This document shows, in pieces, positions 1 to 64,000 of a DNA stretch of 64,000 nt. Source of the DNA: Halohasta litchfieldiae (GTDB taxonomy: Archaea; Halobacteriota; Halobacteria; Halobacteriales; Haloferacaceae). The notes beneath the pieces are model-generated. The model saw only the letters and a program-made list of their open reading frames with translations, was not told the origin of the DNA and did not search any database. Within the stretch, counting starts at the first letter, position 1, and the number at the start of each line of letters is the position of its first letter. The position numbers and the translations under genes were made by a program. The DNA lies in NCBI RefSeq assembly GCF_002788215.1, contig NZ_CP024845.1:2852001-2916000 (forward strand), given 5' to 3'.

Positions 1-357
1 GATCGCATCAAGCCCTGCGGCGAGGGCGAAAAGCGCCGCCGGAAACCACACAAACCGACCGGATGGGAGACCAACGGGGAGAAATCCAGCGAACACCGCG
101 AGTGCAGCGCCTCGACTGAGTGTGACGGTGGTCGCAAGCGTGACCGGCTGGTCGGGGGCCCGACTGATCGGTCGACCGATCACGACCGAGACGGCCAGTA
201 ACCCACCACCAACACCAACTAAGAACCGTGGCGCTGGTGCGGTCTCCCAGCCAGCGATCAACAGCCCCACCGCAGTTGCCACGAGTAGGCCGATCCATAG
301 CGTCGTCGCCGACCATCGCTGCCACCCTCCCCACCGGTCGGCTGTCTGTTTACCCAT
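1..357 (-). CDS. CDP-alcohol phosphatidyltransferase family protein, partial (runs off left edge)
   Basis: The reading frame opens with ATG at 357 and runs off the left edge, leaving 119 codons of the N-terminal part. Hydrophobic stretches (WIGLLVATAVGLLIAGW and FLVGVGGGLLAVSVVIG) are followed by TTVTLSRGAALAVFAGFL and end in AAGLDAI. That ending fits the start of the CDP-alcohol phosphatidyltransferase motif DxxDG, whose second Asp and Gly would lie just outside the window. Such integral membrane enzymes transfer a phosphoalcohol onto a CDP-activated lipid during phospholipid synthesis. The polar headgroup cannot be told from this piece. The next gene downstream on the same strand is not visible. 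Confidence 0.7.
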   Translation of the reverse strand, partial: MGKQTADRWGGWQRWSATTLWIGLLVATAVGLLIAGWETAPAPRFLVGVGGGLLAVSVVIGRPISRAPDQPVTLATTVTLSRGAALAVFAGFLPVGLPSGRFVWFPAALFALAAGLDAI

Positions 358-392
358 CGTATCGCACTGGCACGTAGATCACGCCTGACATG

Positions 393-764
393 CTACCAGT
401 CCCACCGATACAGTGTGATGAGGATACCGATCAGTGCCAGTTGTGCGAGTTTGTCGACAACGACTATCAGGCCGATGTCAGCGATGCCCGTCGGTCGGTT
501 GAGGGCGTACCAGGCGACGATTTGAATCCCAGTGAACGGAATGCCAATGACGTACAGCAGTCGTCGACGGTAGTTGCTGAGCAAGAGGACGATAGCACCG
601 ACAAAGCCGCCAGCAGCCAAGAGGAACATGATACCACCGGGTTCTGGAAAGAACGTTGCACCGATAACGAGATGAATGGCCGCCGTTGTGAGTGCGAGAA
701 AGATACCGATCCAGTGGAGTGTCGTCAGCGAATCAAGTTCAATCCGCCTCTCGATACTGCTCAT
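393..764 (-). CDS. small four-helix membrane protein (DUF7475-like)
   Basis: This 123-residue protein has a short charged N-terminus (MSSIERRIELDSL) and then four predicted membrane segments: around residues 16-35, 44-62, 70-88 and 98-117. It ends in YRWDW. No catalytic motif is visible. It resembles a conserved haloarchaeal membrane family that I recall as DUF7475, a name given from memory. It lies 35 bp from the upstream start of the phosphatidyltransferase on the same strand, so the two could be cotranscribed. The divergent gene at 865 begins 100 bp away across a shared AT-rich promoter region. Function is unknown. Confidence 0.65.
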   Translation of the reverse strand: MSSIERRIELDSLTTLHWIGIFLALTTAAIHLVIGATFFPEPGGIMFLLAAGGFVGAIVLLLSNYRRRLLYVIGIPFTGIQIVAWYALNRPTGIADIGLIVVVDKLAQLALIGILITLYRWDW

Positions 765-864
765 ATGTCGTTATTCGTATACTGCTCTCAAACAATTTGT
801 GTTACCGGACTCGCCTCCGACCAGCGTTCGGAACCGATTTGACGCCAACGGACAGAGGGAACGT

Positions 865-1635
865 ATGGATGGAGACCGGCGTCGGCTTCTGTTCGGTCTG
901 GTAGTCGGTTCACTATTGATCGTCAGTGGCGTCGTTCCACAGCCCGTCTTTGGCTCTCCCTACCAGACGAGTGAGCCAGCGCCCTACCTGCATCAGGCCG
1001 TGGCTGAAGACGACAGCCAGTTCCAGAGCCTCGTCGACCTCTATGAGTTCGATCCCGATGACGCGACAGCGGTCGACTCGCTCTCACCGACCGGCCAACT
1101 CGCCGTCGAGCGGACGATTGCCAGCGAGCCAAGCCGTGATGGCTGGCTCCGGTACGAACTCCCGATCTGCAAAGACAGTATGCTCGTCTGTGATTCGGTC
1201 CGGGAGCCGCCAACCGACTTCCAGTACGGCGAGGGGACGCCTGCAGCGGTGTTTACGATCATCGAAGCGGACGGCGACCGGTATCTGTTCCAGACGGGTG
1301 TCCAGAGCGGGACCGGTCTGAGCGACGGACTCGGTGACCAGCCGACGTCGACGTATCTCTGGCTGTTGGGCCTGCTCCCGTTCGGTGTCGTCGTGATCGT
1401 CTCGAACGTGATCAGCGAAAAAACGGGTCGCCGTCGACTGCCCACGCTGTTAACGACCGTCGGGGGTGGACTGCTCGTCGTCGGGATCGCGGTGCCGTAT
1501 CTGACCGTCGCTGGCGTGCTGTCGTACGCCGCAGTTGCGACCCAACTGCTGGTCGGTGTGGTCGGGCTGACGCTGTTGGCTGTCGGTGGGCTCGTCGCCC
1601 AGACCGTCCAGTACGCCGGATCGACCGGGAACTGA
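865..1635 (+). CDS. secreted/membrane-anchored hypothetical protein
   Basis: This 256-residue protein starts at MDGDRRRLL. The frame is open 63 codons further upstream, but that extension lies across the promoter region and looks non-coding. An N-terminal hydrophobic segment (residues about 7-27) looks like a signal anchor. It is followed by a roughly 130-residue extracellular-type acidic domain containing two cysteines (PICKDSMLVCDSV), which could form a disulfide. Three membrane helices occupy the C-terminal third (YLWLLGLLPFGVVVIVSNVI onward). I do not recognise a family. It is followed after 57 bp by the dehydrogenase fusion gene on the same strand. Confidence 0.65.
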   Translation: MDGDRRRLLFGLVVGSLLIVSGVVPQPVFGSPYQTSEPAPYLHQAVAEDDSQFQSLVDLYEFDPDDATAVDSLSPTGQLAVERTIASEPSRDGWLRYELPICKDSMLVCDSVREPPTDFQYGEGTPAAVFTIIEADGDRYLFQTGVQSGTGLSDGLGDQPTSTYLWLLGLLPFGVVVIVSNVISEKTGRRRLPTLLTTVGGGLLVVGIAVPYLTVAGVLSYAAVATQLLVGVVGLTLLAVGGLVAQTVQYAGSTGN

Positions 1636-1692
1636 TTGCCGGCCGACAGGGTTCAAACACTTATATAGGCGGTGTCTAACAGTCAGTAGACA

Positions 1693-3306
1693 ATGACTAC
1701 TTCCAGCGGTCGACCCGTCGTACTGGTCACCGGTGCCGCATCCGGGATCGGTTCTGCGACCGCCGAAGCGTTCGCCAATCAGGGGTGGACGGTATATGCG
1801 ACCGATATCGAGTCGACGTTCCCGCCGGCGGTCGAGACCGCCTGTCGGTGTCTCGAACTCGACGTGACCGACCGCGAGCAGTGTCAGGCGGTTGTCGACC
1901 ACGTGCTCGACGAGACAGGACGGATCGATGTGCTGGTCAACAACGCGGGGTTCGCCGTTCCGGGACCGGTCGAAGACGTACCCGTCGAGGCTTCACGACA
2001 GCAGTTCGATGTCATGGTCCACGGTACTCATAGCATGACACAGGCCGTGTTACCGGCGATGCGGGACCGCGGCACGGGGCGGATCGTGATGCTTTCGAGT
2101 GTGTTGGGAGTCGCCCCAACCACTGGACTCGGAACGTACGGGGCTGCCAAGGCAGCGGTCGAATCGCTGTCTGACTCGCTTCGGATGGAGTTGGCTGGGA
2201 CCGGCATCTCGGTGACGCTGGTCGAGCCAGCGTGGGTCGACACCGAGTTTTCGGGCACGGCAAGCGAGCGACTCCCAACGACGGAGCGAACGCCAGCCTA
2301 CAGCGAGATCTACGAAGCGATTACTGACGGGTGGGTCGTCGACGGCGGGCCGCTGGCTGTGAGTCCCGAAACGGTGGCGTCGACCGTCATTGAGGCTGCA
2401 ACCGGCGATCCACCGTCGGATCGGTATCCGGTTGGCCGTCTCGGTCGATTGATTGCGGCGAGTCGACGTCCCCTTCTCCCGACGTCTCTCCTCGACAGGA
2501 CAACACGGCAGTTCAATCGAACGTCGGTCACGGCACGCAAACTGTGGGCATTCGTGTCCGGAAGCGGTGATTCGGGAGACGCCTCGACAGTTCGGCTTTC
2601 GACGGGCCACGAGGTGTCGGTCCCGCTGTCGACCGAGGCCTCGATCTCGGGGGCCGTGCTCTCGGCGTCGGCTCAGGGTGTCGACTCACTGCTTCCCGAC
2701 TCGTTGGAACCAGTTCGAATCACGCCCAACCGGTCGGCGATCACCCTGCTGTCGGTCGACTACAGCCGAATTGGGGCTGGCGAGATCGACCCCTACAACG
2801 AGGTGGCGATCATGATTCCGGCAGTCCCCGAGACCGCTTCGTCGAGGATTCCGCTCCTGTCGGCACTGTCGGGCGACATTGGGGGGTATGTCTGGCAACT
2901 ACCGGTGACGACCGAGCCAGCCTGCGCGCTCGGCCGGGAGATCTGGGGGTATCCGAAATCCATCGCCGAAATCGATATTTCGACTGACGACCGGGTAACG
3001 CAGACACGGCTGACTGTCGACGGGCAGCGCGTGCTCTCGCTGGCGGTCGAGCGGCTGCCGACCCGGTCGCGGGAGCTGTCGCTGTCGTCCTACACGCTGT
3101 TGGACGATACGCTCTGCAAGGTGGAACACACGCTGGCGGGGAGGCTTGGAGGTCGACCACTGAGCAGTCGTGTCGACTGGGCGTTCGGTGACCATCCATG
3201 GGGGCACACGCTTGCAGCGCTGGAGATCGGCCCGCGGCCACTGGCACGGTTCGGCGGTAACTGTGAGTTCACAATTGGCATACCGCAGCGACTCGACATG
3301 AGCTGA
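1693..3306 (+). CDS. SDR oxidoreductase fused to acetoacetate decarboxylase-like domain
   Basis: This is a 537-residue two-domain protein. Residues 8-250 form a short-chain dehydrogenase/reductase: cofactor motif TGAASGIG at 13-20, NNAG at 83-86, catalytic Ser136, Tyr149 and Lys153 (YGAAK). Residues about 300-535 resemble acetoacetate decarboxylase. The key match is [14 protein letters not shown] at 414-427, where Lys422 sits in the place of the Schiff-base lysine of that family. The likely chemistry is NAD(P)-dependent oxidation or reduction of a hydroxy or keto compound, with the second domain acting on a beta-keto acid or a related substrate. The real substrate is unknown. An AT-rich promoter (cacttatatagg) lies about 25-35 bp upstream of the start. 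Confidence 0.8.
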
Positions 3307-3350
3307 CCGAGGGACCGTCATCTTTAGGTCGCCGCTGGAAAAGTGAGCGT

Positions 3351-3917
3351 ATGGATCGTCTTCGGCAGTCGCTTCTCGACACCCCAATCACCGAAAAGGA
3401 CGGCTACCAGTATTTCGTCCACCCGATTAGTGACGGCGTCCCGATGTTGGAGCCGGAACTGCTCCGAGAAATCACCGTCCGCATCGTCCAGAAAGTCGAT
3501 CTGGAGGATGTCGACAAGATCGTCACCCCGGCGGCGATGGGGATTCACATCTCGACGGCAGTCTCGTTGTCGACCGATATTCCGGTCGCGATCATCCGGA
3601 AACGCTCCTACGGACTCGACGGCGAGGTCTCGCTGTCGCAGGTCACGGGGTATTCGGAATCAGAGATGTATATCAACGACGTGGAGGCCGGCGACCGTGT
3701 GCTCGTCCTCGACGACGTGTTGTCGACTGGTGGGACGATGCGGGCGATCTTGGACGCCCTGACTGAGATGGATGCCGAGATCGCCGATGTGCTCGCCGTT
3801 ATTAAGAAAGCGGGTGATAACAAACTCGACGACACCGTATACGACGTGAAGACGCTGATCAACGTGGATGTCGTCGACGGCGAAGTGGTTATTGTCGACG
3901 AAAACGGCGACGGCTGA
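3351..3917 (+). CDS. hpt: purine phosphoribosyltransferase (hypoxanthine/guanine type)
   Basis: This 188-residue type I phosphoribosyltransferase carries the PRPP-binding signature [14 protein letters not shown] at residues 117-130. Its N-terminus ([20 protein letters not shown]) and length match the archaeal hypoxanthine/guanine phosphoribosyltransferase family that salvages free purine bases into nucleotides in the cytoplasm. The family also includes adenine-type enzymes, so base specificity is inferred. The window also holds the de novo purine genes purF, purD and purA at separate loci. The gene is followed by a tRNA gene with its own promoter. Confidence 0.85.
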
Positions 3918-3967
3918 GCCGGGTTTCGCAACCCTTATTTGCTGTATGGCGGTACACTGTAATACGC

Positions 3968-4041
3968 GCCGGAGTAGCTCAGCCTGGCAGAGCGAATCCT
4001 TCGTAAGGATTAGGTCGAGGGTTCAGATCCCTCCTCCGGCT
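3968..4041 (+). tRNA. tRNA-Thr (CGU anticodon)
   Basis: The sequence folds into a complete cloverleaf. The 7-bp acceptor stem pairs GCCGGAG with CTCCGGC, and the D-stem pairs GCTC with GAGC. The anticodon stem pairs AATCC with GGATT around the loop TTCGTAA, giving anticodon CGT. The T-arm is GAGGG-TTCAGAT-CCCTC. It is 74 nt with no intron, and the 3' CCA is not encoded. It reads ACG codons. An AT-rich TATA-like element (cccttatttgc) precedes it by about 30 bp. Confidence 0.95.
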
Positions 4042-4042
4042 C

Positions 4043-4423
4043 TTTTGCGACGAACAACTGTGAGGAGCGAAGCAACCGATTTCCTAACGGATCTGAGTCC
4101 TCAGTCGACTTCGTACCGATACGAAGATTCTCGCGGTACTGGCCCCACGCCTCATAGATCTCGGTGAGGTCTGCCTGACTCATCGTCTCGTGTGTCCACA
4201 TCGAAGAAGAGGAGTTCCTCCTTGCTCGGGACAGACATGACGACCCGAGCGGGTGGATCTGCGTGTAGTAGTTCTCACGCACCCACTCCTCGCCGTGTTC
4301 CTCAACAGCGTCCCAAATGTAGTCGGCGGCCGCAGGATACGCAGCGACCAGATCGTCATCCATAGCCACCCAGACGTCGACCGAGTCTAGATTCCGTGAG
4401 GTGGGACGCGTTGACACTCCCAC
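4043..4423 (-). pseudogene. decayed gene next to tRNA-Thr, with apparent frameshifts
   Basis: An open frame from 4423 runs into the tRNA gene and so cannot be a normal intact gene. Its N-terminal part reads like protein (VAMDDDLVAAYPAAADYIWD, then EEHGEEWVRENYYTQIHP). After about residue 58 the frame turns into a low-quality serine/arginine run. A second frame over the same stretch (about 4190-4265) reads RVVMSVPSKEELLFFDVDT. The first frame then becomes protein-like again (ETMSQADLTEIYEAWGQYRE). This fits two compensating frameshifts in a formerly intact gene. I do not recognise the family. Its position against a tRNA 3' end would suit a remnant of an integrated element, but no integrase is visible. 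Confidence 0.45.
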
Positions 4424-4523
4424 TACTTAGTCACCGAGAGGAAACGTTTCATGACTGCTGTGTCCGAATTAATACCAAGCACCTATATTCGTGTGGCATG
4501 TTACCACATATAGATTGTTGTCA

Positions 4524-4817
4524 ATGGTATTTCGAAACACCTCCCAGAACGCTACCCGCTCGGAGGCCGACGAGGAGTCGACCACCTCCATTCAACGGGT
4601 TCGACAGCTCAGGTGTGTCGGGACCGCAACCGTCGAGGCGGTCGCCTTCTGGGCTGCGGTTGCCCTCCCACTCCCGACGCTGTTGGTGATGAGCCGCGGT
4701 GTCGGCACCCGGACCGAACTGCTCGTGGTCTCCGGCCTCCTCATCTCGAACCTGCTGGCGTTCTACGTCGGTCACGACTACTCCCGACCCGAACCTGCTC
4801 AGTCGACGGACGATTAA
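4524..4817 (+). CDS. small two-helix membrane protein
   Basis: This 97-residue protein starts at MVFRNTSQ, chosen because the longer frame beginning at 4491 would cross the promoter. After a polar N-terminus of about 40 residues there are two membrane segments ([19 protein letters not shown] and [18 protein letters not shown]), followed by a short charged tail. It looks like a conserved small haloarchaeal membrane protein without known function. A TATA-like element (cctatattcg) is present about 40 bp upstream. The DUF309 gene follows on the same strand about 100 bp downstream. Confidence 0.6.
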
Positions 4818-4915
4818 TTAGACACGGAGTCGACCAACCCAGCGTCAGTCAACGGTGTGTTACCTTCTGGGTGGTATTGGGGGACCGCCGAAAGACCGCG
4901 AGCGGGGCCGCACCG

Positions 4916-5431
4916 ATGGAGTTAGACGGCTGGCTGAACTTGACTCCCCATTGGATGGACGACCATACACACGATCCGACGGTCGCACCACCCCTCTCGG
5001 GCGAGCCGACGGGCTGGAACCCCGAAACTGGCCACTGGGAGCACGGCACCCTCCGGTTGGCAGTACTGTACGGCGTCCGCTTTTTCAATGCCGGCGACTT
5101 TCATGCCTCTCACGACTGTTTCGAGGACGAATGGTACAACTACGGCAGTGGAACCACCGAAAGCGCGTTTCTCCACGGAATGGTGCAGGTCGCCGCCGGA
5201 GCCTACAAACATTTCGACTTTGAAAACGACGACGGGATGCGGAGCCTGTTCGAAACTGCCCTCCAGTACCTCCACGGCGTCCCCGACGATTTCTACGGTG
5301 TCGACGTGAGCGATATTCGGTCGACGCTCCGGGCGGCAGACGATGACCCGACCGTGCTTGAGGGCTGGCAGCTACAGGTCGACGGCGAGACACCGACTGC
5401 ACAGGAGTCCGACAGGCAGTTTCTCGACTGA
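4916..5431 (+). CDS. DUF309 family protein
   Basis: This 171-residue protein belongs to the DUF309 family. The core [20 protein letters not shown] (residues about 60-79) matches the family pattern of an acidic/histidine-bearing helix pair. It is followed by [19 protein letters not shown], which corresponds to the conserved GxxQxAaa helix. The family is small, all-helical and without an established activity. A second possible start is the Met at 4955 (MDDHTHDP), which resembles the N-terminus of haloarchaeal relatives more closely. The longer form is reported here. The aspartoacylase-type gene follows after about 100 bp. Confidence 0.75.
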
Positions 5432-5534
5432 CTGGCAGCCGTCAACGGGAGCTATCGCACTGGTAGGCACACGCTACCACGCGTGTCGGAGCATACCGGG
5501 GGGCTCAAATGTCGTGGCTGTCTGTATCTTTCCA

Positions 5535-6338
5535 ATGAGGATTTACGAACTCGGCGAGGGGACGCCCGAGGTCGCCGTTATCGGTGGGATTCACGGTGAC
5601 GAACCGTGTGGCCCACTGGCTATCGAGCGACTCCTAGCCGAGGATCCAGCCGTCGAACGCCCGGTAAAACTTATCATCGCCAACGAGACGGCACTGGAGG
5701 CGGGCCAGCGGTATCTCGACGCGGACCTCAACCGCGTGTTTCCCGGTGACGCCGATGCCGAGGCCCACGAGCGTCGACTGGCCCACGATATCGCACGGGA
5801 GATTCAGGGCTGTACCACCCTCGCGCTCCATTCGACCCAGTCGACGCCGAAACCGATGGGCGTCATCAGATCCGTCGACGAGGTCGCACGAGCGATCTAC
5901 CCCCGGCTCCCGGTCGACGTACTGATTGAGACCGACTCCCATACAGATGGTCGACTGGTCGAGTATCCACACACGATTGAGGTCGAATGCGGGCTCCAGG
6001 GGACCGATGAGGCCGCCGAAAACGGCTATGATCTGGTTCGGGCGTTTTTGGCTGCCACGGGAGCCTTACCCGCAACCGATGCCAAAGATCGATTTGATAT
6101 TCCGGATCCGGAGACAGTCCATGTCTTCCGACTTCAGCGACCGATTCCGAAACCCGATGGTGAGAACTACGAGGTGTTCGTCGACAACTTCGAGTTAGTC
6201 AGCGAAGGAACGGCGTTTGCCGCCGTCGACGGCGACTCGCTGTATGCGGAGTCGGATTTTTATCCCGTACTGCTGTCAGCAAACGGCTACGAGGACATCT
6301 TCGGCTACGTTGCGGAGAAAACCGGCCACGTCGCCTAA
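5535..6338 (+). CDS. succinylglutamate desuccinylase/aspartoacylase family zinc hydrolase
   Basis: This 267-residue protein is related to the M14-type deacylases AstE and AspA. Zinc-binding HGDE is seen at residues 20-23 (GGIHGDEPCG), the substrate motif DLNRVFPG at about 64-71, and the third zinc ligand His99 in LALHST. EVECG further on probably supplies the catalytic Glu. The family hydrolyses N-acyl amino acids, although the actual substrate in haloarchaea is not known. The start at 5535 was chosen because MRIYELGEG aligns with the family N-terminus, while the open frame extends upstream without protein-like character. UPF0179 converges on it from the right. Confidence 0.8.
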   Translation: MRIYELGEGTPEVAVIGGIHGDEPCGPLAIERLLAEDPAVERPVKLIIANETALEAGQRYLDADLNRVFPGDADAEAHERRLAHDIAREIQGCTTLALHSTQSTPKPMGVIRSVDEVARAIYPRLPVDVLIETDSHTDGRLVEYPHTIEVECGLQGTDEAAENGYDLVRAFLAATGALPATDAKDRFDIPDPETVHVFRLQRPIPKPDGENYEVFVDNFELVSEGTAFAAVDGDSLYAESDFYPVLLSANGYEDIFGYVAEKTGHVA

Positions 6339-6356
6339 TCGGGTCTGGTAGATGAG

Positions 6357-6800
6357 TTAGTCGTCGGCTAACTCGACAAGCGTGAGATCCCGATCCAGCA
6401 GACAGTGGTCGTGCGGTGGCTCACCTTCGACCGAGACGATCCGGTACTCGGTGTCGAACTCAGCGCCCTCGGGCATGCAGTACTCGTGACTCGGACATTC
6501 GGTGTGAGGACACGGTCCTTCGAGACTGGCTTTACTCCCTGCGTAGGCTCCGCGTGAGGAGATGTTTGCGGGGACGGTCGTCGGTTCGACTTCGACCGCA
6601 CGGACGCCGGTATCGTGGATGGCACAGTCGAGCAGTTGGGCGTTCTCCCGGATTCCGGTAATCTGGTAGCGTCGACCTACTTCGAGGTTGAGACACTGAC
6701 TACGGTAGGGACAGCCCTCACAGCCGGTGGCCTCCCCGCGATAGACGAACTCCCGACCGACCTCCGCGAGTCGGTCACCGATGAGCGTGACAGTTGACAT
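6357..6800 (-). CDS. UPF0179 family cysteine-rich protein
   Basis: This 147-residue protein has the typical UPF0179 layout. It carries a cysteine cluster CEGCPYRSQCL near residues 27-37, further cysteines in LDCAIHD, and a second cluster CPHTECPSHEYC near residues 96-107. The spacing suggests a bound metal or iron-sulfur cluster, which is inferred. The family is archaeal and lacks an established function. The neighbouring DUF5820-like gene lies 52 bp upstream on the same strand, so the two may share a transcript. Confidence 0.8.
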   Translation of the reverse strand: MSTVTLIGDRLAEVGREFVYRGEATGCEGCPYRSQCLNLEVGRRYQITGIRENAQLLDCAIHDTGVRAVEVEPTTVPANISSRGAYAGSKASLEGPCPHTECPSHEYCMPEGAEFDTEYRIVSVEGEPPHDHCLLDRDLTLVELADD

Positions 6801-6851
6801 ACGCGATGGTAGGGTCCGAGGCCTGTTAACGTTCGCCTCACAGTTGAAGCG

Positions 6852-7238
6852 TTAGTTGGTTCTGCCAACCAGTTCGTCGAGTTTCTCGAAGTAGGTCTCG
6901 CGTGGCACCTGATAACAGTCACGGTAGTCGACCTCGCCGGCGGCGAACCGCCGGGCGGTGTCGACCGCGCCATCGATGGCCGCCGCACGGTCGTCGTACT
7001 GCGTGGTACTCACGTCGACCTCGGGTTCGAGAAACAGTTTGACCTGCCAGTAGTTGGTGGTAACTGATCCAGCGCCGGGTCGACGCTGGGGCGAGCCGTT
7101 GGTGACGTAGATCGTCGGCAAACAGGCCGCAGGAAAGGTATCGGAATCGAACACGTCCGGGCGGTAGGCGAGGATGATCCGCCCTTCGGGTTCTTCGTTC
7201 CAGACGCGCCAACCCGACGGCAGTTCCGGGAGACTCAT
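6852..7238 (-). CDS. conserved haloarchaeal protein (DUF5820-like)
   Basis: This 128-residue protein starts at MSLPELPSGWRVWNEEPEGR. The Met at 7238 is preferred over an upstream alternative that would overlap the divergent promoter region. It contains one compact alpha/beta-looking domain with GWRVWNEE, ILAYRPDVFDSD and a C-terminal helix AAAIDGAVDTARRFAAGEVD. No active-site motif or membrane segment is visible. I recall this family as DUF5820, common in haloarchaea and without assigned function. It is transcribed divergently from the prkA operon. Confidence 0.65.
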   Translation of the reverse strand: MSLPELPSGWRVWNEEPEGRIILAYRPDVFDSDTFPAACLPTIYVTNGSPQRRPGAGSVTTNYWQVKLFLEPEVDVSTTQYDDRAAAIDGAVDTARRFAAGEVDYRDCYQVPRETYFEKLDELVGRTN

Positions 7239-7641
7239 GGTACCGTTTCGATGTCGACCCACTAAGACCCCGCGTTCGTGAGCCACCCCCGCCGTAGGGG
7301 TCGACTTCTGAAGTATTGGCATGGCTACTTACGGGTATGCGGACAAAACGCTACACTGACAGATCTCCGCCGAACATCCGACCTGTGGCTCCTACCGGAG
7401 AAAGCCTTATATGTGTCAAAAAACATAATGCAAATAGTCTCGGTCTCCCGACCGGGCAAACAAACGCCTCTCCACGCGCGCCGTTCGTTGGTTCTTGATG
7501 TTCGCTTGTTGTTAGTCGCCGACCGGGTGTTCGGTACAGTGGAGTGGTATGAATACACATGCCACACACGATGTCGTGACATGTCCGGCCAACAATCGGT
7601 CGACACGGGTCACCCGTGTTGGTCATGCGGCCAGTGATACA
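7239..7641 (+). promoter_or_regulatory. 403-bp divergent intergenic region with prkA promoter and long structured leader
   Basis: There is no convincing gene here. A TATA-like element (ccttatatg, about 7407-7415) lies some 230 bp before the prkA start, so the transcript would carry a leader of about 200 nt, long for a haloarchaeon. Three inverted repeats follow. The first is CGGTC-TCCC-GACCG (about 7440-7453). The second is CACGATGTCGTG (7567-7578). The third is a 7-bp stem ACACGGG/CCCGTGT around TCA (7603-7619), ending 22 bp before the start codon. Their role is unknown. Confidence 0.45.
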
Positions 7642-9717
7642 ATGAGCAACGACAGACAAACCCTCGAAAGCCTCAGTCAGCACTACCAAGCATCGGTTCC
7701 AGAAGATCTGCGCGAAGCCAAAACCTTCGACTGGTATCTCGACGAGGTGACCGACGATCCGCGGATCGCCCGCAACGCCCACCAGCGCGTTGCCGATATG
7801 TTCGACCACTACGGCACCACCTACGACGAGGATGCCGGCGTCGTCGAGTACACGATGGCTTCCGAAGACCCGTTACACGACGGTGAGAACGTGTTCTACG
7901 GGCGGGAGGTCCACGAGTCGATTCACGAGTTCGTCAACAAGGTCAAATCCGGCGCACGGGGACTCGGCCCCGAGAAACGAATCAAACTCCTGTTGGGCCC
8001 TGTGGGCTCGGGCAAATCGCATTTCGACTGGCTCGTCCGGCGCTACTTCGAGAACTACACTCTCCAAGAAGAGGGCCGAATGTACACCTTCAGGTGGGTC
8101 AACCTCTGTGACGTCATCCGGGATCAGGACCCCGCCGACGATGTCGTCGAGTCGCCAATGCATCAGGACCCACTCGTCTTGCTGCCACAGGAGCAGCGGG
8201 ATATGATCATTGAGGGGCTCAACGAACGGCTTGAGGCTCCGTATACCATCCGAAACGAACAGCATCTCGACCCCGCCAGCGAGTTCTACATGGATACCCT
8301 GCTCGCTGAGTACGACGACGACCTCGAGGCGGTGTTCAACAACCACATCGAGGTTATCCGACTCGTCGCCAGCGAGAACAAGCGACAGTCTATCGAGACC
8401 TTCGAGCCGAAAGACAAGAAAAATCAGGATGAAACCGAACTCACCGGCGACGTCAACTACTCCAAACTCGCGATCTACGGCGAATCGGACCCACGAGCGT
8501 TCGACTACGCCGGGGCGTTCTGTAACGCCAATCGTGGTATCTTCTCCGGCGAGGAGCTACTGAAGCTTCAGCGAGAGTTCCTCTATGACTTCCTGCACGC
8601 GAGCCAAGAGCAGACGATCAAACCCAAAAACAACCCTCGGATCGATATCGATCAGGTGATCGTCGGCCGGACGAATATGCCCGAATACCGCGAAAAGAAG
8701 GGCGACGAGAAGATGGAGGCGTTCAACGACCGGACCAAACGCATCGACTACCCCTACGTGCTCGAATACGAGCAGGAAGCCGAAATCTACGGGAAGATGC
8801 TCCGGAACGCCGACGTGCCCAACATGAACATCGAGCCACACACCCTCCAGATGGCGGGTCTGTTCGGCGTCCTGACACGAATCGTCGAGCCGAACGACGA
8901 ATCGGTGTCGCTGGTTCAGAAGGCCAAAGCCTACAACGGCGAGCTGAACGACGACGATACCGATGTGAAAAAGCTCCGTGAGGATGGCGAGGCACAGGCC
9001 GATATCGCCGAGGGGATGGACGGCGTCTCGGCCCGGTTCATCGGCGACGAAATCGCCGAGGCGATCATGGATTCGACCCACCGCGACCGGAACTACCTGA
9101 GTCCGCTGACGACGTTCCGCCACTTCGAGGAGAACCTCGAAAACCACGGCTCCATCCCGGAAGAGAACTTCGAGCGCTACCAGCGCTACTTGGAGATGGT
9201 CCGCGAAGAGTACAAAAACCGGGCCATCGAGGACGTGCGGCACGCTCTGGCCTACGATCTCGATGAGATCCAGCGGCAGGGCGAGAAGTACATGGATCAC
9301 GTGATGGCTTACATCGACGACGCCACCGTCGCCGACGAGCTGACCGGCCGCGAACAGGAGCCCGACGAGACGTTCCTCCGGTCGGTCGAGGAGAAACTCG
9401 ACATTCCGGCCGACCGCAAGGACGATTTCCGTCAGGAAGTGTCGAACTGGGTTTCGCGTCGCGCACGTGAGGGGATCAGCTTCAACCCACAGGACAACGA
9501 CCGGCTTCGCCGCGCCCTCGAACGCAAGCTCTGGGAGGACAAGAAACACAACATCAACTTCTCGGCGCTGGTCTCGGCGAACGAACTCGACGACGACGAG
9601 CGGAGCGCGTGGGTCGACGCCCTCCGCGAGCAGGGATACTCCGAGGAAGGCGCTCGTGAGGTCCTTGAGTTCGCTGGGGCGGAAGTCGCCAAAAGCGAGC
9701 TCGAAGAAGATGTCTGA
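7642..9717 (+). CDS. PrkA-type serine protein kinase / AAA+ ATPase (first copy)
   Basis: This 691-residue protein is a PrkA family member. It has an N-terminal AAA-like ATPase with Walker A GPVGSGKS at residues 119-126, a long central helical region, and the PrkA C-terminal kinase-like part. Relatives are E. coli YeaG and Bacillus PrkA, which act in stress and stationary-phase signalling. PrkA has also been reported to have protease-like activity in bacteria, so the kinase role here rests on family knowledge. The start at 7642 (MSNDRQTL) was chosen over an upstream in-frame ATG in the leader. It overlaps the second prkA by 8 bp and heads a four-gene operon. Confidence 0.9.
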   Translation: MSNDRQTLESLSQHYQASVPEDLREAKTFDWYLDEVTDDPRIARNAHQRVADMFDHYGTTYDEDAGVVEYTMASEDPLHDGENVFYGREVHESIHEFVNKVKSGARGLGPEKRIKLLLGPVGSGKSHFDWLVRRYFENYTLQEEGRMYTFRWVNLCDVIRDQDPADDVVESPMHQDPLVLLPQEQRDMIIEGLNERLEAPYTIRNEQHLDPASEFYMDTLLAEYDDDLEAVFNNHIEVIRLVASENKRQSIETFEPKDKKNQDETELTGDVNYSKLAIYGESDPRAFDYAGAFCNANRGIFSGEELLKLQREFLYDFLHASQEQTIKPKNNPRIDIDQVIVGRTNMPEYREKKGDEKMEAFNDRTKRIDYPYVLEYEQEAEIYGKMLRNADVPNMNIEPHTLQMAGLFGVLTRIVEPNDESVSLVQKAKAYNGELNDDDTDVKKLREDGEAQADIAEGMDGVSARFIGDEIAEAIMDSTHRDRNYLSPLTTFRHFEENLENHGSIPEENFERYQRYLEMVREEYKNRAIEDVRHALAYDLDEIQRQGEKYMDHVMAYIDDATVADELTGREQEPDETFLRSVEEKLDIPADRKDDFRQEVSNWVSRRAREGISFNPQDNDRLRRALERKLWEDKKHNINFSALVSANELDDDERSAWVDALREQGYSEEGAREVLEFAGAEVAKSELEEDV

Positions 9718-11977
9718 CGACTACATCACCAAGGCAGACCGCCAGCTTCAGCGGGCCTACGAGGGACCGATGAGCCTCAACGAATACGTCGACGCAGCCT
9801 TCGAGTCGCCCTCAATCGCGGCCCACGCGAGCCGATATCTGCTGGCGGCTATCGAATCGATGGACACCCGAACGGTGATCGAAGAGGGCGAAGAGCGCGA
9901 GCGCTACCGCTTTTTCGACGATCCGCACAACGACGGGGAACACGCGGTCCTCGGCAACACCGCGGTTCTCAACGCATTCGTCGACGATCTCCGAACAATT
10001 GCGGCAAACCGCGGCAAGGGCGAGAAGATCATCTGGTTCGATGGACCGACTGCGACCGGGAAATCCGAACTCAAGCGGTGTCTCGTCAACGGGCTCCGGG
10101 AGTATTCGAAAACCCCGGAGGGTCGACGCTATACCCTCGAATGGAATATCACGGGCGCTGACAACAGCGGTACTGGGTTGAGCTACGGCGAGAACGTCTC
10201 CGACGACGACCAGTGGTACGAGAGCCCGGTGCAGGTCCATCCGTTGACGATCTTCCCAAAGAGTGTCCGCGAAGACCTGCTCGAACAGCTCAACGAACTC
10301 GATGTCGACGGCCCGCCCATCATCATCGAGGGCGAAATGGACCCCTTCAGCCGGGAAGCCTACGACTACCTCGAATCCCAGTACCGGCAGGCAGGCAACC
10401 GGAAGCTGTTTTCCTCGATCACCGACAAGGCTCATCTTCGGGTAAAAAACTACGTCGTCGACGTGGGGCGGGGGATCGGTATTCTCCACTCCGAGGACGA
10501 CGGCACGCCGAAAGAACGGCTCGTCGGCTCGTGGATGCCGGGGATGTTGCGAGAACTCGATTCCCGTGGCCGAAAAAACCCCCAAGCGTTCAGCTACGAC
10601 GGCGTGCTCTCGCAGGGTAACGGCCTCCTAACTATAGTCGAGGACGCCAGCCAGCACGCCGATCTGCTGCGAAAACTGCTGAACGTCCCCGATGAGGGAC
10701 GCGTGAAACTGGACAAGGGGATCGGGATGGATATTGATACCCAACTGATTATGATCTCGAATCCGGACCTCGATGCCGAACTCGACCAGTACGCAGACCG
10801 GAATGGGCGGGACCCACTGAAGGCGCTCAAACGTCGACTCGACCGCCACGAGTTCCGATATCTGACCAACCGCCGACTGGAGGCTGAACTCATTAGGCGG
10901 GAACTAACGGCCGAAAAGAGCGTGTGGGCGGATCTCGACGACGAGGAGATCGAAAGTCGGGTTCAGGCACCGCTATCGGTGGCGATCCGTGACGGTCGCG
11001 GCGAGACACGCGACCGCGAACTGGCACCGTTTGCAGTCGGGGCGGCGGCGATGTACAGCGTCATCAGTCGACTCGATGGCGAGGAGCTTCCGGCCGACCT
11101 CTCGCTTATCGAGAAGGCCCGACTGTTCGAGCAGGGATATCTGCAGGATGGCGACGACCGACGGGATATCGACGAGTTCGATATCACGGTCGACTCCGAC
11201 GGCATTCACGGCATTCCAGTCACCTATACGCGGGATATCATCGCGGATCTGCTCCACGAAGAAACCGGTCGCGGTCATCCCGACCATCCCGTCGAGGACG
11301 TGGTGATGCCCGAAGACGTGCTGAACGCGATGGCCGAGGATCTCTCGTCGGCTCCGGTGTTCTCGCGGGCCGAGGCCGCGGAGTACGAAAACAGACTCCC
11401 AATGGTGAAAGACTTCATTCTCGAACGGCAGGAAGACACGGTGTTGAAGGCACTGTTGTCGGGCAAAAGCGTCTCGAAGGAGACGGTCGCCGAGTACGTC
11501 GAACACGTCTACGCGTGGGAGGCCGACAACCAGATCGACACCGAACGCGGCCGCGTCGACCCCGATCCGCTTTTGATGAAGGTCTTCGAGACCGAACATC
11601 TCGGGCGGTTCGATGACAGCGATTACACCGGCAACACGCCCTCCGAGGCGGTCACCGCGTTCCGCCGTGAGAAGGTCATCACCGCGCTGAATCGGTACGC
11701 GTGGGAACACCGCGACGAGGGGTTTTCGATTGACAACGTCGACTTGACCTCGATTCCGGTGATTCGAGCCGTCCTCGAGACCTACGACTGGGGCGATGTC
11801 AAGCGGATCTATCCGGAGTTCGACCCCAGACAGTGGGAGGATCCACCGGCAGGGACCGTGACCGAACGACTGAAAGACGAAACAGTCGACACGCTGTGTG
11901 AGGGCCAGTACTCCCCGGCGTCGGCCGAACTGACAACCCGTGCGGTAATGGCTGAGGTGAGACACAAATGGGACTGA
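9710..11977 (+). CDS. PrkA-type serine protein kinase / AAA+ ATPase (second copy)
   Basis: This 755-residue PrkA paralogue starts at [12 protein letters not shown] inside the last codons of the first copy. It carries Walker A GPTATGKS at residues 112-119. Its sequence differs from the first copy throughout, so the pair is an old duplication rather than a recent one. It is expected to work with the first kinase and with the YeaH and SpoVR products. It overlaps the next gene by 10 bp, which argues for translational coupling. Whether the two copies form a hetero-oligomer is unknown. Confidence 0.88.
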
Positions 11978-13296
11978 GAGATGACTTAGATCGGTTTCGT
12001 GAGGTCGGTGACCAGCGGAGACAGGATCTCGAAGAGTTCATTAGCTACGGTGATCTCGGTGGGTCGCGGCCTGATCAAGTAAAGATCCCGGTCAAGATCG
12101 TCGACCTCCCGGAGTTTAGCTACGATAAACGCTCGATGGGTGGCGTCGGCCAAGGTCAGGGTGGCACACCCCAACCGGGACAGCCAGTCGGCCCACCCGA
12201 GCCCGGCGACGGCGACGAGGAGGGCGAACCCGGCGAAGAAGGTGGCGAACACGAGTACTACGAGATGGACCCCGAGGAGTTCGCCCAAGAGCTTGATGAG
12301 GAGCTGGGGCTCGATCTCGAACCGAAAGGAAAGCGCGTCGTCGAAGAAATCGAGGGCGACTTTACTGATGTGACGAAGGTCGGACCCAAAGGGACCCTCG
12401 ACTTCGAGGAGCTGTTTAAAAGAGGGCTAAAACGAAAGCTCGCGATGGATTTCGACGACGAGTACATCCGCGAGGCACTGAAAATCGAAGGGAAAGGCCC
12501 CGAATCGATCTTCGAGTGGGCTCGCAGCGAGGAGCGAATTCCCGTCTCGTTTGCCTGGATCGAAGAGGCCTACAACGAGATCCCGGCCGACGAGCGCACC
12601 AAGTGGTCGAGCTTCGAGGAGTTCGAAGCAAACGTCGACCAGACCACTGTCGGCCAGCGAATCCGGCGAGATGGCATAAAGGAAATCCCGTTCCGCCGGG
12701 AGGACGAGCGCTACCGCCACCCAGAGATCATCGAAAAGAAGGAACGGAACGTCGTCGTAATCAATATACGGGACGTCTCCGGCTCGATGCGGGAACAGAA
12801 GCGAGAACTCGTCGAGCGGACGTTGACCCCACTCGATTGGTATCTCACTGGCAAGTACGACAACGCCGAGTTCCACTACATCGCCCACGACGCCGACGCC
12901 TGGGAAGTCGAACGCGAGAAGTTCTTCGGCATCCGCTCGGGCGGCGGGACCCGTATTTCATCGGCCTACGAACTGGCCGCCGAAATCTTGGAGGAATACC
13001 CCTTCAGCGAGTGGAACCGATACGTGTTCGCCGCCGGGGACTCCGAAAACTCCTCGAACGACACGAAAGATCGCGTCATCCCACTCATGCAGGAAATTCC
13101 GGCGAACCTCCACGCCTACGTGGAGACCCAGCCCGGTGGGACCGCGATTAATGCAACCCACGCCGAAGAGGTCGAACGCGCCCTCGGGACGACTGGCAAC
13201 GTCGCCGTGACACGAGTGACCCAGCCCGACGACGTGGTCGACGCGATCTACGAGATCCTCAGCACCGAAGACGGTGCGGAGAGTGATTCACAATGA
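11968..13296 (+). CDS. YeaH/YhbH family protein with VWA-like domain (UPF0229)
   Basis: This 442-residue protein is a UPF0229 member. A low-complexity Gly/Pro/Glu-rich stretch near residues 55-95 is followed by the conserved core, with a VWA-like metal-binding motif RDVSGSM at about residues 267-273 (DxSxS pattern). The C-terminal part, with FAAGDSEN and a Thr-containing segment, completes a VWA-type fold. Bacterial relatives YeaH and YhbH are encoded beside PrkA/YeaG and act with it in stress responses by an unclear mechanism. It overlaps the upstream prkA by 10 bp and the downstream spoVR by 4 bp. Confidence 0.9.
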
Positions 13297-15338
13297 AAGA
13301 CGAACGATTAGACGCCAGGCGGATCGCCGCCGGGCTCGACGAGTCGGTGTCCGAAGCAGCCAATCTGGCACGCAAACTTGGACTCGATCCCTACCCGGTG
13401 AACTACTGGATCGTCGACCACGACGAAATGAACGAACTCATCGCCTACAGCGGGTTCCAAGATCGCTACCCACACTGGCGATGGGGAATGGCCTACGACC
13501 GCCAACAGAAGAAAGACCAGTTCGGGATGGGCAAGGCCTTCGAGATTGTCAACAACGACAATCCCTCGCATGCCTTCCTGCAGGAGTCCAACACGATGGC
13601 CGACCAGAAGGCGGTCATCACCCACGTTGAAGCCCACGCCGACTTCTTCGCCAACAACAGTTGGTTCGGCCTCTACAGCGACCGCGGGGTCGACGGCAGC
13701 GATCCGGACGCCGCGGCCATGCTCGAACGCCACGGTGAGGCCATCGCCCAGTATATGGACGATCCCGATATCGAGCGCACGGAGGTCGAGCGGTTGATCG
13801 ATGCGGTACTCTGTATCGAGGACACCATCGATCAACATCGGACACTTGCGGCCGCAGACAGCGACGACGCCGATCACGATCTCGAAGACATCCACGATAG
13901 GCTCGATCAGCTCGGCCTGTCGGAGGACGTCCGCCAGCAGGTCTTCGACGAGGAGTGGCTCGAAGCGCGAGCCGCAGCCGACGAGGCCGCCGGGATCGAC
14001 GACCCACGGCTCGACGTAATCGCGTTCCTCAGAGACCACGGCAAGCGCTTCGATGCGGAGGCCGGGAAGGCCGTCGACCGCGAGGAATGGGAGACCGACG
14101 TCATCGAACGGCTGCGCGAGGAGTCGTACTACTTCGCGGCCCAAAAAATGACCAAGGTGATGAACGAGGGGTGGGCCGCCTACTGGGAGTCGCTGATGAT
14201 GGGCGACGAACGGTTCGCTGGCACTGATGAGTTCATCACCTACGCCGACCACCAGGCCCGCGTCCTTGGGTCGCCAGGGCTCAACCCCTACAAACTGGGC
14301 AAGGAGCTGTGGGATCATCTCGAAAACACGACCAACCGGCAAGAGGTTGCCGACAAACTGCTCCGCGTCGAAGGGATCACGTGGCGCAACTTCAAAGAGA
14401 CAGTCGACTTCGATGAGATCGCTGCACTGCTGGCTCCCGATCCAGTGATCGCTGGCGTCGACACCGAGCGACTCGACGAACTGGCCGAGATGGCCGACGA
14501 AGGCGACCCGCGAATCGACGCTGAGGCAGTCGACCGTGCGATTGCAACCCGAGATGGTGAACTCGACAGCGACGATCCCGAGGCCATCGACGTCGACCGC
14601 TATCCGTGGAAAGTCCTCACCTACGAGGGGTTGGCCGAACGCCACTTCTCGCTGGCCAAACGGCAGAACCGGGGGTTCATCAAGCGGGTCGACCGCTCGG
14701 AACTCGAACAGCTAGCACGCTATATGTTCGACGACGAGAAGTACGTGACTGTCGAAGAAGCGATTGCGGACGTCGACTACAGCGCTGGCTGGGACCGGAT
14801 GCGCGAAGTTCGCGAAAGTCACAACGACGTGACGTTCATCGACGAGTTCCTCACCGGCGAGTTCGTCCTCCACAACAACTACTTCACCTACGAGTACTCC
14901 CACGCCGGCGGCGAGTATCGCGTGGCAAGTACGGCCGCCGAGGACGTCAAAACAAAGCTCCTGTTGCAGTTCACCAACTTCGGTAAACCCTCGATTGCGG
15001 TGTACGACGGCAACTTCGACAACAAGGGCGAACTCCTCCTTGGCCACCGGTACAACGGGGTCGCCCTCGACATCGGCGAGGCCAAAGACGTGCTCGAACG
15101 CGTGTTCGATCTTTGGGGTCGACCGGTGAACCTGATGACCATCCGTACCGAGTACGACGACCACGAACTGGAGGTCGCTCGCAGGCGGGGCCGGGAACCC
15201 GAAGGCACCGAGGTCGGAATCCGAATCCGGTTCGACGGAACCGGGTTTGAGGAACACAACCTAGAGCCGGAACTCGCGGATGCAATCGAGGCCAGCGAGG
15301 TCGACTACGACACCAAGCCCGACGAATGGCTGGCGTAG
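13293..15338 (+). CDS. SpoVR family protein
   Basis: This 681-residue protein belongs to the SpoVR/YcgB family, seen from the N-terminal core [33 protein letters not shown] and the His-rich [11 protein letters not shown] stretch. It is longer than E. coli YcgB (about 510 residues) because of an acidic insert around residues 150-260. The name comes from a Bacillus spore-cortex locus. Archaea do not form spores, so the shared role must be more general, probably as partner of PrkA and YeaH. It overlaps yeaH by an ATGA junction and ends the operon. Confidence 0.9.
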
Positions 15339-15347
15339 GCGGTCCCT

Positions 15348-15505
15348 ACCGTTTTGCAAGCGATGGTTCGCGCGACAAGAGACTCGTCGCAGCCGTTGAT
15401 CGCAACGTCGACGCCCTCACCGACGGGCGCAGTTGCGGCGGCCTTGCCGAGCCCATGGCTTGAGGCAGTTACGAGCGCAACGTTGCCGGAGAGTTCGAGA
15501 TCTAT
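15348..15505 (-). pseudogene. N-terminal fragment of a short-chain dehydrogenase/reductase
   Basis: On the minus strand from 15505 down, one frame reads DLELSGNVALVTASSHGLGK followed by AAATAPVGEGVDVAINGCDE and SLVARTIA. This is the first beta-alpha-beta unit of an SDR protein, with the cofactor loop TASSHGLGK. The position expected to hold the start Met reads ATA. The similarity stops after about 50 residues, near the 3' end of spoVR. No remainder of the enzyme is present, so this is a decayed leftover, and the fragment differs from the SDR domain at 1693. Confidence 0.65.
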
Positions 15506-15559
15506 GCCGGAGCAGTTGCGAAGAATCCGAAGAAGCGTTAGTCGTCGAGGTGGTGAAGA

Positions 15560-16987
15560 TTACTCGTCGAGTGCCTGCCAGGAGAGCCGCGGGTTTCGGG
15601 CGGCGTCGACCTGATCGATCCGACCCGCAGTGGTCCGTGACGGTGCGGTTTCGATTGCCTCGTCAGTGTCACTGTAGGCGTTGTTGAACGCCTCGGCGAG
15701 CGTGTCGAGAGTCCGTCGACTCTCGATCTCGGTCGGCTCGGTCAACATTGCCTCCGGAACCATCTCGGGCCATTTGGTCGTCGGCGGATGGACACCAAAG
15801 TCCAACATTCGCTTGGCGATATCGGCGGCATCACGGTCGCCCGCGGTTGCGGCGAACTCGTGGTGGAACGGACCGTATGGCACGTCCATCTCCAACTGCT
15901 CGGCGAGGTAGTTGGCATTTAACACGGCCTTGGCGCTCGCGTCTGACAGTCCCGCGTCGCCCAGCCGGGCGATGTAGGCGTAGGCTTTGACTACCACGAG
16001 CCAGTTGCCCGCGAAACCGTGGACCTTGCCGATTGATTGGGCCGGCTCGAAGCGCTCGTAGTCGCCGTCATCGGTTTCTCGAACGCGGGGCGTCGGGAGG
16101 AACGCGGCGAGATCGTCGACCACGCCCACTGGTCCGGCTCCCGGCCCGCCGCCGCCGTGGGGCGTTGCAAACGTCTTGTGGACGTTGTAGTGCATAATAT
16201 CGAACCCCATATCGCCGGGGCGTCCCCTGCCGAGGAGGGCGTTGAGGTTCGCACCGTCGTAGTAGAGTAGGCCACCCACGTCGTGAACCGTCTCGGCGAT
16301 TTCGACGATATCGCGCTCGAAGAGGCCGACCGTGTTGGGATTGGTCAACATCAGCGCGGCAGTCTCATCGGAGACGGCAGCTTTCAGCGCTTCGAGGTCG
16401 ACACGCCCGCCCTCGTCGGAGGGGAGTTCAACCACGTCGTAGCCCGCCATCGCCGCGGTGGCGAAGTTAGTACCGTGGGCCGACGCCGGGATGATGACCT
16501 CGCTGCGGTCGTTGCCGTGGTGTTCGTGGTAGGCTTTCGCGATGAGGATTCCCGTGAACTCGCCTGCGGCTCCGGCGGGTGGCTGGAGCGTGACTGCGTC
16601 CATCCCACCGATGGTTGCGAGGTACTCCTGCAGACCGTGAAGCAGGCCGAGGTTCCCCTGTGCGCTCCGCGCCGAACGGTCGGGGTGGATCGCCGCGTTC
16701 GGGTCGGCGGCGACGTCCTCGGTGAACTTGGGGTTATATTTCATCGTACAGGAGCCGAGCGGATAGGGGCCGCTGTCGATGCTCCAGTTCATCTGGGAAA
16801 GGCGGGTGTAGTGACGGGCTAACTCCGGCTCCGAGAGCGATGGCAGGGTGAGATAGTCACGAGTGAGGTCGTCCGGAAGCGGCGACTCGTCTTTGCCGCT
16901 GATCTCGACAGTCGACGTGTCCTTTTCCGACAACAGTGGTTCGTGTTTTGCGTCGTCTTCGGTGTATTGGGCTTGGTCGTAGATCAT
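15560..16987 (-). CDS. gcvPB: glycine dehydrogenase (decarboxylating) subunit 2, P-protein
   Basis: This 475-residue protein is the C-terminal half of the split glycine cleavage P-protein. The pyridoxal-phosphate lysine is Lys271 in MHYNVHKTF, followed by the glycine-rich loop PHGGGGPGAGP. With GcvPA it decarboxylates glycine and passes the aminomethyl group to lipoylated GcvH. It overlaps gcvPA by an ATGA junction and is the last gene of the operon gcvT-gcvH-gcvPA-gcvPB. Length and motifs are as expected for archaea and Gram-positive bacteria with the two-subunit form. Confidence 0.95.
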   Translation of the reverse strand: MIYDQAQYTEDDAKHEPLLSEKDTSTVEISGKDESPLPDDLTRDYLTLPSLSEPELARHYTRLSQMNWSIDSGPYPLGSCTMKYNPKFTEDVAADPNAAIHPDRSARSAQGNLGLLHGLQEYLATIGGMDAVTLQPPAGAAGEFTGILIAKAYHEHHGNDRSEVIIPASAHGTNFATAAMAGYDVVELPSDEGGRVDLEALKAAVSDETAALMLTNPNTVGLFERDIVEIAETVHDVGGLLYYDGANLNALLGRGRPGDMGFDIMHYNVHKTFATPHGGGGPGAGPVGVVDDLAAFLPTPRVRETDDGDYERFEPAQSIGKVHGFAGNWLVVVKAYAYIARLGDAGLSDASAKAVLNANYLAEQLEMDVPYGPFHHEFAATAGDRDAADIAKRMLDFGVHPPTTKWPEMVPEAMLTEPTEIESRRTLDTLAEAFNNAYSDTDEAIETAPSRTTAGRIDQVDAARNPRLSWQALDE

Positions 16988-18315
16988 CAGGCGGCCTCCT
17001 GTAAGGCGTCGACTAACCCATCGGTCGCGTGGGAAGTGGTCTCGGTGAGACAGATCTGGAGCAGGTGGTCCTCGATAGCGTGGATCGCGTACCCTTCGGC
17101 CTCGACGTCTGCAGTGATCGCCGCTGCTGGCTGATCGGTGTGTACCACGAACTCACGGAAGTGGTGTCGGTCGTGGATTGGGGCTTGATACCCCTCTATG
17201 TCGTCGACGCGCTCTGCCAGCGCCGCGGCATCTCGAACGCAGTCCTCGGCGAGGTCGACCAGTCCATCGGGACCGAGCGAGGCGATATGTATCGCCGCAC
17301 GGAGCGCGACCCACGCCTGATTCGTACAGATGTTGGAGGTCGCCCGCTCCTTGCGGATGTGCTGTTCGCGGGTCTGGAGCGTGAGCGTGTAGGCTCGGCG
17401 CTTGTCGACATCACTGCCGACACCGACGAGTCGACCCGGAACCTGCCGGAGGAACCGATCACTGGTCGCAAAGATTCCGAGCCCCATTCCGTAGCTGGTC
17501 GGGAGACCGAGCACATCGGCCTCGCCAACGACCACGTCAGCACCGACGCTGGCAGGCTCTTCAAGCAACGAGAGCGCAACGAGATCCGAGCCGAGACAGA
17601 ACACCGCCTCAGTGTCGGTGGCGAGCTCGCCGATCTCGCTGAGCCCTTCCTCGATGGTGCCGCGAACGGTCGGGTTCTCGGCGTAGATCATGACCGTCTC
17701 CTCGCCAGCGAGGTCGACGAGGGCTTCGCGGTCGACGTTGCCATCATCCATCGGATAGGATTCGACACTGAGTCCCGCACCGTCGACGTAGTTTTCGAGC
17801 ACCGACCGCTTGCCCTCGCGGAGCAGTTCAGGTACGAGAATCGTTTGGCCGCTGGTCTCTCGAACACGGTCGGCCAGCAGGGCGGCCTCCGCGAGTGCAG
17901 TTGCGCCGTCGTACATCGAACAGTTGGCAACCGGCAGGCCAGTGAGTTCGACCAGCATTGATTGGTACTCGAAGAGGGCTTGGAGGAAGCCCTGTGTGAT
18001 CTCGGGTTGGTACTGGGTGTAGCTGGTGAGGAACTCCGCGCGATCCGAGAGGTGGTCGACAAGCGAGGGGACGTAGTGGCTGTAGTGGCCCCGTCCCATG
18101 AACTCGGTGAGGTCGTCGTTGCGGGCGAACAGTCGCTGCATCTCACCGCGAATCGCCTGCTCGCTCCGGGGTTCGATACCGAAGTTGCCGTCGAAGGCCA
18201 CCTCGTCGGGAATATCGAAGAGGTCGGCTTCGGTGTCGACGCCGACCGAATCGAGCATGGCGGCGGTTTCCTCGGCCGTGTGCGGTGCAAACGGGCTGCC
18301 GTCTGTATCTGTCAT
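16987..18315 (-). CDS. gcvPA: glycine dehydrogenase (decarboxylating) subunit 1, P-protein
   Basis: This 442-residue protein is the N-terminal half of the split P-protein, recognised from [40 protein letters not shown] and [12 protein letters not shown]. It pairs with GcvPB to form the active pyridoxal-phosphate enzyme of the glycine cleavage system. The start ATG lies 21 bp downstream of the gcvH stop codon, and the stop overlaps the gcvPB start. Confidence 0.95.
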
Positions 18316-18336
18316 TTATAAAAGCTCAGTTCGTGG

Positions 18337-18720
18337 TTATGCAATCTGGTCACGATACTCGTCGGCCGAAAGCAGGTCGTCGAACTCGCTGTCGTCGCTG
18401 GGGTCGACTTCAAGCATCCAGCCATCGCCGAACGGGTCGTCGTTGACGAGTTCGGGTTGGTCGAAGAGATCTTCGTTGACCGCGGTCACTGCGCCCGAAA
18501 TCGGGGCATAGAGGTCCGAAACGGCTTTAATGGATTCGACGACACCGAAGGCCGACCCGGCGTCGATCTCGTCGCCGACGGCGGGCAGTTCGACGAAGAC
18601 GACATCGCCCAGTTCGTCTTGGGCGAAATCGGAAACCCCGATCCGGACCGTCTCGTCATCCGTTGTCGTCCACTCGTGCGATTCGAGATAGCTCAGGTCG
18701 TCGGGTACATCAAAACTCAT
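18337..18720 (-). CDS. gcvH: glycine cleavage system H protein
   Basis: This 127-residue lipoyl-carrier protein carries the lipoylated residue Lys65 in the context [12 protein letters not shown]. It shuttles the aminomethyl group from the P-protein to the T-protein. The start at [17 protein letters not shown] was chosen from family alignment, since the open frame extends upstream through non-conserved sequence. It lies 40 bp downstream of gcvT and just upstream of gcvPA. Confidence 0.95.
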
Positions 18721-18760
18721 CTGTGGTGGGTTGGTGTGTGTTGGTCGGTGGCGGGTATGA

Positions 18761-19855
18761 CTACTTCGAAACGAACGGCAGGGCGGTGAGTTCGGCCCGT
18801 TTTTCGGTGCCGCGGACGACGATACTGACTGACTCGTCGGGCGTGGCGTGTTCGATGTCGACATAGCCGAGGCCGATCCCCTCGGAGAGTGTCGGACTCA
18901 TCGTGCCGGAGGTCAGCGTGCCGATCTCTTCGCCTGCCTCGTCGACCAGTTGGTAACCGTTTCGGGGAACGCCCCGTTCAAGCATGGTGACGCCGACGAA
19001 CGTCTGGTCGACGCCCTGTTCTTGCAGGTCCGCGAGCGCATCGCGGCCGACAAAGTCGGTATCGAGGTCGACCGTAAAGGCAATATCGGCCTCGTAGGGG
19101 GTCCGTGGCTCCTCGGTGGGATCGAAATCCTGCCCTGAGAGGAGAAAACCCATCTCGATGCGGAGGGTGTCGCGGGCACCCAGTCCACAAGGCTGGCAGT
19201 CGAAGGCGGTCCAGACGGCCTCGGCGTCGGCGGTCGGACAGAGGATTTCAAACCCGTCCTCGCCGGTGTAGCCGGTTCGGGCGATCCGGCAGTCGACGCC
19301 GGCAATCTCGCCTCTGGTGTGTTCGAACCGCGAGAGGTCGAGAATCGAGTCGTCTGCGGCCGCCGCGACGTGGGCGGGAGCCTCGGGCCCCTGAACAGCG
19401 AACATCGCCCACTGCTCGGTGACATTGTCGACGCTGGCTGTAAGCCCCCACTCGTCGCGGTGGTCGATCCACCACTCTGTGAACTGGCTGTCGTGGCCCG
19501 CGTTCGGGATGAACAGGTAGGCCGCCTCGCCCTCGCGGTCGGGGAGTCGGTAGACCACAGTATCGTCGAGGATGACGCCGTCTTCGCGGGTGATACAGGC
19601 GTACTGGGCCCTCCCCGGCGAGAGCGACGCCACGTCGTTGGTCGTCAGTCGGTCCATCAGTTGGGTTGCATCCCGACCGGTGACTTCGATCTCACTCATG
19701 TGTGAGACATCGAAAATACCGACATGGTCGCGGACGGCCGCATGTTCGGTTTTGATCGAGTCGAACTCGACGGGCATCTCCCAGCCACCGAACTCGGTGA
19801 CCGACGCGCCGTGGGCCGTATGTCGCTCCGCGAGCGGCGGGTGTCGTCGGGCCAT
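18761..19855 (-). CDS. gcvT: aminomethyltransferase, glycine cleavage T protein
   Basis: This 364-residue T protein transfers the methylene carbon of glycine to tetrahydrofolate and releases ammonia. Typical segments include [10 protein letters not shown] near the N-terminus, [18 protein letters not shown], and a C-terminal [17 protein letters not shown]. The start at 19855 ([12 protein letters not shown]) is supported by a strong Shine-Dalgarno sequence GGAGGT a few bases upstream, unusual in a group where many transcripts are leaderless. It is the first gene of the operon. Confidence 0.95.
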
Positions 19856-20033
19856 ACAGTTACCTCCACCCGGCGAAAGTAAGGTGTTGCCATCGGCACC
19901 CGAAACACTGGCTACGCAGTCGCTACAGACATGAGATGCTGATCGAAAGCGACTACTGAGCAATGAGATCAACAACCACAAAGGGAGAAGCACGGGGACC
20001 AGCCGTGTGGGAGAACAACGCCGTCGACAGACC

Positions 20034-20288
20034 TCAGGCCGCGAGGATCGTGGGCTCGGCGCGGCTTGCTCGCCAGACGTTTGCTCGGACGCCCGCGCGA
20101 GCGAGATCGAGCGTTACCGAATCGCCGACATCCCGCGAGGCGAGTTCACGCCGTAGACTGCTGTTGTCGTACTCGACGACCTGATAGGTACTGTTCGTTG
20201 CGTCGACAACTGTCATCCCACCGTGTTCGTTCATATCAGAGACAACCGTATACGAATGACCGCCATCCTCTGGAGGGGTTTGCTCCAT
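20034..20288 (-). CDS. small conserved protein (DUF7999-like), copy 1
   Basis: This 84-residue protein starts at MEQTPPEDGG. It shares a pattern with the next gene upstream: a short acidic N-terminus, then TYQVVEYDNSSLRRELA and VTLDLARAGVRANVWRA. No signal peptide or membrane helix is visible. The family is a small haloarchaeal group that I recall as DUF7999. An AT-rich stretch of about 75 bp separates it from its paralogue, so each may have its own promoter. Confidence 0.6.
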   Translation of the reverse strand: MEQTPPEDGGHSYTVVSDMNEHGGMTVVDATNSTYQVVEYDNSSLRRELASRDVGDSVTLDLARAGVRANVWRASRAEPTILAA

Positions 20289-20362
20289 GCGTTGTATACC
20301 GCTCAATACCCAAATAAAACTCCTGATGTTCTACGTATGTATTATTTTCCGTGATATATATC

Positions 20363-20653
20363 TCAAAGTTTGGCTGATTGTTTTAGTAGTCCAGAAATCT
20401 GTTGTTTCGTGTCAACACCTCCCTCAACGGCAACTGCCCGCCACGCATCACCCCGCGAACTGAGCGGTTCAAGCCAGACCCGTACGGTCGAGCCGTTAGC
20501 TGCCATCGCCAATGTCTCGTGGACCTCCGTTGTGGCGTATTCGAGGACCTGATATGTCCGACTGCCGGTCACCTCCGAGAGCGTGAGCGCGCCGTGGTCG
20601 TTCATCGGCCGGTCGATGGCACACGGTGTGTGAGGGGCAGTAGTCGGGACCAT
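20363..20653 (-). CDS. small conserved protein (DUF7999-like), copy 2
   Basis: This 96-residue protein is a paralogue of the gene at 20034. The matching core is TYQVLEYATTEVHETLAM, VRVWLEPLSSRGDAWRAVAV, compared with TYQVVEY and VTLDLARAGVRANVWRA in the neighbour. Both begin with short segments mentioning MNDHG or MNEHGG. They are diverged tandem duplicates. Function is unknown. Confidence 0.6.
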   Translation of the reverse strand: MVPTTAPHTPCAIDRPMNDHGALTLSEVTGSRTYQVLEYATTEVHETLAMAANGSTVRVWLEPLSSRGDAWRAVAVEGGVDTKQQISGLLKQSAKL

Positions 20654-20847
20654 ATTTGATAATAATTAATGCTGAGTGATAAACGTGTGGCCATCTTACA
20701 TACACAATCATTATGTATTTTATTTCAGATTATCTCGTACACCAGATCATCACAGTGGATGGAAGTCATGAGTGGGTTCGGTGAGAAGACAGTCGGTGAC
20801 ACCAACCGCCTATAAGCTGTCGACTCCGTCGCCACGTGGACGATAGC

Positions 20848-20895
20848 ATGAGCAAACGGCACGTCTATACCGGCTGCGGGTCGACTGCACGATAA
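20848..20895 (+). CDS. 15-residue upstream ORF ending in TAATG with the NYN gene
   Basis: The frame ATG at 20848 reads MSKRHVYTGCGSTAR and stops with TAA, whose last base is the first base of the next gene's ATG. A TATA-like element (cctataag, about 20810-20817) would place the transcript start about 5-10 nt before this ATG. The first start codon on the message would therefore be the short one. The arrangement suggests translation coupling or a leader peptide. The peptide itself is not recognisable and may not be conserved. Confidence 0.35.
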   Translation: MSKRHVYTGCGSTAR

Positions 20896-21338
20896 TGTCG
20901 TCTGCACGTGAGGAGAGTTTCGATGGAGTTGGGCTGTTCGTCGACGGGCCGAACATGCTTCGAGACGAGTTCGACGTCGACCTCGATGATATCCGGGAGG
21001 CCGCCGCCGAGACGGGGCGGCTCGCGACTACTCGGCTCTATGTCGACGAACACGCCACCCCCGGACTGATTCAGGCCGCCGAAGCCCGCGGGTTTGAGGT
21101 TATCGTCACCAGCGGCGATGTCGACGTCAAGCTCGCGGTCGACGCCGCTCGCTTCGCGGTCGAACACCGCGGCGATACGCTCGCTATCGCCTCTCGAGAC
21201 ACCGATTTCAAACCCGTCCTCGAAGTCGCAAACAACAGTGGGCTCCGGACGCTGGCGATTGCCCCCGGCAAACACGGCCGATCCGACGCGCTCCGCAACG
21301 CCGCTACTGAGAGTATAACGCTGGAAGATGAAGAGTAG
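20895..21338 (+). CDS. NYN-domain (PIN-like nuclease fold) protein, TIGR00288 type
   Basis: This 147-residue protein has a NYN/LabA-type fold related to PIN nucleases. Acidic residues expected at the active centre are seen in GLFVDGPNM (Asp17) and IASRDTDFKPVLEVA, with VTSGDVDVKLAVDA between. Members of this family are predicted RNases, but activity is not established in archaea. Translation probably begins at a start codon overlapping the stop of a 15-residue ORF. Confidence 0.75.
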   Translation: MSSAREESFDGVGLFVDGPNMLRDEFDVDLDDIREAAAETGRLATTRLYVDEHATPGLIQAAEARGFEVIVTSGDVDVKLAVDAARFAVEHRGDTLAIASRDTDFKPVLEVANNSGLRTLAIAPGKHGRSDALRNAATESITLEDEE

Positions 21339-21459
21339 CAACTGTAACTGTGTCGTGATGAAACAGTAGTGCGCCGTGGTAACGACTGCTTGGAGAGAGG
21401 GGTCGACACAGAAATTCGTTGGAGACAGATTATTCAATAGCGGTACATAACAATTTGAT

Positions 21460-21984
21460 ATGGAGCGCAGAGGAGTTCTGGTGACGATGGGGTCTGGGCT
21501 CTGTGCATCCGTTTCCGGATGTATCGGACCAGTTCAATCTGTACTCGAAAGCGATCCCTCGATCACATATCGAGATGAAACCACTGTTACTCAGTTTGAC
21601 GATTGGCTGTATTCGAGCGAGCTTCCAGAAGACGCTACAGCGACAACGCTCGTTCAGTTTGGGGGATCCTCAGATTCTCACTGGGTAGTTGTCATATCGG
21701 AATCTGACACGACGGTTGAAACGACAGTAACTGTTCAACGAAATACCGAAACTCGATTCTACGAAGAGACAATCGCCCTCTCATCCACAGAGTACGCTGC
21801 GTTCAGATTCATGCAGCCAAGCGATTACGAACTGACTATTTCCTCGGAGAGACACTCCGAGACAGTTGAGATTACAAAAGGGTTCATCGACTGTAACAGT
21901 TCTCATCATATACTGGAGTTAAAAAACAGTGGTGAGATCGAGGTGCAGAGTTTGACAGAGGAGGTCAAATGTGGCCGATTTTAG
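21460..21984 (+). CDS. secreted lipoprotein, hypothetical
   Basis: This 174-residue protein begins MERRGVLVTMGSGLCASVSGC, a short RR-containing signal peptide ending in a lipobox-like SVSGC, which would anchor the mature protein to the membrane by a lipidated Cys. The rest is a beta-rich, Ser/Thr-rich domain with no recognisable family. Two cysteines near the C-terminus (FIDCNSS and VKCGRF) could pair. Its base composition is less GC-rich than the flanking genes, which hints at later acquisition. Confidence 0.6.
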   Translation: MERRGVLVTMGSGLCASVSGCIGPVQSVLESDPSITYRDETTVTQFDDWLYSSELPEDATATTLVQFGGSSDSHWVVVISESDTTVETTVTVQRNTETRFYEETIALSSTEYAAFRFMQPSDYELTISSERHSETVEITKGFIDCNSSHHILELKNSGEIEVQSLTEEVKCGRF

Positions 21985-22007
21985 TCGGTGAAGGTTCGAA
22001 TGGTATG

Positions 22008-23261
22008 TTAGACAGGTATGCCGAAGGCGTACACCGTCTGGTGGCTCGTGACCTCAACGGTCGCAAACTGACCCGGTTCAAGACCGTGATCACTGGCGTT
22101 CTGGACGATGATCTGACGATAGGCACCGTCCCGACATTTGACCGAGTCGCCAGTCCCTTCCTGAACGACGAGCACCTCTTGGGTGGTACCGATCATTTCC
22201 TCGTAGGCCTCGGCGACGATCTCCATTTTCGCGGATGACATCTCCTTCGAACGTTCCTTTTTGAGCGTCCCGCCGAGGCCCTTCATTTCGGCCGCATCGG
22301 TCCCCGGTCGCTTCGAGAACCGGGTGACGTTGATCTTCTCTGGGCGGACCTCTCGGAGGAGTTCCATCGACTGCTGATGGTCGGCGTCAGTCTCGGTCGG
22401 GTAGCCGACGATGAAATCAGTCGACAGCGTCCAGTAGTCGAGTGTGTCGTCGAAGGCCGCGACGACCTCGCGGAACTTGTCGACTCTGTGCTGGCGGCGC
22501 ATCGATTCAAGCACTTCGTCGCTGCCCGATTGGACAGGGGCATGAATGAAGTTGTACAGTTTGTCGTGGCGGGCGAACACGTCGGCGAGTTCGTCGTGAA
22601 TGCCGTGGATGCCGCCGGGGTTGGCCATCCCCACTCGGACTCTGAACTCGCCGTCGATCTCGGTGCAGATCCGGTCCAGCAGTTCGGGCAGTTTGCGGTC
22701 GCCGTTGTCCCAGCCGTAAACACCGGTGTCTTGGCCAGTGATGCGGATCTCTTTGGCTCCGGCGTGAACCAGTGCGCGAGCTTTTTCGACGTTCTCCTCA
22801 ACTGGGGGCGAGTCGACCCGGCCGGTAGCGAACTTGGTGATACAGTACGAGCAGTTGCTCATACAGCCACGAGCGATGGGCAAAATGCCGATTTTGTCGT
22901 CAAGGACCGGCTCGGTGTCGGGTGTGACGGTCGGACACTCGCCGTTGAGTACGGCGTCGGGGACCTCGTCCCAGTGCAGGATTTGGGCGTCGATTCCGGC
23001 CTCGGCGAACTCCTCGCCCTGAGCGAGAGCCATACAGCCGGTGACAATGAGATCGGCCGTTTCCTCTTGGAGCTCTTGGGCTCGCCGTACCATGTTGCGC
23101 TCGGTTTTTTCGACTACCGTACAGCTGTTGAGAATGGCGACGTCGGCGTCGTCGAGACTGTCGACGGGGTAGTGACCGCCCTCGCGGAGCGCCTGCTCGA
23201 TCTGGCGGCTCTCACCCTGATTCGACGTACAGCCGTAGGTCTCGATATGATACGTGGCCAT
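22008..23261 (-). CDS. tRNA threonylcarbamoyladenosine methylthiotransferase (archaeal MtaB/CDKAL1 type)
   Basis: This 417-residue radical-SAM enzyme has three parts. The N-terminal UPF0004 domain opens with YHIETYGCTSNQGESRQ. The radical-SAM cluster is CMSNCSYC at about residues 145-152. A C-terminal TRAM-like RNA-binding region follows. It adds a methylthio group to the t6A base at position 37 of ANN-decoding tRNAs. The order of cysteines (first in YGCTSNQ, second in LNSCTVV, third in VTGCMA) fits two iron-sulfur clusters. It is divergently placed from the small membrane protein at 23357. Confidence 0.85.
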   Translation of the reverse strand: MATYHIETYGCTSNQGESRQIEQALREGGHYPVDSLDDADVAILNSCTVVEKTERNMVRRAQELQEETADLIVTGCMALAQGEEFAEAGIDAQILHWDEVPDAVLNGECPTVTPDTEPVLDDKIGILPIARGCMSNCSYCITKFATGRVDSPPVEENVEKARALVHAGAKEIRITGQDTGVYGWDNGDRKLPELLDRICTEIDGEFRVRVGMANPGGIHGIHDELADVFARHDKLYNFIHAPVQSGSDEVLESMRRQHRVDKFREVVAAFDDTLDYWTLSTDFIVGYPTETDADHQQSMELLREVRPEKINVTRFSKRPGTDAAEMKGLGGTLKKERSKEMSSAKMEIVAEAYEEMIGTTQEVLVVQEGTGDSVKCRDGAYRQIIVQNASDHGLEPGQFATVEVTSHQTVYAFGIPV

Positions 23262-23356
23262 TCAGCTACCGGCCTTTGTCGTCGGGTGAGCAAAAGGCCG
23301 ACGGTCCGCGGCGGGCGGCCACAACGGTAAGGGATGTCGACCCAGTCGGTTTGCCC

Positions 23357-23638
23357 ATGAGTCAAGATCACAGCCACCGGTCGGACACCGCCCCTGGGAC
23401 CAAGCGAGACTCCGAAACTGAGACCGTCCGAGACGAGATTCAGTGGCTCTCGGAGGTCGAATCGAATGATGAGGGGCCGTCGCTCGTCGACCCGCTTTCA
23501 TATGCGCCGCTCATGCTCGTCGGGACTGTTCTCATCTTTTTCCCCGAGCCAGCGACGACGGCTATTGGGTTTCTCTGTCTGTTTGCCGGGCTCCTGCTAG
23601 CGGCTGTCGACGCTCGTTCGTCGGATGACTCGCCCTGA
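23357..23638 (+). CDS. small two-helix membrane protein
   Basis: This 93-residue protein starts at MSQDHSHRSDTAPG. A charged N-terminal half of about 50 residues is followed by two membrane segments (YAPLMLVGTVLIFFPEP and TTAIGFLCLFAGLLLAAVDA). It ends with a short Asp/Ser tail. It has no recognisable family motif. The open frame extends upstream into the start region of the divergent methylthiotransferase, so the Met at 23357 was preferred. Confidence 0.55.
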   Translation: MSQDHSHRSDTAPGTKRDSETETVRDEIQWLSEVESNDEGPSLVDPLSYAPLMLVGTVLIFFPEPATTAIGFLCLFAGLLLAAVDARSSDDSP

Positions 23639-23703
23639 GGTCGACTCGATCCAGAAACGGGTCGCGGACGGGAACAAAATGAACAGCCGATCGACGACTA
23701 TAG

Positions 23704-25473
23704 TTAGTCGCTCTCTGTGAGTCGGTAGATACGGGCTTCCCACGGTCGCAGATCGAACGCCCACGCGTCGACATCGGTCGCCCGCTCGTCGGCTCCATAG
23801 TTACAGAGCAGGAGTTCGGCCTCCATCTCGTGGGGATCGAAGTCGACTTGCTCCTCGGGAATCCAGGTGTGGCCCTCCCACTCGGCAAAGTTGAGCGTGA
23901 CAAGCAGTCGCTCGTCGCCCAGCGTTCGGATGTAGGACCAGATCTCCTCGTGGTCGTTGATCAGCACGTCGTAATGGCCATACACCAGTACGTCGTGTTC
24001 TTTGCGGAGTTCGATCAACTCTCGGTAGTAGTTCCAGATCGAGTCGGGGTCGTCGCGGGCCTCGGCGACGTTGATCTCGGTATAGTTGGGGTTGACACCG
24101 ATCCATGGCTCGCCGTCAGTGAAGCCGGCGTTGTCCTCGGTCGACCACTGCATCGGGGTTCGGGCGTTGTCCCGGCTGTTCTGCCGGAGGGCGTGTTTGA
24201 CATCGTCGAAGTTCTCGATCTCGCCGCTGTCGAGGGCGTTCCGAACGGGGTTGATCGTCTCGACATCTCGGAACTCATCGAGCGAGTCGAAGGGGTAGTT
24301 CGTCATCCCGATTTCGGCACCTTGGAAGATGTAGGGCGTTCCGCGGAGCGTGAAGATGAGCGTCGCCAGCAGTTTGGCCGACTCCTTTCGGTACTCGCCG
24401 TCGTTGCCGAACCGCGAAACGAGTCGCGGCTGGTCGTGGTTGCTGAGATAGATGCTGTTCCACCCCTGCTGGTCGAGGCCGTACTGCCAGCGGTTGAGTA
24501 CGTCCCGGAGATCATTGAGATCCCAGTCGTTTCGCTCCCAGATTGCCCCGCCATGATCCAAGAGAACGTGATCGAAGTGGAACAGCGTCGACAGTGGCCC
24601 CTCGGCCTCGACGTAGTCTTTGGCGATCTCCATATCCATCCGCCCCATCATCTCGCCGAGGGCGAACACATCGCGGCCTTTGAGCACGCGGTCGTACATC
24701 TCATCGAGGAACTCCTGCATTCGAGGGCCGTCGAACGTTTCCCACATGTTGGTCGTATTCAGCGGCGGGTCGTGTTGGGTGACCGAATCGGGTTTTGACA
24801 GGAGGTTGATAACGTCCATCCGGAAGCCATCGATTCCTTTGTCGAGCCACCACTCCATCATCTCGAAGATCTCGTCCCGAACATCCGGATTCTCCCAGTT
24901 CAGATCCGGCTGTTTCTCATCGAAGAGGTGGAGATACCATTTGCCTACTTCGTCGTCGTAGGCCCACGCAGGCCCGCCGAAAAACGATTCCCACTCGTTC
25001 GGTGGGGCTTCGTCAGGCGGCCCGGCGTGGCCAGTAAAGCCCTCGATGTCGGTGCGGCCGTGTTTCCAGATGTAGTAGTCGTGGTACTCGCTTTCGGTGT
25101 CCCGAGAGTTGACGAACCACTCGTGTTCGTCGGAGGTGTGGTTGACCACGAGATCCATGATGAGTTTGATGTCGCGGTCATGCAAGCCCTCAAGGAGATT
25201 CTCCCAGTCTTCCATCGTCCCGAACTCGTCCATGATCGACTGGTAGTCGGCGATGTCGTAGCCGTTGTCCGCGTTGGGCGATTCGTACACTGGGTTGAGC
25301 CAGATGATGTCGACGCCCAGATCGTCGAGATAATCCAACTTCTCGATGATTCCGGGGATGTCACCGACACCGTCGCCGTTGGTGTCGTTGAAACTACGGG
25401 GGTAGATCTGGTAGATAACTGATTCCTTCCACCACTCCCGTTGGATGAACTCGTCACGCGGCGTGTCTGTCAT
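23704..25473 (-). CDS. GH13 alpha-glucosidase / oligo-1,6-glucosidase family
   Basis: This 589-residue glycoside hydrolase belongs to family 13. Family regions are visible: DLVVNHTSDEHEWF (107-120), DGFRMDVINLL with nucleophile Asp220, ALGEMMG with acid/base Glu274, and YLSNHDQPR with Asp347. The N-terminus EWWKESVIYQIYPRSF is typical of oligo-1,6-glucosidase and sucrose/maltose hydrolases. It acts in the cytoplasm, as no signal peptide is visible, on small alpha-glucosides. The exact linkage is not determined. The neighbour on the left is a small membrane protein, not a sugar transporter. Confidence 0.9.
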   Translation of the reverse strand: MTDTPRDEFIQREWWKESVIYQIYPRSFNDTNGDGVGDIPGIIEKLDYLDDLGVDIIWLNPVYESPNADNGYDIADYQSIMDEFGTMEDWENLLEGLHDRDIKLIMDLVVNHTSDEHEWFVNSRDTESEYHDYYIWKHGRTDIEGFTGHAGPPDEAPPNEWESFFGGPAWAYDDEVGKWYLHLFDEKQPDLNWENPDVRDEIFEMMEWWLDKGIDGFRMDVINLLSKPDSVTQHDPPLNTTNMWETFDGPRMQEFLDEMYDRVLKGRDVFALGEMMGRMDMEIAKDYVEAEGPLSTLFHFDHVLLDHGGAIWERNDWDLNDLRDVLNRWQYGLDQQGWNSIYLSNHDQPRLVSRFGNDGEYRKESAKLLATLIFTLRGTPYIFQGAEIGMTNYPFDSLDEFRDVETINPVRNALDSGEIENFDDVKHALRQNSRDNARTPMQWSTEDNAGFTDGEPWIGVNPNYTEINVAEARDDPDSIWNYYRELIELRKEHDVLVYGHYDVLINDHEEIWSYIRTLGDERLLVTLNFAEWEGHTWIPEEQVDFDPHEMEAELLLCNYGADERATDVDAWAFDLRPWEARIYRLTESD

Positions 25474-25549
25474 ACTATCTCCTGTTTTGGGGAGTGGCTT
25501 AATATGTCTGACTTGGTCCTGAAGACAGTACTGGACTCGATAGGTGCCT

Positions 25550-25617
25550 TTTAGTAGTCGACGCCTAATCCTTCATTTATGGATTTAGTAGTCGACGCCT
25601 AATCCTTCATTTATGGA
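25550..25617 (+). repeat. perfect 34-bp tandem duplication over a start codon
   Basis: Bases 25550-25583 and 25584-25617 are identical over all 34 bp and directly adjacent. Each copy holds TAGTAGTCGACGCCTAATCC and ends with an ATG. The second ATG is the start of the 48-residue protein. The first ATG would read only MDLVVDA before a stop (25579-25602). The lack of any difference between copies suggests a recent slippage event or selection for two copies. Confidence 0.95.
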
Positions 25618-25759
25618 CGATCACGCACACGAGGCAGACCCTGACGCACGGATCACCTCACCGATGCAGGAGTTCACGACCGAACAGGCGATGACCGGCG
25701 GTGCGGTGCTGCTGGTCGGTCTCCTAATTGCATTCGGGCTGCCACTACTCTTGCTCTAA
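25613..25759 (+). CDS. 48-residue single-helix membrane protein (DUF7550-like)
   Basis: The start ATG lies in the second copy of the 34-bp repeat. The product reads MDDHAHEADPDARITSPMQE, then a polar segment, and then one membrane helix GAVLLVGLLIAFGLPLLLL at the C-terminus. Small tail-anchored proteins with this His/Asp/Ala-rich N-terminus are common in haloarchaea; I recall the group as DUF7550. Function is unknown. It converges with the ABC transporter gene, which ends only 7 bp away. Confidence 0.7.
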   Translation: MDDHAHEADPDARITSPMQEFTTEQAMTGGAVLLVGLLIAFGLPLLLL

Positions 25760-25766
25760 ACTGGTT

Positions 25767-26978
25767 TTATAACGAGTCGGTGAACGAGCAGAAATCACCG
25801 TCACCGCCGACCGAACAGACCGTTCCGTTATCTTCACGCGGATACCACGCCAGCGGGTGATCCGCAACGAGGTCGACCGTCACGCGCTCGCCGAGTTCGA
25901 AGTCCTCGACGTGGTTGTGTTGGCAGTGGACTGTATCGCCGCTATCGAGGTCGACGCGATAAATAAACGAGGGACCGACGTACTGCCGTGAGGTCACTTC
26001 ACCGTCGGTCTGGTCGGGATGGGCGCGGGCAGCCCGGAGGTCGTCGGGCCGAACGAGGACGTCGACGGCGATTCCCTCGTACTCCTCGGTGTAGCCATCG
26101 AGCGTCGCAGCATCGAACGATCCAAGGCCGGTTTTCAACGTGCCGTCGTGGACGTAGGAGGTCAGGAAGCTCGCCCGGCCAAGGAAGGAGGCGACAAAGC
26201 GGGATTTCGGCTGTTCGAAGATACGCTCTGGTCTATCGAGCTGTTCGATCTGGCCGTCGTTCATCACCGCAACGCGGTCCGAAATCGAGAGTGCTTCCTC
26301 TTGATCGTGAGTGACAGAAATGGCGGTGACGCCCGCCTCTTTGAGGATCGACCGCACTTCCTCGCGCATCTCGACGCGGAGTCGGACATCCAGATTCGAA
26401 AACGGTTCGTCCAACAAGAGAACGTCGGGTTCGGGGGCCAACGAGCGTGCGAGGGCAACGCGCTGTTTTTGTCCACCCGACAGTTGGCCGGGCGATTTCT
26501 CGTCATGGCTGGGCATATCCACGAGATCAAGTAGTTCGTCGACGCGAGCCTCGGTCTCGGCGTCGTCCATCTCGGTGAGCCCGAAGGCGATGTTTTCTCT
26601 AACCGAGAGATGCGGGAACAGCGCGAAGTCCTGAAACACGATGCCGACATCGCGGGCTTCGGGCGCGGTGACGCTGTCGACGGTCGCTACCATCTCCTCG
26701 TCGAGTTCGATGCTTCCATCGGTGGGGGTTTCGAGCCCGGCGATCATGCGGAGCGTCGTCGTCTTCCCACAGCCCGATGGCCCGAGCAGCGTCAGCAGTT
26801 CGCCGCGTTCGACCGACAGCGAGATCTCTTGGACGGCGGTTTCACTACCGAAAGCCTTGGTGACGCCGTCGAGCTTCAAAATGGGATCGTCGACGGTCTC
26901 GTCGGTGTCGACTGGCCGTTCTGGTGTTGGTGTCGACTGCTGTTCGGTCGCGTCGATGAGTGTGTTAGTGTTCGACAT
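25767..26978 (-). CDS. ABC transporter ATP-binding protein (Fe3+/polyamine-like, FbpC/PotA type)
   Basis: This 403-residue ATPase has Walker A GPSGCGKT at residues 66-73, the signature LSGGQ at 166-170, Walker B LLLDEP soon after, and a TOBE-like C-terminal domain. An acidic N-terminal extension of about 30 residues precedes the ATPase core. The group includes iron(III), sulfate, thiamine and polyamine importers, so the substrate cannot be named. No permease or solute-binding protein is encoded next to it, so its membrane partners must be elsewhere. Confidence 0.85.
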   Translation of the reverse strand: MSNTNTLIDATEQQSTPTPERPVDTDETVDDPILKLDGVTKAFGSETAVQEISLSVERGELLTLLGPSGCGKTTTLRMIAGLETPTDGSIELDEEMVATVDSVTAPEARDVGIVFQDFALFPHLSVRENIAFGLTEMDDAETEARVDELLDLVDMPSHDEKSPGQLSGGQKQRVALARSLAPEPDVLLLDEPFSNLDVRLRVEMREEVRSILKEAGVTAISVTHDQEEALSISDRVAVMNDGQIEQLDRPERIFEQPKSRFVASFLGRASFLTSYVHDGTLKTGLGSFDAATLDGYTEEYEGIAVDVLVRPDDLRAARAHPDQTDGEVTSRQYVGPSFIYRVDLDSGDTVHCQHNHVEDFELGERVTVDLVADHPLAWYPREDNGTVCSVGGDGDFCSFTDSL

Positions 26979-27179
26979 GGATCGCCTCAGAACCGTCTGT
27001 GCCGTCGGTCGTGACAGAATCGTCCGGTAAACGCCGACTGTCTCCGACCATTCGTTGCCTGTTCAGTTGTTTAGGACACCCTAAAAGCCTACCGCTTGGC
27101 TGATAGCACATATGAACCGGTACCACGGCAGCATGGCAAAACAACGCTTATCGGCCTGCTGAGTGTGCTACTAGTTAGT

Positions 27180-27428
27180 ATGCCCTTATATATGGACATC
27201 CACAGAAACGTCGACGCGAGTGTCGAAGAGGTCGTCGAGGCCCACGAGGCGGACGTTGCCGTCCAACAAGAACATGGGGTCGACTACAAGCGATACTGGG
27301 TCGACGAAGACGAGGGAACGGTGTTTTGTCTCTTCGAGGGGCCGAACAAGGAAGCAGGCGAACGAGTCCACGAGGAGTCACACGGACTCACTGCCGACGA
27401 GATCCACGAGGTCAGGGAGGGCACATAG
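27180..27428 (+). CDS. DUF4242 (SCO4226-like) small protein
   Basis: This 82-residue protein reads MPLYMDIHRNVDASVEEVVE, then AHEADVAVQQEHGVDYKRYW and VFCLFEGPNKEAGERVHEES. It is a ferredoxin-like fold protein of the DUF4242 family, of which SCO4226 is described as nickel-binding. Conserved His residues occur in DIHRN, EAHEAD and QEHGVD. The start at 27180 is favoured over the internal Met at 27192 because MPLYMDIH fits the family beginning. Metal binding here is inferred only from the family. Confidence 0.75.
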   Translation: MPLYMDIHRNVDASVEEVVEAHEADVAVQQEHGVDYKRYWVDEDEGTVFCLFEGPNKEAGERVHEESHGLTADEIHEVREGT

Positions 27429-27707
27429 TCACAGATTCGTGAGGAGCCGACCAACAACCCTTTTATTACTGATCCCCTCGGTCCGAGTGAAGCAACGGCG
27501 AGTCGACGTAGGATACCGGCACGCCCGCGCTTCACGATACTACATTCTGAGACGTTTCTCTGTCACCCGTCGTCGACACTATCCAGTCGGTGCCTAATCG
27601 GCAGCCAGCGCGGTTGCTGTTTGGTGTAGCTTCGGTAGAATTGTGCGTGGGTGCTGTCGTAGAGACAACACCGAGCATCGCTTTGGTGGTTGAATCCACC
27701 CGTACGA
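27429..27707. other. 279-bp gap between the DUF4242 gene and tRNA-Leu
   Basis: No protein-like frame is convincing on either strand. A TATA-like element (cccttttatt) lies near the left end, so a short non-coding transcript is possible, but no clear stem-loop set was found. Confidence 0.4.
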
Positions 27708-27792
27708 TGCGTGGGACCGGATTTGAACCGGCGGACCTCTACAGGACAGCGCCCTCAACGCTGCGCCGTTGGCCTGGCTTGGCTACCCACGC
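27708..27792 (-). tRNA. tRNA-Leu (GAG anticodon)
   Basis: The minus strand folds into a class II tRNA. The acceptor stem pairs GCGTGGG with CCCACGC, and the anticodon stem pairs CAGCG with CGCTG around loop TTGAGGG, giving anticodon GAG. A long variable arm (about TCCTGTAGAGGTCC) is followed by the T-arm GCCGG-TTCAAAT-CCGGT. The discriminator is A, as expected for leucine. It is 85 nt with no intron. It reads CUC and CUU codons. Confidence 0.95.
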
Positions 27793-28010
27793 TCGTTGTG
27801 TGGTTTGTACGCTTTCGCGTATCTCTTCATTTACTGGGGTAAGTTAAAAGCCCTTCTTTTTGCGGCTCCTGTGGCTGGTACTCTCACGGTCGACGCGCTG
27901 CCGCCTGTCGATTTTTGCGGCCGCCACTGACAACCCTCGACTGCCTCCTCGACACCGTCGACCCGTCGGACAAACGAACGATTTTGTCCAGTGGGTGCCA
28001 ACGGTAATGT

Positions 28011-28568
28011 ATGCAACTGGAGACGCGGGACCATGTCCCACTGCTCACAGCGATGCTCAGCATTGCCGCCCTCGGCCTCATCTTTAGTGCAGTCCTCGGT
28101 GTCATCCCGACCCGACTCCTGCCACGAAGCGAGTGGTTCATCGGACTCATTCCACATCTCAACGTGGTCATTAGTGTCATCGCTATCGGCACGATCATCG
28201 GCGGCTGGCGAGCAATCCGCCGGGGCGAGGTTGAGTCCCATCGTCGACGAATGCTCGCTGCGTTCGTCCTCTTCGGGGCGTTTCTTGCCTTCTATCTCTA
28301 CCGCGTGACACTCGAAGGACCGACCGATTTCGGTGGTCCCGACACTGTCTATCAGTTCCTCTATCTCCCGATGTTGGCGATCCACATTCTGCTGGCCATC
28401 ATCTGTGTGCCACTGCTGTTGTACGTGCTTTTGTTGGCAGTGAGCCGGCCGGTCGAGGAGATCTACCGGAGTCGACACCGAAGCGTCGGCCAGATCGCGG
28501 CCGTGTTGTGGCTGATCTCGTTTAGCCTCGGCATCGCGGTGTATGCGATGCTGTACGTTGTCTACTAA
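28011..28568 (+). CDS. DUF420 membrane protein
   Basis: This 185-residue protein has about five membrane helices: residues 11-31, 48-65, 81-100, 118-142 and 160-184. Conserved His residues occur at the ends of helices (LIPHLNVV, VESHRRRML, AIHILLAII). This layout fits DUF420, a family often found near heme-copper oxidase and heme genes and possibly related to cytochrome c oxidase assembly. Function is inferred from the family and is not established. Confidence 0.75.
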   Translation: MQLETRDHVPLLTAMLSIAALGLIFSAVLGVIPTRLLPRSEWFIGLIPHLNVVISVIAIGTIIGGWRAIRRGEVESHRRRMLAAFVLFGAFLAFYLYRVTLEGPTDFGGPDTVYQFLYLPMLAIHILLAIICVPLLLYVLLLAVSRPVEEIYRSRHRSVGQIAAVLWLISFSLGIAVYAMLYVVY

Positions 28569-28590
28569 TCAAAAAGACAGCAGCGAGCGG

Positions 28591-29013
28591 TTAGGGCCGG
28601 TGTTGTTCGGTCTGTGTTGCAGGATTGTCGTCCGTGTAGACGAACCTCATCACGAGAGCGAAGATCAGCGGCGAGATGAGGCCAAGCGCGAGGACACCGG
28701 CGAACGTCGCTAGAACGCTCTCGGTACCGACTCCGCTGGCAGTGCCAGCACCAGCCGATTCCGAGCCTCCTTCTCCGGAGCCGTCACCCTCCGCGGAGCC
28801 ACCGTCTTGGGCAGTAGCGTTCTCAGCGGGCGCGGACTCCGACTCAGCATCGTCAGCGGTTGCGTTTTCGTCGGTTGCATTCCCGTCTGTCTCGTTCTCG
28901 GAGGTGTTTTCCTGGGCGTAGGCTGGCTGTGCAACAGCGGCGGCGGCCGCGGCGGTGCCGACGCTCGCGCGAAGTAGTTCCCGTCGACCCAGCGACCGTG
29001 ATGAATTACTCAT
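28591..29013 (-). CDS. secreted/anchored surface protein with Tat-like signal and N-glycosylation sites
   Basis: This 140-residue protein starts at MSNSSRSLGRRELLRASVGT, a twin-arginine-like signal followed by an Ala-rich hydrophobic core ending AYAQ. The mature region is low-complexity Glu/Asp/Gly/Ser/Ala and carries several Asn-x-Ser/Thr sequons (NTS, NET, NAT repeated). A membrane helix (ESVLATFAGVLALGLISPLI) and a short cytoplasmic tail end the protein. This fits an acidic, probably glycosylated surface protein held by a C-terminal helix. No domain is recognisable. Confidence 0.6.
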   Translation of the reverse strand: MSNSSRSLGRRELLRASVGTAAAAAAVAQPAYAQENTSENETDGNATDENATADDAESESAPAENATAQDGGSAEGDGSGEGGSESAGAGTASGVGTESVLATFAGVLALGLISPLIFALVMRFVYTDDNPATQTEQHRP

Positions 29014-29065
29014 ACCCAATGCTATGAGTCACGGAAAATAAGTGCCACTGAAACAGGCCGCAAAT

Positions 29066-30589
29066 TCAGTCGTCGGCCGCAAACGGTCCGGGCTCGCTAA
29101 CTACCGGTCGACTCACCTCGCGGTCGGTCGTCTCCCCGTCGATATCATAGGGGTACTCGCCGGTCACACAGCCCAAACAGAGGTCGATCTTCTCGCTGTC
29201 GAGGCTCTGGGCGATGGCGTCGATAGAGAGGTACGAAAGACTGTCGGCACCGATCTCCTGGCGAATCTCGTCGACCGATTTATCAGAAGCAATGAGTTCT
29301 TCGCGGGTTGCCATGTTAATCCCCATATAACACGGGGCGAGGATCTGTGGCGAGCCGACGCGCATGTGAACCTCCTCGGCGCCGGCGTCTTTCAGCAGCT
29401 CGACCAACTGGTTCGAGGTCGTCCCCCGAACAATCGAGTCGTCGATGATGGTGACGGTTTTGCCCTCGATGGTACTTTTAATCGGATTGAGTTTGAGCCG
29501 AACCGCGCGTTCGCGTTCGTCCTGCGTCGGCATGATGAACGTCCGGCCAACGTACCGGTTTTTCATCAGTCCCTCGGCGAACTCGACACCGTCGTCGTCC
29601 TCGGGTCGTGGCTCGCCGTCTGCGGTGGTGTCGCCTGCGGCATCGGCGTAGCCGGAGGCAAACGCTCGCCCCGAGTCGGGGACGGGGAGGACGACATCGG
29701 TCTCGATCCCGCTTTCCTCCCAGAGCTTCTCGCCAAGTTTGCGCCGAACATCGTAGACGAGGCTCTCGTCGATAACCGAGTCGGGCCGCGCGAAGTAGAC
29801 GTGTTCGAAAAAGCAGTGTGCCGTGTTTTCTTTCTCGACGAGTTGGTGGGACTCATAGCCCGAGCCATCCTTGTTGAGGACGACGAGTTCGCCCGGCCGG
29901 ACATCCCGGACGAGTTCACCGTCGAGCGTATCGATGGCAGCCGACTCGGAGGCCAACACGTAGCCATCCTCGACTTCTCCGATACAGAGGGGCCGATTGC
30001 CCTCCGGATCTCGGACGCCGATGACCGCATCGTCGTGCATGATCGTCAGCGAATAGGAGCCGTGAATCCGCTCCATGGTTCGTTTGACCGCATCGGTCAG
30101 GTCGTCTTCGAGCAGGTTGCGAGCGATGTCGTGGGCGATTACCTCGGTGTCACCGTCGGAGGTAAAGGCATGTCCCAACCCGGCCAGCTCGTCGCGGAGC
30201 TCGTCGGCGTTGACGAGATTCCCGTTGTGTGAGAGGCCAAGCGACCCCGACTTGAACGACACTGAGAAGGGTTGGGCACAACAGGAGTTGATACTTCCTT
30301 CAGTGGGGTAGCGAACGTGCCCGATTCCGTTGGTCCCGTTCAGTGTGTTGAGGTCACTTTCGTCGAATACGTCGCCGACAAGTCCCATGTCGACGTGGCT
30401 GTGCTGTTGGAAGCCGTCGTGGGTGACGATCCCGGCGGATTCCTGGCCCCGATGCTGGAGCGCATACAGCGAGTAGTACAAGGGTCGTGCGACAGGGCGA
30501 TCCGCCAGCGCGATCCCGACAACACCGCATTTTTCGGTTGGCCCGTCGACGGACTGGCGGCGCGAATCCCGGCCGTGTTCCATACCCAT
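29066..30589 (-). CDS. purF: amidophosphoribosyltransferase
   Basis: This 507-residue enzyme catalyses the first committed step of purine synthesis, making phosphoribosylamine from PRPP and glutamine. The glutamine-hydrolysing Cys is Cys21 in KCGVVGIAL after a short propeptide-like stretch, and the PRPP loop is VTIIDDSIVRGTTS. A conserved class II amidotransferase domain forms the N-terminal half and a phosphoribosyltransferase domain the C-terminal half. ATG at 30589 (MGMEHG) and ATG at 30583 (MEHG) are both possible starts. The large open frame on the opposite strand is a shadow. Confidence 0.95.
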   Translation of the reverse strand: MGMEHGRDSRRQSVDGPTEKCGVVGIALADRPVARPLYYSLYALQHRGQESAGIVTHDGFQQHSHVDMGLVGDVFDESDLNTLNGTNGIGHVRYPTEGSINSCCAQPFSVSFKSGSLGLSHNGNLVNADELRDELAGLGHAFTSDGDTEVIAHDIARNLLEDDLTDAVKRTMERIHGSYSLTIMHDDAVIGVRDPEGNRPLCIGEVEDGYVLASESAAIDTLDGELVRDVRPGELVVLNKDGSGYESHQLVEKENTAHCFFEHVYFARPDSVIDESLVYDVRRKLGEKLWEESGIETDVVLPVPDSGRAFASGYADAAGDTTADGEPRPEDDDGVEFAEGLMKNRYVGRTFIMPTQDERERAVRLKLNPIKSTIEGKTVTIIDDSIVRGTTSNQLVELLKDAGAEEVHMRVGSPQILAPCYMGINMATREELIASDKSVDEIRQEIGADSLSYLSIDAIAQSLDSEKIDLCLGCVTGEYPYDIDGETTDREVSRPVVSEPGPFAADD

Positions 30590-30816
30590 CCGTAGGAGAG
30601 TCGATAGCTAAAAACCCCGTGTTTGTGCTGTCCCATTGGTCTTCACTGTCCAGAATACACACAATCATGCATACTTAGTCGACAACGAAACGGTATTCGA
30701 GATGCGACAGCGCTGTCTGTGAATCGGGTGTCGGAGTCAAGATATGACAGACGGCGTTACGACTCAACGAAAGAAGGAACCGACCGCGAAAACCGAGACT
30801 GCGAGAAGAAAACGGC

Positions 30817-30990
30817 CTACTCGCCAGCTTTCGACTGCCACTCGTAGTCGCGTCGTTTCGCCGACTTACCGAAGCCGCACGACGAGCAGACTTTTTTGCG
30901 GGAGTGGTAGGATTTCTCGCCACAGCGTCGACATTTGACGTGTGTCGTTTTGTTCTTCTTGCCCTGAGAGGGAGTTCCTGATCCGGTCAT
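30817..30990 (-). CDS. rpl37e: large ribosomal subunit protein eL37 (L37e)
   Basis: This 57-residue basic protein reads [20 protein letters not shown], then [20 protein letters not shown] and [17 protein letters not shown]. The four cysteines (KCRRC and CSSC) form the zinc finger of the eL37 family. It sits in the 60S-type large subunit of the archaeal ribosome. Its ATG overlaps the stop codon of the upstream Lsm gene (ATGA), so the two are cotranslated. This Lsm-L37e order is conserved in archaea. Confidence 0.97.
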
Positions 30991-31223
30991 ACAGTTATCG
31001 AAACGACGTTATCGCCGCGTATAATGGTTGTGTCTTCGACCGAGTCGACGGTCAACTCGCCGAGGCCGTCGGCATCCGTATCCTCGCCCGGAGCCTCCAA
31101 GACAACGTTCATATGCTGGTCGTAGCCCGACAGCGTCCCAACATAGGCCGTTCCGTCCTTTAGTGCGACAGTAACCGTCTCGTTCAGAGACGCCTCAAGA
31201 ACATCGAGGGGTCGTCCACTCAT
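30987..31223 (-). CDS. Lsm (Sm-like) RNA-binding protein
   Basis: This 78-residue Sm-fold protein begins [20 protein letters not shown]. It has Sm1 features ([17 protein letters not shown]) and Sm2 ([12 protein letters not shown]). Such proteins form rings that bind U-rich RNA and may act in sRNA and tRNA processing. The start at 31223 was chosen from the family pattern; the longer open frame reads into the divergent leader of RNase J. It is the first gene of an operon with L37e. Confidence 0.93.
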
Positions 31224-31359
31224 ACCGTCACAGGCTCCTGTTTCGGTAATAAACGTACCGGAACAGTATGGTTCACCCACAGCGTATGACGGATCTATAG
31301 CCCCGAAAGCGGGCACTGAACCGTGAGAACCCACGTAGTTTTTAACACCACACGTTCAA

Positions 31360-31520
31360 CGCTCACCTACCAACGAACCCGCGGGTAACTGTCGGGTCGA
31401 CTGGTGTCTCCAGTCGGTCACGACACAGCGGGGCCATACCGACGCGCAGCACGCCGGGGCAGGTGGCCCCTACACGCGGTGAAGAGAGCAGTACGCTGTG
31501 AGCGATCTGCTCAGGATTTG
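31360..31520 (+). ncRNA. candidate structured RNA leader upstream of RNase J
   Basis: Three clear stem-loops occupy this gap. The first is a long stem: TGTCG (31390-31394) with CGACA (31421-31425), enclosing GACTGG/CCAGTC (31399-31404/31410-31415). The second is GGGGCCA (31430-31436) with TGGCCCC (31464-31470). The third is a perfectly nested GAGCAG/CTGCTC (31486-31491/31507-31512) around CGCT/AGCG. CCGCG (31379-31383) can pair with CGCGG (31475-31479) to close the first two. An AT-rich TATA-like element (tagtttttaac) lies just upstream at about 31336-31346. The RNase J start is at 31526. Function is unknown; autoregulation of RNase J is one possibility. Confidence 0.45.
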
Positions 31521-31525
31521 AAATT

Positions 31526-32878
31526 ATGGAAATCGAAATCGCAACAGTCGGCGGTTATGAGGAGGTCGGTCGCCAGATGACGGCCGTCCGTGCGGGCGAG
31601 GATGTCGTTATTTTCGATATGGGTCTCAACCTCTCGCAGGTGTTGATCCACGATGACATCCGGACCGAACAGATGCACAGTCTCGACCTGATCGACATGG
31701 GTGCGATCCCCGACGACCGCGTGATGAGCGAGCTCGAAGGCGACGTGAAAGCCATCGTCCCAACCCACGGTCACCTCGACCACATCGGGGCGATCTCGAA
31801 ACTCGCCCACCGATACAACGCACCCATCGTCGCCACGCCCTTTACCATCGAACTGGTCAAACAGGGAATCGAAAGCGAATCGAAGTTCTCGGTCGACAAC
31901 GACTTCGTCAAGATGGAGGCCGGCGAAACGATGTCTATCGGCACCAGCGGCCAGGTCGACCTCGAATTCGTCAACGTCACCCACTCGATCATTGACGCGA
32001 TCAATCCGGTCCTCCACACCCCAGAAGGGGCCATTGTCTACGGCCTCGACAAACGGATGGACCACACGCCGGTCATCGGCGACCCCATCGACATGGATCG
32101 GTTCCGTGAGATCGGTCGCTCGGACAACGGCGTCCTCGCGTATATTGAGGACTGCACCAACGCTGGCAAGAAGGGCCGCACGCCCTCCGAGTCGGTCGCC
32201 AAAGAGCATCTCCGGGATGTCATGCAGTCCATCGAGGATTACGATGGTGGGATCGTGGCGACCACGTTCTCAAGCCACATCGCCCGCGTGAAGTCACTCG
32301 TCGAATTTGCCGAGGACATGGGTCGACAGCCCGTTCTGCTCGGCCGCTCGATGGAGAAATATTCCGGTACTGCCGAACGCCTCGAATTCGTGGATTTCCC
32401 CGAGGATCTCGGCATGTACGGCCACCGGAAATCAGTCGACCGCACGTTCAAGCGGATCATGAAGGAGGGCAAGGAGAACTACCTCCCAATCGTCACCGGC
32501 CACCAGGGCGAGCCACGGGCGATGCTCACCCGGATGGGCCGCGGCGAGACCCCCTACGAACTCGACGAGGGCGACAAGGTGATCTTCTCGGCACGGGTGA
32601 TTCCAGAGCCGACAAACGAGGGCCAGCGCTACCAGTCCGAGCGACTCCTGAAGATGCAGGGCGCACGCATCTACGACGACATCCACGTCTCAGGGCACCT
32701 CCGCGAGGAGGGTCATTTCGAGATGCTGGAGGCCCTCCAGCCACAGAACATCATTCCGGCTCACCAGGATCTGAAAGGGTTTGCGCCCTACGTTGATCTC
32801 TGTGAGAGTCAGGGGTACGAGCTGGGCCGTGATCTGCACGTCACGCGCAACGGCAATCTCATTCAACTGGTGGAGTAA
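31526..32878 (+). CDS. rnj: ribonuclease J (archaeal metallo-beta-lactamase/beta-CASP type)
   Basis: This 450-residue enzyme has the metallo-beta-lactamase zinc motif HGHLDH at residues 81-86, the beta-CASP part with [11 protein letters not shown], and a C-terminal His in NIIPAHQDL and FHSxGH-like GHLRE. Archaeal RNase J is a 5'-3' exoribonuclease that degrades RNAs with 5' monophosphate. It is followed by idsA with a TAATG overlap, a pairing common in haloarchaea. A structured leader precedes it. Confidence 0.92.
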
Positions 32879-33924
32879 TGACGCAAAACGCCACCGAAAA
32901 GCGAGTCCTCGCGGCAATCGGCCAGCGCCGCGAACTCATCAACGACGGGATAGACGTCGACCTGCCACTGGCCGACCCCGAACGACTGTACGAGGCCACC
33001 CGATACATCCTAGAGGCTGGCGGCAAACGGCTCCGACCGACTGCGACGCTGCTGGTGGGTGAGGCGCTTGCCGACACCGACCCCAGCGAGCTCGACTACC
33101 GAGCGTTCCCCACAGTGACTGGTGGCGAGGTCGACCTGATGGCCGCAGCGGTCTCCATCGAAGTCATCCAGTCGTTCACGCTAATCCACGACGACATCAT
33201 GGACGACGACGACCTCCGGCGGGGTGTCAAGTCGGTCCACAACCAGTACGACACCTCAACTGCAATCTTGGCGGGCGACACGCTGTACTCCAAGGCCTTC
33301 GAAATCATGGCGGATGTCGGCGGCAAACCCGAAAACACGCTCGAAGCGATGCGCCTGCTGTCGTCGACCTGTACCAAGATCTGCGAGGGCCAGTCGCTGG
33401 ATGTCGCCTTCGAATCCCGCGACGATCTAACCCCAGAGGAGTATCTGGAGATGGTCGAACGCAAGACGGCAGTGCTCTACGGGGCGGCCGTGGCGATCCC
33501 GGCAGTGCTGTTGGATGCCGATCAAGAAATCGTCGACGCGATGTATCAGTACGGCATCGAGTCGGGCAAGGCGTTCCAGATTCAGGACGATGTCCTCGAT
33601 CTGACGGTGCCGAGCGAGGAACTCGGTAAACAGCGCGGCTCGGATCTCATCGAGAACAAGGAGACGCTGATTACGCTTCACGCCCGCCAACAGGGCGTCG
33701 ACGTCGATGGCCTGCTCAGCCAGTCGACCATCGAGTCGGTCACCGAAGACGAGATCGACGCAGCCGTCGAGAAGTTAGAAGACGCTGGCAGCATCGAGTA
33801 CGCCCGCGAGATGGCCGAAGACCTCACTGCACAGAGCAAAGAACGGCTCAACGCGCTCCCCGACAACGAGGCCAGTGACCTGCTTGCTGATCTCGCCGAC
33901 TACCTCATCTCTCGGGGCTACTGA
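32878..33924 (+). CDS. idsA: geranylgeranyl/farnesyl diphosphate synthase
   Basis: This 348-residue trans-prenyltransferase has the first Asp-rich motif DDIMDDDD at residues 105-112 and a second FQIQDDVLDL. It condenses isopentenyl diphosphate units to C15-C20 chains, the precursors of archaeal membrane lipids, carotenoids and menaquinone. The start overlaps the last base of the RNase J stop codon. A 6-bp hairpin (CGGTTT/AAACCG, 33940-33956) follows the gene and may help end the transcript. Confidence 0.93.
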   Translation: MTQNATEKRVLAAIGQRRELINDGIDVDLPLADPERLYEATRYILEAGGKRLRPTATLLVGEALADTDPSELDYRAFPTVTGGEVDLMAAAVSIEVIQSFTLIHDDIMDDDDLRRGVKSVHNQYDTSTAILAGDTLYSKAFEIMADVGGKPENTLEAMRLLSSTCTKICEGQSLDVAFESRDDLTPEEYLEMVERKTAVLYGAAVAIPAVLLDADQEIVDAMYQYGIESGKAFQIQDDVLDLTVPSEELGKQRGSDLIENKETLITLHARQQGVDVDGLLSQSTIESVTEDEIDAAVEKLEDAGSIEYAREMAEDLTAQSKERLNALPDNEASDLLADLADYLISRGY

Positions 33925-33939
33925 GTAGTCGACCAGTCA

Positions 33940-33956
33940 CGGTTTGGTCTAAACCG
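33940..33956 (+). terminator. small hairpin after idsA
   Basis: CGGTTT and AAACCG form a 6-bp stem around GGTCT, 15 bp after the idsA stop. There is no clean T-run behind it, so it is a weak terminator candidate or merely a stabilising 3' hairpin. Confidence 0.3.
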
Positions 33957-34053
33957 ACAGAGACATTCTACAACTAGCACCCCGAGAAACTATTCAGTCG
34001 ACGCACAGTTCAGCGGAAAGCAGGTGTGTTCAGCGCCGAGGATTCGAGTTTCG

Positions 34054-34524
34054 TTACGCGTTCTGGAGTTCGGTCAGCGCGTCGAGGACTTCATCGGCGT
34101 GGTCGGCTGGCGAGACACCTTCGAAGGCGCGTGCGATGGTCCCGTCAGGAGCGACGATGTACGTGTTTCGAAACACGCCGTCAAAGGTGCGACCAAACAT
34201 ATTTTTCTCCCCATAGGAGTCGTACGAGCGGCCGACCTCGCCATCCGGGTCGGAGAGTAACTCAAACGGCAGGTCGTGTTTCTCCGCGAACGCTGCGAGA
34301 TCTTCGACGGGGTCATCGCTGATACCGAAGACGGTGATTCCGCGCTCTTCGAACTTGGCGAACTGGTCGCGGAAACTTTTGGCTTCGGTCGTACAGCCCG
34401 GCGTGTCGGCTCGGGGGTAAAAGTAAACCACTGCATACTCGCCGTCGACGGAGGAAAGCGAGACCGTCTCACCGTGTTGGTTTTCGAGGTCGAACGTTGG
34501 AGCTGGCTCGCCTGATGAAAGCAT
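34054..34524 (-). CDS. peroxiredoxin, Bcp type (thioredoxin-dependent thiol peroxidase)
   Basis: This 156-residue protein is a Bcp/PrxQ peroxiredoxin. The active-site stretch is PRADTPGCTTEAKSFRDQF, with the peroxidatic Cys in PGCTT. It reduces hydrogen and alkyl hydroperoxides with reducing equivalents from a thioredoxin-like partner. The start at MLSSGEPAPTFDLENQHG was chosen because it fits the family N-terminus; an ATG at 34563 would add 13 residues. Confidence 0.88.
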   Translation of the reverse strand: MLSSGEPAPTFDLENQHGETVSLSSVDGEYAVVYFYPRADTPGCTTEAKSFRDQFAKFEERGITVFGISDDPVEDLAAFAEKHDLPFELLSDPDGEVGRSYDSYGEKNMFGRTFDGVFRNTYIVAPDGTIARAFEGVSPADHADEVLDALTELQNA

Positions 34525-34614
34525 GGTTGGGGATGTGCCGTCTCGCCCAAAGTAGTTGCTCATCCACAGCTCGAAAGGGGGAGCGATATACAGCCCGAGG
34601 GAGAAGAGGGCTGT

Positions 34615-35478
34615 ATGACCGAGAATGCTACCGACCGGGGCTGGTTCGCGGGACTGGAGCCCGGATCAGTCGATGAGGCCCGAGAAGCCATCGACTCTGG
34701 TGGAGCCGAGGCCCCCGCCGACTGGCCCGAACTGGCAGTCGACGCGGGGTTCGCCGAAAGCGAATCCGAATACTACGACCTGCTTCACGAAGCGACGATC
34801 ACCGCCACACGAGCGACCGTTGTCGACCGTGAGCAGGCCGACGACAAACAGCTCCTCCACGCCGTCCGGGCGATGGATGATGCCGACCGGACGGCCAACG
34901 AACTCGCCGAGCGACTCAGCGAGTGGGCCGGAACGCTGTTCGACGACGTGGGAACCGGCGTTGGAGCCGCCCGCGAGTTGGTCGACCGTGATCCGACCAC
35001 CCCGCTCGAAGCCCGCGTTATTTCGCTTGCCGAACGGGTCGACGACCTCGCCACAGAGGCTGACGAACTCCGGGCGTTCATCCAGCGGGAAGCCCCGGAG
35101 GTCGCGCCGAACCTCAGCGAAATGGCCGGTCCAGTGTTAGCGGCCAGACTGATCGCGCTGGCTGGCGGCCTCGAAACCCTCGCCAAGAAACCCAGCGGCA
35201 CCGTTCAGGTGTTGGGTGCTGAGGACGCGCTATTCGCCCATCTCGCCGGGCGGGCTAGCTCCCCCAAACACGGCATTATCTACACCCACGAGTACGTCAA
35301 CGGAACACGCCCCGAGGACCGTGGCTCGGCGGCCCGCGCCTTTGCGGGCAAACTCTCGATTGGAGCCCGCATCGACCACTACAGCGGTGAGCCGCGGCCT
35401 GAAATTCACGAGGAACTCGCCGACCGAATGTCGACAATCCGTGCTCGGGCTGCTGATGACGAGGAGGCAAGCCAATGA
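34615..35478 (+). CDS. nop5: Nop5/Nop56-related C/D box RNP protein
   Basis: This 287-residue protein is the scaffold of the archaeal C/D box ribonucleoprotein that guides 2'-O-methylation of rRNA and tRNA. The Nop core is seen in MAGPVLAARLIALAGGLETL and KPSGTVQVLGAEDALFAHLA, with a coiled-coil region before it. A short acidic tail replaces the Lys-rich tail seen in non-halophiles. It overlaps the fibrillarin gene by an ATGA junction, the typical archaeal order. Confidence 0.94.
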   Translation: MTENATDRGWFAGLEPGSVDEAREAIDSGGAEAPADWPELAVDAGFAESESEYYDLLHEATITATRATVVDREQADDKQLLHAVRAMDDADRTANELAERLSEWAGTLFDDVGTGVGAARELVDRDPTTPLEARVISLAERVDDLATEADELRAFIQREAPEVAPNLSEMAGPVLAARLIALAGGLETLAKKPSGTVQVLGAEDALFAHLAGRASSPKHGIIYTHEYVNGTRPEDRGSAARAFAGKLSIGARIDHYSGEPRPEIHEELADRMSTIRARAADDEEASQ

Positions 35479-36107
35479 CCGAGCTTCCGGACGGCGTCGA
35501 ACGCCGGAACTTCGACGGTCAACAGCGATTGTCGACGCAGGGCACCCCGGTCTACGGCGAGCCGACCGATGGCGACTGGCGACTATGGGATGCTGGACGC
35601 TCGAAACTCGGCGCAATGCTCGAATCGGGGATGGCAGTCGACCTCTCCGGCGTCGATAGCGTGCTGTATCTGGGTGCCGCAAGCGGCACCACCGTAAGCC
35701 ACGTCGCTGATTTCGCAGGGCCGACGTACGCCATCGAGTTCGCCCCCCGACCAGTGCGTGATCTCATTGGCGTCGCCGAAGACCGGTCGAATCTCTTTCC
35801 ACTTCTGAAAGACGCCCGCAAGCCGGAGAGCTATGCGCATATCGTCGAGAGCGATCTGGATCTGCTCGTGCAGGATGTTGCAACCCGCGGGCAGGCAGCG
35901 GTTGCTGTCGACAACGCCCAGTTCCTCGCTGACGACGGGCTGCTGTGTCTCGCAATCAAAGCCCGCAGTGAGGACGTCACTGCCGACCCGGAAACGGTCT
36001 TTCGGCGAGTCCGTGAGGAGTTAGCCTCGGCCTACGAGATCGTCGACAGCGAGCGATTAGAGCCGTTCCACGCCGACCACCTCGGTATTGTCGCTCGAAA
36101 ACGATAA
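35475..36107 (+). CDS. flpA: fibrillarin-like rRNA/tRNA 2'-O-methyltransferase
   Basis: This 210-residue S-adenosylmethionine-dependent enzyme methylates ribose 2'-OH groups at positions selected by C/D box guide RNAs. The cofactor motif is VLYLGAASGTTVSHVADF, followed by YAIEFAPRPVRDL and the acidic motif SDLDLLVQDVATRGQA. It is cotranslated with nop5. Confidence 0.95.
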   Translation: MTELPDGVERRNFDGQQRLSTQGTPVYGEPTDGDWRLWDAGRSKLGAMLESGMAVDLSGVDSVLYLGAASGTTVSHVADFAGPTYAIEFAPRPVRDLIGVAEDRSNLFPLLKDARKPESYAHIVESDLDLLVQDVATRGQAAVAVDNAQFLADDGLLCLAIKARSEDVTADPETVFRRVREELASAYEIVDSERLEPFHADHLGIVARKR

Positions 36108-36169
36108 CGGTTCTTCGGTGGTAGCACCGAGTAATAACGCTTTACCACTCCCGAAGAAAACCGCCGAGT

Positions 36170-37522
36170 ATGCGTCAACAGACAGCGGCTAATCGATCAG
36201 TATCGGAGAAGGTCTCGGCGTTAGGCCCAACGTGGCTGGCGGGGGCGATTGCCGCCGGGCCAGCAACGATAGCGGCGCTGGTAACGGCCGGTGCGAGTTT
36301 CGGCTACAGCCTGCTGTGGGTTGTCGTTATCTCGGCGCTGTTTGGGGCCATCGCACAGTATCTCGCCACTAAACTGGCACTGTCGACCGAGGAGGGTCTC
36401 GTCGAAACTGTCGAGCGTCGACTCGGCTCGAAGTGGGCGTGGTTGCTCGTTGCCGACGTCGTGCTTGCATCGGGGTTTGCCCAACTGATTATCATGAAGA
36501 CGCTCGCTGATGTGTCGGGGTTGCTGACCGGCGTCGACGCCCGGCTCTGGGGCGGCTTCTGGGCGATTGTGCTTGCGATTGGGCTTGCAGGTGGCGGGTA
36601 TCGGATCGCCGAACTCGGCGCGAAGGTGATCGTCTCGGCGATTGTGGTGGCCTTCGTCGCCTCGCTGTTTATCGTACCGACAGATCTCATCGCCGCCTCG
36701 GGTGGTCTCGTGCCGACGATCCCTGCCGGCGTCGACGGTGCGCTCGTCGCTGCGGGGATTCTTGGCGGTGCGGTCCACATTACGATCATCACGATGCAGA
36801 CCTACACGGTGCGGGCCCGCGGCTGGACCACCGAGGATGCCGGTCTCGCTCGGTTCGACATTGGCATCTCGATGGTCGCGGCATTCGGTATTTTCAGTGT
36901 GGCGACGTTCCTCGTCGTCGCCGGCGCGCTGTTTGGGAACGTCGACCCCCAGGGACTCACGGCGGTGTCGGCGGCCCAAGCGCTCGAACCGATTGCCGGA
37001 GGGGCCGCCCAGTCGCTGTTCCTCGCCGGGCTGCTCGGTGCCGCGGTGTCGACGCTTGGCGGTAACACATTGGTGCCACCGTACGTCGTCGCCGACAAAC
37101 TCGACTGGAAGATCGACGTGAGCGACAGCCGCTACCGAGCGCTGCTGGCTGCGACGGCGTTGCTGAGTGCTGGCGGCGCGTTCATCGGCGGCTCGTTCCT
37201 GCAGCAACTGGTACTGGTGTTGGCTGTTGGAACTGTTGGAACACCGTTCGTGCTCGCACTCGTCTTGGTGCTGTTGAACGACGCTGGAACGGTCCCCGAA
37301 TCGCCCGGAGCACTACTCAACATCGGTGGTATTCTGGTGTTTACCGTTGCGAGTGTACTCGCTGGGAGATTCATCAGCTCACAGATCGGCAGCGGACTGA
37401 CGCCGCTCTCGGGAAGCGTACTGGCCTTCGGGATCGTGCTGACCATCGCAACTGTCGTCCTCCTCGGCTTACATCTTAGAACCCGACTGGCGGGCGGAAA
37501 CAGCGTGGCCGTCAGCGAGTAG
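36170..37522 (+). CDS. NRAMP-family-related transporter with changed metal motifs
   Basis: This 450-residue protein has about 11 membrane helices in the NRAMP layout. In helix 1 the canonical DPGN is replaced by GPAT (AIAAGPATIAALVTAGASFG), and in helix 6 the MPH is replaced by AVH (GILGGAVHITIITMQTY). These residues normally bind manganese, iron or other divalent metals, so the substrate may differ, or transport may use other ligands. A proton-coupled symport mechanism is family-level inference. An AT-rich promoter lies in the 60 bp upstream. Confidence 0.75.
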   Translation: MRQQTAANRSVSEKVSALGPTWLAGAIAAGPATIAALVTAGASFGYSLLWVVVISALFGAIAQYLATKLALSTEEGLVETVERRLGSKWAWLLVADVVLASGFAQLIIMKTLADVSGLLTGVDARLWGGFWAIVLAIGLAGGGYRIAELGAKVIVSAIVVAFVASLFIVPTDLIAASGGLVPTIPAGVDGALVAAGILGGAVHITIITMQTYTVRARGWTTEDAGLARFDIGISMVAAFGIFSVATFLVVAGALFGNVDPQGLTAVSAAQALEPIAGGAAQSLFLAGLLGAAVSTLGGNTLVPPYVVADKLDWKIDVSDSRYRALLAATALLSAGGAFIGGSFLQQLVLVLAVGTVGTPFVLALVLVLLNDAGTVPESPGALLNIGGILVFTVASVLAGRFISSQIGSGLTPLSGSVLAFGIVLTIATVVLLGLHLRTRLAGGNSVAVSE

Positions 37523-37596
37523 GCACACCCTACTCGGGGGACTGAGTGTCACCGGCTTCAGGAGGTATTTACGAGTCCGTTACATACGGCGGACTA

Positions 37597-38673
37597 ATGG
37601 AGACTGGTGCGTCGGAGACGTTTAGCCGGATGGGAACGCTCGGTATCGAAGAGGAGTTTTTTATTGTCGACGACAGTGGACGGCCAGTCTCGGGCATCGA
37701 CGAGCTGGTTTACAACTCGGAGCCGCCCAAAATCCTGCAAGATCGGTTGGATCACGAGCTGTTTCAGTGTACCATCGAGACCCAGACGCCGATCATCGAG
37801 TCGACCGGGGAGGCGCGGTCGACACTCCAAGACGTTCGTAAAGCACTGGTCGACCACGCCGAAGACCACGGGTTCCATATTGCGGCGGCTGGACTCCACC
37901 CCGCGGCAAACTGGCAGGAGCTCGACCACGCGACCAAACCCCGGTATCAGGCCCAGCTAGATCGGATTCAGTACCCACAACATCGGAACACGACCGCGGG
38001 GCTGCACGTCCACGTGGGCGTCGACGATCCCGACAAGGCCGTCTGGATCGCCAACGAACTCCGGTGGTATCTGTCGCCGGTGCTTGCGCTGTCGGCGAAC
38101 TCGCCGTACTGGAACGGGTTCGATACGGGCCTGTCGTCGGCTCGCGCAAAGATCTTCGAGAACCTTCCCAACACAGGTGTGCCGACCAAGTTCGACGACT
38201 TCGCCGAGTACGACGCCTTCGAACAGCGGATGGTCGAAACTGGCTCGATCAACGACCGCGGCGAACTCTGGTTCGACGTGCGGCCACACACGACCCACGG
38301 CACCGTCGAGGTTCGGACGCCCGACGGCCAGTCCGATCCCGAGGTCGTCCTTGCCTTTGTCGAATACATTCACGCGCTCGTGGAGGATCTCGCCGCCCGC
38401 TATGAAGATGGTGAAGAACCACCGGCCGAGCTGCGTCGGGAACTCCTCGACGAGAACAAGTGGCGAGCGATCCGCCACGGCCACGAAGCGAGTTTTATAT
38501 CACAGGACGGTGAGAACGTGATCGACCTCGCCGAGATCGTCGACCGCGAGGCCGACCGACTCGGCGTCGAGGGGATTCGAGACGCACTCGACGACGAAAG
38601 CGGGAGCCAGCGCCAGCGCCAACTAATGGCCGAAGAGGGGCTTGATGGCCTCTGTGAGTCGCTCATTCTGTAG
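37597..38673 (+). CDS. gshA: glutamate--cysteine ligase (gamma-glutamylcysteine synthetase)
   Basis: This 358-residue protein joins glutamate and cysteine to give gamma-glutamylcysteine, the main low-molecular-weight thiol of many haloarchaea. It starts [21 protein letters not shown], with the GIEEE motif. Further conserved segments are [35 protein letters not shown] and [15 protein letters not shown], all typical of GCS2. The open frame extends upstream to 37546, but the family pattern favours 37597. A related but distinct protein is encoded at 46098. Confidence 0.9.
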
Positions 38674-38736
38674 CCGATTCGTTGCCTGTCGACCGACAGA
38701 AACGCTTTTGCCGCCAGAGGGCCGATATTCGCTATC

Positions 38737-39372
38737 ATGACCCCAGATCCTAACGACGAGTCCGACGAGACCATCGACGTCGACAGTGTCGATGCGGATG
38801 TAGATGATGAGGACGACGGGCCACGGGCTGAGATCCAGAAAACCAAAGCCCGGCTCGAAGAGGAGGCCGACAGGGCCGTCTCGGAGTTCGATCAGGGGAT
38901 CGTCGACCTACTGGCGTGGATTCTCGACACCGAAACCCGCGCGCGGATCTTCGTCTATCTCCGCCAAAACCCCCACAGCACGAGCGACGAGGTCGCTGAT
39001 GGCACTGGACTGTATCCAAGCACCGTCCGTGAGGCATTGGCCGAACTCCACGAGGAAGACACCGTCCTCCGAGAGAAACGCGAAAGCGACGGCGCGGGCA
39101 ACAACCCCTATGAGTACGAAGCCATCGCGCCGAGCGAACTCGTCCGTGGCGTCGTCGGCGAGGTCCAGCAGGAGCTCAACACCGTGTTCAACCTCGACAA
39201 TCGGCTCGGCGGCAGCAGCGACGAGGAAGATAGTGGCCCGGTGACGATCAGCGTCGACGGTGACGACGAGACCGATGACCCAAATGAACCGGTGGATATC
39301 GACGTCGAAGATGCCGCATCCGACGACGAAACGGACGATGAAAGCGACAGTTCGGATGTGGATCGGACGTAG
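38737..39372 (+). CDS. winged-helix transcriptional regulator with acidic tail
   Basis: This 211-residue protein has a helix-turn-helix in the middle (residues about 60-120): ILDTETRARIFVYLRQNPHS, DEVADGTGLYPSTVREALAE. This part resembles the TrmB/ArsR-like wing proteins. Both ends are low-complexity acidic stretches (DSDETIDVDSVDADVDDEDD at the start, a long Asp/Glu/Ser tail at the end). The tail could act as a protein-interaction segment. The target genes are unknown. It lies 63 bp after gshA on the same strand. Confidence 0.75.
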   Translation: MTPDPNDESDETIDVDSVDADVDDEDDGPRAEIQKTKARLEEEADRAVSEFDQGIVDLLAWILDTETRARIFVYLRQNPHSTSDEVADGTGLYPSTVREALAELHEEDTVLREKRESDGAGNNPYEYEAIAPSELVRGVVGEVQQELNTVFNLDNRLGGSSDEEDSGPVTISVDGDDETDDPNEPVDIDVEDAASDDETDDESDSSDVDRT

Positions 39373-39411
39373 TGTGTGGATATTTAAGTTCGTAGACCGC
39401 TACCCGGCAGT

Positions 39412-39900
39412 ATGAATGTCGCGCTGGGCGGGACCTTTGATCCCGTCCACGACGGTCACCACGCGCTGTTCGAGCGGGCTTTCTCGCTGGGCGATGTGAC
39501 CGTTGGCCTGACCAACGACGAACTCGCTCCTGAAACTAGACACGTCGAGCGGTACGTCCGTTCCTTCGAGGAGCGAGCCGCCGACCTCCGAGCGGAGCTC
39601 GAACCGCTAGCCGAAAAGTACGACCGTTCGTTCGAGATCCGACCGTTGAGCGAGCCGACTGGGATCGCTGTCGAGCCACAGTTCGACGCGCTCGTCGTGT
39701 CGCCCGAAACCGTCGACGGGGCCGAGCGAATCAATGACCTCCGCAACGAGCGTGGACTCGACCCACTGGAAATCAAAGTGGTCGACCACGTCCCGGCCGA
39801 CGACGGCAAGCGCATTTCGTCGACGCGGATCGTCACCGGCGAAATCGACCGTCACGGTAATCTGACGCCCGACAGAACCGGCCGCGAAGAGACCCGATAG
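39412..39900 (+). CDS. coaD: phosphopantetheine adenylyltransferase, archaeal type
   Basis: This 162-residue nucleotidyltransferase catalyses the adenylation of 4'-phosphopantetheine in coenzyme A synthesis. The nucleotide-binding motif TFDPVHDGHH is at residues 8-17 (the HxGH pattern), and the second motif ISSTRI lies near 141-146. The archaeal enzymes are only distantly related to bacterial CoaD. It converges on the TFB-like gene with no gap between the stop codons. Confidence 0.9.
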   Translation: MNVALGGTFDPVHDGHHALFERAFSLGDVTVGLTNDELAPETRHVERYVRSFEERAADLRAELEPLAEKYDRSFEIRPLSEPTGIAVEPQFDALVVSPETVDGAERINDLRNERGLDPLEIKVVDHVPADDGKRISSTRIVTGEIDRHGNLTPDRTGREETR

Positions 39901-40209
39901 CTACCAGTTCGGCGGCTGGAACCCCGCATCCGCCATGATATCTTTCCACCGAGACTGGATGCTGAGTCGAGAGACGTCGAGCCGGTCGGCAACCGCCCGC
40001 TGTGAGCGCTCCTCGCCGTCGATCAGCGCCGCCGCATACAGACTCGCCGCCGCAACCGCAGGCTTCGACCGCTCTTCGTCGGGAACATGGGTGAGAAACA
40101 GATCCCCCGCCGTCGACCGTGTCGACTGGCTGAGGTCCAACTGTTGGCCCGCCTCGTCGAGTTGCTCCAGCCAGTCGCTGTGTTCGAGCCGGTCCCGTGC
40201 ACGGTACAT
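39901..40209 (-). CDS. single-cyclin-repeat TFB-related protein
   Basis: This 102-residue protein resembles one cyclin-like repeat of transcription factor B: DEERSKPAVAAASLYAAALI, followed by SQRAVADRLDVSRLSIQSRWKD. A full TFB has an N-terminal zinc ribbon and two repeats, so this is a shortened relative. It could be a truncated duplicate that still binds the BRE or acts as an inhibitor, but that is speculation. Its stop codon abuts that of coaD. Confidence 0.7.
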   Translation of the reverse strand: MYRARDRLEHSDWLEQLDEAGQQLDLSQSTRSTAGDLFLTHVPDEERSKPAVAAASLYAAALIDGEERSQRAVADRLDVSRLSIQSRWKDIMADAGFQPPNW

Positions 40210-40329
40210 ACTGTTCCGTATCCGGCAGACGGCATTAACTCCTCTGGCGAAGGTGGTGTATGAGACAGAGTGTCTGCCGTCGACCAGAACGACAGTTTCT
40301 TAGCGGGGATGGCCACTATATCCAACCGC

Positions 40330-40413
40330 GCGTGGGTAGCCAAGCCAGGAAAAGGCGCAGCGCTTAGGACGCTGTCCCGTAGGGGTCCGAGAGTTCAAAT
40401 CTCTTCCCACGCA
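40330..40413 (+). tRNA. tRNA-Leu (UAG anticodon)
   Basis: A class II cloverleaf with acceptor GCGTGGG/CCCACGC, anticodon stem CAGCG/CGCTG around loop CTTAGGA (anticodon TAG), a long variable arm (TCCCGTAGGGGTCC) and T-arm GAGAG-TTCAAAT-CTCTT. The discriminator is A. It reads CUA, and by wobble CUG. No intron and no encoded CCA are seen. It is 84 nt long. Confidence 0.95.
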
Positions 40414-40603
40414 TAAATCGGCTCGAAAGAATGTGAGGGCGGTGTTTTGCTGAGCAGGTTTAAAACAGGGAGCGAAGCGAACAGCATTGGTCCGGTTCTT
40501 CAAACCCTCGCTCGCCGACAGTAGGAGCCTCTAAATATACATGCCGACGACAAACGAGTTCATGCATATATTAATAGATTGAATATATTGACAACTTCAT
40601 ACA

Positions 40604-40990
40604 ATGGCAGATACGGCTCGGACAGCGTTTACCAAACGTGCTGTGCTGACTGTAATTGTCGGATTCACGCTTGCCGGTATCTTCGGCCCTCCAGATCCAT
40701 TCACTCAGTTATCGATAATGGGCGTTTGTACTGCGGTTGGACTCGTCGGCTCTTATTGGTTGACTTATAAATCGACCGTCGACCTCCCGAACGTTCGGTG
40801 GAGCGATCTGTTCCGATGGTACGTCAGTACGTTGCTGTTCGCCTTTCTTATCCTAATAGTAACAGATCCTATTGCTACGTTCGGCAGTCTCGCGAGTCAG
40901 CTCTTCCAACTCAGCGTGTGGGTGGTCGGTGCTGGTCTTGCCTGGATCGTTGTCAACTCCGACAGCATCCCGTGGCCCGGTGACACATAA
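40604..40990 (+). CDS. four-helix membrane protein, hypothetical
   Basis: This 128-residue protein has four predicted membrane segments: around residues 12-28, 36-54, 68-88 and 99-117. There are no motifs or cysteines. An AT-rich upstream stretch (atattaatagattgaatata) precedes the start and gives a plausible promoter. The gene is flanked by tRNA-Leu and the dacZ operon. A 6-bp hairpin follows the stop (CGTCAG/CTGACG, 40995-41014), possibly separating it from dacZ. Confidence 0.6.
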   Translation: MADTARTAFTKRAVLTVIVGFTLAGIFGPPDPFTQLSIMGVCTAVGLVGSYWLTYKSTVDLPNVRWSDLFRWYVSTLLFAFLILIVTDPIATFGSLASQLFQLSVWVVGAGLAWIVVNSDSIPWPGDT

Positions 40991-41057
40991 CATACGTCAG
41001 CCAGACGTCTGACGCCCTGATTAAAACTTTATTAACCGCGCGAATATAAAAGAAGCA

Positions 41058-41864
41058 ATGACCTCCCTCAGCGACATTCTTACCGACCTCGTGTCGGACG
41101 TCGACGGTGTATTTCTCTTTTCGCCGAACGGCTCGTTTCACGAGCGGTTCGACGGGATCGAGAACGTGGTGGTGGTTGGCGCCGAAAACACGGTCGAGGC
41201 CGACACGTTCGTCGAACTGCCGATCCAGTTCGCGGACGTGACCGACCGAATTCGGTTCGGGATCGAGGGGGCGATGGACGACGGCCTCGTCGGCGAGGGC
41301 GACGTGCTCGCCTGTATCGGCTCGCTGTTCAGCGACGACGCCGACTTCACGAGTCGTGTCCGCGTCGACGAGTCGATGCGGTCGGGGATCTACGATCTGT
41401 TTACCAACTCTCGGGCCGATCCGACCGTGATCAGCGACGTCTTTGAAGTCGCGCTGGAACTCGGCCGGAAAGGCCAGAAGGGCAAACCCGTCGGCGCGCT
41501 GTTCGTCGTCGGCGACGCCGGCAAGGTGATGAACAAATCCCGCCCGCTGTCGTACAACCCCTTCGAGAAATCCCACGTCCACGTCGGCGATCCCATCGTG
41601 AACGTGATGCTCAAGGAGTTCTCACGGCTCGATGGTGCGTTCGTCATCTCGGATTCGGGCAAGATCGTCTCGGCCTACCGCTATCTCGAACCGAGCGCCG
41701 AGGGCGTCGACATCCCCAAAGGACTCGGCGCACGCCACATGGCCGGTGGGGCGATCACCCGCGACACCAATGCGACCGCAATTGTGCTCTCGGAGTCCGA
41801 CGGGCTGGTCCGAGCGTTTAAAGGTGGGAAACTGATACTCGAACTCGATCCAGAGGAGTACTAA
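41058..41864 (+). CDS. dacZ: diadenylate cyclase DacZ
   Basis: This 268-residue enzyme makes cyclic di-AMP from two ATP. The DisA_N-type catalytic DGA is at residues 192-194 (RLDGAFVISDSGKI), and the substrate loop GARHMAGG is at 224-231. The N-terminal 110 residues form the archaeal partner domain. In Haloferax, cyclic di-AMP levels are tied to osmotic state and dacZ is essential (family knowledge). A TATA-like element (ctttattaa, about 41028-41036) lies near the expected distance for a nearly leaderless transcript. The MscS-like gene begins 3 bp after the stop. Confidence 0.95.
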   Translation: MTSLSDILTDLVSDVDGVFLFSPNGSFHERFDGIENVVVVGAENTVEADTFVELPIQFADVTDRIRFGIEGAMDDGLVGEGDVLACIGSLFSDDADFTSRVRVDESMRSGIYDLFTNSRADPTVISDVFEVALELGRKGQKGKPVGALFVVGDAGKVMNKSRPLSYNPFEKSHVHVGDPIVNVMLKEFSRLDGAFVISDSGKIVSAYRYLEPSAEGVDIPKGLGARHMAGGAITRDTNATAIVLSESDGLVRAFKGGKLILELDPEEY

Positions 41865-41867
41865 CTC

Positions 41868-42659
41868 ATGCACGGGCCGCTTCAGTTCTCCGTCGACGAG
41901 TTTTTCGGCACGATCTCGCCGCGGATCTGGCTCGCGGTGTTTATTTTCACGATTGGGATGCTGCTCGCCTACGGTGTGATGGGCGTCACGAGTCGACTGC
42001 TTGAGCGAATGGGCGTCGTCGAGACGATTGAGGGAACCAGTTTCGAGCGAACGACAAACGAGTTCGGGACCTCAACGGCGCGGATTATCACACAGCTCAG
42101 CGGCGTGTTTACCATATTGTTGGCGACCTTCGTGGCGATCACGGTTGCAGACCTCCAGTTTGTCGGTCTGTTTTGGAGTTCGGTCGCCATATTTCTGCCA
42201 CAGCTCTTCATTGCAATCGTTATTCTGGTCGTCGGCGTTGTTGTCGCCGACAAAGTCGAACTGTTGGTCTCCGAACGGCTTCGTGGGGTCAAACTCCCCG
42301 AAATTGGCCTCATCCCGCTGCTCGCCAAATACAGCGTGTTGTTCGTGGCAATCCTCATCGCTCTCAGTCAGATCGGCGTCGCGGTACTCGCGCTGATCGT
42401 TCTGCTGGGGGCCTATGCGCTGGCACTGATCGTGTTCACTGCACTCGCCACACAGGATTTGCTGGCTTCGGGGACTGCCGGGGTGTATCTCCTCCTCAAT
42501 CAGCCATACAGTATCGGTGACGAAGTGAAAGTCGGCGGCCAGCGTGGGATCGTCCAAGAGGTCGACCTCCTCGTTACTCGAATCGAAACTGACGGCGAAG
42601 AACACATTATCCCCAACCGGACCGTTCTCAAAGACGGGATCGTTCGCATTCAACAGTAA
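41868..42659 (+). CDS. MscS-like mechanosensitive ion channel protein
   Basis: This 263-residue protein has four or so membrane segments (WLAVFIFTIGMLLAYGVMGV; FTILLATFVAITVADLQFVG; VAIFLPQLFIAIVILVVGVV; LLAKYSVLFVAILIALSQIG and a following pore-type helix). A beta-rich MscS-type domain then begins at GTAGVYLLLNQPYSIGDEVK and VGGQRGIVQEVDLL. It is likely an ion-leak channel opened by membrane tension. It is coupled to dacZ by a 3-bp gap. The C-terminus is shorter than in E. coli MscS. Confidence 0.85.
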   Translation: MHGPLQFSVDEFFGTISPRIWLAVFIFTIGMLLAYGVMGVTSRLLERMGVVETIEGTSFERTTNEFGTSTARIITQLSGVFTILLATFVAITVADLQFVGLFWSSVAIFLPQLFIAIVILVVGVVVADKVELLVSERLRGVKLPEIGLIPLLAKYSVLFVAILIALSQIGVAVLALIVLLGAYALALIVFTALATQDLLASGTAGVYLLLNQPYSIGDEVKVGGQRGIVQEVDLLVTRIETDGEEHIIPNRTVLKDGIVRIQQ

Positions 42660-42698
42660 CTCGGTCGGACGATCTATGCGACCGATAGTCCGGAGTAG

Positions 42699-42872
42699 GT
42701 AGTCGACTGGAATGAGCCACGCAAACACGACACAACACTCACTGTCGACGTGGAGATCGATACGCTTGCTGCTGGCGATATCGCTCGCTTCGATGGCAAC
42801 CGCGAAATTTCACCCTGCACTATCGATGGTAGCGTGGCACTGCACGTATTGGCACCGCGAGTAGAGGAGTAG
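42699..42872 (+). pseudogene. possible relic of a larger protein's C-terminus
   Basis: After the mechanosensitive channel gene one frame is open from just behind a TAG to 42872 and reads VDWNEPRKHDTTLTVDVEID, then TLAAGDIARFDGNREISPCT and SLVALHVLA-like sequence. The alternating pattern looks like the C-terminal beta-sandwich of a large hydrolase (for instance a glycoside hydrolase). No start codon or upstream part is present. It may be a truncated leftover or a chance open frame. Confidence 0.25.
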
Positions 42873-42880
42873 CTCCACCC

Positions 42881-42892
42881 CGAACATGTTCA
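42881..42892 (+). promoter_or_regulatory. palindromic operator candidate, site 1
   Basis: CGAACATGTTCA matches the perfect palindrome CGAACATGTTCG found upstream of the multicopper oxidase except for the last base. It lies just upstream of the TATA-like element of the HTH-10 regulator gene. Confidence 0.5.
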
Positions 42893-42917
42893 TCCATATT
42901 TGTATATGAGACGAGGC

Positions 42918-42929
42918 CGAACGTGTTCG
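42918..42929 (+). promoter_or_regulatory. palindromic operator candidate, site 2
   Basis: CGAACGTGTTCG has perfect CGAAC/GTTCG arms around GT and is followed by CAT, so that it shares CGAACRTGTTCGCAT with the site at 45957. It lies downstream of the TATA-like element, where a bound protein would block transcription. Confidence 0.5.
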
Positions 42930-42983
42930 CATGTCAGTAGCAACGCAGTCGACGCAACCGGTGTCGACCGGAGTGATCCAGCG

Positions 42984-43652
42984 ATGACACAGGCCCGGCT
43001 CGTCATTACGTTGCCCGAGCAGGTTTGGATCGGCGATGTCTCAAGAGCGCATCCTGACACGACGTTCACTGTGTTGGCGGCAGTGCCCAGCGACGAGGTC
43101 GGGTTCGGGCTGGTACGCATTGCTGGCCCGGAGACCGACTCTCTGCTTTCGGAAATCGAGAGCTACGACCAGATCACCGAGCTCTCAATCATTCAGCAGA
43201 CTGACGGCGAGGCAACCATCCAGTTCGAGACCACGATGCCGCTGTTGCAGTTTTCGGCCCAAGCTTCGGGGCTTCCAATCGAGATGCCGGTGACAATCAG
43301 CGACGGCACGGCGACTGTCGACGCGACCGGCTCCCACGAACGAATCTCGGAACTCGGCACCCAACTCCGGAACTTCGGCTTGGAGTTCCGCATCGAGTAC
43401 ATCCAAGAGCGACTCCACACGAGTCAACTGCTCTCGGAGAAACAGCAAGAGCTAGTGCTGGCAGCGGTCGAAGGCGGCTACTACGACACCCCACGAAGCT
43501 GTTCGTTGACCGACCTCGCCGAGGAAGTCGGCATCGCCAAGTCGACCTGTAGCGAGACGCTCCACCGCGCCGAGGAGACAATGATCAAACAGTTCGTCGA
43601 GGATCTGCCAACGCCGAACGAGTCGGAAAATCGGATCGTCGCGCCGGAGTAG
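42984..43652 (+). CDS. HTH-10 (Bat-type) transcriptional regulator
   Basis: This 222-residue protein has a C-terminal HTH-10 domain: LSEKQQELVLAAVEGGYYDT, then SLTDLAEEVGIAKSTCSETL. Its N-terminal half is the beta-rich sensing region found in haloarchaeal bacterio-opsin-activator-like regulators. The start at 42984 (MTQARLVITLPEQVW) was preferred over upstream in-frame Mets because of family patterns, leaving a leader of about 55 nt. The denitrification regulator NarO is in the same superfamily, but the N-terminal cysteine cluster expected of NarO is missing, so the signal probably differs. The same palindrome occurs before this gene and before the multicopper oxidase. Confidence 0.8.
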   Translation: MTQARLVITLPEQVWIGDVSRAHPDTTFTVLAAVPSDEVGFGLVRIAGPETDSLLSEIESYDQITELSIIQQTDGEATIQFETTMPLLQFSAQASGLPIEMPVTISDGTATVDATGSHERISELGTQLRNFGLEFRIEYIQERLHTSQLLSEKQQELVLAAVEGGYYDTPRSCSLTDLAEEVGIAKSTCSETLHRAEETMIKQFVEDLPTPNESENRIVAPE

Positions 43653-43736
43653 GTCATCGCTACTGCGGCGACAGCCAGTCCCTAACGCGGTTTCGGTCAA
43701 CACGCTTGTTTAAACAAAATCGTCAGTGGCGAAGCC

Positions 43737-44744
43737 TCAGTCCGTCGACTGTGAGGAATCCGAGGCTGTTCCGAACCCGAACAGAGCAACGAGACCGCCA
43801 GCGAGACCGACCCCGCCACCGAGGGTCAGGAGATCACCACGGCTGTAGCCAGCGTCGGATTCCGGCGAGCCGACGACGATGGCCCCTCGCATCCCCATCG
43901 ACTCGTGGGGTGTGCAAACATATTTGACGATACCACGTTCCTCGAACGTCTGCTCGAAAGTTGTGCCGCCCTTGCCCACGAGATCACTCTGGAAGCCACC
44001 GTCATTGTCGACGACGTTGTGACTCCCGCCGTTGCCGGACCACTCCCAGACGATGGTCGTTCCGGGGTCGACGCGGATGGCTGGCGGATCGAAGGCGTAC
44101 GGTCCGTTGTTGCCGTCGGCTCCCACAGTGACCGTCACCTCGTTGCTGCCGGTTTTGTCGACGGTGCCGTCGAAGTTGCCGACACCCTCGAACCAGCCAC
44201 CGTAGTCGATTCCGTCGCCACTATCGGACTCACTCTCCCCGTCTGCTGTCTCCGCCGAGGCCATCTCGACATTGCCGACCGCGATAGCACCCTTCATGCC
44301 CACTGTTTTGTGGGGAGAACAGGCGTAGGTGATGATCCCCTCGCCCTCGACAGTGTGCTCGAAGGTGTGTCCGGCCTCACCGACCAGTTCGCTCTCGAAG
44401 CTTCCGTCTTCGGCGACGACGTTGTGGCTCCCGCCGTTGCCGGTCCACTCCCAGACGATGGTCGTTCCGGGGTCGACGTGGACGGCTGCGGGTCCGAAGG
44501 CGAACGCCCCACTGTTGCCCGATGCCCCGACAGTGATCGTGACTTGGTCTGTGCCGCGTTTGTCGACGGTTCCGTCGTAGTTGTCGACGTTGCTGAACCA
44601 GTCGCCGTAGGCTGGTTCGCTGCCGGACTGGGCGACTGCTGGTCCTGCAGTGGCCACGCCGAGGCCAGCCATGCCGATGGCCGCGGTGCCACGAAGTACG
44701 GTTCGCCGTGCGACTGGTGCCGTTTGTGAGCGATTTGCGGTCAT
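43737..44744 (-). CDS. two-domain halocyanin-type blue copper protein, membrane-anchored
   Basis: This 335-residue protein has a Tat signal (APVARRTVLRGTAAIGMAGL, cut near AVAQ), then two plastocyanin-like domains. Copper ligands are His107, Cys142, His145 and Met150 in the first, and His242, Cys277, His280 and Met285 in the second. A C-terminal helix (LLTLGGGVGLAGGLVALFGF) anchors it to the outer face of the membrane. It probably carries electrons to or from the neighbouring multicopper oxidase, whose stop codon lies 2 bp before its start. The two domains are an internal duplication. Confidence 0.9.
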   Translation of the reverse strand: MTANRSQTAPVARRTVLRGTAAIGMAGLGVATAGPAVAQSGSEPAYGDWFSNVDNYDGTVDKRGTDQVTITVGASGNSGAFAFGPAAVHVDPGTTIVWEWTGNGGSHNVVAEDGSFESELVGEAGHTFEHTVEGEGIITYACSPHKTVGMKGAIAVGNVEMASAETADGESESDSGDGIDYGGWFEGVGNFDGTVDKTGSNEVTVTVGADGNNGPYAFDPPAIRVDPGTTIVWEWSGNGGSHNVVDNDGGFQSDLVGKGGTTFEQTFEERGIVKYVCTPHESMGMRGAIVVGSPESDAGYSRGDLLTLGGGVGLAGGLVALFGFGTASDSSQSTD

Positions 44745-44746
44745 AG

Positions 44747-45883
44747 TTACCCCTCGTAGCCCGCGTACTCCATGAGCTGTGCGAAGATGTCGGTATCCAT
44801 CGCATCCCGGTAGACGATGGCGTTGACCATCCCGCCGGGGTAGAAGTTCCCGTTCATCGCGTGGTTGACCTTGTGGCAGTGCATGAGGTAGATGCCGGGA
44901 TCGGCGTCGGCCTCGAACTCGATGGTGTGGCGGCCCGCTGGCGGAACATTGGTAACGTCCTGTTCGTGCTGGGCTGCCTCGGGGATCTGCCCGCCGTCTT
45001 TGGCCACGACTCGGTAGCGATGGTTGTGGAGATGCATCGGATGGGACATGTAGCCCGAGTTCGCAAGGTGGAGCCTGACGGTATCCCCCGAGTCGACGAT
45101 GATCGGCGACCCCTCCTCGGGATGGATCGTTCGCGGCAGGCTCTTGCCGTTCATCGTGAACACGTCTGGGTTCCGGTCACGCGGACTGTAGTCGACGTTT
45201 TCGCCGTTCATCATCCGCGGGAGCCGCGAATCCCAATCTTTCAACGTCAGGAAGTACTCCTTGTCGGCCGGCTCGTACCCCTTGGGGTCGACGCGGAGAA
45301 TCCCGTACATCCCCATATCGATGTGCCGGTGGGTCTGGTAGTGACAGTGGTAGAGATGCGTCCCCGGCACATTCGCGGGAATGGAGTAGGTGTGTTGCTC
45401 GCCGGGGTTGATCTGGATTCCCGTCGTCGTCGGCACGCCGTCGTTCTCCCAAGTCTTTTGAACGCCGTGGAAGTGGAGCGTGTGTGGCTGCTGTCCGTTT
45501 GCGTTATCGAAGGTGATCTCCATATCCTCACCCTCGGTCGTCCGCAGGATCGGACCGGGGACGCTCGGTTGCCCGTCGTCAGCCTTGAACGCCCAGACAC
45601 GCGGGAGTTCGACCGGCCCACCCATCGAGTCGAGCGGGTGAACCGCGTGTTTCGAGGGCACCGACGACAGCGTCACCGAGTTGCCCTGCTCGTCGACGTT
45701 GACGACCTCGGGCGGACTCGTCGAGGGAAGCGATCCATCCACCTGTCTGGTGGCCGATCCTTCCATCGCACTGTTGGTCGGTGCCGAACAGCCAGCCAGC
45801 GAGAACACGCCGGCCCCACCGGTTGCAGCCAAAAATTCGCGGCGTGAGATACCCCGTCCGGGTGCGCCAATATGGTTACTCAT
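44747..45883 (-). CDS. secreted multicopper oxidase (two-domain laccase-like)
   Basis: This 378-residue protein begins with a Tat signal and lipobox (ISRREFLAATGG and SLAGC at about 28-32). Copper motifs are HTLHFHG (134-140), the first-domain HCHYQTHRHIDM (179-190: type 1 ligands Cys180, His185, Met190), HPMHLHNH (281-288) and HCHKVNH (335-341). The double HCH pattern marks a laccase-type multicopper oxidase. Copper nitrite reductase NirK usually reads HCAP at the type 1 site, so NirK is unlikely. Possible substrates are Cu(I), Mn(II), phenols or nitrogen oxides, undetermined. The CGAACATGTTCG palindrome lies about 75 bp upstream. Confidence 0.85.
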   Translation of the reverse strand: MSNHIGAPGRGISRREFLAATGGAGVFSLAGCSAPTNSAMEGSATRQVDGSLPSTSPPEVVNVDEQGNSVTLSSVPSKHAVHPLDSMGGPVELPRVWAFKADDGQPSVPGPILRTTEGEDMEITFDNANGQQPHTLHFHGVQKTWENDGVPTTTGIQINPGEQHTYSIPANVPGTHLYHCHYQTHRHIDMGMYGILRVDPKGYEPADKEYFLTLKDWDSRLPRMMNGENVDYSPRDRNPDVFTMNGKSLPRTIHPEEGSPIIVDSGDTVRLHLANSGYMSHPMHLHNHRYRVVAKDGGQIPEAAQHEQDVTNVPPAGRHTIEFEADADPGIYLMHCHKVNHAMNGNFYPGGMVNAIVYRDAMDTDIFAQLMEYAGYEG

Positions 45884-45956
45884 AGATGTACAACTGGTAG
45901 TTTGGAGGGATAGTAGATAATTCCAGAATCCGATTCCCACTGCGTTGGAACCGATC

Positions 45957-45968
45957 CGAACATGTTCG
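45957..45968 (-). promoter_or_regulatory. palindromic operator candidate, site 3 (multicopper oxidase promoter)
   Basis: CGAACATGTTCG is a perfect 12-bp palindrome 74 bp upstream of the multicopper oxidase start, upstream of an AT-rich element (ttatctacta on the minus strand). It shares CGAACRTGTTCGCAT with the site at 42918 in front of the HTH-10 regulator. Confidence 0.6.
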
Positions 45969-46097
45969 CATATACAGCCAAACGGTGTGTGTCGTGCTCA
46001 TGAGAGCAATCTGTGGCTCCATCGTGTGGCCACGACACACAACTCTGTTATGAAGGCGGGTGGGTCCCAGTAGACTCACACAGAGCGTCGACCACTG

Positions 46098-47207
46098 TCA
46101 GTCAGCCTCCAGTGGCTGTGTCTGCAGGATATCGACACGGAGCCGATCAGCATACTCAACGCGGAGCTGTCTGGCCTCGTGTTGTGTAATGTACCCGTCC
46201 TGAACTTCGTGGGCGATTGGTTCGTAGGCCTCGACATCGAATCCCATCCGTGTGAGGTAGGACCGCACCGACTCGGATGCAAGCCCCTCCTCGATGGCAG
46301 CGTCGACGTACTCTGAGACGGCATCGAACGTCGGCAGCACGATCTCCTTGTCGGTAATCGAGCCGTTCTCGCCACCGATTCGGAGCTCGGTCTTGCCGAT
46401 CCCATCAATAATCGTTGCCATCTGATCGGAGAGCCTGAGAATCTCGCTTGGGTATGCGGTATCCGGTGATCGCCACTCGACGGTGCCAAACTCCTCGCGG
46501 AGCTGGACGGGTGTCCAGACTGCGCTTTCGGGATCGAAACAGGATTCGACAGCCGTCCGGTCGACGCCAGCGGCGAGGGCTGTCTGCAAGAACTCGTCGT
46601 AGCGAGCCTCAAGCCGGTCGGTCCATTCCGCACAGTCAGCGACGTAGGGCCACAACTCTCCCTGATGGGCGAGTCCGTCGTAGGCCAGTCGACGGTAGAG
46701 TTCGGATCGCGCGCCCATGGCCAGCGTTTCGCCCCGGAAATGCCGCCCGGAGTTGACCAACGCTAGCGCCGGATCGAGCGCGATCAGCGTGTTGAGCTGG
46801 TCGACTGCATGGCCGGGCTGCTGTTCGAAATGGATGTGGGTCCCCGCACAGTGGCGGACGTACTCGAAATCCTCACCAATGACCTCGTTCTGGATTCGCG
46901 TTCGCTCGCTCGGCAGTTCTTGAATTGCCTCGTGGGTGATCGGTGTCGACAACGGAACCAGCCCCTTGTCGAGTTCAGCAGCGCGCTGGAGGACCGTCCG
47001 AATTCGCCCACACAGCTCCCTCCGGAGTTCGGCTGTCGACTCACAGGGGGTGGTCTTGATTTCGATCATGGGTTCGACGAACTCGCGTTCGGCTCCCGGC
47101 GACGCCTCGATGAGTCCGTCAGGCTCGACCAGTCGACCCGCCTCGTCGATCACCCAGTATTCGACCTCAATACTCCGACGTACCGATGTTGATTGGTGTG
47201 CTGTCAC
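46098..47207 (-). CDS. glutamate-cysteine ligase family (GCS2-like) protein
   Basis: This 369-residue protein is related to GCS2 ligases but differs from gshA at 37597. Recognisable pieces are RRSIEVEYWVIDEAGRLVEP (the GxEEEF-like substrate region, here IEVEYW), VEPMIEIKTTPCESTAELRR, HCAGTHIHFEQQPGHAV and GTVEWRSPDTAYPSE. The start is a GTG at 47207, because the open frame further upstream becomes cysteine- and arginine-rich and unlike protein. It probably ligates an amino acid to glutamate or a similar substrate. Which one is unknown. Confidence 0.75.
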   Translation of the reverse strand: MTAHQSTSVRRSIEVEYWVIDEAGRLVEPDGLIEASPGAEREFVEPMIEIKTTPCESTAELRRELCGRIRTVLQRAAELDKGLVPLSTPITHEAIQELPSERTRIQNEVIGEDFEYVRHCAGTHIHFEQQPGHAVDQLNTLIALDPALALVNSGRHFRGETLAMGARSELYRRLAYDGLAHQGELWPYVADCAEWTDRLEARYDEFLQTALAAGVDRTAVESCFDPESAVWTPVQLREEFGTVEWRSPDTAYPSEILRLSDQMATIIDGIGKTELRIGGENGSITDKEIVLPTFDAVSEYVDAAIEEGLASESVRSYLTRMGFDVEAYEPIAHEVQDGYITQHEARQLRVEYADRLRVDILQTQPLEAD

Positions 47208-47627
47208 AGTGATACTGCAGCGTCGGCATTCTAGCAGGCGATTCCGTCTCAATAGGGCCAGCGTAGCTACAGTCTCGATTCCACGACGACACGCTGTCGA
47301 CGCCAGTAGATTCGTAGCTACCCTGTGTGTCGAGTTCACATAGATAGAATACGGGCAATGCATTGGCCAAAAGACTATGCACATATGTTTTAATATACTT
47401 CTAAAAAGTATTAGGACATGTTAGGGGTGAGATTTCAAACAAATGTATGTTCAAATATAGGCGTTATAATTTGGTAATTGGTATGCAAAAACAGCCCAGA
47501 GTAAGTTCCAACCTCTATTTTTTGATCTAGACAGCAAAATAGCTCTATTTTTTGTATATGCTAATTCTATAGTGTGAAAGTTTGTGATACAATGTGTTAT
47601 TTATACTAGACCTACATACACGCAAAT
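47208..47627 (+). promoter_or_regulatory. 420-bp AT-rich divergent intergenic region with repeats
   Basis: No gene is visible. The right two thirds is strikingly AT-rich. A direct repeat CTCTATTTTTTG occurs at 47513-47524 and 47543-47554, copy starts 30 bp apart, and the T-runs could serve as terminators for transcripts from the left. A TATA-like element (tttatacta, about 47604-47612) lies close to the start of the chemotaxis transducer at 47628, giving a nearly leaderless transcript. Confidence 0.5.
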
Positions 47628-49214
47628 ATGAATACGGAGGCAGGAGTCGACGGGGAAGTAGCAGTCATCAACAGACGCCTGCAACAGGCAGCCGCGGGTG
47701 ATCTGACGGTTCGGCTCGAAACTGACAGAGAAGACGAGATGCTGGCCGATCTCTCGGGGTCGGTCAACGAGATGCTCGCCGAGTTGGACGGGACACTGTT
47801 GGGCATTCAGTCGTTCGGTGTCGAGGTTGCAACCGAGACCCAACAGGTGTCGACGGGTGTCGAGGAGATCCAACAGACCAGTACAGAGGTCGGCCAGTCC
47901 ATCGAAGAGATCGCTGCGGGCGCACACAGACAGACGACGAAACTCTCGACGGCTGGCGACGAACTGACCGACCTCTCGGCAACGATAGAGGAGATTGCCT
48001 CCTCGGCCGACGAGGTCGCAACGCTCTCCGAGGAGGCTGCCAGCCACGCTACAGAAGGGACAGATCTCGCCGAGGCGTCGATGGCAACGATGGGTGAGAT
48101 CCAGTCACAGGCCGACACCACCGTTGACCGGATCGGCCACTTGGAGTCCGAAATGGACGAAATCACCGATATTGTAGATCTGATCGACGATATCGCCGAC
48201 CAGACCAATATCCTCGCGTTGAACGCCTCCATCGAGGCTGCCCGGGCCGGGGAGGCTGGCGACGGGTTTGCGGTGGTCGCCAACGAAGTCAAATCGCTGG
48301 CCGAGGAAACACAGGACGCGACCACGGATATTGCACAGCGCGTCGACGGGATTCAGGAGACGACGACGGACGCAGCGAGTGATATCCGTGAGATGCGGAC
48401 GACCATCGAGGAGGGCCTGGAGACGATAGCGGATGGACTCGAAGCCTTGGAGACGATTGCCGACCGTGTCAACGAGGCTAACGACGGTGTCCAGTCGATC
48501 AGCGATGCGACCGACGAGCAGGCCGAGTCGACACAGGAGATGGTCGGGATGATCGACGAGGTGATCAGCGTGAGCGAACAGACCAGCGCGGAGGCCGAAA
48601 CAGTGTCGGCGGCCGCCGAACAGCAGACCGCCGCACTTACCCAGATTGCCGACAGCGTCTCCCAACTCGATGATCTCGTCGTCGACCTCAGCAGCCAACT
48701 CGACAACTTCACTGTCGGTGAGGGTGAGGATCACGTCGCGCTGACCAACCCCGACTACGAGGCGGCAGTGAGCGCTATCGAAGACACCAACGAGGAACTG
48801 TTGGAACTGAGCGACGCGGTCGTGACCGCCTACACCTCGCTGGCGAGCAGTAGCGAGTACCCCGACGAGATCAATATCGCCGGTCGACAGCGCATGTTGA
48901 GCCAACGAATTGCCAAACAGACGCTGGTTATCGCTCGCAACGAGCGCGCTGGAGATATCAGCGAGGAGATCAGCGAGGCAAAAGACGACCTCACGTCCGA
49001 CATCGAGGAGTTTCAACATGCACTCGATACACTCGAGAACGGGGGCAACCACCGAGATGTGACACTCGCCCCGGCCCCCGAGGCAGTTCGTGAGCCACTC
49101 GGCGAGGTGCGGTCGGTCTGGAAACCACTCCGTCGGAACGCCGAGACAGTTGTGCGTGAATCCAAGTTCACCGCCGATGTTCAGGCGTCGGTTGAAACAA
49201 CCGCACAGTTCTAA
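47628..49214 (+). CDS. soluble methyl-accepting chemotaxis transducer with C-terminal PilJ-like motif
   Basis: This 528-residue protein has a HAMP-like start (residues about 14-50, [20 protein letters not shown]). The MCP signalling hairpin follows, with its conserved tip at about 188-228 ([20 protein letters not shown]). After the signalling domain a sequence [17 protein letters not shown] (415-431) matches the N-terminal sensor motif of PilJ/NarX-type proteins. No membrane helix is predicted, so it is cytoplasmic. In relatives this motif sits at the N-terminus in a periplasmic sensor. Here it follows the signalling domain. The signal might be nitrate or nitrite. Confidence 0.85.
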
Positions 49215-49217
49215 TAC

Positions 49218-50237
49218 ATGCACTCAACACACCAGCACTCCGAAGGCTGTTTCAGACATCTGTTTGAGGAGCTCGAAGATGCCGTTGTGAAGTTTGAGCT
49301 TGTTGATGGCGAACCGATCATCGTCCATCCCAACAGTGCATTCGTCGACGTGTTCGGCTACGACTCCGAGACCGTAATCGGCGAACCACTCAACGAGCTA
49401 ATCGTTCCAGCAACCAGACGTGAGGAGGCAGCCCAGTTCGACCAGCGAACCCAAGACGGCGAGTCGAACGCAGCCATCGTCAAGCGCATGACCGACGAGG
49501 GCGAACGGAAGTTCGTCTACCGAGGCATTCCATACAAGGATCGCTACGGGTTTGCGATCTACTCGGATATCACCGACGAGCTACAGCGGGAGCGCCATCT
49601 GGAGGTCCTCCATCGTGTCCTGCGACACAATCTGCGAAACGATCTCACGGTCGTTCTGGGGATGGCAACGGACATCATCGAATCCACCGACGAGGAACAC
49701 ACTCGGCGGGCCGCACAGAAAATCAAACAGAAGGCCTCGGATCTATCCCAACTCAGCGACGAGGCCAACACAATCGAGAAAGTACTCGGTGAGACGGTTA
49801 CGGTGGGACCGGTCGAACTGAAACCGCTTGTCAATGACGTGATCGCGGACTGTAACGCACGGTTCGAGTCAGCATCGATCACCACAGAGGTTCCGGCAGG
49901 GCTGTGTGTCAGTGCCAACGACAAGCTACAGATCGTCGTTCGGAGCCTCCTCGATAACGCGATTCGTCACAACGATACCTCGAACCCACAGGCAACAGTT
50001 ACGGCAACGGAACTCGATTCGACTGTCGAACTCGAAGTGGTCGACAACGGTCCGGGCATCCCGAAGGCCGAACAGCGGCTCATTACAGGCGACCAAGAGA
50101 TCACCCCGCTCAACCATGGCAGCGGACTCGGCCTCTGGCTCGTGAAGTGGATCGTCGACGCCTACGGCGGGCACCTCGATATCGAGACGTCGAAAAGCGA
50201 TGGTAGTATCGTCCGAATCAGACTGACCCAAGAGTGA
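49218..50237 (+). CDS. PAS-domain sensor histidine kinase
   Basis: This 339-residue protein has a PAS domain (about residues 13-125), a HisKA-like dimerisation helix with the phospho-acceptor His137 in HRVLRHNLRNDL, and an ATPase domain with N box LLDNAIRHN, G1 box DNGPGIP and G2 box GSGLGLWLV. There is no membrane helix. It begins 3 bp after the chemotaxis transducer stop, so they are likely cotranscribed. No response regulator is encoded next to it. Confidence 0.9.
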   Translation: MHSTHQHSEGCFRHLFEELEDAVVKFELVDGEPIIVHPNSAFVDVFGYDSETVIGEPLNELIVPATRREEAAQFDQRTQDGESNAAIVKRMTDEGERKFVYRGIPYKDRYGFAIYSDITDELQRERHLEVLHRVLRHNLRNDLTVVLGMATDIIESTDEEHTRRAAQKIKQKASDLSQLSDEANTIEKVLGETVTVGPVELKPLVNDVIADCNARFESASITTEVPAGLCVSANDKLQIVVRSLLDNAIRHNDTSNPQATVTATELDSTVELEVVDNGPGIPKAEQRLITGDQEITPLNHGSGLGLWLVKWIVDAYGGHLDIETSKSDGSIVRIRLTQE

Positions 50238-50257
50238 GCAACGGGGACAGAGATAGT

Positions 50258-50929
50258 TTAGTAGAGCAGATCAGCGTCGTTCTGAATCATATACAGGCTG
50301 CGAGACGCGATGTTGACTGCGTGGTCGCCGATACGTTCGAGATCACGGACGGTCAACAGGAGCCGCGAGATGTCGGCCAACAGGCCTTCGAGGTCGACAT
50401 CAGTCGACTCATCGCGGGCCAGCAGGTCACGGACGACTGCTTCGGAGGCGGTCTCACACTGCTGGTCGACGCTATCGTCCCGCGCTTCGAGTTCGTAACA
50501 CAGCTCACGGTCTGCCTCGGCGTAGGTACGCATCGCGTCTTCGACCATCACAGTGACGACGCTGCCGATAGTCTGGATGTCGACATCCGGGAAGCGTATC
50601 CGGTCGGTCGACAGCGAGTACTCGGCCAAGTTCACCGCAAGGTCACCGATGCGTTCGAGGTCGGTGATGATCTTGAACGAGGCCGCAATAAATCGGAGAT
50701 CCGAGGCCACCGGCTGTTGGAGGGCGACCAGATCGATACAGTCGCCTTCGAGATCGAGATACAGGTCGTTGATCTCGTTGTCACCATTGATCACCTCGTG
50801 GGCTAGCGATTCGTCGGTCCCTTCGAGTGCGGTCAACGCGAGTCGGAGTCGATCAATGACGAGCTCCGACATATAAAGGACGTCCTCACGGAGTGTGTCC
50901 AGACGGTGCTGGTAGGAGACGCGTGCCAT
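50258..50929 (-). CDS. phoU: PhoU family phosphate-signalling protein
   Basis: This 223-residue protein carries the two PhoU repeats (EDVLYMSELVIDRLRLALTA; LRFIAASFKIITDLERIGDL; LTVRDLERIGDHAVNIASRS). PhoU proteins restrain phosphate uptake and phosphate-regulon signalling. The start at MARVSYQHRLDTLRED was chosen over an ATG at 50971. No Pst transporter genes lie next to it, so it is a stand-alone copy. It converges with the histidine kinase gene. Confidence 0.85.
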   Translation of the reverse strand: MARVSYQHRLDTLREDVLYMSELVIDRLRLALTALEGTDESLAHEVINGDNEINDLYLDLEGDCIDLVALQQPVASDLRFIAASFKIITDLERIGDLAVNLAEYSLSTDRIRFPDVDIQTIGSVVTVMVEDAMRTYAEADRELCYELEARDDSVDQQCETASEAVVRDLLARDESTDVDLEGLLADISRLLLTVRDLERIGDHAVNIASRSLYMIQNDADLLY

Positions 50930-51173
50930 ACCGAGTCGTGTTCGATAATACCCTATGAGGGTTCTGTGCATGTTCTATTAGGTATATAATGGCCTGTGTA
51001 CAGATCGCGTGGTCAACTCGCTATCCAGAATCGAGCGGCGGCAATCGATATGAGGATTCCACGGCGGTACAGCGTCAGGACAGTCAGGACAGTCAGCAGA
51101 CCGGTTGCCACCGTAGAAGAGGAGACGCGTCAAGTACGCAGGAAGCCGTGCCAATGTGAGGACGATGGTGGTG

Positions 51174-51728
51174 TTACTCGTCGACAGAGTCGGGATCGGT
51201 CGACGCCTCGTCATGCTGTCGGTCGACTATCTTCGCTGGAACTCCCGCAACCGTCTCGCCAGCGGGAACATCGTGGGCCACCAGTGAGTTCGCCGCGATC
51301 TGGGCCTCCTCGCCGATCTCGACGCCCGGCAAAATGACTGCCCCGGCTCCGATCATCGCTCGCTCGCCGATAACGACGTCACCCACGCGGTACTCGTCCT
51401 GCAAAAATTCGTGGCAAAGAATGGTGGCGTCGTAGCCGATGATTGCGTGGTCGTTGACCGTAATGCGTTCGGGCCAAAACACGTCGGGCGTCGACTCAAG
51501 GCCCCACGAGACGCCCTCGCCGACGGTCACTCCGAGTCGACTCGCCAGCCAGTTTTTGAGTCGGAGGCTCGGCGAGAGGCGAATCAGCCAGACGACCAGA
51601 TAGTTGCTGACGATCCGGAGCGGCGACTTGGCCTCGGGCCACGACCACAGCGAGTTGCGCTGGCCGGTGGTCGGATGGCGTTCGAGTCGGTCGTGTCGAC
51701 GCTCGCTGTCGGCCTGTGGGGAACTCAC
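51174..51728 (-). CDS. hexapeptide-repeat acyltransferase
   Basis: This 184-residue protein shows left-handed beta-helix repeats: ITVNDHAIIGYDATILCHEF, VVIGERAMIGAGAVILPGVE, IGEEAQIAANSLVAHDVPAG, ending ETVAGVPAKIV. It belongs to the LbetaH acyltransferase group that acetylates sugars or serine. The N-terminus includes a hydrophobic stretch (IVSNYLVVWLIRLSPSLRLK). The start is GTG. Its left neighbour is a gap of about 240 bp that has no clear gene. Confidence 0.78.
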   Translation of the reverse strand: MSSPQADSERRHDRLERHPTTGQRNSLWSWPEAKSPLRIVSNYLVVWLIRLSPSLRLKNWLASRLGVTVGEGVSWGLESTPDVFWPERITVNDHAIIGYDATILCHEFLQDEYRVGDVVIGERAMIGAGAVILPGVEIGEEAQIAANSLVAHDVPAGETVAGVPAKIVDRQHDEASTDPDSVDE

Positions 51729-51849
51729 ATCTTGCTGTACGTCCGGTATCCCTAAAATAGCATCCGCAGTAGTCTTTGACTACTTATAAACCGATACTGA
51801 GACTGTACTCGTCGAATAGATTATTTAAAAAGCTGAGTGGGCGAGCCGC

Positions 51850-53139
51850 TCAGTCGTCGCCGCGAAGCTCGGCCATGTGGTCGACACGCTGCTGGACGAG
51901 GTCGGCCTTGCCGATGTCGTGCCGGATACGGAGGCCGTCGCCAGCCGCCGCCAGCGCGTCGTCAGCGATCTCTTCGGCGGCGTCGATACTGTCAGCCAGC
52001 CCGACGACCGCGAAGGATCGAGAGGTCGTCGTGTAGAGGCCATCATCGCGTTCGTCGACGCTTGCGTAGAACAGCAGCCCTTCGCCAACCGTGTCTTCGT
52101 CGACCGTGATTTTGGCACCCGAATCCGGATCGGTTGGGTAGCCTGCCGGAACGGCGTACTTGCAGACAGTCGCCTCACCCGAAAAGTCGAGTTCGGGCAG
52201 TTCCTCGCCATCACGAGCCGCGGTCAGCACCTCGATGAACGGTGTGTCGAGGACCGGCAGCGTGTTCATCGCCTCCGGATCACCGAAGCGGGCGTTGTAC
52301 TCGATGACTTTTGGCCCGTCGCTCGTCAGCATGAACTGGCCGTAGAGAATGCCCTTGTATTCGGGCATCGCCTCGACGGTCGCCTCCATGATGTCGACGG
52401 CGGCCTCGTAGTCGCCGTCGTTCATAAACGGCAGTTCGAAGCCGGTGTCGCTGTAGCTGCCCATCCCGCCGGTGTTCGGTCCCTCGTCGCCCTCGTAGGC
52501 GCGCTTGTGGTCCTGAACGGCTGGGGTGGTCCGAAGGTCGCCGTCGGCGACGAACGCCTGTAGGGTGAACTCCTCGCCGACGAATCGCTCTTCGAGGACG
52601 ACCCGGTCGTAGTCTTCGCTCCGAATGTACTCCTTCGCGCCCTCCTTGTCGACCTGATCGCCGATGACTTTCACGCCCTTGCCGCCGGTCAGTCCGGCGG
52701 GTTTGACCGCGAGATCGATCTCGCTGTCGTCGATGTAATCGCAGGCCGCGTCCATGTCGTCGAACGTCTCGAAGATCGGACAGCCCGGAATGTCGTTGTC
52801 CTGCATGAACCGCCGCTGGAACGCTTTGTCGGTCTCGATGCGGGCTTCTTCGGCCTGTGGACCGAAAGTGTAGATCCCGGCCTCATCGAGGGCATCGGCG
52901 ACACCGGCCTGCAGGCCGGATTCGGGGCCGACGATGGCGAGGGTGGCCTCAACGTCCTCGGCGTAGTCGACAATCGCTTCGCTGTCGGTCTCATCGAGTT
53001 TCTCAAACCCATCGGCGAGCCGAATTATTCCGGGGTTGCGGTTGCTCGCAGCCGCGTACAGTGAACAGTCAGGGGCCAGCGCGTGGGCAATGGCGTGTTC
53101 GCGGCCGCCGCCACCGACGAGAAGTACGGTTTCGCTCAT
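51850..53139 (-). CDS. purD: phosphoribosylamine--glycine ligase
   Basis: This 429-residue ATP-grasp enzyme makes glycinamide ribonucleotide in purine synthesis. Features are the N-terminal VLLVGGGGREHAIAHALAPD, PAGLTGGKGVKVIGDQVDKE and the catalytic EFTLQAFVADGD and VIEYNARFGDPE segments. It is separated from purA by about 50 bp and transcribed in the same direction, so a shared transcript is plausible. Confidence 0.95.
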   Translation of the reverse strand: MSETVLLVGGGGREHAIAHALAPDCSLYAAASNRNPGIIRLADGFEKLDETDSEAIVDYAEDVEATLAIVGPESGLQAGVADALDEAGIYTFGPQAEEARIETDKAFQRRFMQDNDIPGCPIFETFDDMDAACDYIDDSEIDLAVKPAGLTGGKGVKVIGDQVDKEGAKEYIRSEDYDRVVLEERFVGEEFTLQAFVADGDLRTTPAVQDHKRAYEGDEGPNTGGMGSYSDTGFELPFMNDGDYEAAVDIMEATVEAMPEYKGILYGQFMLTSDGPKVIEYNARFGDPEAMNTLPVLDTPFIEVLTAARDGEELPELDFSGEATVCKYAVPAGYPTDPDSGAKITVDEDTVGEGLLFYASVDERDDGLYTTTSRSFAVVGLADSIDAAEEIADDALAAAGDGLRIRHDIGKADLVQQRVDHMAELRGDD

Positions 53140-53190
53140 ACCGAAGGAAGGTCGACAAACCAGTGTAAGTGTTACTTTTGGGCTGTGCCG

Positions 53191-54540
53191 TTACTGCGAG
53201 CCGAAGGGGTTGGCCCGAACGACCGTCTCTTCGCGGCCCGGGCCGACACCAATCGCATAGATCGGTGCACCGACTTCCTCGCTGACGTATTCGAGATATT
53301 CGCGGGCGTTGGCCGGAATCGCCTCGTACCCCTCTTCAGCCACGTCGGCCCAGTCGACTTCCGGCCATGGCTCGAAGGATTTGAGCACTGGCTCACAGTC
53401 GCCCCAGCGTTCGGTGGTCGCGGGCATCGTTTTGATCTCCTCGCCGTCGAGTTCGTAGGCGTGGCCGACTTTGACCTCGTCCAAACCAGCCAGTACGTCG
53501 ATGTGGTTGACAGCGATCCCAGTAAAGCCGTTTGCGCGAGCGGCGTGCCGAAGCATCGGGATATCGAGCCAGCCGATCCGGCGCGGTCGACCGGTCACGG
53601 TGCCGAACTCGCCGCCTTTCTCGCGGATGAAGTCAGCTAGTTCTTCTTCGGTGTCGTTACCGTCGAGTTCGGTCGGGAGCGGGCCAGTGCCGACACGCGA
53701 GAGATAGGCCTTGACGATGCCGACGACCTCACCTTGGCCGATGACGGTCGGACCGACACCGGTGCCGACGGATGCCCCGCCAGCGGTTGGGTTCGAGGAG
53801 GTGACGTAGGGGTAGATACCGTGGTCGATGTCGATAGAGGTCCCCTGTGCGCCCTCGAACAGCAGTTCCTCGCCGTCGTCGAGGCTCTTGCCGAGGAAAT
53901 CCCCACAGTTGACCGTCATCGATTCCTCACGGAACCGCTGGCCGTACTCGTTGTAGGTCTCGAACAGCGCCTCAACGTCGAAGGCGTCGGCGTGTTCGGA
54001 GTTCTCGATGTCGAGGCCGTAGATCTCCTCGGCGAGATCCCGTTTCTGCGGGACGACGTATTCGAGACGGTCCCGAAGGACTTCGGGGTCAAGCATGTCG
54101 CCGATGCGAATGCCGCGTCGACCGGCCTTGTCCTCGTAGGTTGGGCCAATTCCCCGTTTGGTGGTTCCGGCGGCGAGATCCGAGTCGCTTTTGACTTCCT
54201 CTTCGATGCCGTCGAGAACACGGTGATATGGGAGGATCGCGTGGGCCCGGCGGGCGATCCGCACGTCGGGGTCGAGTCCTTTCTCACGAAGCGTGTCGAG
54301 CTCGTCGAAGAGGGTCTCGGGGTTGACAACACAGCCGTTGCCAAGAATCCCGACTTTGCCACGGACGGCACCGCTGGGGACCAAAGAAAGTTTGTACTCG
54401 TTGCCGTCTCGAACGACAGTGTGGCCGGCGTTGTCGCCGCCCTGATACCGGACGACGACGTCGGCGTCGCCACCCCAGATGTCGACGAGAGCGCCCTTGC
54501 CCTCGTCGCCCAACTGGGAGCCGACGATAGTTACGGTCAT
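53191..54540 (-). CDS. purA: adenylosuccinate synthase
   Basis: This 449-residue enzyme makes adenylosuccinate from IMP, GTP and aspartate. The N-terminus VTIVGSQLGDEGKGALVDIW contains the P-loop-like GDEGKG, and the second motif GAQGTSIDIDHG and C-terminal GVGPGREETV follow. The start MTVTIVGSQ was chosen from the family; the open frame continues upstream without protein-like character. Confidence 0.95.
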   Translation of the reverse strand: MTVTIVGSQLGDEGKGALVDIWGGDADVVVRYQGGDNAGHTVVRDGNEYKLSLVPSGAVRGKVGILGNGCVVNPETLFDELDTLREKGLDPDVRIARRAHAILPYHRVLDGIEEEVKSDSDLAAGTTKRGIGPTYEDKAGRRGIRIGDMLDPEVLRDRLEYVVPQKRDLAEEIYGLDIENSEHADAFDVEALFETYNEYGQRFREESMTVNCGDFLGKSLDDGEELLFEGAQGTSIDIDHGIYPYVTSSNPTAGGASVGTGVGPTVIGQGEVVGIVKAYLSRVGTGPLPTELDGNDTEEELADFIREKGGEFGTVTGRPRRIGWLDIPMLRHAARANGFTGIAVNHIDVLAGLDEVKVGHAYELDGEEIKTMPATTERWGDCEPVLKSFEPWPEVDWADVAEEGYEAIPANAREYLEYVSEEVGAPIYAIGVGPGREETVVRANPFGSQ

Positions 54541-54788
54541 AACAGCCGTCGCTTCACAAGCAGGGGGTAAACCGATTACGGTCCACGTCACAGCCCCACC
54601 GACCACGGGCAATTGCAACCATCGTCGACCGGGGGTCATCCCAGCCCACACCGACCCACAACTGGCGTGGCAACACGCCACAGAATCCGAACTGTTAACT
54701 ACTACCACCCCAAGTACTCATACTACTGACCTTTTTACCCCGTCCGACAGCAACCTTTAAAACGGATCAAGACAAGTTAGCATGTGTC
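54541..54788. other. 248-bp divergent gap between purA and the winged-helix gene
   Basis: The gap holds the promoters of both genes. The plus-strand frame that crosses it is rich in Thr and Pro and is not protein-like. Near its right end lies the TATA-like element of the winged-helix gene (cctttaaaacgg). Confidence 0.5.
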
Positions 54789-55094
54789 ATGATAGACAGA
54801 CTTGAGAAAGAAGTCGACATGCTCGAACGGCACCTACAGGTCCTCCGCATGGTGATCGAGAACGAACCCATCGGCATCGTCAAGATGTCGAACGAGACCG
54901 GCTACCCACATCACAAGGTACGCTACTCGCTTCGCGTGCTCGAAGAGGAGAACCTCATCGAGCCATCGAGCCAGGGTGCGATCCAGACCGATCACACCGA
55001 GGAGTTCGTCGACGACCTCGACAACAAGATCGACTCCATCGTCGAGAAGCTTCGCACGATGCGCATCGACGACGCCGCAGAGATCGAAGGCTAG
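54789..55094 (+). CDS. small winged-helix transcriptional regulator, archaeal
   Basis: This 101-residue protein consists of an N-terminal helix (MIDRLEKEVDMLERHLQVLR) and a winged helix (NEPIGIVKMSNETGYPHHKV, then RYSLRVLEEENLIEPSSQGA), followed by a C-terminal acidic coil. It resembles conserved archaeal regulators of unknown target. A TATA-like element (cctttaaaacgg, about 54755-54766) lies about 25-30 bp upstream of the start, fitting a nearly leaderless transcript. Confidence 0.75.
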   Translation: MIDRLEKEVDMLERHLQVLRMVIENEPIGIVKMSNETGYPHHKVRYSLRVLEEENLIEPSSQGAIQTDHTEEFVDDLDNKIDSIVEKLRTMRIDDAAEIEG

Positions 55095-55160
55095 ATCTCT
55101 ACACTGTTTGTCGCCGCGGGCGATAGCTTGCTGTTTTCGGTCGACAGTCCGACGAACTGT

Positions 55161-57197
55161 CTACAGTTCCGGGACGTGGAGATCGAACGTGTCGCCGAGT
55201 TTTTCGACCAGACAGAGATGGAACCCCTGTTTTCGGGAGATGTAGACGAAGCTTTTGCCACGGCTCGCGCTCAGCAGGCCGCCACCGGTCGCGTCGGCCG
55301 CAGCATCCAGCGCCTCGCCCTTGTAGTAGCTCGTCGTCACTGCGAACGCGCCGGCAAAGCTCTCTTCGCGTTGAATGATCTCGCTGCCGTCTCGGACGAG
55401 TGTGTTCACCATGCCGCCGCCGACGGGCTGCTTGGATTCATTGAAATCAGCGACGAACACCGGCTGGTCCCGTTTGTCGCGGACGACAAGATCGAAGGTG
55501 GCCTCGACTGGGTCGTCTTCCTCGTCAGTACCGAGCGAGATACTGCCGCGGAGTTCGGCCCGGTTGATCGTCGGAATCGCCTCGTAGATCCGGGCGAGAT
55601 CGGTCTGGTTGCCCGTCTGCTGGATGTCGAACAGGAACTCCTCGACGAGCCACCGGACGAACGCGAGTTCGATCCGGCCCTCTAGGAACGTCTCGAAGGG
55701 GGTGCCGTCGACGCTCACACCCTCGCTTTCGAAGGTCGTATGCGGCTCGATCCGGAGGTTGGTCATGACTTCGTCTTGGCTCGCTTCCCCGGAAATAGCG
55801 TCTTCCAGCGTGGCGTCTCCTTTCGAGGCGTACCGCACGAGGAGATTCGTGCCCTCTAGGGCTTCGGACGTACTCATCGACTGGCTCCCGGTCGACATCC
55901 CACCCACGTCGACGGTCGTGTCCGACTCCAGTTGGGATTCGAGCCGATCGATCTCGGCTTCGGCCTCCGAGAGCTTGGTTCGGACGGTCTCAAGCTCCTT
56001 GCGGGCCTTGTCGCGTTCGGCCTGAGCGCTGTCGCGTTCTGTAACCAGTTTCTCGTGTTGCTCTTCGGCCTTCTGCATCACCTGTTCGGCACGCTTGAGC
56101 CGCTTCTGTAACTGTTTTCGGGAGAGCTGTCCCTCCGATTTCGATTTCGATTTCCGCCGTGCGGTCTGCGATGCCGACCGTTGGGTCGACTGCGTTCCCC
56201 CCTGCTCGGGATCGCTACTCGGATCGAGCGACGGAATCGTCTTCGCATTGCGCCACTCCGCCTCGTTGCTAAACACGTCTTCGTCCGTCTTCGGATCAGT
56301 CGACTCCGTGGTTGCGGTCGACGCCTCTGTCGATGCAGTCGATGACTCCGGAGCCGATGATTCGCTGGCTGTGGTCGAGGAGCCTGCTGTCGGCGAGGGT
56401 CGTGACACACCCCGATCACCGTTCGTTTCCGGCGTCGACGGCGCGTTCGCCGACTCACTGCCAGCCGTCGATCCGTTGCTGGCCGTCGGCCTGTCGCTAG
56501 CTGTGGTCTCTGTTTCACTCCCGGTCGTTTTTGGGGTTGGTGTCACCGAGTCGACTGTGTCGGTGTCGCTGACAGCGTCGTCTTCGGTCGACTCGTCGTC
56601 CTCACTCTCCTCGGCCGAGACATCACTGTCTGCGGTCGATGGATCGTCACTACCGCCAACAGGTTCCGGGATATCGATGACTTCCAGATCGGATGCATAG
56701 ACGGTGTAAATGCCGACCTCGTCGTCGGCGCGCTCGAAGGCCTCCTCGTCGGTCAGCAGCTGTCGACTGTTTCCAACGAAGGCGACACTCATCGATTTCC
56801 CACCGTAGTAGACCGTGTAGTAGTCGCCCGACAGCACGTTCTCCGAGAGTTCGATATAGCCCGTGAAACTACCCGACGAAAGCGTCGCGTCCGCCTCGGA
56901 GATCGTCTTTTTATTCGTGTAGTACTGGGCTTGCTTTTCGCTCCGACTCCGCATTGCGTACAGCAACGGCAATGCGGGGGACGGAGCCTCGTATGCCGTG
57001 CCGTCGGTTTCGGCAAACGACGACAGCGACCCCTCATCGATACCGATGAGTCGCCCGTTGAGCATGAACGCCCATGCCGTGCCCGCCGTTACCGCGCCCG
57101 AAAACTCGCGGTCGGCAAGCCCGTGAAGTCCCTCGTAGCCACCGCTGAATGGGTGTGACTCCCACTCGGTTACGGCGTCGACTATCTCGCGATCCAT
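55161..57197 (-). CDS. large three-part protein with disordered linker and coiled coil (DUF7527-like)
   Basis: This 678-residue protein has an N-terminal globular domain (about 1-180, FSGGYEGLHGLADREFSGAV), then a 180-residue linker of Ser/Thr/Glu/Asp low complexity, a coiled coil (about 360-430, RKQLQKRLKRAEQVMQKAEE) and a C-terminal domain with FDLVVRDKRDQPVFVADFNE. The family is recalled as DUF7527 in haloarchaea. The acidic disordered linker next to the coiled coil is unusual for an archaeal protein. Function is unknown. Confidence 0.7.
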   Translation of the reverse strand: MDREIVDAVTEWESHPFSGGYEGLHGLADREFSGAVTAGTAWAFMLNGRLIGIDEGSLSSFAETDGTAYEAPSPALPLLYAMRSRSEKQAQYYTNKKTISEADATLSSGSFTGYIELSENVLSGDYYTVYYGGKSMSVAFVGNSRQLLTDEEAFERADDEVGIYTVYASDLEVIDIPEPVGGSDDPSTADSDVSAEESEDDESTEDDAVSDTDTVDSVTPTPKTTGSETETTASDRPTASNGSTAGSESANAPSTPETNGDRGVSRPSPTAGSSTTASESSAPESSTASTEASTATTESTDPKTDEDVFSNEAEWRNAKTIPSLDPSSDPEQGGTQSTQRSASQTARRKSKSKSEGQLSRKQLQKRLKRAEQVMQKAEEQHEKLVTERDSAQAERDKARKELETVRTKLSEAEAEIDRLESQLESDTTVDVGGMSTGSQSMSTSEALEGTNLLVRYASKGDATLEDAISGEASQDEVMTNLRIEPHTTFESEGVSVDGTPFETFLEGRIELAFVRWLVEEFLFDIQQTGNQTDLARIYEAIPTINRAELRGSISLGTDEEDDPVEATFDLVVRDKRDQPVFVADFNESKQPVGGGMVNTLVRDGSEIIQREESFAGAFAVTTSYYKGEALDAAADATGGGLLSASRGKSFVYISRKQGFHLCLVEKLGDTFDLHVPEL

Positions 57198-57297
57198 TTG
57201 GTATAACGTCGCTACAGACGACTGAAATAGTTTCCGGAGCGTCGCACGTTTTATTCAGTGGAAATAAAATGGATTTAATGGCGAGTACAGCGTACTA

Positions 57298-57573
57298 TCA
57301 GACCGCGAGCACGGCATAGACGAGCAAAAAGCCGAAATAGAGCGCGACCAGCGCACCGAGGGCCACGATCCGAAACCGGTTGAGTGACTTTTCTTCTTCG
57401 GTGTAGGCCTTTTTGAAGGCTTCTCGTTCATCGTCAGTAAGCGCTTGATAATGTTCGAGACCGAGATGCAGTCGATACTGTTTGTCATCAGTGAGTTCAA
57501 ACTCACAGTAGGGACAGACTACCGGCGTTTCGTCGACCGGAACGTCAGTTTCAGGCTGTGGTTGATCGGTCAT
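57298..57573 (-). CDS. C2H2-type zinc finger membrane protein
   Basis: This 91-residue protein has a C2H2-like finger VVCPYCEFELTDDKQYRLHL (CPYC plus two His in RLHLGLEHY) and one C-terminal membrane helix (FRIVALGALVALYFGFLLVY). The finger lies on the cytoplasmic side if the helix is a tail anchor. It overlaps the stop of the membrane protein at 57570 by 4 bp (ATGA), so the two are cotranslated. Homologues occur in haloarchaea, where I recall the family as DUF7410. Confidence 0.75.
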   Translation of the reverse strand: MTDQPQPETDVPVDETPVVCPYCEFELTDDKQYRLHLGLEHYQALTDDEREAFKKAYTEEEKSLNRFRIVALGALVALYFGFLLVYAVLAV

Positions 57574-58970
57574 GGGCCACCTCCAGCGATGAACGGCGGT
57601 TCGACAATTGGTGTGGTAACCACCCAGAGGCTGATCATCGTGTAGCCGACCATCACGAGTGTGATCCCATACTGGCTTTTGATCGCTTCGAGTCGACCGG
57701 GGAGCAGTTCGTAGGCCGCCGCGTGAGCGACCCAGACGGCGATCATGTGGCCGCCTAAAATCAGTGCCATCTCAACGCCGGATACCCAGCCGGGAAGTCC
57801 CGCCAACACGGGTGGTTGTTGGGGTGGCGACAGTGGGCCAGCACCGACGACGACCACAGTGGGCAGCAGGCCGAGGAAGAAACTGAGATTGTGTGCGAGA
57901 TGGTAGCCGACCGCGATGGCCAGCAATGAGGGGGCAAACCGCTTACCGAGCGCCTCTCGCGTGATGTAGGTATTCCCGTAGCGACGGGCCACCCCTATCG
58001 ACCACCAGAACGCGCCCAGAAACAGCCCGAAGCCAGCGAGGTAGGCAAGCAGGTAGACGGCCAACGGTGGTACTCCCAGCCTGACGACGCCGACAGCGAA
58101 CGTTTCCCACAGCCATGTCGCAACGAAGCCATCGAAGGTAGTGACATACAGCAGACAGACAATAAAGGCGACCTCGTCGCGTCCCGAAACGAACTCCGGA
58201 TCGGTGAGTGCCATCCCGGGGAGTCGGAACGAGATTCCATCCGCGGTTCGCTCGAAGGGCGCGAACCGCCCGAAGTACGAGAACGCTCGTGAAATCGGGT
58301 CGACCGAGCCAAACCACCGATCCGAACCAAATACCACCGCTCCAGTGACGGTAACCCCACCGTAGGCGACTATCGCCGTGGCGAGCAGGCGTGGATCGTC
58401 AGCCAGCGGCGTGACGACTTCGATCCAAATCAACGCCAGCAGTCCGGCCACGCTCGGCCACGCGCCCAGTCGGTCGGGATACTCGCGACCAATCGTCGGG
58501 AGCAGGTCGGCTATCGTGCGGAATGGGTTGAGTGTCGACCACGTGTTGCCGAGCAGGTAGGTCGAGGCGACGTAACCGCCCCACCACGCCACCCAGACGA
58601 AGACGACCGCAAAGTTACGGAGTGCGGTTGGGGGGCCGGTGTAGCCCACGTAGATGGTGAGCGCCAGCAGGCCAAGCCCGGTCAGTCGACCAGCGAGCGT
58701 GATGAGCCGGCCCGGCGCGGGGAGCCTGCCGCCCCACTCGTGAAACGAACGGATAAATACCCGGTCGGTAACGAAGGAGGCCAAGAGGAACGACGCCCCA
58801 ACTGCGCCGCCGCCGGTGGCCAGAAACAGCCACGTCGGGACGGTGACTGTCGTTGCTCCGGCCGCTCTGAGTCCGGCGGCGTGAGCGAGTACGGTCTCGC
58901 TTGCCGCGAGGACTATCAGTATTGCTGTGACGAATCCGAAGCCAGCCCACCCGAGCCGTCGACGGTCCAT
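57570..58970 (-). CDS. polytopic membrane protein, conserved in haloarchaea
   Basis: This 466-residue protein has about 12 membrane helices, starting with WAGFGFVTAILIVLAASETV and ending with GITLVMVGYTMISLWVVTTP. Conserved His and Trp residues occur in loop regions (YHLAHNLSFFLGL, GGHMIAVWVAHAAAYELLPG). The gene is divergent from cytochrome oxidase subunit III, suggesting a role around respiration or copper/heme handling, which is inference. Its end overlaps the start of the zinc-finger gene. Confidence 0.7.
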   Translation of the reverse strand: MDRRRLGWAGFGFVTAILIVLAASETVLAHAAGLRAAGATTVTVPTWLFLATGGGAVGASFLLASFVTDRVFIRSFHEWGGRLPAPGRLITLAGRLTGLGLLALTIYVGYTGPPTALRNFAVVFVWVAWWGGYVASTYLLGNTWSTLNPFRTIADLLPTIGREYPDRLGAWPSVAGLLALIWIEVVTPLADDPRLLATAIVAYGGVTVTGAVVFGSDRWFGSVDPISRAFSYFGRFAPFERTADGISFRLPGMALTDPEFVSGRDEVAFIVCLLYVTTFDGFVATWLWETFAVGVVRLGVPPLAVYLLAYLAGFGLFLGAFWWSIGVARRYGNTYITREALGKRFAPSLLAIAVGYHLAHNLSFFLGLLPTVVVVGAGPLSPPQQPPVLAGLPGWVSGVEMALILGGHMIAVWVAHAAAYELLPGRLEAIKSQYGITLVMVGYTMISLWVVTTPIVEPPFIAGGGP

Positions 58971-59083
58971 TGACGGCGATTGGGTGAGCCGATAGGAGTA
59001 GCTTGCGACTCGGCGTCTCGACTGCCGTTCACCCCCGGCGACGGTTGGGAGGATTTTTAGTCACAGGGTCGAAACTGACCCCT

Positions 59084-59938
59084 ATGAGTACCGAAACGGA
59101 GGAGGGACACGACGACCATCACCATCATCTCCCGGCGGTCGAAGACTGGCCGCGCGGCTTCGGTGAGGCGAGTTGGTGGCCGTTCGTGACGGCTATGGGT
59201 GGCGCAGGCATTTATATCGGTGTCGCACTCTGGATCGTCGCCGATCTCGTACATCCGCTGGCTGGCCCAGCGGTCGTCGCTGGCAGTGTCGGCCTGTTTC
59301 TGACGGGGATCTACGGCTGGCTCTACCACGCCTTCATCACGAAGTTCTGGACGCGAGACACCACCGAACACGGGATCTCATCGCTCCGTTGGGGGATGAT
59401 CGCGTTTTTGGGATCGGAGCTGGCGACGTTCGGTGCCATTTTCGGCTACTACTTCTACTTCCGTGCGGGCAGCGGTGAGTGGACGCTTCCAGCCACAACG
59501 CCCGACCTCGTGAGTTCGCTGATTTTGGCAAACACCGCCATCTTGGTCGCCTCGTCGTTCACGCTCCACTGGGCCCACGTCGCCATCCGGAGCGATGACC
59601 GAACCAACTTCCTCCGCGGGATGGGCCTGACCCTCCTGTTGGGCGTGGTCTTCCTCGGCGGCCAGGCACTGGAGTACTTCGAGTTCATCATTCACGAGGG
59701 CTTTACCCTCTCGGAGGGAATCTACGGCTCGGCGTTCTTCGGGCTGACCGGTCTCCACGGTCTTCACGTCATGCTCGGGGTCGTCTTCCTCAGCATCGTC
59801 TTCGTCCGTGGTCTCTACGGCCAGTACTCCGCCGAACGGCATCTCTCGGTGAGTACGGCCTCGATGTACTGGCACTTTGTCGACGTCGTCTGGATCTTCC
59901 TCGTCGTCGTCCTCTACCTCGGCACTGGCCAAGCGTAG
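59084..59938 (+). CDS. heme-copper oxidase subunit III
   Basis: This 284-residue protein is subunit III of a heme-copper terminal oxidase. After a His-rich N-terminus (HDDHHHHLPAVEDW) it has seven membrane helices with FLGSELATFGAIFGYYFYFR and the C-terminal HGLHVMLGVVFLS, MYWHFVDVVWIFLVVVLYLG. Subunits I and II are not in the window. The start MSTETEEGHDDHH at 59084 was selected from family patterns. Confidence 0.92.
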   Translation: MSTETEEGHDDHHHHLPAVEDWPRGFGEASWWPFVTAMGGAGIYIGVALWIVADLVHPLAGPAVVAGSVGLFLTGIYGWLYHAFITKFWTRDTTEHGISSLRWGMIAFLGSELATFGAIFGYYFYFRAGSGEWTLPATTPDLVSSLILANTAILVASSFTLHWAHVAIRSDDRTNFLRGMGLTLLLGVVFLGGQALEYFEFIIHEGFTLSEGIYGSAFFGLTGLHGLHVMLGVVFLSIVFVRGLYGQYSAERHLSVSTASMYWHFVDVVWIFLVVVLYLGTGQA

Positions 59939-60125
59939 CTCAGTCGACCACCGCTGTTTTCGGCTGTGTTCCGAGGCTCACAGAACAGCCGAGCGTCAGC
60001 TGTAGATTTCGTCCAAACGGGCCACAGTCGACTGCCGGGAAACCCCTGTGGCTGGAACTATCGAGTGGCAGCCCAGCCACCCGACCGATGGCGGTCCTCA
60101 AAACTCGGTTCGGAGCGTGCGACCG

Positions 60126-61046
60126 TCAGGTAGAGCCCTCTCGAAGCGTGTCGTCAGCTAGCTCGAACCACTCCGTGGCGAGTTTGAGGAACTCTTGATC
60201 GGTTCGGTCTTCAGGAGGAGCGGATGTCGGATCTTCGAGTTGTTCTGTAACGGTTCGAAACTCGTTGCGAGCGAGTTGGAGCTCCGTCTGTGATCGGGAG
60301 TTGCGTTGCTGTGGCCCCCCGATGTTTACCAACCCGGTAAACATCCGGTCGACCAACTCGATCTGCCACGCCTGTTGGTCGTACTTTGTTTGGATCTCGT
60401 CCATGTATAGTTCCTTCTCAGCCAGCTCCTCGCCGAGAGCTTCGTAGTCGGCTTTGAGACTGGCCAACTGGGACGGTCGACGGGAGTAGGTTGGCTCGGC
60501 GCTGACAGGCTTGATGCGAGTATAGACAAGGTAAATATACCGCTGGATTCGGGCCAGATCGGGGATCAGCTCGTCGTATGTCCGATACTCCCGCACTGTG
60601 GCTTCCTGTTGTGCAGTCGTTGCTAACTCGCGTGTCTCCTGCCAGAGGATGTCGGAGGCGGTTTCGAGGTATTCCCGGGCGTTGTTGTATTCGATCTCGG
60701 TACTCGGAAAGACATCAAGAAGCGTCTGGTCGCTACCCTCCGGGACGTACTCTTGGAGTGCGCGACGGTACTGCTGTTCGGCCGTCTCCAACGAGCGTTG
60801 GAACTCGATCTCGTCGGTCGACTGCTGTCTGTCGTCAGTCTGTTCCTCCGGATCGGGTTCGGGGTCGGACTGTGGCTCGTCAGCCTCTGGTTCCGACTCG
60901 TCGGCTGAAGACTCCGATTCCATATCGCCGGTCGACTGTGTCTCTGCGTTCGATTCGGGTGCTTCCGTTTCGTCGTCCTCAAAATAGCCGAGACATCCAG
61001 CAACGGCAACACTACTACCGACCGCGAGATACGTCCGACGGTTCAT
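60126..61046 (-). CDS. lipoprotein with helical domain, hypothetical
   Basis: This 306-residue protein has a signal peptide with a lipobox (MNRRTYLAVGSSVAVAGCLG; Cys18). A Glu/Ser/Asp-rich linker of about 60 residues is followed by a helical domain with RSLETAEQQYRRALQEYVPE, LARIQRYIYLVYTRIKPVSA and a conserved Trp near the end (ATEWFELADDTL). It would lie on the outside of the cell, held by a lipid. No family is recognised. Confidence 0.6.
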   Translation of the reverse strand: MNRRTYLAVGSSVAVAGCLGYFEDDETEAPESNAETQSTGDMESESSADESEPEADEPQSDPEPDPEEQTDDRQQSTDEIEFQRSLETAEQQYRRALQEYVPEGSDQTLLDVFPSTEIEYNNAREYLETASDILWQETRELATTAQQEATVREYRTYDELIPDLARIQRYIYLVYTRIKPVSAEPTYSRRPSQLASLKADYEALGEELAEKELYMDEIQTKYDQQAWQIELVDRMFTGLVNIGGPQQRNSRSQTELQLARNEFRTVTEQLEDPTSAPPEDRTDQEFLKLATEWFELADDTLREGST

Positions 61047-61203
61047 ATACGGTAAGTAGATTACTCACATATAAGAATCAGTATTATTTTTGATTATTTA
61101 CCACCAACAGAGGTAGCTCTTGGTTACTGGTTTGTGAGAAGTTTTGCGAGGGAAGAACGCTCCAAGAGCGGTCTTCCGCATCTTGCGGTGTGAGCCGCAA
61201 CGA

Positions 61204-61287
61204 TGCGAGGGGAGGGATTTGAACCCACGGACCTCTACAGGAGCGGAGCTTGAATCCGCCGCCGTTTCCGGGCTTGGCTACCCTCGC
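61204..61287 (-). tRNA. tRNA-Leu (CAA anticodon)
   Basis: The minus strand folds into a class II cloverleaf: acceptor GCGAGGG/CCCTCGC, anticodon stem GCGGA/TCCGC around loop TTCAAGC (anticodon CAA), a long variable arm (TCCTGTAGAGGTCC) and T-arm GTGGG-TTCAAAT-CCCTC. The discriminator is A. It reads UUG. It is 84 nt and has no intron. Confidence 0.95.
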
Positions 61288-61451
61288 ACACAGTGCCGTC
61301 TCTCCTGTGGAGTCCTCACCCGAACTGTGTGACGGGCGTTAATAAACATTTCACAGTCGACCGACCATCGCTACCGACGGTTGACCAGTCGGAATATAAA
61401 TAGAGAGCGTAGTACGAGATAGCCGCCGTGACGACAGTCAAACGGCTGCTG

Positions 61452-62144
61452 TCAGGGCGCGTCGCCGCTGACCAGTCCCGAATCGGTAATCTTGAACGTC
61501 GCTTTCTCGCCTGCGGCTTTGGCCCGATGTTTTTCCAGTGTGGCCCGGCGGTTACCGCCGCGGAACCGGTCGAGCCGAACCACAACGCCGGTCCAGTGTT
61601 CGAGGGTATGGCCTCCCAACGCCCGCGTCTGGTCAGTGTCGGGATCAGAGTACACCTGATTCGTAATGACGACCGCGATATCGTGTTTTCGTGCCAGCGA
61701 CAGCAGTTGGGTGACCTGTCGGGCGACTGCCCGCAGCGAGTCGCCGCCCTCGGCATCCTCGCCACGTTGGAGCCGGTAGAAGCCCGTGGCGCTATCGAGG
61801 ACCATCAGGTCGACCTCTTCGGCGAACTCCGCGGCATCCCGGACGGCCTCCTGTTGTTCGTCGAAATCCACTGCGTCAGTGATGATGAGCCGTGAGGCGA
61901 CGTGTTCGACCGGTTCCTCGGAGTTGGCCTCGATCAGTTGCTGGAATCGGTCGACCGAGAGACCCTCCGTGTCGATGTAGAGCGCTTTCCCGCCGTCAGT
62001 AGCGACACCCACCGCCGCCGACAGCGCGACGTTGGTTTTCCCCGCTGCTGGCGGCCCATAGAGCTGGGTAACCGTTCCCCGCTCGAAGCCGCCGCCCAAC
62101 AGCGAATCGAGTGCCCCACAGCCGGTCGAAACTGGCTCGCTCAC
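61452..62144 (-). CDS. radB: RadB, archaeal RecA/RadA paralogue
   Basis: This 230-residue protein has Walker A GPPAAGKT at residues 30-37 (counted from the chosen start), Walker B VDLMVLDSATGFY, and the paralogue-type short length without the N-terminal DNA-binding helix-hairpin-helix domain of RadA. RadB assists recombination, probably by loading or modulating RadA. The start is the GTG at 62144 (SEPVSTGCGALD), selected because a TTG three codons upstream is less likely. Confidence 0.92.
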   Translation of the reverse strand: MSEPVSTGCGALDSLLGGGFERGTVTQLYGPPAAGKTNVALSAAVGVATDGGKALYIDTEGLSVDRFQQLIEANSEEPVEHVASRLIITDAVDFDEQQEAVRDAAEFAEEVDLMVLDSATGFYRLQRGEDAEGGDSLRAVARQVTQLLSLARKHDIAVVITNQVYSDPDTDQTRALGGHTLEHWTGVVVRLDRFRGGNRRATLEKHRAKAAGEKATFKITDSGLVSGDAP

Positions 62145-62359
62145 AGTCAGCAATTGACTGGTCAGCGCAAAAGCCCCTCGGTCTCCCGTGACAGCTGCTA
62201 TCTCTCGGTCGGCGGTGAGTCTGACACTACCGAGCTGTCGACCGCAGCCGAGGATTCAGTCGACAGCGACTGATCGGTAGCTACTCGTGTGAGTCGCTTT
62301 ACTGACTGGTTCCACGAGGGCCACACAGACTGATACGGCTTGCAAGCGACGGTGGATAT

Positions 62360-62893
62360 ATGGCCGAAGAAACACTGATCGAAGTCGAAGGATCGCACGA
62401 CAGAGCAACGATTGCGTCGTACTTTCGGCAGTTCGCCGATGGGCTCGAAGCGGATGGCTCGGTCACGTTCAGCACCGGTGAGGACGAGGTGAGCCTGACT
62501 GTCCCCGAGACAGCCGAGTTTGAGATCGAAGTCGAGCGCGAGACCGAAGAGGAAGACGACGAAGCCGAGTACGAAATCGAGTTCGAAGTCGGCTGGTCGA
62601 CCGACGAGGACGAAGAAGCCGAAGCAGCGATCCTCGAAATCGGCGGCGGAAGCAAAAGCGACACCGAGGGCCAACAGGAGACGATAGACGAGGCAGTCGA
62701 CGAGGCCGAAGGTGGTCATGAAGCCGCAGCCAGTGACGAACGTGCGGCTCACGATGACGAGGGTGAAGCCGGCAGCGACGCGGAACTGGAGTCACCGGAC
62801 CCACCCGACGGACGAAGCGAGGTCGACGCCGCCGAAGACGACGAAGGAAGTCGACTCACCGATACGGACACCGATTCCGACGAGGACCGTTAG
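62360..62893 (+). CDS. amphi-Trp domain protein with long acidic tail
   Basis: This 177-residue protein begins with the amphi-Trp domain (residues 1-90): RATIASYFRQFADGLEADGS, then alternating charged strands ending VGWSTDEDE. The remaining half is low-complexity Glu/Asp/Ala. The domain is widespread in haloarchaea and bacteria, of unknown function. The acidic tail resembles those of haloarchaeal surface or DNA-mimic proteins, but nothing shows either role. Confidence 0.75.
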   Translation: MAEETLIEVEGSHDRATIASYFRQFADGLEADGSVTFSTGEDEVSLTVPETAEFEIEVERETEEEDDEAEYEIEFEVGWSTDEDEEAEAAILEIGGGSKSDTEGQQETIDEAVDEAEGGHEAAASDERAAHDDEGEAGSDAELESPDPPDGRSEVDAAEDDEGSRLTDTDTDSDEDR

Positions 62894-62939
62894 GCGACCA
62901 CTAACGCACCGACATCGGCAGTATACGCCAGTTACCAGT

Positions 62940-64000
62940 TCACCGATCAACGTCGACCGCAGTTTCTGCCCGCCGCATGATCTCGCTGATCGGTCGACCT
63001 GTTTCACTGGCGACGGCGGCGGCATCGTCGTACTCCGCGCTCACGTCGTAGACCTCGCCGTCGGTCGTGCTCGCTATTTTTACGTCGACCGTGTACTGTT
63101 CGCCAGCAACGGTGAGGTCGACGGTCTCGAACCGTCGTTCTGCGGTCCAGCGGTGGCCCGCACCGTGTTCGCGGATGCCGAGCGTCCCGGTTTCGAGCGC
63201 CAGTCGGTGGGCGATGCGCTCGGCGTCTTCGGGCTTGCAGATCACCTTCACGAGGTGGCCCGGTCGAGATTTCTTCATCGTCACGGGAAGAATCGATACA
63301 TCGCGTGCGCCCGCGGCGGTCAGTGTTTCCTGCAAGCCGCCCAGTAGTTCCGGCGAGGCATCGTCGAGATTCGTTTCCAAGACCGTGATCGAATCGCGGC
63401 TCAGTCGACTCCTACCGTCGCCGACGGTCGCCCGGAGGACGTTGGGATGGGACTCAAAGGAGTGGTCACCGGCTCCATAGCCGGTTTCGTCGACCGAGAG
63501 CGCGGGGAGAGTGTCGACGCCCTCGGCGAGTTGGGCGAGAATCGCCGCGCCGGTCGGCGTGAGGAGTTCGGCCTCGATGGGACCGCCCTGAATCGACCAG
63601 TCGGCACGCTCGGCGATTTCGACCACCGCAGGACCGGGAATCGGGTAGGTGCCGTGACTCATTTCGCGGTGGCCGCCACCGACCGACAGCGGCGTGGTGA
63701 CGATCCGGTCGACGTCCAGATCGTCGACGAGCAGTGCCACACCGACGATATCGGCGATGGCGTCGTCCGCGCCGACCTCGTGGAACTGGATGTCGTCGAG
63801 CGGCTCGCCGTGAACCGCGGCTTCGGCCTCGCCGAGCAGGCGAAACGCACCGAGCGCGTCGGCTTTGACCGATTCGGGGAGGTCCATGGAATCGACGATG
63901 TCGACGACCTCACGATAGCTTCGGTGGGGGCCGTGGCCTTCGGCGTGAGTGTGGTCGTGATCATGGCTGTGGCCGTGATCATGGTTGTGGCCGTGATCAT
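62940..64000 (-). CDS. larC: nickel insertion protein LarC, partial (runs off right edge)
   Basis: This open frame of 353 codons runs off the right edge, so its start is not visible. LarC inserts nickel into the pincer cofactor of lactate racemase. Recognisable regions are DIQFHEVGADDAIADIVGVA and SHGTYPIPGPAVVEI, then ELLTPTGAAILAQLAEGVD. Near the edge a His-rich stretch (63930-64000, with HNHDHGHSHDHDHTHAEGHG) carries about eleven His and is probably a nickel-binding internal linker. It contains an 18-bp repeat (63963-63980 and 63981-63998) with one mismatch. No other lar genes are in the window. Confidence 0.9.
   Translation of the reverse strand, partial: DHGHNHDHGHSHDHDHTHAEGHGPHRSYREVVDIVDSMDLPESVKADALGAFRLLGEAEAAVHGEPLDDIQFHEVGADDAIADIVGVALLVDDLDVDRIVTTPLSVGGGHREMSHGTYPIPGPAVVEIAERADWSIQGGPIEAELLTPTGAAILAQLAEGVDTLPALSVDETGYGAGDHSFESHPNVLRATVGDGRSRLSRDSITVLETNLDDASPELLGGLQETLTAAGARDVSILPVTMKKSRPGHLVKVICKPEDAERIAHRLALETGTLGIREHGAGHRWTAERRFETVDLTVAGEQYTVDVKIASTTDGEVYDVSAEYDDAAAVASETGRPISEIMRRAETAVDVDR

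Follow-up and report, generated by a model that had tools for sequence, protein, structure and literature searches.

A recent 34-bp tandem duplication in Halohasta litchfieldiae likely doubled the core promoter and start codon of a probably leaderless DUF7550 gene

In this study, we analysed a 64,000-nucleotide stretch of the Halohasta litchfieldiae genome (hereafter the window) and examined a tandem duplication at 25550-25617, which we read, with good but not full confidence, as a recent 34-bp event that doubled the core promoter of a leaderless DUF7550 gene together with its start codon; the unequal copies would now form two overlapping promoters.

The duplication itself, first reported in the initial annotation, is confirmed in the sequence: the two copies are identical at 34/34 positions and lie head-to-tail, ATGGA makes up the terminal bases of both, and the start codon lies inside the unit. 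The description of the two reading frames also held, as the first ATG (25579) opens a frame of only seven codons followed by a stop (ATG GAT TTA GTA GTC GAC GCC TAA) and the second ATG (25613) is the start of a 48-aa ORF. The repeat register ends exactly after 68 bp on both sides (T at 25549 vs A at 25583; C at 25618 vs T at 25584), and this sharp end of the periodicity makes the breakpoints unambiguous and the junction one without microhomology. Specifically, the 5' limit of the unit falls inside a TATA-like box and the 3' limit in codon 2 of the DUF7550 gene (Table 1). No other match to the unit was found at three or fewer mismatches in the whole genome of 3,332,022 bases. Tandem Repeats Finder returned five arrays in the window, among which this one had the top score and was the sole array with 100% matches. 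Additionally, a script run over 384 kb of the same genome (16 stretches of 20 kb besides the window) detected eight perfect tandem duplications whose unit was 10 bp or longer, the longest being the one at this locus. On these two results, a chance origin of the repeat is excluded.

Table 1. Features at and around the duplicated locus, in window coordinates.
Feature	Coordinates	Strand	Basis or remark
Alpha-amylase-family enzyme, divergent neighbour	23704..25473	-	phosphotrehalase-like by NCBIfam score
Distal promoter: upstream (BRE-position) element AGGTG, then TATA-like box TTTTAGTA (25549-25556)	25542..25556	+	
Distal copy of the unit, from the TATA-like box to ATGGA	25550..25583	+	sequence, Tandem Repeats Finder
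Seven-codon ORF (MDLVVDA, then TAA)	25579..25602	+	sequence; translation predicted
Proximal copy of the 34-bp unit	25584..25617	+	box 30 nt 5' of the true ATG, upstream element absent
Gene for the 48-aa small membrane protein DUF7550 (PF24418)	25613..25759	+	profile match E 1.7e-20
ABC transporter ATPase with TOBE_2 domain, convergent neighbour	25767..26978	-	

The 48-aa ORF matched the PF24418 profile at 72.9 bits vs a cutoff of 27, and a search of NCBIfam gave no match for it. The protein has an acidic N-terminus with histidines and a single hydrophobic segment at the C-terminus. DUF7550 matches were present in 52 of the 60 genomes searched, and our literature search for DUF7550 found no paper. 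The DNA of the neighbourhood could be aligned in two congeners, L005 (∼78% identity) and L007 (∼83%), and in a third, L006, the alignment was limited to 97 bases inside the DUF7550 gene.

Comparison with relatives covered loci from 30 of the 52 matching genomes, the window's own and 29 relatives, with one genome per species. The duplication was present in none of the 29, three congeners included, and none of them had, from -150 to +60 relative to the start, an exact direct repeat of more than 14 bp; the 14-bp case, L004, lay within a His-Asp coding repeat. L007 carries a single promoter copy, and its alignment to the window shows a gap of 34-35 bases at the locus. The single copy in the 29 relatives, together with the single-copy promoter of L007, indicates that the duplication is derived and recent. 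The recent origin that had been proposed from the absence of any mismatch is thus supported by the zero mismatches, by the 0/29 relatives with a duplication and by the near-identical single-copy promoter of L007, where "recent", with one genome per species, may mean any time after the sister species diverged. The 0 differences over 34 sites correspond to a divergence between the copies of at most 8.4% (95% upper bound), and the third-position distance between the window and L007 is 0.43. If the copies evolved freely, the duplication would be younger than roughly one fifth of the L007 split, a bound that would loosen under selection on the box or under exchange between the copies. Furthermore, two TTTAGTA boxes flanking an ATG were found in 2 of 170 family genomes (this locus and L052), which indicates that the arrangement is rare in exactly the TTTAGTA form, the search being blind to promoter duplications with other boxes. 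L052 was considered as a second TATA-ATG-TATA case and read as chance, its match being loose and its intervening bases without a repeat.

Perfect identity of the copies and their absence from every relative inspected would also be seen if the genome were truly single-copy and the second unit had been introduced by assembly or sequencing. We regard such an artefact as very unlikely: an array of 68 bp should be shorter than ordinary reads, the assembly consists of one contig of 3,332,022 bases and is 99% complete, and assembly errors at short repeat units are more commonly collapses than gains.

In Haloferax volcanii, leaderless transcripts make up 72% of coding transcripts, and the leaderless promoter consists of a BRE followed by a TATA box, with the start site at the ATG, according to PMC4983044. 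The locus studied here resembles that promoter in that its TTTTAGTA box occupies positions -30 to -23 relative to the ATG and the ATG stands at the expected transcription start. It differs from the promoter described there in having two boxes, 34 bp apart, and an upstream element that is GGTG-like, where the proposed one is CGAAA. In both copies the TATA-like box is at -30 from its own ATG, the proximal box being ATTTAGTA at 25583-25590, and RGRTGNNTTTTWGTA has a single match in the whole genome, namely the distal promoter. A similar layout was observed among the 29 relatives, whose start codons were taken as the nearest in-frame upstream ATG and not from annotation: 25 of them had TTTW at -31..-24 relative to that ATG, and the most informative upstream positions were a T-rich box at -29..-26 and a T at -1. 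The DUF7550 gene is probably leaderless, and as the unit spans the TATA box to the start codon of such a gene, the promoter would have been copied, not the start codon alone. A scan for bacterial sigma-70 promoters and terminators found nothing, a result of no relevance to archaea.

In addition, 31 of the 32 bases at 25537-25568 are the same in the window as in L007, its closest relative inspected, compared with 45/62 just upstream, 67% at third codon positions of the two flanking genes and 110/144 within the DUF7550 gene, so the promoter is the best-conserved stretch among those compared. Such strong conservation, together with the palindrome GTCGAC within the unit, might point to a tandem operator, that is, a repeat that doubles the binding site of a regulator and is unrelated to the start sites. 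However, the conserved stretch is explained by a TATA box and an upstream element at the expected spacing, and across the 29 relatives conservation is highest at the T-rich box and the T at -1, not at the palindrome; we therefore consider a tandem operator extremely unlikely. An upstream element before the TATA-like box, GATAGGTGC (25537-25568), is common to many DUF7550 promoters. A regulon sharing this element was considered and rejected, as the pattern is present once in the genome, which suggests a gene-specific promoter element.

The two copies of the promoter are unequal, because the duplication took the box along and left the sequence upstream of the box behind: GATAGGTGCC precedes the distal box and TTTATGGA the proximal one. 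A pattern devised post hoc, RGRWS near the box, was present in 19 of the 29 relatives and in the distal copy and absent from the proximal copy, vs a mean of 3.7 and a maximum of 11 in 1000 shuffles; it was missing in 10 of the 29, among them the congeners L005 and L006. A matrix made from the 29 relatives scored the distal copy at 17.3 vs 0.3 for the proximal one, ranks of 3rd and 16th among the 1323 ATGs of the window. A second matrix, for which 31 of 107 regions upstream of the organism's own genes were used, gave 7.9 vs 5.8, and these were the two best start positions within 25481-25660. Since the upstream element was kept by the distal copy alone, the best-scoring promoter is now aimed at the first ATG; since both ATGs top the own-genome matrix locally, both copies look usable. 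On these scores the distal copy looks better than the proximal one, how much better varying with the model used (a gap of about 2 bits with the own-genome matrix), and distal dominance is uncertain.

With two overlapping promoters, the following events would be expected. First, the distal, complete promoter would fire at the first ATG, the start of the seven-codon uORF, which is located where the leaderless transcript of that promoter is expected to begin; this transcript would have a 34-nt leader holding the uORF, a 10-nt gap between the uORF stop and the true ATG (25603-25612), and then DUF7550. Second, DUF7550 would be made from the distal mRNA via internal initiation or via termination-reinitiation over the 10 nt. 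Third, the proximal TATA box would still yield a share of leaderless mRNA as before the duplication. According to PMC3986360, Hfx. volcanii can initiate at a second AUG that follows a 5'-terminal one on the same transcript, even more efficiently than at the leaderless AUG, and 5'-end scanning is reported there to be excluded; for flaA1-flaA2 of the same species, PMC6728339 describes translation as strictly coupled across a 10-nt intergenic gap. Downstream-AUG use and 10-nt coupling in Hfx. volcanii imply that the uORF need not silence DUF7550. The likeness to flaA1-flaA2 as described there lies in the 10 nt from the upstream stop to the downstream ATG, and the difference in the upstream frame, which here is a predicted ORF of just seven codons. 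A structured leader was also considered and found unsupported, as folding of the two predicted RNA 5' ends gave no structure beyond that of shuffles (z 0.66 and 1.42).

It is only a tentative proposal, and on balance a doubtful one, that a single mutational step turned a leaderless gene into a two-promoter gene with a 5'-terminal uORF coupled over 10 nt while leaderless mRNA was still made. If the two-promoter reading is true, the locus would show how a leaderless message can, in nature and in one step, become leadered and gain a uORF, with the single-copy relative as the state before, and would be a natural case of leadered messages and uORFs arising from leaderless ones in archaea. It would also make it simple to test how the ribosomes of haloarchaea deal with a 5'-terminal short ORF and a second start.

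An altered expression of DUF7550 through the duplication, as the initial annotation had suggested, is plausible. The net outcome is probably a modest and near-neutral shift in expression, of a sign not predictable from sequence, and probably not a selected switch. An adaptive duplication, in which a tandem promoter or a uORF was selected to raise, lower or condition DUF7550 production (for example, as a uORF-coupled switch), would fit breakpoints that exactly flank the TATA box and start codon and an in-frame uORF stop 10 nt 5' of the true ATG, a coupling distance known in Haloferax. We nevertheless consider it improbable, for the arrangement is not conserved in relatives, the uORF comes automatically with the unit, and a comparable 29-bp event in the same genome affects a TnpB-like gene by frameshift. 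The latter, a perfect tandem duplication with one extra base of periodicity, was found in the 320 kb sampled outside the window (L036:9541-9599; G000:C1 509541-509599); the open frames change frame across the repeat, and the downstream frame matches a TnpB/Cas12f1-like TNB domain. This frameshift indicates that short perfect duplications without evident benefit occur elsewhere in the genome.

As a mutation, the locus is a further instance of ordinary microduplication, a type already known. It shares with the short tandem duplications of prokaryotes the head-to-tail order, the perfect match, the short unit and the absence in relatives, and is unlike the typical case in that its unit is a nearly complete core promoter plus a start codon. 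Literature searches for promoter duplication in haloarchaea, or for tandem duplication of leaderless archaeal promoters, found none, and a search for tandem duplication of a promoter region in Haloferax returned plant or algal matches only. Should the two-promoter reading fail, the duplication would still be useful as a strain marker and would illustrate routine microduplication. Two other repeats were noted in this genome. A perfect 24-bp repeat at L035:13037-13088 is in-frame and coding, rich in His/Asp codons and part of a 515-aa open frame, and an 18-bp tandem repeat of 2.8 copies with 93% matches occupies 63950-64000 and runs past the end of the window.

Follow-up and report, generated by a model that had tools for sequence, protein, structure and literature searches.

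RNase J of Halohasta litchfieldiae is encoded behind what is almost certainly a real, conserved RNA leader. Positions 31367-31525 of the window (the whole 64,000-nucleotide stretch of DNA analysed here, G000:C1:2852001-2916000; all features given below lie on its + strand) are predicted to fold into a three-way junction, made up of a closing helix, P1, and two hairpins, P2 and P3, followed by a further hairpin, P4, before the RNase J ATG. To judge from the sequences, a leader of this kind, referred to as type I, precedes RNase J in most of the haloarchaeal genomes examined. In Haloferax volcanii, 72% of the mRNAs are leaderless, and control through structured leaders was considered untypical of haloarchaea (PMC4983044). 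Haloarchaea are also without an RNA exosome, and H. volcanii depends on RNase J for viability (PMC10470531); on how the level of haloarchaeal RNase J is set, nothing was found in the accessible literature.

The RNase J locus, its promoter and the predicted leader fold

The gene behind the leader (31526..32878) was assigned as RNase J, a beta-CASP ribonuclease, through a match to TIGR00649 above cut-off and through PF22505. Its stop codon is overlapped by the start of a gene for a polyprenyl (isoprenyl) diphosphate synthase (32878..33924; PF00348, and NF040789 at 559.7 bits, just under the cut-off of 560). A same-strand homologue of this synthase is found 3' of RNase J in 75 of 80 loci, and the two genes are probably co-transcribed.

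The RNase J promoter has a TATA box (TTTTTAA, 31339..31345) 187 nt 5' of the ATG. From archaeal TATA spacing we infer an mRNA start at about 31366-31369, some 158 nt upstream of the ATG, and the promoter would thereby place the element in the 5' UTR of the ribonuclease gene. This layout is general to the 80 leader regions compared in this study (the Halohasta window and named haloarchaeal loci), all of which have a TATA box 153-315 nt (median 189) 5' of the ATG. The first-pass annotation had set its leader against a transcript starting just before the ATG; as far as can be read from the DNA, none of the 80 loci has a TATA-like sequence at the corresponding leaderless position (-40 to -18 relative to the ATG). 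By its position, the promoter fits transcription of the leader within the RNase J mRNA across these loci. A published start site for HVO_2724 was not found in the main texts of the articles.

Folded from the predicted start at 31367, the leader has a minimum free energy of -66.8 kcal/mol (z -2.5, with 3 of 200 shuffled sequences equally stable), and the interval 31360-31525, as first annotated, gives a z of -2.3. Folding from 31367 also brings out the closing helix P1, in which CCGCG (31379..31383) pairs with CGCGG (31475..31479), in agreement with the comparative consensus model. Three stem-loops had already been read from the Halohasta sequence, and these are recovered as P2 (31390..31425; -20.2 kcal/mol when folded alone, z -3.8), P3 (31430..31470, with outer strands 31430-31437 and 31463-31470; -22.0 kcal/mol, z -0.8, and as such not unusually stable) and P4 (31486..31512, GAGCAG..CUGCUC, 13 nt 5' of the RNase J ATG; -14.5 kcal/mol, z -3.2). 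The picture of separate hairpins is refined by P1, which joins P2 and P3 into a single domain. Leader stability is moderate across 79 loci (median z -1.5, with 31 values below -2 and six above 0), so that stability by itself is insufficient for the case.

Conservation and covariation of the type I leader

Most of the 80 leader regions share a series of landmarks between the TATA box and the ATG, namely CCCGCGG, the P2 hairpin, GCGGGG, CCGACGNGCUGYAAGACGCCGGGG and a second GCGG. The apical part of P3 (31439..31457, CCGACGCGCAGCACGCCGG) is near-invariant in the alignments; the consensus elsewhere, CCGACGNGCUGYAAGACGCCGG, is altered in Halohasta (CGCAGCAC) and in some Halorubrum, and a single strict protein site is therefore not obvious. 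When the window was compared with two Halohasta species, its closest relatives, identity amounted to 93 and 90% in the promoter and to 86 and 91% in P3, with 61 and 56% in P2, 70 and 59% in P4, and 78 and 73% at the third codon positions of RNase J. P2 nevertheless stays a hairpin throughout, its sequence and length varying while the pairing is kept. P4 is the symmetric hairpin that the first-pass annotation had singled out; it is unusually stable when folded alone and is the least conserved part of the leader, with a compensatory change to GCACAG..CUGUGC in two loci (L009 and L010). Two Halohasta-like MAG contigs (L011 and L012) have lost P4 and kept the junction, and in the Halorussus leaders (L014, L018, L021) the stretch that follows the junction, up to the start codon, holds a variable number of GGCGUGGCUnUGCCACGGAA-like repeated hairpins.

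The near-invariant apex bears on the question of whether the fold carries a signal at all. As a constitutive 5' stabiliser, it would merely protect the mRNA from 5'-to-3' decay: some 10 nt lie between the predicted 5' end and P1, and exonucleases of the RNase J kind attack from that end (PMC10303841). However, such protection would need neither a near-invariant apical sequence nor the confinement to RNase J genes described below, and we consider it very unlikely to be the whole role of the leader.

Covariation was assessed on alignments fitted to the structure, to which all of the following figures refer unless stated otherwise. Among 95 aligned sequences, 25 of the 28 pairs have changes on both sides, and two-sided changes fill 328 cells, compared to 123 in shuffles and 50-120 when the pairing partners were slid. 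Because kinship among the sequences inflates counts of this sort, a phylogeny-aware null was used, for which 300 alignments were simulated along the tree with the substitutions of each branch kept. The proportion of pairs formed (0.853 versus 0.525 in the null) and the covariation score (0.404 versus 0.158) were each reached by none of the 300 simulated alignments. Compensating base changes, suggested in the first-pass annotation as a check on the leader, are thus present: P2, which holds the strongest covariation of the element, and P3 each exceed the null on their own (0/300), while P1 passes it for pairing but covaries weakly, at a level reached by 28 of the 300 null alignments. Two to three single pairs attain E<=0.05 in the structure-fitted alignments, all of them inside the structure; structure-blind MAFFT alignments gave no individually significant pair.

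Dedication to RNase J and further leader types

A covariance model built from 14 sequences with Halohasta excluded (R1) returned the window element as its top match in the Halohasta genome, with 27.7 bits and E 0.019, the runner-up having E 2.6. The model obtained after one round of realignment, with the Halohasta window included (R2), was searched against 126 genomes of the host's order. All 62 matches at E<=0.001 immediately precede RNase J in the orientation of the gene, at a distance of 28-322 nt, and none was found away from RNase J among the 32 candidates scored per genome; at E<=0.05, 71 matches lie upstream of RNase J and six elsewhere. Since the search was filtered in this manner, rare copies elsewhere may be missed. 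What had been proposed from a single sequence as a structured leader of RNase J can now be described as covarying, conserved across haloarchaea and, by the 62 of 62 matches, dedicated to this gene. When genomes from across the phylum were sampled, matches were confined to the host's order, with none in other lineages or outside the Halobacteria. A test independent of the covariance models gave the exact apical consensus 19-mer in 99 of 293 genomes, the reversed-pattern control being found in none. Three small-genome lineages of the order (G043, G045, G058; L130, L131, L132) have RNase J without such a leader; there, only a short gap separates RNase J from the preceding gene.

A multi-gene regulon was considered and rejected. 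None of four extra exact copies of the 19-mer (L198, L199, L202, L203) is close to an RNase J gene; read by eye, those at L199 and L202 look like coding sequence and that at L198 seems to run across an ORF end, and all four resemble chance occurrences. Weak off-target covariance matches (E 0.003-0.09) were also taken as chance, L204, L205, L206 and L209 having neither RNase J nor the 19-mer.

A cis element in front of RNase J could still be read by some other factor, either a small molecule or ion, as in a riboswitch, or an RNA-binding protein. A three-way junction with a near-invariant apical loop resembles an aptamer, and the overlap of the prenyl synthase gene with RNase J makes a metabolic signal possible. 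LSm is a candidate protein reader, its gene being located divergently upstream of the Halohasta RNase J, an arrangement seen in 44 of the 80 loci. Riboswitches, however, usually precede several genes of a pathway, whereas this element was found before RNase J only, in 62 of 62 confident matches; second-copy RNase J genes at other places also have leaders, and no Rfam riboswitch matches the element. We regard a reader other than RNase J as rather unlikely.

Leaders of other types came to light at further RNase J genes, and families in which type I is missing have a different leader in its place. The main RNase J genes of nine additional genomes, chosen mainly for having no confident R2 match upstream, were read by eye, and each carries a leader that is type I-like or belongs to type II, the latter being closed by CCGAG..CUCGG near its ends. 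Type II leaders are found at L040, L043, L051, L054-L056, L058, L062, L068, L073, L078 and L082; with about -130 kcal/mol over 230 nt, those of L078 and L082 are very stable, and their closing helix overlaps a strong GGAGG Shine-Dalgarno sequence. Type III leaders (CCGAAA or CCUGAAAG..GAUCGG) are carried by 18 second copies of RNase J, out of 22 inspected (L123-L129, L135, L137-L146), the second copies of G000 (Halohasta), G011, G156 and G147 departing from the pattern. They are also present before the main RNase J of G156 and G147, and two more second-type copies (G332, G423) match them. The second RNase J of Halohasta (L122, G000:C1:2328387-2329727; 76% identical) does not exactly match type III; its promoter, TATTTA, is found some 160 nt upstream, and UAACCAACGCGCUGUUCCCG stands close to the predicted start. 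Type III leaders show a distance of 31-33 nt from the beginning of the TATA box to that of the CCGA strand, and 7-10 nt separate the end of the UCGG strand from the AUG. This spacing is fixed to both signals, as expected of a closed, cis-acting 5' UTR.

The type I element might instead be a separate trans-acting small RNA with a promoter of its own, located before RNase J by happenstance. A strong promoter and a compact fold would suit such an RNA, and non-coding transcripts are likely numerous in haloarchaea (PMC4983044). Several observations speak against it: no confident match was obtained anywhere but at RNase J, a further promoter immediately 5' of the ATG is missing, P4 sits next to the start codon, and the leaders of the second copies keep a short and fixed distance between their last helix and the AUG; a small RNA of this kind seems highly improbable to us.

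Types I, II and III are very dissimilar and are grouped here by their position before RNase J, which does not imply homology. The motif GACGYGCUGU, present in the type I apical loop, recurs in several type III leaders, and this may reflect shared recognition or chance. That the three types constitute one lineage-wide archaeal family sensing RNase J, the first archaeal RNase feedback leader, in which types I and III would share GACGYGCUGU recognition in different structural settings, is an idea we put forward only tentatively.

A possible role in the control of RNase J expression

From its genomic setting, the leader very likely acts in cis on RNase J expression, and probably lets the cell adjust the amount of RNase J. 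As to the trigger, we lean slightly towards RNase J itself, and thus towards autoregulation. It appears the likeliest candidate because this RNA is seen with RNase J genes only and the second copies have leaders of their own, and because autoregulation involving 5' UTRs is known for bacterial ribonucleases, RNase E and RNase Y controlling themselves partly in this way (PMC10303841). In the mechanism we propose, excess RNase J, alone or in its complex, would bind the conserved part of the leader, and would then lower translation or start the decay of its own mRNA, the leader acting in cis on the overlapping prenyl synthase gene as well as on RNase J; the fold, lying close to the 5' terminus, would in addition protect the mRNA against degradation in the 5'-to-3' direction. 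A leader that is conserved and specific to one gene, in organisms open to genetic work, offers a direct way to test whether RNA decay in archaea is under feedback control.

Searches of all Rfam families with cmscan, under strict and permissive settings, gave no relevant match to the leader region, rne5 and riboswitch aptamers included. The RNase E element of E. coli (rne5, Rfam RF00040) is alike in that the gene of a major RNase has a folded 5' UTR, but the enzyme, the domain of life and the fold are different, and the Halohasta element has no Rfam match. Leaders of RNase genes are known in bacteria, and the Halohasta fold and its haloarchaeal host group are not among them; no description of a haloarchaeal RNase J leader was found in the accessible literature, which was mostly without supplements and subscription papers and does not prove absence. 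In Bacillus subtilis, RNase Y likewise controls its own mRNA (rny), partly via a 164-nt 5' UTR, but does so through cleavage in the ORF and UTR with trimming by RNase J1, and reduced control remains without most of the UTR (PMC10303841). Closer to the host group, the halobacterial S15 leader is also a conserved, presumably protein-binding mRNA leader found by comparative genomics; it differs in that it precedes rpsO and not RNase J, and part of it resembles an rRNA junction (PMC7247131).
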